A stretch of 11,432 bases of DNA from Deltaproteobacteria bacterium (GTDB lineage Bacteria; Desulfobacterota; Desulfobulbia; Desulfobulbales; BM004): the NCBI GenBank assembly GCA_019313095.1, contig JAFDBU010000264.1, positions 1 through 11,432 of the forward strand, in the 5' to 3' direction. The notes under the pieces were generated by a model that was not told the origin of the DNA, ran no database searches, and saw nothing but the letters and a program-made list of their open reading frames with translations. A program made the translations under genes and the position numbers. This document shows positions 1 through 11,432 of the stretch, piece after piece (the first letter of the stretch is position 1; every line of letters starts with the position of its first letter).

Positions 1-2
1 AC

Positions 3-1073
3 ACAATCCGCAAAAAACGAAAGGCTGTTGTGGTAGAAGGAAACTTTGATCTTCTGGCTCTGGCCTCATTCGGGCTTGATAATGTGGTAGCGCCTCTTGG
101 TACAGCTTTAACTCAGACCCAGATAAGGCTTTTGAAGGGCTATGCCGATGAAGTCATCCTCCTCTTTGACGGCGATGAGGCAGGCATCAAGGCTGCTATG
201 CGGTCGGTGCCCCTGTTTCTGGCGGAGCAGGTTGAGGCCAGGGTGGCTCTGCTGCCTGCCACGCATGATCCTGACACATATATCAGATCACATGGCCGGG
301 AAGGACTAGAAAAATATCTGATGAATGCTCTGCCCATGCTTGAATTCGCCTATGAGCACCTGAAAGAAAAGCATGGCATGAGTATGACGGGCAAAGGCAA
401 AATTCTTGAAGAGCTTGAGCCCCTGATCCAGGCCTCTGGCAGCAGTCCTTTTCAGCAGTCTGTGCTTATTTCTGAGTTCAGCAATAAGCTGGGACTTGAT
501 CCTGAGCAGGTTATGCAGGGATTCAAGGCAGCCGCCAGAAAAAATAGCCGGCAAGAAGCAATTCAATTTAAGAATGTTGTCCCGGCCAAAGATGAAAATA
601 GCAGGACTGCTATCGAGCTTCCCAGAATACAGGCTCAGCTGCTTGAGTTTCTGATCTTTCATCCCGGCTACCTGAAACGCTTTGTTGATGCCGGCATAGA
701 GGAAATACTGGTCGAAAACCAGGCTGGTAATATACTCAATGCACTGCAGCAGCTGGCAGCTGAAAATGATACGTTTGGGCCTGAACAACTCATGGATAGT
801 CTGCCGGAAGGGCCTGAACGTTCCTATGTCTCCCGCCTTCTCATAACATCGCAGTTTATCAGGCAATATGATCAGGAAAAATTGGCAGAGAGTATGGCTG
901 AGGAAATGCTGGTCTGGCTCGTTCGGTATCGCTTTAAAAAAGATATCCAACAGTTGAGCGAGGAGATCCGAAACGCCCAAAAAAACAAGGATCAGAAGTT
1001 ACTCGAAGAACTGTTACTCAGAAAAGCGGAACTGAATAAATATCTTGCCTCCATGAATGTAGGGGACAATTAA
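3..1073 (+). CDS. dnaG: DNA primase DnaG, C-terminal part (5' end outside window)
   Basis: DnaG makes the RNA primers for replication and docks on the DnaB helicase. The frame is open from base 3, giving about 356 residues; the N-terminal zinc-binding domain and most of the polymerase core lie upstream of the window. The visible part begins inside the TOPRIM fold: VVEGNFDLLAL carries the catalytic glutamate, VILLFDGDEAG carries the metal-binding Asp-x-Asp, and HDPDTYIRSHG is the usual family motif after it. The last ~150 residues are helical and poorly conserved, as expected for the DnaB-binding domain. A GTG at 30 is an internal codon, not a start. The TAA stop overlaps the ATG of dprA (TAATG), so the two genes are probably translationally coupled. 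rpoD, the usual neighbour of dnaG in proteobacteria, does not follow here. Confidence 0.95.
   Translation, partial: TIRKKRKAVVVEGNFDLLALASFGLDNVVAPLGTALTQTQIRLLKGYADEVILLFDGDEAGIKAAMRSVPLFLAEQVEARVALLPATHDPDTYIRSHGREGLEKYLMNALPMLEFAYEHLKEKHGMSMTGKGKILEELEPLIQASGSSPFQQSVLISEFSNKLGLDPEQVMQGFKAAARKNSRQEAIQFKNVVPAKDENSRTAIELPRIQAQLLEFLIFHPGYLKRFVDAGIEEILVENQAGNILNALQQLAAENDTFGPEQLMDSLPEGPERSYVSRLLITSQFIRQYDQEKLAESMAEEMLVWLVRYRFKKDIQQLSEEIRNAQKNKDQKLLEELLLRKAELNKYLASMNVGDN
1061..1066 (+). promoter_or_regulatory. Ribosome binding site of dprA
   Basis: AGGGGA lies inside the last codons of dnaG, six bases before the dprA ATG. It fixes the dprA start and supports coupled translation. Confidence 0.6.
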
Positions 1074-2206
1074 TGACGGACGAAACACAGCTGCAATCGT
1101 GGCTTGCCTTGCATTTGATGCCAGGTCTGGGGCCGGTGTCATGCCTTAAACTGGCAGCACATTTCAGCGGTCCGGATAAGGTTTTAACCGCTAGTGTTGC
1201 GGATCTTGGACATGTCTGCCGTTTACGTCAGGAGACACTGGCCGCCTTGTCAGATGCAGGCAGGCACAATCTCCTGGTGCGGGCTGAAAAGGAAATAAAA
1301 GCCGCAGCAGATAAAAATATAAAGATACTTGCCTGTGATGATCCTCTTTATCCTTATCTGCTGAGAAATATTCATGATCCGCCTCCTGTTCTTTATGTGC
1401 TGGGAAACCCAGCAATGCTTAACGGCAAGGGAATTGGTATGGTGGGCTCGCGTGCAGCCACGCACTATGGTAAGGAGATAGCCCGAAAAATGGCAAACAC
1501 TCTGGCCAGTTATGGGTATGCCATCATAAGCGGCATGGCCCTGGGAATTGACACTGCTGCCCACCAGGGTGCATTAGAAGCAGAAGGCGGGACAATAGCT
1601 GTTTTGGGTTGCGGCCTTGATATTATTTATCCGCCCTCTAATCGCAAGTTGTATCATGACATTGCTTCCTCAGGTGCGGTTGTTAGTGAGTATCCGTTTG
1701 GCAGCAAGCCTGAAAATTTTCGCTTCCCGGCCCGCAACAGGATAATCAGCGGTCTCTCGGTCGGGATCGTAGTGGTGGAAGCGGCGAACAGATCAGGTTC
1801 TTTGATCACAGCAAGACATGCCCTTGAACAGGGAAGGGAGGTTTTCGCAGTTCCAGGACGCATCGATTCAGTAAAGAGTGAAGGCACCCATAATCTTTTG
1901 CAGCAGGGAGCGAAACTGGTTCACAGCATAAACGACATTGTTGAAGAGTTTTCCTTTGCAGCCCCTCATGAAAATCAAGCAAATGCCCCAGAATATAATT
2001 CAAAAAATGCACCGGTGCTGAACCCGGAAGAGGCAGCGCTCTTGGCCTGTCTGGATGTCTATCCGCAGACAGTTGATGAATTGGTGCGGGATAGCGGCTT
2101 TACGCCCCAGAAAATTAATGAACTCCTCTTATTGCTTGAACTAAAAGGTTTAATAGAGTCTTTACCGGGTAAATCCTTCCAGAAGAGTTCCAATATTAGC
2201 ATATAG
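1073..2206 (+). CDS. dprA: DNA processing protein DprA (Smf)
   Basis: DprA binds incoming single-stranded DNA and loads RecA during natural transformation; it is also widespread in species not known to be competent. The 377-residue length is normal. Residues 1-70 form an HhH/SAM-like helical region. Residues ~75-290 are the Rossmann-like domain with the family motifs GMVGSRAATHYG (122-133), SGMALGIDTAAH (153-164), FPARNRIISGLS (218-229) and GSLITARHALEQGREVFAVPG (242-262). Residues ~315-370 fit the winged-helix (DML1-like) tail. The ATG is chosen because it overlaps the dnaG stop and has AGGGGA six bases upstream (1061-1066). It is probably co-transcribed with dnaG. Nothing is truncated or missing. 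No other competence gene is visible in the window. Confidence 0.96.
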   Translation: MTDETQLQSWLALHLMPGLGPVSCLKLAAHFSGPDKVLTASVADLGHVCRLRQETLAALSDAGRHNLLVRAEKEIKAAADKNIKILACDDPLYPYLLRNIHDPPPVLYVLGNPAMLNGKGIGMVGSRAATHYGKEIARKMANTLASYGYAIISGMALGIDTAAHQGALEAEGGTIAVLGCGLDIIYPPSNRKLYHDIASSGAVVSEYPFGSKPENFRFPARNRIISGLSVGIVVVEAANRSGSLITARHALEQGREVFAVPGRIDSVKSEGTHNLLQQGAKLVHSINDIVEEFSFAAPHENQANAPEYNSKNAPVLNPEEAALLACLDVYPQTVDELVRDSGFTPQKINELLLLLELKGLIESLPGKSFQKSSNISI

Positions 2207-2225
2207 CGTGATAAATTCATGCAGT

Positions 2226-2246
2226 AATAGTGGTTGCTATTTTTTT
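2226..2246 (+). terminator. Weak intrinsic-terminator candidate after dprA
   Basis: AATAG, a six-base loop and CTATT form a short stem that runs directly into seven T residues (2240-2246), 20 bases past the dprA stop, in the 50-bp gap between two convergent genes. The stem is only 5 bp and AT-rich, so the position and U-tract are better evidence than the fold. Confidence 0.3.
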
Positions 2247-2256
2247 GCACTACTAA

Positions 2257-3657
2257 TTACTTCATCAGGTAGAAGCCCAGTGTCCTGTCAGTGTATCCTG
2301 ATTCTTCAATGAATTCGCAACCGATATAGTAGTCTTTAATGGTTCTGACAACGACTTCTTTTTCGACAATTTCAGGTGGAACTTTATCCAGGGTAAACTT
2401 GACCTTGAGCCTGTCTCCAACCTGAACCCTTACCTTGTTTAAGGCAGTAAAGCCGAGTCCTCCCATGGAAATATTCTTAATCCGGCAGTTAATGGATACG
2501 CTTGGGAGTTTGCCGTCATCAGTCCAGCCGGGCGCAGAATCATCTGCCGTATAATAGCCTCCAATGGATACCTCTTTGCGATAATGTTTTCTGAAGTTTA
2601 GATTAATGCCATAGGTTGTTCCGCAGGGGCAGTTAACTGTCAGGAAATGTTTACGGCCCATATGTTTATCAACCGACATTTCGCGCACCAGCAGGCAGTC
2701 GGGACAGCTTAAAATAATTTGATTTTCTTTCTGGACATTAAGGTACTGAATGGGGATGTCTTTTTTTGACGCAACTGTCTTTTGAGCAGCTTCATGGGCG
2801 ATCTTTTTGACAACGTGGCCCTGGCTGTCAAACTTGCAGGCGTACATGAACGGGTCATGATAAAAGGTAAACCAGGCATTTTCGTGAATTCCCCTCTCCT
2901 CATATTTTTGTTTCAGGGAAATGGCATCCATGGGGAAGTTATCATAGGCCATGATCCAGAGAGGGTTGAAATGCGCATGGGTCGGCAGCAGATCTGCAAG
3001 GTGGTATGCAATTTCTTTACCGGACCAAATCCTGACAATCTGATGCCCCCTGGTGTGGCCGCTGGTGTGCTGAACTTCAACGCTATTACAAACAGTGAAA
3101 TTCCCTTCGATAAGCTGGAGATTGTCCGAATCCTTTAATTTTGAGAAATTTTCCGGCCAGTAGGTATTCTCTGACCGTATATTGGGATGCATGGCATCCT
3201 CCCATTCAAGCTTCTGGATAATATGCCTGGCATGGGGAAAGGCAAGCTCTTCCCCGCCGGCAGCATTTCGCATGACTATGCCGCCGGCATGGTCGAAATC
3301 ACAATGCGTCAGGATGACATAGTCAATATCCTGCCGTTTAAAACCCAATTTTTTAAGATCTTGAGGTATTTCCCAGTCTCTGGTGACCCGGAAAATTTTT
3401 TTCTGTTTGTCGCTGAGTTTATTGCCGAGTCCGGTTTCGACAAGTACAAGGCAATCAGGAGTTTTTATCAGAAGAGGAGAATTGAGGAGTTTGATATAAT
3501 TTTCTTCCAGCCTGGCAGAATCCTCTTCATCAACAACAGGGAATTTTTTTGACCACAAAACCTTGGTGACCACGCCAAACATGGTTCCGCCGTCTAACTC
3601 GAATTCACCGCCATTGAGCCAGAACATTTCAATATCGCCAAGTTTGAGACTTTCCAT
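2257..3657 (-). CDS. YtnP-like MBL-fold lactonase / zinc ribbon / PilZ fusion protein
   Basis: This 466-residue protein has three parts. Residues 1-275 are a metallo-beta-lactamase-fold hydrolase resembling Bacillus YtnP, a lactonase-like quorum-quenching protein. Shared landmarks as I remember YtnP are LDGGTMFGVV near the N-terminus, DYVILTHCDFDHAGG (112-126), TSGHTRGH (198-205), ADLLPTHAHFNPLWIMAYD (221-239) and WFTFYHD (262-268). The core motif reads H118-C-D120-F-D122-H123, so the second metal-binding His of HxHxDH is Asp. Residues 316-347 carry C318-PD-C321 and C343-P-C345, a zinc-ribbon pattern. Residues 353-466 are a PilZ domain with both c-di-GMP motifs, RKHYR (356-360) and NISMGG (395-400). 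No signal peptide or membrane segment is seen, so it is probably cytoplasmic. AAAGGG lies just before the ATG. The substrate is unknown; an acyl-homoserine lactone or another lactone is a guess from the family. Confidence 0.85.
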   Translation of the reverse strand: MESLKLGDIEMFWLNGGEFELDGGTMFGVVTKVLWSKKFPVVDEEDSARLEENYIKLLNSPLLIKTPDCLVLVETGLGNKLSDKQKKIFRVTRDWEIPQDLKKLGFKRQDIDYVILTHCDFDHAGGIVMRNAAGGEELAFPHARHIIQKLEWEDAMHPNIRSENTYWPENFSKLKDSDNLQLIEGNFTVCNSVEVQHTSGHTRGHQIVRIWSGKEIAYHLADLLPTHAHFNPLWIMAYDNFPMDAISLKQKYEERGIHENAWFTFYHDPFMYACKFDSQGHVVKKIAHEAAQKTVASKKDIPIQYLNVQKENQIILSCPDCLLVREMSVDKHMGRKHFLTVNCPCGTTYGINLNFRKHYRKEVSIGGYYTADDSAPGWTDDGKLPSVSINCRIKNISMGGLGFTALNKVRVQVGDRLKVKFTLDKVPPEIVEKEVVVRTIKDYYIGCEFIEESGYTDRTLGFYLMK

Positions 3658-3680
3658 TTCCCTTTAATCCCTTTACATGA

Positions 3681-3709
3681 ATAAAAGTATAAGTGGAAAA
3701 TACTTTTAT
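3681..3709. repeat. Perfect 10-bp inverted repeat upstream of the lactonase-PilZ gene
   Basis: ATAAAAGTAT (3681-3690) is matched exactly by ATACTTTTAT (3700-3709) around a 9-base spacer. It lies 24 bp before the start codon of the minus-strand gene, in its probable leader or promoter. It could be an operator for a dimeric regulator or an RNA hairpin. It is too AT-rich, and lacks a downstream U-run, for a convincing terminator. Confidence 0.5.
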
Positions 3710-3795
3710 AATTTCAAACTTTTGCGCGCACCAAAAGAGAGCAATTGTTGTTAATTTATAAAAGCAGCATACTGAAATCTCCCTGAAAGGGCGAC

Positions 3796-3815
3796 TTTTT
3801 TTTTTTTTTTTTTTT
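3796..3815. repeat. Poly-T homopolymer of 20 bases
   Basis: There are twenty T in a row on the plus strand (A20 in the minus-strand transcripts), 138 bp upstream of the lactonase-PilZ start and 40 bp past the oadB stop. On the plus-strand side it is preceded by a small hairpin, CCCT-GAA-AGGG (3781-3791). There is no plus-strand gene for it to terminate. Such tracts slip readily in replication and in sequencing, so the true length may differ. Confidence 0.85.
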
Positions 3816-3855
3816 AAACAAAATGGTGATGGGATTGTCAGCAGATATAATCGGC

Positions 3856-4983
3856 TTAAAATTTTCCCAAAGCTGACCATAACACACCTGCAGCTATTGC
3901 TGAACCGATGACACCGGCGACATTGGGTGCCATGGCATGCATAAGCAGGAAATTATTGGGATCTGCCTTCTGGCCAACCATCTGCACTACTCTGGCGGAA
4001 TCAGGTACAGCTGAAACACCTGCTGCTCCTATGAGCGGATTTATCTTTTCCCTTAAAAATAAATTCATAAACTTGGCAAACAGCACACCCCCCATGGTGG
4101 CAATGACAAAAGATAAGGCTCCAAGAGCAAAGATGAAAACCGACTTGGGCGTCAGAAATGTCTGGGCCTGGGTGCTCGCTCCCACTGTAAAACCAAGCAG
4201 AATTGTCACAATATCAATAAGGGCATGCCTGGCGGACGCGGCCAGGCGTTCCGTAACAGTACTCTCCTTGAGAAGGTTACCGAAGAAAAGCATGCCAAGC
4301 AGGGCAATGGAGCCAGGGGCGATCATAGCACAGATCAAAAAGGCAACGACCGGGAAGATGATCTTTTCCTTGCGCGAAACTACGCGCGGTGCCTTCATGT
4401 GTATTTTTCTTTCCTCTTCTGATGTGAAAAGGTACATGATGGGAGGCTGAATAACAGGCACAAGGGCCATGTATGAGTAAGCAGCAATTGCGATCGGGCC
4501 GAGGAGTTCCGGAGCCAGCATAGAGGAAAGGAAGATGGCAGTTGGGCCGTCCGCACCGCCTATGATGCCTATTGAACCTGCCTGAGCAGGACTAAAGCCT
4601 AGGTAAAGAGATCCCAGAAAAGTCAGGAATATACCTATCTGAGCGGCTGCCCCCAGAAGAATAAGTTTGGGGTTGGAAAGCATGGTGGAAAAATCTGTCA
4701 TCGCACCTATGCCGAGAAATATCAAGGGTGGATAGATACCCTTTGTCACCCCATAATACAGGTAGTAGAGAACACTGCCCGCGTCATACACTCCCACGAG
4801 CATGCCCTTTACCGGAGGTATATTGCCCACTATGATACCCAGGCCTATGGGCACCAGCAGTAATGGCTCATAATCCTTCACTACAGCGAGGTAGATAAAT
4901 ACAATTCCGATAAGGATCATGATGGCATTGCCGATTTCCAGGTGGGCAAAACCGGTGTTATGCAGGAACGTCTCAAAACTCAC
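3856..4983 (-). CDS. oadB: Na+-translocating decarboxylase beta subunit (OadB/GcdB/MmdB family)
   Basis: This membrane subunit decarboxylates carboxybiotin and couples it to Na+ transport out of the cell (or runs in reverse). The 375 residues are strongly hydrophobic with many membrane spans. IIGGADGPTAIF (141-151) contains Asp145, matching the Na+-binding Asp203 of Klebsiella OadB. AYSYMALVPVIQPP (168-181) contains Tyr171, matching Tyr229. HAMAPNVAGVIGSA (349-362) is the conserved C-terminal element. The start is set at GTG 4983: GGAGAG sits five bases upstream, and the product then begins MSFETFLHNTGF, the usual family N-terminus. An upstream ATG at 5046 would add 21 residues overlapping the biotin-carrier gene and is rejected. 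The gene is last in the oadG-biotin carrier-oadB operon. The sequence does not tell oxaloacetate, methylmalonyl-CoA and glutaconyl-CoA pumps apart. Confidence 0.95.
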   Translation of the reverse strand: MSFETFLHNTGFAHLEIGNAIMILIGIVFIYLAVVKDYEPLLLVPIGLGIIVGNIPPVKGMLVGVYDAGSVLYYLYYGVTKGIYPPLIFLGIGAMTDFSTMLSNPKLILLGAAAQIGIFLTFLGSLYLGFSPAQAGSIGIIGGADGPTAIFLSSMLAPELLGPIAIAAYSYMALVPVIQPPIMYLFTSEEERKIHMKAPRVVSRKEKIIFPVVAFLICAMIAPGSIALLGMLFFGNLLKESTVTERLAASARHALIDIVTILLGFTVGASTQAQTFLTPKSVFIFALGALSFVIATMGGVLFAKFMNLFLREKINPLIGAAGVSAVPDSARVVQMVGQKADPNNFLLMHAMAPNVAGVIGSAIAAGVLWSALGKF

Positions 4984-4988
4984 AGAGT

Positions 4989-4994
4989 CTCTCC
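4989..4994 (-). promoter_or_regulatory. Ribosome binding site fixing the GTG start of oadB
   Basis: GGAGAG on the minus strand lies five bases before GTG 4983 and just after the biotin-carrier stop (5000-5002). It decides in favour of the GTG start over the in-frame ATG at 5046. Confidence 0.7.
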
Positions 4995-4999
4995 ATATG

Positions 5000-5434
5000 T
5001 CAACCAATGATAATGAGTTCCTGCCCCTGGCTGACAATATCACCATCGCGTACCAGGATCTGTTTTACAATACCGTCCTGGCTGGCAGGGAGTTTATTTT
5101 CCAGTTTCATTGCCTCCATAATAAGCAGTTTCTGGCCTGCCTTAACCTTGTCTCCCTCACGGACAAAGATAGCCTTTACCTGGCCAGGCATGGGAGCAAT
5201 AACGCTAGCGCCGGATACTACAACGGTTGAAGCTGCAGCAGGAACTGGTTTAGGTCCTGTGACCTGTTCAGGCGCTGGCTTTGGTACAGCCTCGGAAAGG
5301 ATAAGCGTCTCGATCTGATTGATGGCAACAGTATGTTCCTGACCATTGACCTCAACGATAGCTTTATTTTCAGTAACTTTTTTGACTATTACCTCATAAT
5401 TGTTTTTGTTTATAGTCAGGTCATATTTTCGCAT
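5000..5434 (-). CDS. Free-standing biotin carrier subunit of the Na+-pumping decarboxylase (GcdC/MmdC type)
   Basis: The 144-residue protein carries CO2 on biotin between a soluble carboxyltransferase and the OadB pump. Residues 1-50 form a small beta-rich domain also seen ahead of biotin domains in this family. Residues ~50-72 are a Pro/Ala/Val linker that lets the biotin arm swing. Residues ~73-144 are the biotinyl domain with IAPMPGQV and the biotinylation motif EAMKLEN, modified at Lys110. The ATG at 5434 has TAAGGA just upstream, overlapping the oadG stop. The gene lies between oadG (11-bp gap) and oadB (16-bp gap) and is clearly co-transcribed. It needs the host biotin-protein ligase, which is not in the window. 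Confidence 0.95.
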   Translation of the reverse strand: MRKYDLTINKNNYEVIVKKVTENKAIVEVNGQEHTVAINQIETLILSEAVPKPAPEQVTGPKPVPAAASTVVVSGASVIAPMPGQVKAIFVREGDKVKAGQKLLIMEAMKLENKLPASQDGIVKQILVRDGDIVSQGQELIIIG

Positions 5435-5445
5435 GATAAAGTTCC

Positions 5446-5841
5446 TTAGCTTCTATTGTCAGGCAGATGACTGCGTACTGCAAGATTTCCTATTCTGCCG
5501 GCTGTCAACCAGGCGGATTCGCGAACTTCATATCGCTTCCAGGTAATTTTTTCAAATCTGGAGCTGCTCTCCTGCTCAAGGTGGAGGGCAACCGCTATGG
5601 CCAGCAGTAGCTCAGAGTCTTTTGCATCAACAGATTTTATTTCAGGAACAACCTTTTTCTCTTCCTTCCCTGCCATTAATTTTTGCGGCAGGGCAAGGAT
5701 TTTAGGCAGCAGGGCAATGTAGATGCTGATAAAGGAGAGTCCGGCAAAAACAATCAGCAGCCCCATAATACTGAACATTATATAGTTATGACCATTTTCA
5801 AAGAGGTTGGCTAAACCGATGTGGTCAAATGAAAAACCCAT
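5446..5841 (-). CDS. oadG: Na+-pump small anchor subunit (OadG/MmdD family)
   Basis: The 131-residue protein has one membrane helix (about 20-46, rich in Ile, Leu and Phe) followed by a soluble tail. That is the plan of OadG/MmdD subunits, which tie the carboxyltransferase to OadB. The tail has a charged linker (58-75), a helix beginning SELLLAIAVALHLEQ (76-90) and the terminal SAWLTAGRIGNL (109-120), an arrangement typical of the family's C-terminus. Sequence conservation in this family is low, so the call rests on size, topology, tail pattern and position directly before the biotin carrier and oadB. It is the first gene of the operon. Confidence 0.85.
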   Translation of the reverse strand: MGFSFDHIGLANLFENGHNYIMFSIMGLLIVFAGLSFISIYIALLPKILALPQKLMAGKEEKKVVPEIKSVDAKDSELLLAIAVALHLEQESSSRFEKITWKRYEVRESAWLTAGRIGNLAVRSHLPDNRS

Positions 5842-5892
5842 TTTATTTCCCAGGTAGCGTTACAGTACTGATTTCGACAAAAATTATTTGTC

Positions 5893-5921
5893 TCAATATC
5901 ATACCAGGAAAAGGAAGTCAA
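5893..5921 (-). promoter_or_regulatory. Probable sigma-70 promoter of the oadG-biotin carrier-oadB operon
   Basis: On the minus strand TTGACT (5916-5921) is followed after exactly 17 bp by TATTGA (5893-5898), about 50 bp before the oadG ATG. An overlapping extended -10 reading, TGGTATGAT, shares the site but lacks a good -35. Near it are a TTTTGC-CTGA-GCAAAA hairpin (5932-5947) upstream of the -35 and the 8-bp palindrome CAGTACTG (5863-5870) downstream of the -10. Both could be regulator sites, but nothing proves it. Confidence 0.4.
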
Positions 5922-5931
5922 AAAGATTGCT

Positions 5932-5947
5932 TTTTGCCTGAGCAAAA
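5932..5947. repeat. Small inverted repeat in the divergent intergenic region
   Basis: TTTTGC and GCAAAA flank a four-base loop, CTGA, just upstream of the proposed oadG promoter -35 box. It lies in the 247-bp gap between two divergent genes, where an operator could serve both. The stem is only 6 bp and may be chance. Confidence 0.3.
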
Positions 5948-6088
5948 CCCATGCCAAAATTTAAAATTTATAGTATCATAACGCATTGTTATTACAGGTC
6001 ACTTTAATGGAAATGCACAATCCTCCCAAAAGGCAGTAATACCCGATTAGCTTAATTGTATAAAAACCGGCAGGCAAGAGCTATTTGT

Positions 6089-7519
6089 ATGGCTGAAAAC
6101 CACGATGAAACAGGATTGAAATCAAAAATTTTTGCCAGGTTGACCAGGGGCGAGTTCATAAAAGTCTGGGACGGCATCATTGGCATGGCCAGAAAAGCCC
6201 TGACAAAAAACGAAGGGATCGATCCGCGCTATGAAAACAGAGACCATCTGCAACGTTTAATCCATGACTGCATCTACGCCAAAGGCGGGGATGTCTCGGG
6301 CCGGGCCAGGACTGTAGAACTTGGTGCTGTTTACCTGCACCTTCCAGAAAAAGGGCGAGAAATGTTTCATGATATTCTGGCGCATGATTTTGATATTGAC
6401 CGGCAGGTTTTAACTGACAAGATCAAAGAGCTGGATGAGGCCCGAAACCAGAAAGAAGCAATTGCGGCTGAAATTGATCTGAAAAATGCCTTAACTCCGC
6501 CTCGCATAATTCTCCTGAAACAGTTCTCATCCCTGCCCGACGGCCTAAAACTGTTGATTGATATGCGGGCTGCCCTTCTGGCCAGAGCCCGGGAAGATCA
6601 GCGGCTTTATAAACTTTCCTTTGATATCAAAGAACTTCTCAGCGCCTGGTTTGATATCGGCATGCTGGACCTGCAGGAGATTACCTGGAATTCATCGGCT
6701 GCCCTTTTGGAAAAACTGATTGAATATGAGGCGGTCCATGAAATCCATTCATGGACCGATCTGCACAAGAGACTTGATTCAAACCGGTTATGCTTTGCTT
6801 TTTTCCATAATAAGATGCCTTCTGAACCATTGATTTTTGTAGAAGTTGCCCTGGTCAATAAATTGAGTTCCAATATCCAGGAACTGCTCAATAAAGAGGA
6901 TGAGAAAGTTGAACCGGAACAGGCCAGTACGGCAATTTTTTATTCAATATCCAATACCCAGCCTGGCCTGGCCGGCATAAGCCTTGGAAACTTTCTAATA
7001 AAAACGGTGGTACAGAAACTCTCAACCGAATATGACAACCTGAAACATTTCGCAACGCTCTCGCCGGTTCCCGGATTCAGAAAGTGGCTCGACCCAAAAC
7101 TTGCCGACGGCGATGAAAATGAACTCCGACCAAAGGAAACTGCTAGTATCAGGGCCCGTTTTGTCTGTGATAATGCGGCCCTGAAATTGGCTGAGATTTT
7201 GGCAGGCGAATGGTGGCGGGACAATGAAACTGCGGAACTTGTGAAGCCAGTTCTCGCTAGGCTGTGTGTGCAATTTCTGCTTGAAGAGAAAAAAAGGGAC
7301 GGGGCGCTTGATCCAGTTGCCAATTTCCACCTTTCGAACGGTGCCAGGCTGGAAAGGGTAAACTGGCTTGCCGACCTCACTGCAACAGGTATGAAACGCT
7401 CCTACGGCATCATGGTCAATTATTTTTACCAACTTTCAGACATTGAGAAAAATCACGAGGAATATGTGACTCGGGGACACATAGTAGCCAGTCGGAGCGT
7501 GAAATCATTCCTTAAATGA
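6089..7519 (+). CDS. Malonyl-CoA decarboxylase
   Basis: This enzyme converts malonyl-CoA to acetyl-CoA and CO2 without biotin. At 476 residues the length fits the family. The N-terminal third is a helical domain (about 1-190). The C-terminal GNAT-like catalytic domain shows LHKRLDSNRLCFAFFH (225-240), PLIFVEVAL (247-255), FYSISNTQPGLAGISLGNFL (284-303), TLSPVPGFRKWL (323-334) and PVANFHLSNGARL (409-421). By alignment from memory with human MLYCD, Ser325 in SPVPGF and His414 in NFHLSNG match catalytic Ser329 and His423. ATG 6089 is used; a TTG at 6056 would add 11 residues, and neither has a strong ribosome binding site. The gene is divergent from the Na+-pump operon and converges on the carboxyltransferase operon with a 25-bp gap, so it has its own promoter. 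It may remove malonyl-CoA produced when the neighbouring carboxyltransferase acts on acetyl-CoA (inference). Confidence 0.93.
   Translation: MAENHDETGLKSKIFARLTRGEFIKVWDGIIGMARKALTKNEGIDPRYENRDHLQRLIHDCIYAKGGDVSGRARTVELGAVYLHLPEKGREMFHDILAHDFDIDRQVLTDKIKELDEARNQKEAIAAEIDLKNALTPPRIILLKQFSSLPDGLKLLIDMRAALLARAREDQRLYKLSFDIKELLSAWFDIGMLDLQEITWNSSAALLEKLIEYEAVHEIHSWTDLHKRLDSNRLCFAFFHNKMPSEPLIFVEVALVNKLSSNIQELLNKEDEKVEPEQASTAIFYSISNTQPGLAGISLGNFLIKTVVQKLSTEYDNLKHFATLSPVPGFRKWLDPKLADGDENELRPKETASIRARFVCDNAALKLAEILAGEWWRDNETAELVKPVLARLCVQFLLEEKKRDGALDPVANFHLSNGARLERVNWLADLTATGMKRSYGIMVNYFYQLSDIEKNHEEYVTRGHIVASRSVKSFLK
6732..6758. repeat. Perfect 11-bp inverted repeat inside the malonyl-CoA decarboxylase gene
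   Basis: CGGTCCATGAA (6732-6742) and TTCATGGACCG (6748-6758) are exact reverse complements around a five-base loop, ATCCA. The repeat lies over codons for AVHEIHSWTD, a stretch conserved in the family. In mRNA it would form a stable stem-loop in mid-gene. Confidence 0.85.
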
Positions 7520-7544
7520 TGGTGTTGCCTCTATTACCGAAACT

Positions 7545-9545
7545 TCAGGGCGCAATCACACAAAGAATATCATTTTTAGCCACATGATCTCCCACCCCCA
7601 GATTGACCTTCGTGATGGTGCCTGAAATAGGTGCAGGAAGAGCATTCTCCATTTTCATAGCCTCAAGGATCAGAATGGTTTCCCCTTCATTCACCTTGTC
7701 ACCTTCTTTTTTGTCTAGCCCGACAATCATGCCCGGCATGGGTGCTATGAGCGGTGTGCCGCCACTGTCATCAACAGCGGCCGGTGCTGGTTCTTTTGGC
7801 GCTGAAACAACAGCAGCCCTCCTGGCAGGGGCTGATGCTGCCGGGGCAACCCTGGCAGGCCTTGGAGGCGGAACAGCCTGCCTGACAGCATGTATGCCGG
7901 GCGAGCCATCAATATCTTCAACCTCAACTTCAAAGTATTCGCCGTCCACAAGGACATTAAATTTCCGCAGGTTCTCACTCATGGCCGGGACAATTTTCTC
8001 TTTTTTCTCTGTCAGTTTGCCGGCTTTTGCCTTGACGACGAGCTCCTGTTCAGCTTTTACGTCCTCCATGCTACGCGGCATAACTTCAGGCGGTACAGGT
8101 TCGACGCCGTACTTCCATTTCAGGAACCTTTTGCCAGTAACCGGATAAAGGGCATAAATCAGAATATCATCCATGTCTTTGGCCAGATCCTTTATTTCTG
8201 CCCTGGCCTTTTCAAGTTCGGGTTCCAGGACTTCCGCGGGCCGACAGGTAATAGGCTCCTCACCTCGCTGATATCCTTTTAGGGCCTTTTTCTGCACCTC
8301 CGGATTGATAGGAACTGCTGTTTTGCCGTATAATCCGTAGCACAAGTCTTTCACCTGACCGGTGATCATCTTATAGCGCTCATCACCTTCATCAAACAGG
8401 ACATTATTGACTGTCTGTGTCCCGACTATCTGGCTGGTTGGGGTCACGAGAGGGATCTGGCCCAGGTCTTTTCTGACCCGGGGGAGTTCTGCATAAACCT
8501 GGTCAATTTTATCCAGGGCATCCATTTCACGCAGCTGATTGACCAGGTTGGAGAGCATGCCGCCCGGAGTCTGGTGCAGAAGAACATTGATGTCGATGAT
8601 GGACATTTTGTTATCTGCGAGCAGGTGCCGGTATTTGGGCACGATCTCTTTTTCAAATATCTCATTGATCCGGGCCAGGAGGTTGATATCGAACCCTGTA
8701 TCCCGGTTGGTGCCGAGCAGTGCCATAACCATGGGCTCGACCGCCGGGTGTGATGTCCGGTAGGCATAAGGAGACATACAGGTGTCAACTATATCGGCGC
8801 CGGCCTCAATTGCCTTGAGGTGGGTCATGGGAGCCATACCGGAGGTGAAATGACTGTGCAGATGAAGTGGCGCCTTAACTGCCTGTTTCAAGGCCTTGAA
8901 CAGGGGAAATGCATCATAGGGGGCCATAAGCCCGGCCATATCCTTGACACAGATCGAATCAGCACCCATTGCTTCCAGTTCTTTAGCCTTGGCAACGTAA
9001 TAATCCAGGTTGTAGACATCACCGCCCATACGCGGCTCGGTCATTGAGTAGCAGATACACCCCTGGAAATGTTTACCGGTTTTTTTGATACCTTTGACTA
9101 CTGTTTCAAAATTGCGGTAATCATTCAAGGCGTCAAAGGTTCTGAATACGTCCATACCGTTGGCTGCCGCCCGGTCGACAAAAGCCTCGGCCACATCATC
9201 AGCGTAATTGCGGTATCCCACCAGGTTCTGAGCCCGCAGCAGCATTGAAAATGGGGTTTTCTTGGCATATTTCTTAAGTGTTCTGATCCTCTCCCATGGG
9301 TCCTCATTCAAAAAACGGTGCATGGCGTCAAATGTGGCGCCGCCCCAGGTTTCCAGAGCCCAGAAGCCGACCTCGTCCATCAACTCGGCAACCGGGATCA
9401 TGTCCTCAGTCCTGCCTCTGGTGGCAAACAGGGACTGATGCCCATCGCGCAGAGTCAGGTCCATAACCTTGACCGGATTTTCGGCCTTTGGCCGGTCTTT
9501 ACGGTAATCCATCTCTGTGTTTTTTACGACGATATCGCTGCTCAT
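7545..9545 (-). CDS. oadA: Pyruvate/oxaloacetate carboxyltransferase with fused biotin domain (OadA/PycB/5S type)
   Basis: The 666-residue protein moves CO2 between carboxybiotin and pyruvate, giving or using oxaloacetate. Residues ~26-290 form the HMGL-like TIM barrel: LTLRDGHQS (30-38) has metal ligand Asp34, CVKDMAGL (199-206) has Lys201, expected to be carbamylated, and HLHSHFTSGM (228-237) has metal ligands His230 and His232. Residues ~300-500 are the conserved carboxylase domain. Residues ~540-590 are a Pro/Ala/Arg-rich linker, and ~590-666 the biotinyl domain with EAMKMEN, biotinylated at Lys631. AGGAAG precedes the ATG. It is the last gene of the pccB-ABM-68aa operon. Candidate roles are oxaloacetate decarboxylase alpha subunit, 5S+1.3S parts of methylmalonyl-CoA:pyruvate transcarboxylase, or pyruvate carboxylase subunit B. 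The absence of a biotin carboxylase gene nearby favours the first two. Confidence 0.94.
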   Translation of the reverse strand: MSSDIVVKNTEMDYRKDRPKAENPVKVMDLTLRDGHQSLFATRGRTEDMIPVAELMDEVGFWALETWGGATFDAMHRFLNEDPWERIRTLKKYAKKTPFSMLLRAQNLVGYRNYADDVAEAFVDRAAANGMDVFRTFDALNDYRNFETVVKGIKKTGKHFQGCICYSMTEPRMGGDVYNLDYYVAKAKELEAMGADSICVKDMAGLMAPYDAFPLFKALKQAVKAPLHLHSHFTSGMAPMTHLKAIEAGADIVDTCMSPYAYRTSHPAVEPMVMALLGTNRDTGFDINLLARINEIFEKEIVPKYRHLLADNKMSIIDINVLLHQTPGGMLSNLVNQLREMDALDKIDQVYAELPRVRKDLGQIPLVTPTSQIVGTQTVNNVLFDEGDERYKMITGQVKDLCYGLYGKTAVPINPEVQKKALKGYQRGEEPITCRPAEVLEPELEKARAEIKDLAKDMDDILIYALYPVTGKRFLKWKYGVEPVPPEVMPRSMEDVKAEQELVVKAKAGKLTEKKEKIVPAMSENLRKFNVLVDGEYFEVEVEDIDGSPGIHAVRQAVPPPRPARVAPAASAPARRAAVVSAPKEPAPAAVDDSGGTPLIAPMPGMIVGLDKKEGDKVNEGETILILEAMKMENALPAPISGTITKVNLGVGDHVAKNDILCVIAP

Positions 9546-9567
9546 TGTATCTTCCTATTAAATATTA

Positions 9568-9774
9568 TTAAGCTTTCCAGCCTGGAAAAAGGCGCATCTG
9601 GGCCATGCTGCGCAGCATCATTTGCGACTGGCGGCCGCTGAAACTCCAGAAACCTTCAAATGAAGGAGAGGTAGCACGGTCATAAGGCATGTCATACCGG
9701 GCAGTTTCCTCTTCTTCCTGCAGGTAATAAAGGACCGCGGCCATGGCGGCTATTTTCTTTTTGTTATCTTGCAT
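9568..9774 (-). CDS. 68-residue protein resembling the soluble tail of OadG/MmdD (epsilon-subunit candidate)
   Basis: This small soluble protein has no membrane helix. It begins with a Lys-rich start and a helix, KKIAAMAAVLYYLQEEEE (6-23), followed by a loop and FWSFSGRQSQMMLRSMAQM (42-60). The order resembles the C-terminal tail of the OadG encoded at 5446-5841: a hydrophobic helix ending LEQE, then an aromatic/Trp plus GR motif and a basic end. Methylmalonyl-CoA decarboxylase of Veillonella has a ~55-residue epsilon subunit (MmdE), which I recall resembles the end of its delta subunit; this protein could play that role. It lies 23 bp after the ABM gene and 22 bp before the carboxyltransferase gene, so it is almost certainly co-transcribed. 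No strong ribosome binding site precedes ATG 9774. The existence of the gene is well supported by context; the function is inferred. Confidence 0.7.
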   Translation of the reverse strand: MQDNKKKIAAMAAVLYYLQEEEETARYDMPYDRATSPSFEGFWSFSGRQSQMMLRSMAQMRLFPGWKA

Positions 9775-9797
9775 GGAATAGGCCAGGATCTGACATT

Positions 9798-10091
9798 TTA
9801 ATTTCCGAGCTGGACATAGGCTGTATATTCGGTTGCCATCCCGGTAATGGAGTCAATCTTGTCTTCAAGTATTTTCCGGTCCTGGCTGTTTAGCCATTTA
9901 TTCCATTCATCAAGCGACTGCCAGGTGCTTATCACCAGATATTCCCCGGGCCTCTCAATACATTTTAAGGTTTCGCCGCTAACATAGCCGGGCTGCTTCA
10001 TGGCATGGGCCCTTAATTCAACTATCAGTGGGCGTACGACAGGCGCTACTTCCTGCCCAATGGATCGCTTGATCAAAATTTTTACAGCCAT
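9798..10091 (-). CDS. Small ABM-fold (antibiotic biosynthesis monooxygenase-like) protein
   Basis: The 97-residue protein fits the dimeric alpha/beta barrel ABM family: a first strand (VKILIKRSI, 3-11), a helix (17-33), then PGYVSGETLK, the strand EYLVISTWQS and a helix starting LDEWNKWLNS, the most typical part of the family pattern. Members include heme-degrading and quinol-oxidising monooxygenases, but many have no known activity and no catalytic residues can be assigned here. AAGGAGG (10098-10104) precedes the ATG at a good distance. It lies in the middle of the carboxyltransferase operon, 39 bp after pccB, which suggests a service role for that enzyme or its substrates, but the sequence does not show which. 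Confidence 0.75.
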   Translation of the reverse strand: MAVKILIKRSIGQEVAPVVRPLIVELRAHAMKQPGYVSGETLKCIERPGEYLVISTWQSLDEWNKWLNSQDRKILEDKIDSITGMATEYTAYVQLGN

Positions 10092-10097
10092 ACTTCC

Positions 10098-10104
10098 CCT
10101 CCTT
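10098..10104 (-). promoter_or_regulatory. Strong ribosome binding site of the ABM gene
   Basis: AAGGAGG, a full Shine-Dalgarno match, lies six bases before ATG 10091. It is the strongest ribosome binding site I see in this operon and suggests the small ABM protein is made in quantity. Confidence 0.65.
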
Positions 10105-10130
10105 GTAATGAAATATATAAACCTACAGGC

Positions 10131-11432
10131 TTATAACGGTATATTGCCATGCTTTTTCATGGGATTGGTGTCACGTTTGTTTTTTAAGAGCTGCAAGGCC
10201 TTGATAATCCGGAAACGGGTTCTGGCCGGTTCTATGATGTCGTCAATATATCCCCGCTTGGCAGCCACAAAAGGATTTACCACGGCTTCAGCATATTCCT
10301 GCTCCTTTTGCTCTAGATAAGCCTGCGGATCGTCTGTTTTTTTAGCCTGACGCGCGTAAAGCACTTCAACCGCGCCCTTGGCGCCCATTACCGCAATTTC
10401 AGCAGTAGGCCAGGCATAGTTGATATCACCCCTAAGATGTTTGGAGGACATGACGCAATAGGCCCCGCCATAGGCCTTTCGGGTGATGATGGTAACTTTG
10501 GGGATTGTGGCTTCAGCAAATGCATAGAGCATCTTGGCGCCGTTTCTGATTACACCGCCATATTCCTGGACGGTGCCGGGCAGAAACCCGGGGACATCAA
10601 CAAAGGTAACAATCGGGATGTTAAAACAATCGCAGAAACGCACAAATCTGGCGCCCTTAACCGACGAATCTATATCCAGTACACCGGCCAGATATTCCGA
10701 CTGATTTGCAACGATACCAACCGGATAACCATCGTAACGGGCAAAGCCGATAACAAGGTTTGGCGCAAATTCCGCCATGATTTCGAGGAAATCGCCATAA
10801 TCAACTGTCCTCCGGATAACTTCCTTCATGTCATAGGAAACGTTGGGGTTTTCCGGGATAATCTGGTTGAGAAAATCGTCTGCTCTATCAGGTGGGTCAT
10901 CACACTCAACAACCGGCGGACTTTCCATGTTGTTCTGGGGTATGAATGATAAAAGTTTCTTAATGTATTCAATGGCATCCGCCCCGGATTCCGCCGCATA
11001 ATGAATAACCCCACTTTTAGTGGCATGAACGGTCGCACCGCCGAGCTCCTCAACAGTTACATCCTCATGGGTCACGGATTTCACGACCTTGGGGCCGGTG
11101 AGAAACATGTAGCTGTTGTTTTTGACCATAATGGAAAAGTCGGTTAAGGCCGGGGAATAGACGGCGCCTCCTGCACAGGGGCCGAAAATAGCTGAAATCT
11201 GCGGGATAACACCTGAACTCATGACATTGCGCAGAAAAATATCCGTATATCCGGCCAGACTTTCTATACCTTCCTGAATCCTGGCGCCGCCGGAATCATT
11301 GAGCCCGATGACCGGTGCCCCGTTTTTCATGGCCAGATCCATGATCTTGCATACTTTTTCAGCAAATGTCTCTGAAAGCGATCCGCCAAATACGGTAAAA
11401 TCTTGAGAAAAGACATAGACGACCCGGCCGGC
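10131..11432 (-). CDS. pccB: Acyl-CoA carboxylase/carboxyltransferase beta subunit, PccB type (N-terminus outside window)
   Basis: This subunit transfers CO2 between carboxybiotin and an acyl-CoA, probably propionyl-CoA/methylmalonyl-CoA. The frame is open to the window edge: 433 residues are visible and perhaps 80-90 are missing. Both crotonase-like halves are seen. The N-half has SGGARIQEG and the oxyanion loop [17 protein letters not shown]. The C-half has [15 protein letters not shown], the second oxyanion loop [18 protein letters not shown] and [19 protein letters not shown], very close to human PCCB. At the position where propionyl-CoA enzymes usually have Asp (GGAYDVM) this protein has Cys (codon 10455-10457). 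It is the most upstream visible gene of the operon; the promoter is outside. It could be the 12S part of a methylmalonyl-CoA:pyruvate transcarboxylase, MmdA of a decarboxylase, or PccB; no biotin carboxylase partner is visible. Confidence 0.93.

Follow-up and report, generated by a model that had tools for sequence, protein, structure and literature searches.

Which part of the cell's physiology is served by a protein that joins an MBL-fold hydrolase to a PilZ domain in one chain? Such a protein is encoded in the window, i.e., the whole stretch of 11,432 nucleotides analyzed here, and a preliminary description had taken it for an enzyme whose hydrolysis of external signals is switched by c-di-GMP. 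The receptors of this second messenger known to act via PilZ are mostly involved in controlling motility, the export of polysaccharides or transcription, and the controlled output proteins include BcsA, Alg44 and YcgR. To our knowledge, no PilZ-controlled output protein combines this domain with an MBL-fold hydrolase, and none was found here. In BcsA, Alg44 and YcgR as well as in the PilZ-DnaK chaperones of Myxococcus, as the latter are presented in the available excerpt of PMC10313047, PilZ is likewise part of the same chain as its effector or acts on it.

Results

Architecture and Selection of the Fusion Gene

The open frame covers exactly positions 2257-3657 of the minus strand (Table 1), and an MBL-fold domain, a CxxC/CxC ribbon and a PilZ domain are present on a single chain of 466 residues, as had been proposed; the two outer domains are confirmed by Pfam matches. 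The N-terminal part matches PF00753 (residues 62–234, E 8.6e-14, above the gathering score of 22.7 bits) and the C-terminal part PF07238 (residues 375–464, 32 bits versus a gathering score of 22.5 bits), while no Rfam family was found in the window at gathering cut-offs. The AlphaFold model used (pLDDT 84.8, pTM 0.63; an earlier 23-row model with a pLDDT of 65.1 was set aside as poor) predicts a flexible linker, with a mean pLDDT of 54 across residues 291–300, and fold searches with this model gave only MBL-type folds among the matches listed.

Table 1. Features of the fusion gene and of its neighborhood (positions in the window; residues refer to the fusion protein).
Feature	Position	Strand	Evidence
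Whole fusion gene, 466 aa	2257..3657	-	
MBL-fold hydrolase domain, residues 1–285	2803..3657	-	
Linker, residues 286–312, fastest-changing part	2722..2802	-	dN/dS
Four-cysteine ribbon, residues 313–354; C318, C321, C343, C345	2596..2721	-	cysteine conservation
PilZ domain, residues 355–466	2260..2595	-	PF07238, E 1.7e-7
Metal motif H118-C-D120-F-D122-H123 (HxDxDH), with H201, D222 and H267 expected as additional ligands	3289..3306	-	conservation
RKHYR, RxxxR ligand motif starting at residue 356	2578..2592	-	R356, R360 conservation
NISMGG, (D/N)xSxxG ligand motif starting at residue 395	2458..2475	-	S397, G400 conservation
OadB-type decarboxylase beta subunit, 198 bp upstream of the fusion gene	3856..5046	-	PF03977, E 1.4e-152
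Biotin carrier subunit of the cluster	5000..5434	-	PF00364
OAD gamma-like subunit	5446..5841	-	PF04277
Malonyl-CoA decarboxylase inside the cluster, opposite strand	6056..7519	+	PF05292, E 1.2e-102
Pyruvate carboxylase/oxaloacetate decarboxylase alpha-type (OadA-type) subunit with biotin domain	7545..9545	-	PF02436, PF00682, PF00364
Carboxyltransferase (PccB-like), frame continuing to the window edge	10131..11342	-	PF01039, E 9.5e-168

In a protein search, the best 120 of 6226 matches were considered, 70 of which are full-length fusions (>420 aa; 90%-identity clusters) with identities of 51–93%; residue counts among fusions given below refer to this set. Comparison with L007, the closest fused locus compared, resulted in dN/dS values of 0.100 for the MBL domain, 0.037 for the ribbon, 0.095 for PilZ and 0.365 for the linker. 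As dS was saturated or undefined in many pairs, domain values are quoted for the window and L007 only, the other existing values being well below 1; for the linker, 0.12–0.49 was obtained in 11/21 pairs giving a value. All three domains of the fusion are under purifying selection.

Taxonomic Spread and Origin

For mapping the spread of the architecture, a step already suggested along with the original reading, 257 genomes of the order were searched with a C-terminal profile at E 0.001 and with the MBL half at E 1e-30. Only a single genus of uncultured bacteria, the window's own, yielded the fusion, in seven of its nine genomes (G000–G005 and G008; the remaining two gave no MBL match) versus none of the 248 other genomes of the order. 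As the C-terminal matches were listed down to about E 1e-29, this absence outside the genus rests on the MBL-half search, where no match from other genera lay in a frame of more than 380 aa. In G004 and G005, the gene is truncated where the contig stops, and the copy in G002 (L009/L253) bears one in-frame stop in the MBL part, attributable to either a sequencing error or a decaying copy. A scan of named genomes revealed six MAG contigs carrying both halves (L007–L012, assigned to Desulfobulbaceae, Desulfobacterales or Deltaproteobacteria), which, judged by length, are the same contigs as in six of the genomes above and not independent cases, and 13 more distant matches (L013–L025, 29–35% identity) without an MBL half in the DNA examined. 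Overall, the fusion was sought in the sampled genomes, this one named-genome scan and the one protein search, with 395 genomes drawn for searches at the phylum level.

Both halves are also found separately. The ribbon-PilZ profile matches 190 of the 257 genomes, comprising the seven fusion bearers and 183 genomes without fusion, and the MBL half was detected in 113, with 106 of them holding an unfused gene. In the tree of MBL sequences (rows <180 residues left out), 16 fused halves cluster together (SH-aLRT support of 95) when P0074, a sequence on a long branch, is left out, whereas they are not a single group (two changes) when it is included. In the ribbon-PilZ tree (rows of ≤120 residues left out), the ten fused halves tested, among them P0074, form one group with a support of 99. 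Judged from these sequence comparisons, one fusion event would most simply account for the distribution. Side-by-side unfused genes had been considered as forerunner of the fusion and were rejected, as a ribbon-PilZ stretch lies near the unfused MBL gene at only 1/105 loci (G013), and there in convergent orientation.

The Catalytic Half

The best NCBIfam family for the MBL half is YtnP (NF047919, E 1.8e-90). However, the score of 302.9 bits is below the family cut-off of 425, and three unfused relatives reach 300.7, 301.3 and 325 bits, so that the designation YtnP-like is apt for the nearest family but does not extend to membership. According to the fold search, the nearest characterized folds are those of lactonases, with AidC, AiiA and GcL among them, and of organophosphate hydrolases. 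The YtnP motif for AHL hydrolysis, HxHxDH, is absent, and the fusion shows HxDxDH instead, a feature not mentioned in the preliminary description. H118, D120, H123, H201, D222 and H267 are kept in all 70 full-length fusions and D122 in 69 (best 120 of 6226 matches considered). The same seven ligands are present in 39/39 unfused homologues, and D120 is retained in 104/105 further unfused loci, the remaining one not being covered, as well as in 6/6 distant ones. A carboxylate at the position of the second histidine is known from other metal sites of MBL-fold proteins, for example, the flavodiiron proteins with their HxExDH di-iron site. The fusion differs from these by the missing flavodoxin domain and by a similarity far lower than to YtnP-type folds.

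In a paper on a Bacillus YtnP, HXHXDH is stated in the available excerpt to be required for AHL hydrolysis (PMC9201388), whereas HxDxDH occurs also in Y2-AiiA from Acinetobacter, which is described as a putative lactonase of unproved activity (PMC6146095). Hence, the motif found here would argue against lactonase action, albeit not decisively. The staphylococcal structure 3esh (S. aureus, titled probable metal-dependent hydrolase) carries the histidine form in the alignment; from this protein and the YtnP lactonases of NF047919, the fusion is set apart by its score below the cut-off, the HxDxDH motif, the ribbon-PilZ extension and the metabolic neighborhood. An additional histidine, H227, was considered as offsetting D120. 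The idea was dropped because H227 varies, being kept in only 73/105 unfused loci (two not covered) and in 1/6 distant ones, while D120 is found in all covered loci. In the exceptional P0074, a divergent fusion of 51% identity, D122 is replaced by K with the other ligands and the sensor motifs retained; this protein is perhaps a paralogue with changed or lost activity.

The Ribbon-PilZ Half

Both PilZ ligand motifs are intact, as claimed before, and conserved throughout the 70 full-length fusions (best 120 of 6226 matches considered): R356, R360, S397 and G400 are present in all, N395 in 69 (D in one) and G399 in 68. The sequence thus shows the RxxxR and (D/N)xSxxG elements of c-di-GMP-binding PilZ domains. 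The updated consensus (RxxxRhxh/DhSxxG; PMC8322970) is matched except at two residues, namely K361, which occupies the first of the positions assigned to hydrophobic residues, and N395, where the consensus has D. The CxxC/CxC pairs were also verified, and C318, C321, C343 and C345 are kept in 70/70 fusions. As the curated family Zn_ribbon_CSL matches weakly (E 0.19, 11.9 bits versus a cut-off of 29.2) and no ribbon family is above its cut-off, the term zinc ribbon rests on these four conserved cysteines. In a profile search of the C-terminal half against solved structures, YpfA was the sole match (E 0.19). GGDEF proteins are encoded in 9/9 genomes of the genus, and c-di-GMP is therefore very likely made there.

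Closely comparable are unfused ribbon-PilZ proteins of Desulfobacterota, mostly of about 150–175 aa and annotated as hypothetical or PilZ domain-containing, which lack the enzyme part and share 27–40% identity with the fused one. In an alignment of 70 of these, chosen from 95 listed (P0140 onward), each cysteine is kept in 69, and R356, R360, N or D at position 395, S397 and G400 are each found in all 70; the C-terminal LGFYL is likewise present in nearly all. One such homologue in the window's own genome (G000:C134:2653-3116; L027, L028) is interrupted by stops and spread across two frames. Other contexts of the unit are a position C-terminal to an AAA_22 ATPase in a 550-aa frame (L248:166-1815, minus strand), an arrangement with apparently two tandem ribbons ahead of the PilZ part (L250, G011:C8:30000-36000; by eye) and two combinations with another PilZ-like stretch recognized by eye in genome G387 (L257:1969-3393 and L258:1208-2320, both plus strand).

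Genomic Context and Linkage to Propionate Genes

The fusion gene lies in a carboxylase/decarboxylase gene cluster (Table 1) and directly follows OadB in four of the five viewable loci, i.e., in the window, L252, L253 and L011, while L251 differs. A simple scan found no terminator-like site on the minus strand between OadB and the fusion gene. In the same interval, a run of 20 T (positions 3796-3815) is located beside the palindrome CCCTGAAAGGG. Homologues of the malonyl-CoA decarboxylase are also present in L008 and L011.

Context was further assessed for the unfused MBL genes, using 105 loci, one per genome, from the 106 genomes, with up to about 8 kb on each side where contigs allowed. The probes for methylmalonyl-CoA mutase (MCM), MeaB, the B12-binding protein, an epimerase-like protein (glyoxalase fold), PCC and OAD were Pfam-checked, and a locus was considered linked with at least one of PccA, PccB, MCM, MeaB and OadB. 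Forty unfused ribbon-PilZ loci from the same order (39 genomes, 19 with mutase), hand-picked from the better-scoring matches, served as controls. Pathway genes were found at 40/105 unfused MBL loci and at 0/40 control loci (Fisher p 2e-7, uncorrected for kinship). Linkage is consequently more frequent than in the controls, although 65/105 loci are unlinked, nine of them with less than 1.5 kb of upstream sequence. Restricting the comparison to mutase-bearing genomes gives 38/61 versus 0/19. At 25 loci, OadB (14 cases) or PccA (11 cases) directly precedes the MBL gene on the same strand at a distance of 9–268 bp, and several loci show a full run of B12-binding protein, MeaB, MCM, epimerase and PccB, then PccA or OadB, followed by MBL. 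The 40 linked loci span 15 genera of five families, and the 25 downstream cases eight genera of three families. On the MBL tree, at least 11 changes are required to account for linkage, so that this association is not one inherited block.

Pathway genes were not found on the 3.4-kb contig of the 106th genome (G101, MBL 188 bp from the contig end), near the second MBL copy in G165 or at the six MBL genes from a distant family of the same phylum. Other neighborhoods exist as well. At 13 loci of one genus (L105 and related), the unfused gene comes after a co-oriented glycerophosphodiester phosphodiesterase gene, with gaps of 31–41 bp in the six closest cases shown, and in another genus it is near alanine dehydrogenase and a PPDK-like gene. 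Across the 257 genomes, MBL and methylmalonyl-CoA mutase show no association (odds ratio 0.97), and the mutase was not detected in 44/106 genomes with unfused MBL. Considering these genomes and the additional neighborhoods, the MBL enzyme cannot serve methylmalonyl-CoA alone, and the data are more in line with a wider hydrolase role, often recruited to the methylmalonyl-CoA pathway, than with a dedicated step in it. A short mutase type of about 550 aa, distinguished by eye among the matches listed, occurs together with MBL in 50/64 genomes, and 28/47 short-mutase genomes with unfused MBL are linked (among the matches listed); as this split was made after the fact, it is suggestive only.

Discussion

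The fusion is a genuine, conserved and unusual protein, in which known domains form a new architecture. In titles and abstract starts of the open-licence literature, neither an MBL-PilZ fusion nor a ribbon-PilZ family nor a methylmalonyl-CoA operon with an MBL gene was found described, and the initial statement that no characterized protein with this domain order is known agrees with this survey. Its probable role is less obvious. That two genes were joined by an assembly or reading-frame artefact has a practically negligible probability: although the entry pairs P0078/P0122 and P0076/P0127 are on equal-sized contigs and could be split copies, 70 full-length homologues at 51–93% identity, the occurrence of both halves on six public, named MAG contigs (L007–L012) and purifying selection with dN/dS well below 1 on both sides of the join rule in favor of one gene, settling the doubt that had been raised about the frame. 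It is improbable, too, that the fused MBL part has lost its catalytic activity and works as a scaffold or ligand sensor. The aspartate in place of the second motif histidine and the further change of D122 to K in the divergent P0074 are what this proposal can draw on, yet the other ligands are invariant in the fusions considered, the same residues are kept in the unfused relatives, dN/dS of the MBL domain is low (window versus L007) and a carboxylate at this place is familiar from flavodiiron-type sites.

Equally improbable is a c-di-GMP-switched quorum-quenching lactonase opening AHL or other lactone signals of neighbors, formerly the leading reading. It would be backed by YtnP being the nearest NCBIfam family, by AidC, AiiA and GcL as modeled fold neighbors, by the shared motif in Y2-AiiA, putative as that lactonase is in the source excerpt (PMC6146095), and by LuxI matches in four genomes with the unfused gene (G083, G098, G109, and G113). 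However, we reject it as leading explanation on the basis of the YtnP score under the cut-off, the absence of HxHxDH, the metabolic gene linkage, which holds also in these four LuxI-bearing genomes, and the scarcity of signaling genes: a LuxI-type synthase was found in 0/9 genomes of the genus and 6/257 of the order, and a LuxR autoinducer-binding domain in 0/9 of the genus, with seven of these nine genomes less than 90% complete. Accordingly, the proposed hydrolysis of external signals is not upheld. Less remote, if still rather unlikely, is a general housekeeping hydrolase that is not specifically connected with propionate and acts in the repair of lactone, ester or thioester damage; the ribbon-PilZ part would bring this enzyme to a c-di-GMP-dependent partner or site rather than switching its catalysis. 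The 44 genomes lacking a detected mutase, the several other neighborhoods of the unfused gene and the joining of ribbon-PilZ to other parts, i.e., the AAA ATPase in L248 and the PilZ-like stretches seen by eye in L257 and L258, are compatible with this role, against which stands the linkage to propionyl/methylmalonyl-CoA genes recurring in 15 genera of five families and in none of the 40 controls.

We tentatively favor, at somewhat less than an even chance, a cytoplasmic MBL hydrolase that would be tied to propionate/methylmalonyl-CoA metabolism and, in one genus, be under c-di-GMP control. The MBL half would then act as a two-metal hydrolase alongside propionyl/methylmalonyl-CoA metabolism, with the CoA thioesters, lactones or esters arising in the propionate pathway as likeliest substrates, and the genus would have gained, in the simplest case through one fusion event, the ribbon-PilZ module that many members of the order encode as a stand-alone protein. 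In this metabolic scheme, c-di-GMP would bind to RxxxR/NxSxxG at the N-terminal edge of PilZ, beside the ribbon, and might reposition ribbon-PilZ against the MBL domain across the flexible linker. The rate of hydrolysis would thereby be raised or lowered, and the motile/sessile signal could adjust the propionate flux. Among these steps, the propionate link appears to be the best supported and the allostery the least. The full proposal, in which c-di-GMP acts inside one polypeptide on a propionyl/methylmalonyl-CoA enzyme and sets the energy-yielding carbon flux without a transcription step, is unlikely to hold as a whole. Still, the tentative tie to central metabolism is better supported than the one to external signals, and suggests that c-di-GMP may control metabolism directly and not the destruction of outside signals.

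If true, a central-carbon enzyme with a built-in PilZ receptor would represent a direct wire from lifestyle signaling to metabolism. The linkage provides a functional lead for a YtnP-like branch whose members could be misannotated as quorum-quenching lactonases, and the findings point to ribbon-PilZ as a reusable sensor module.
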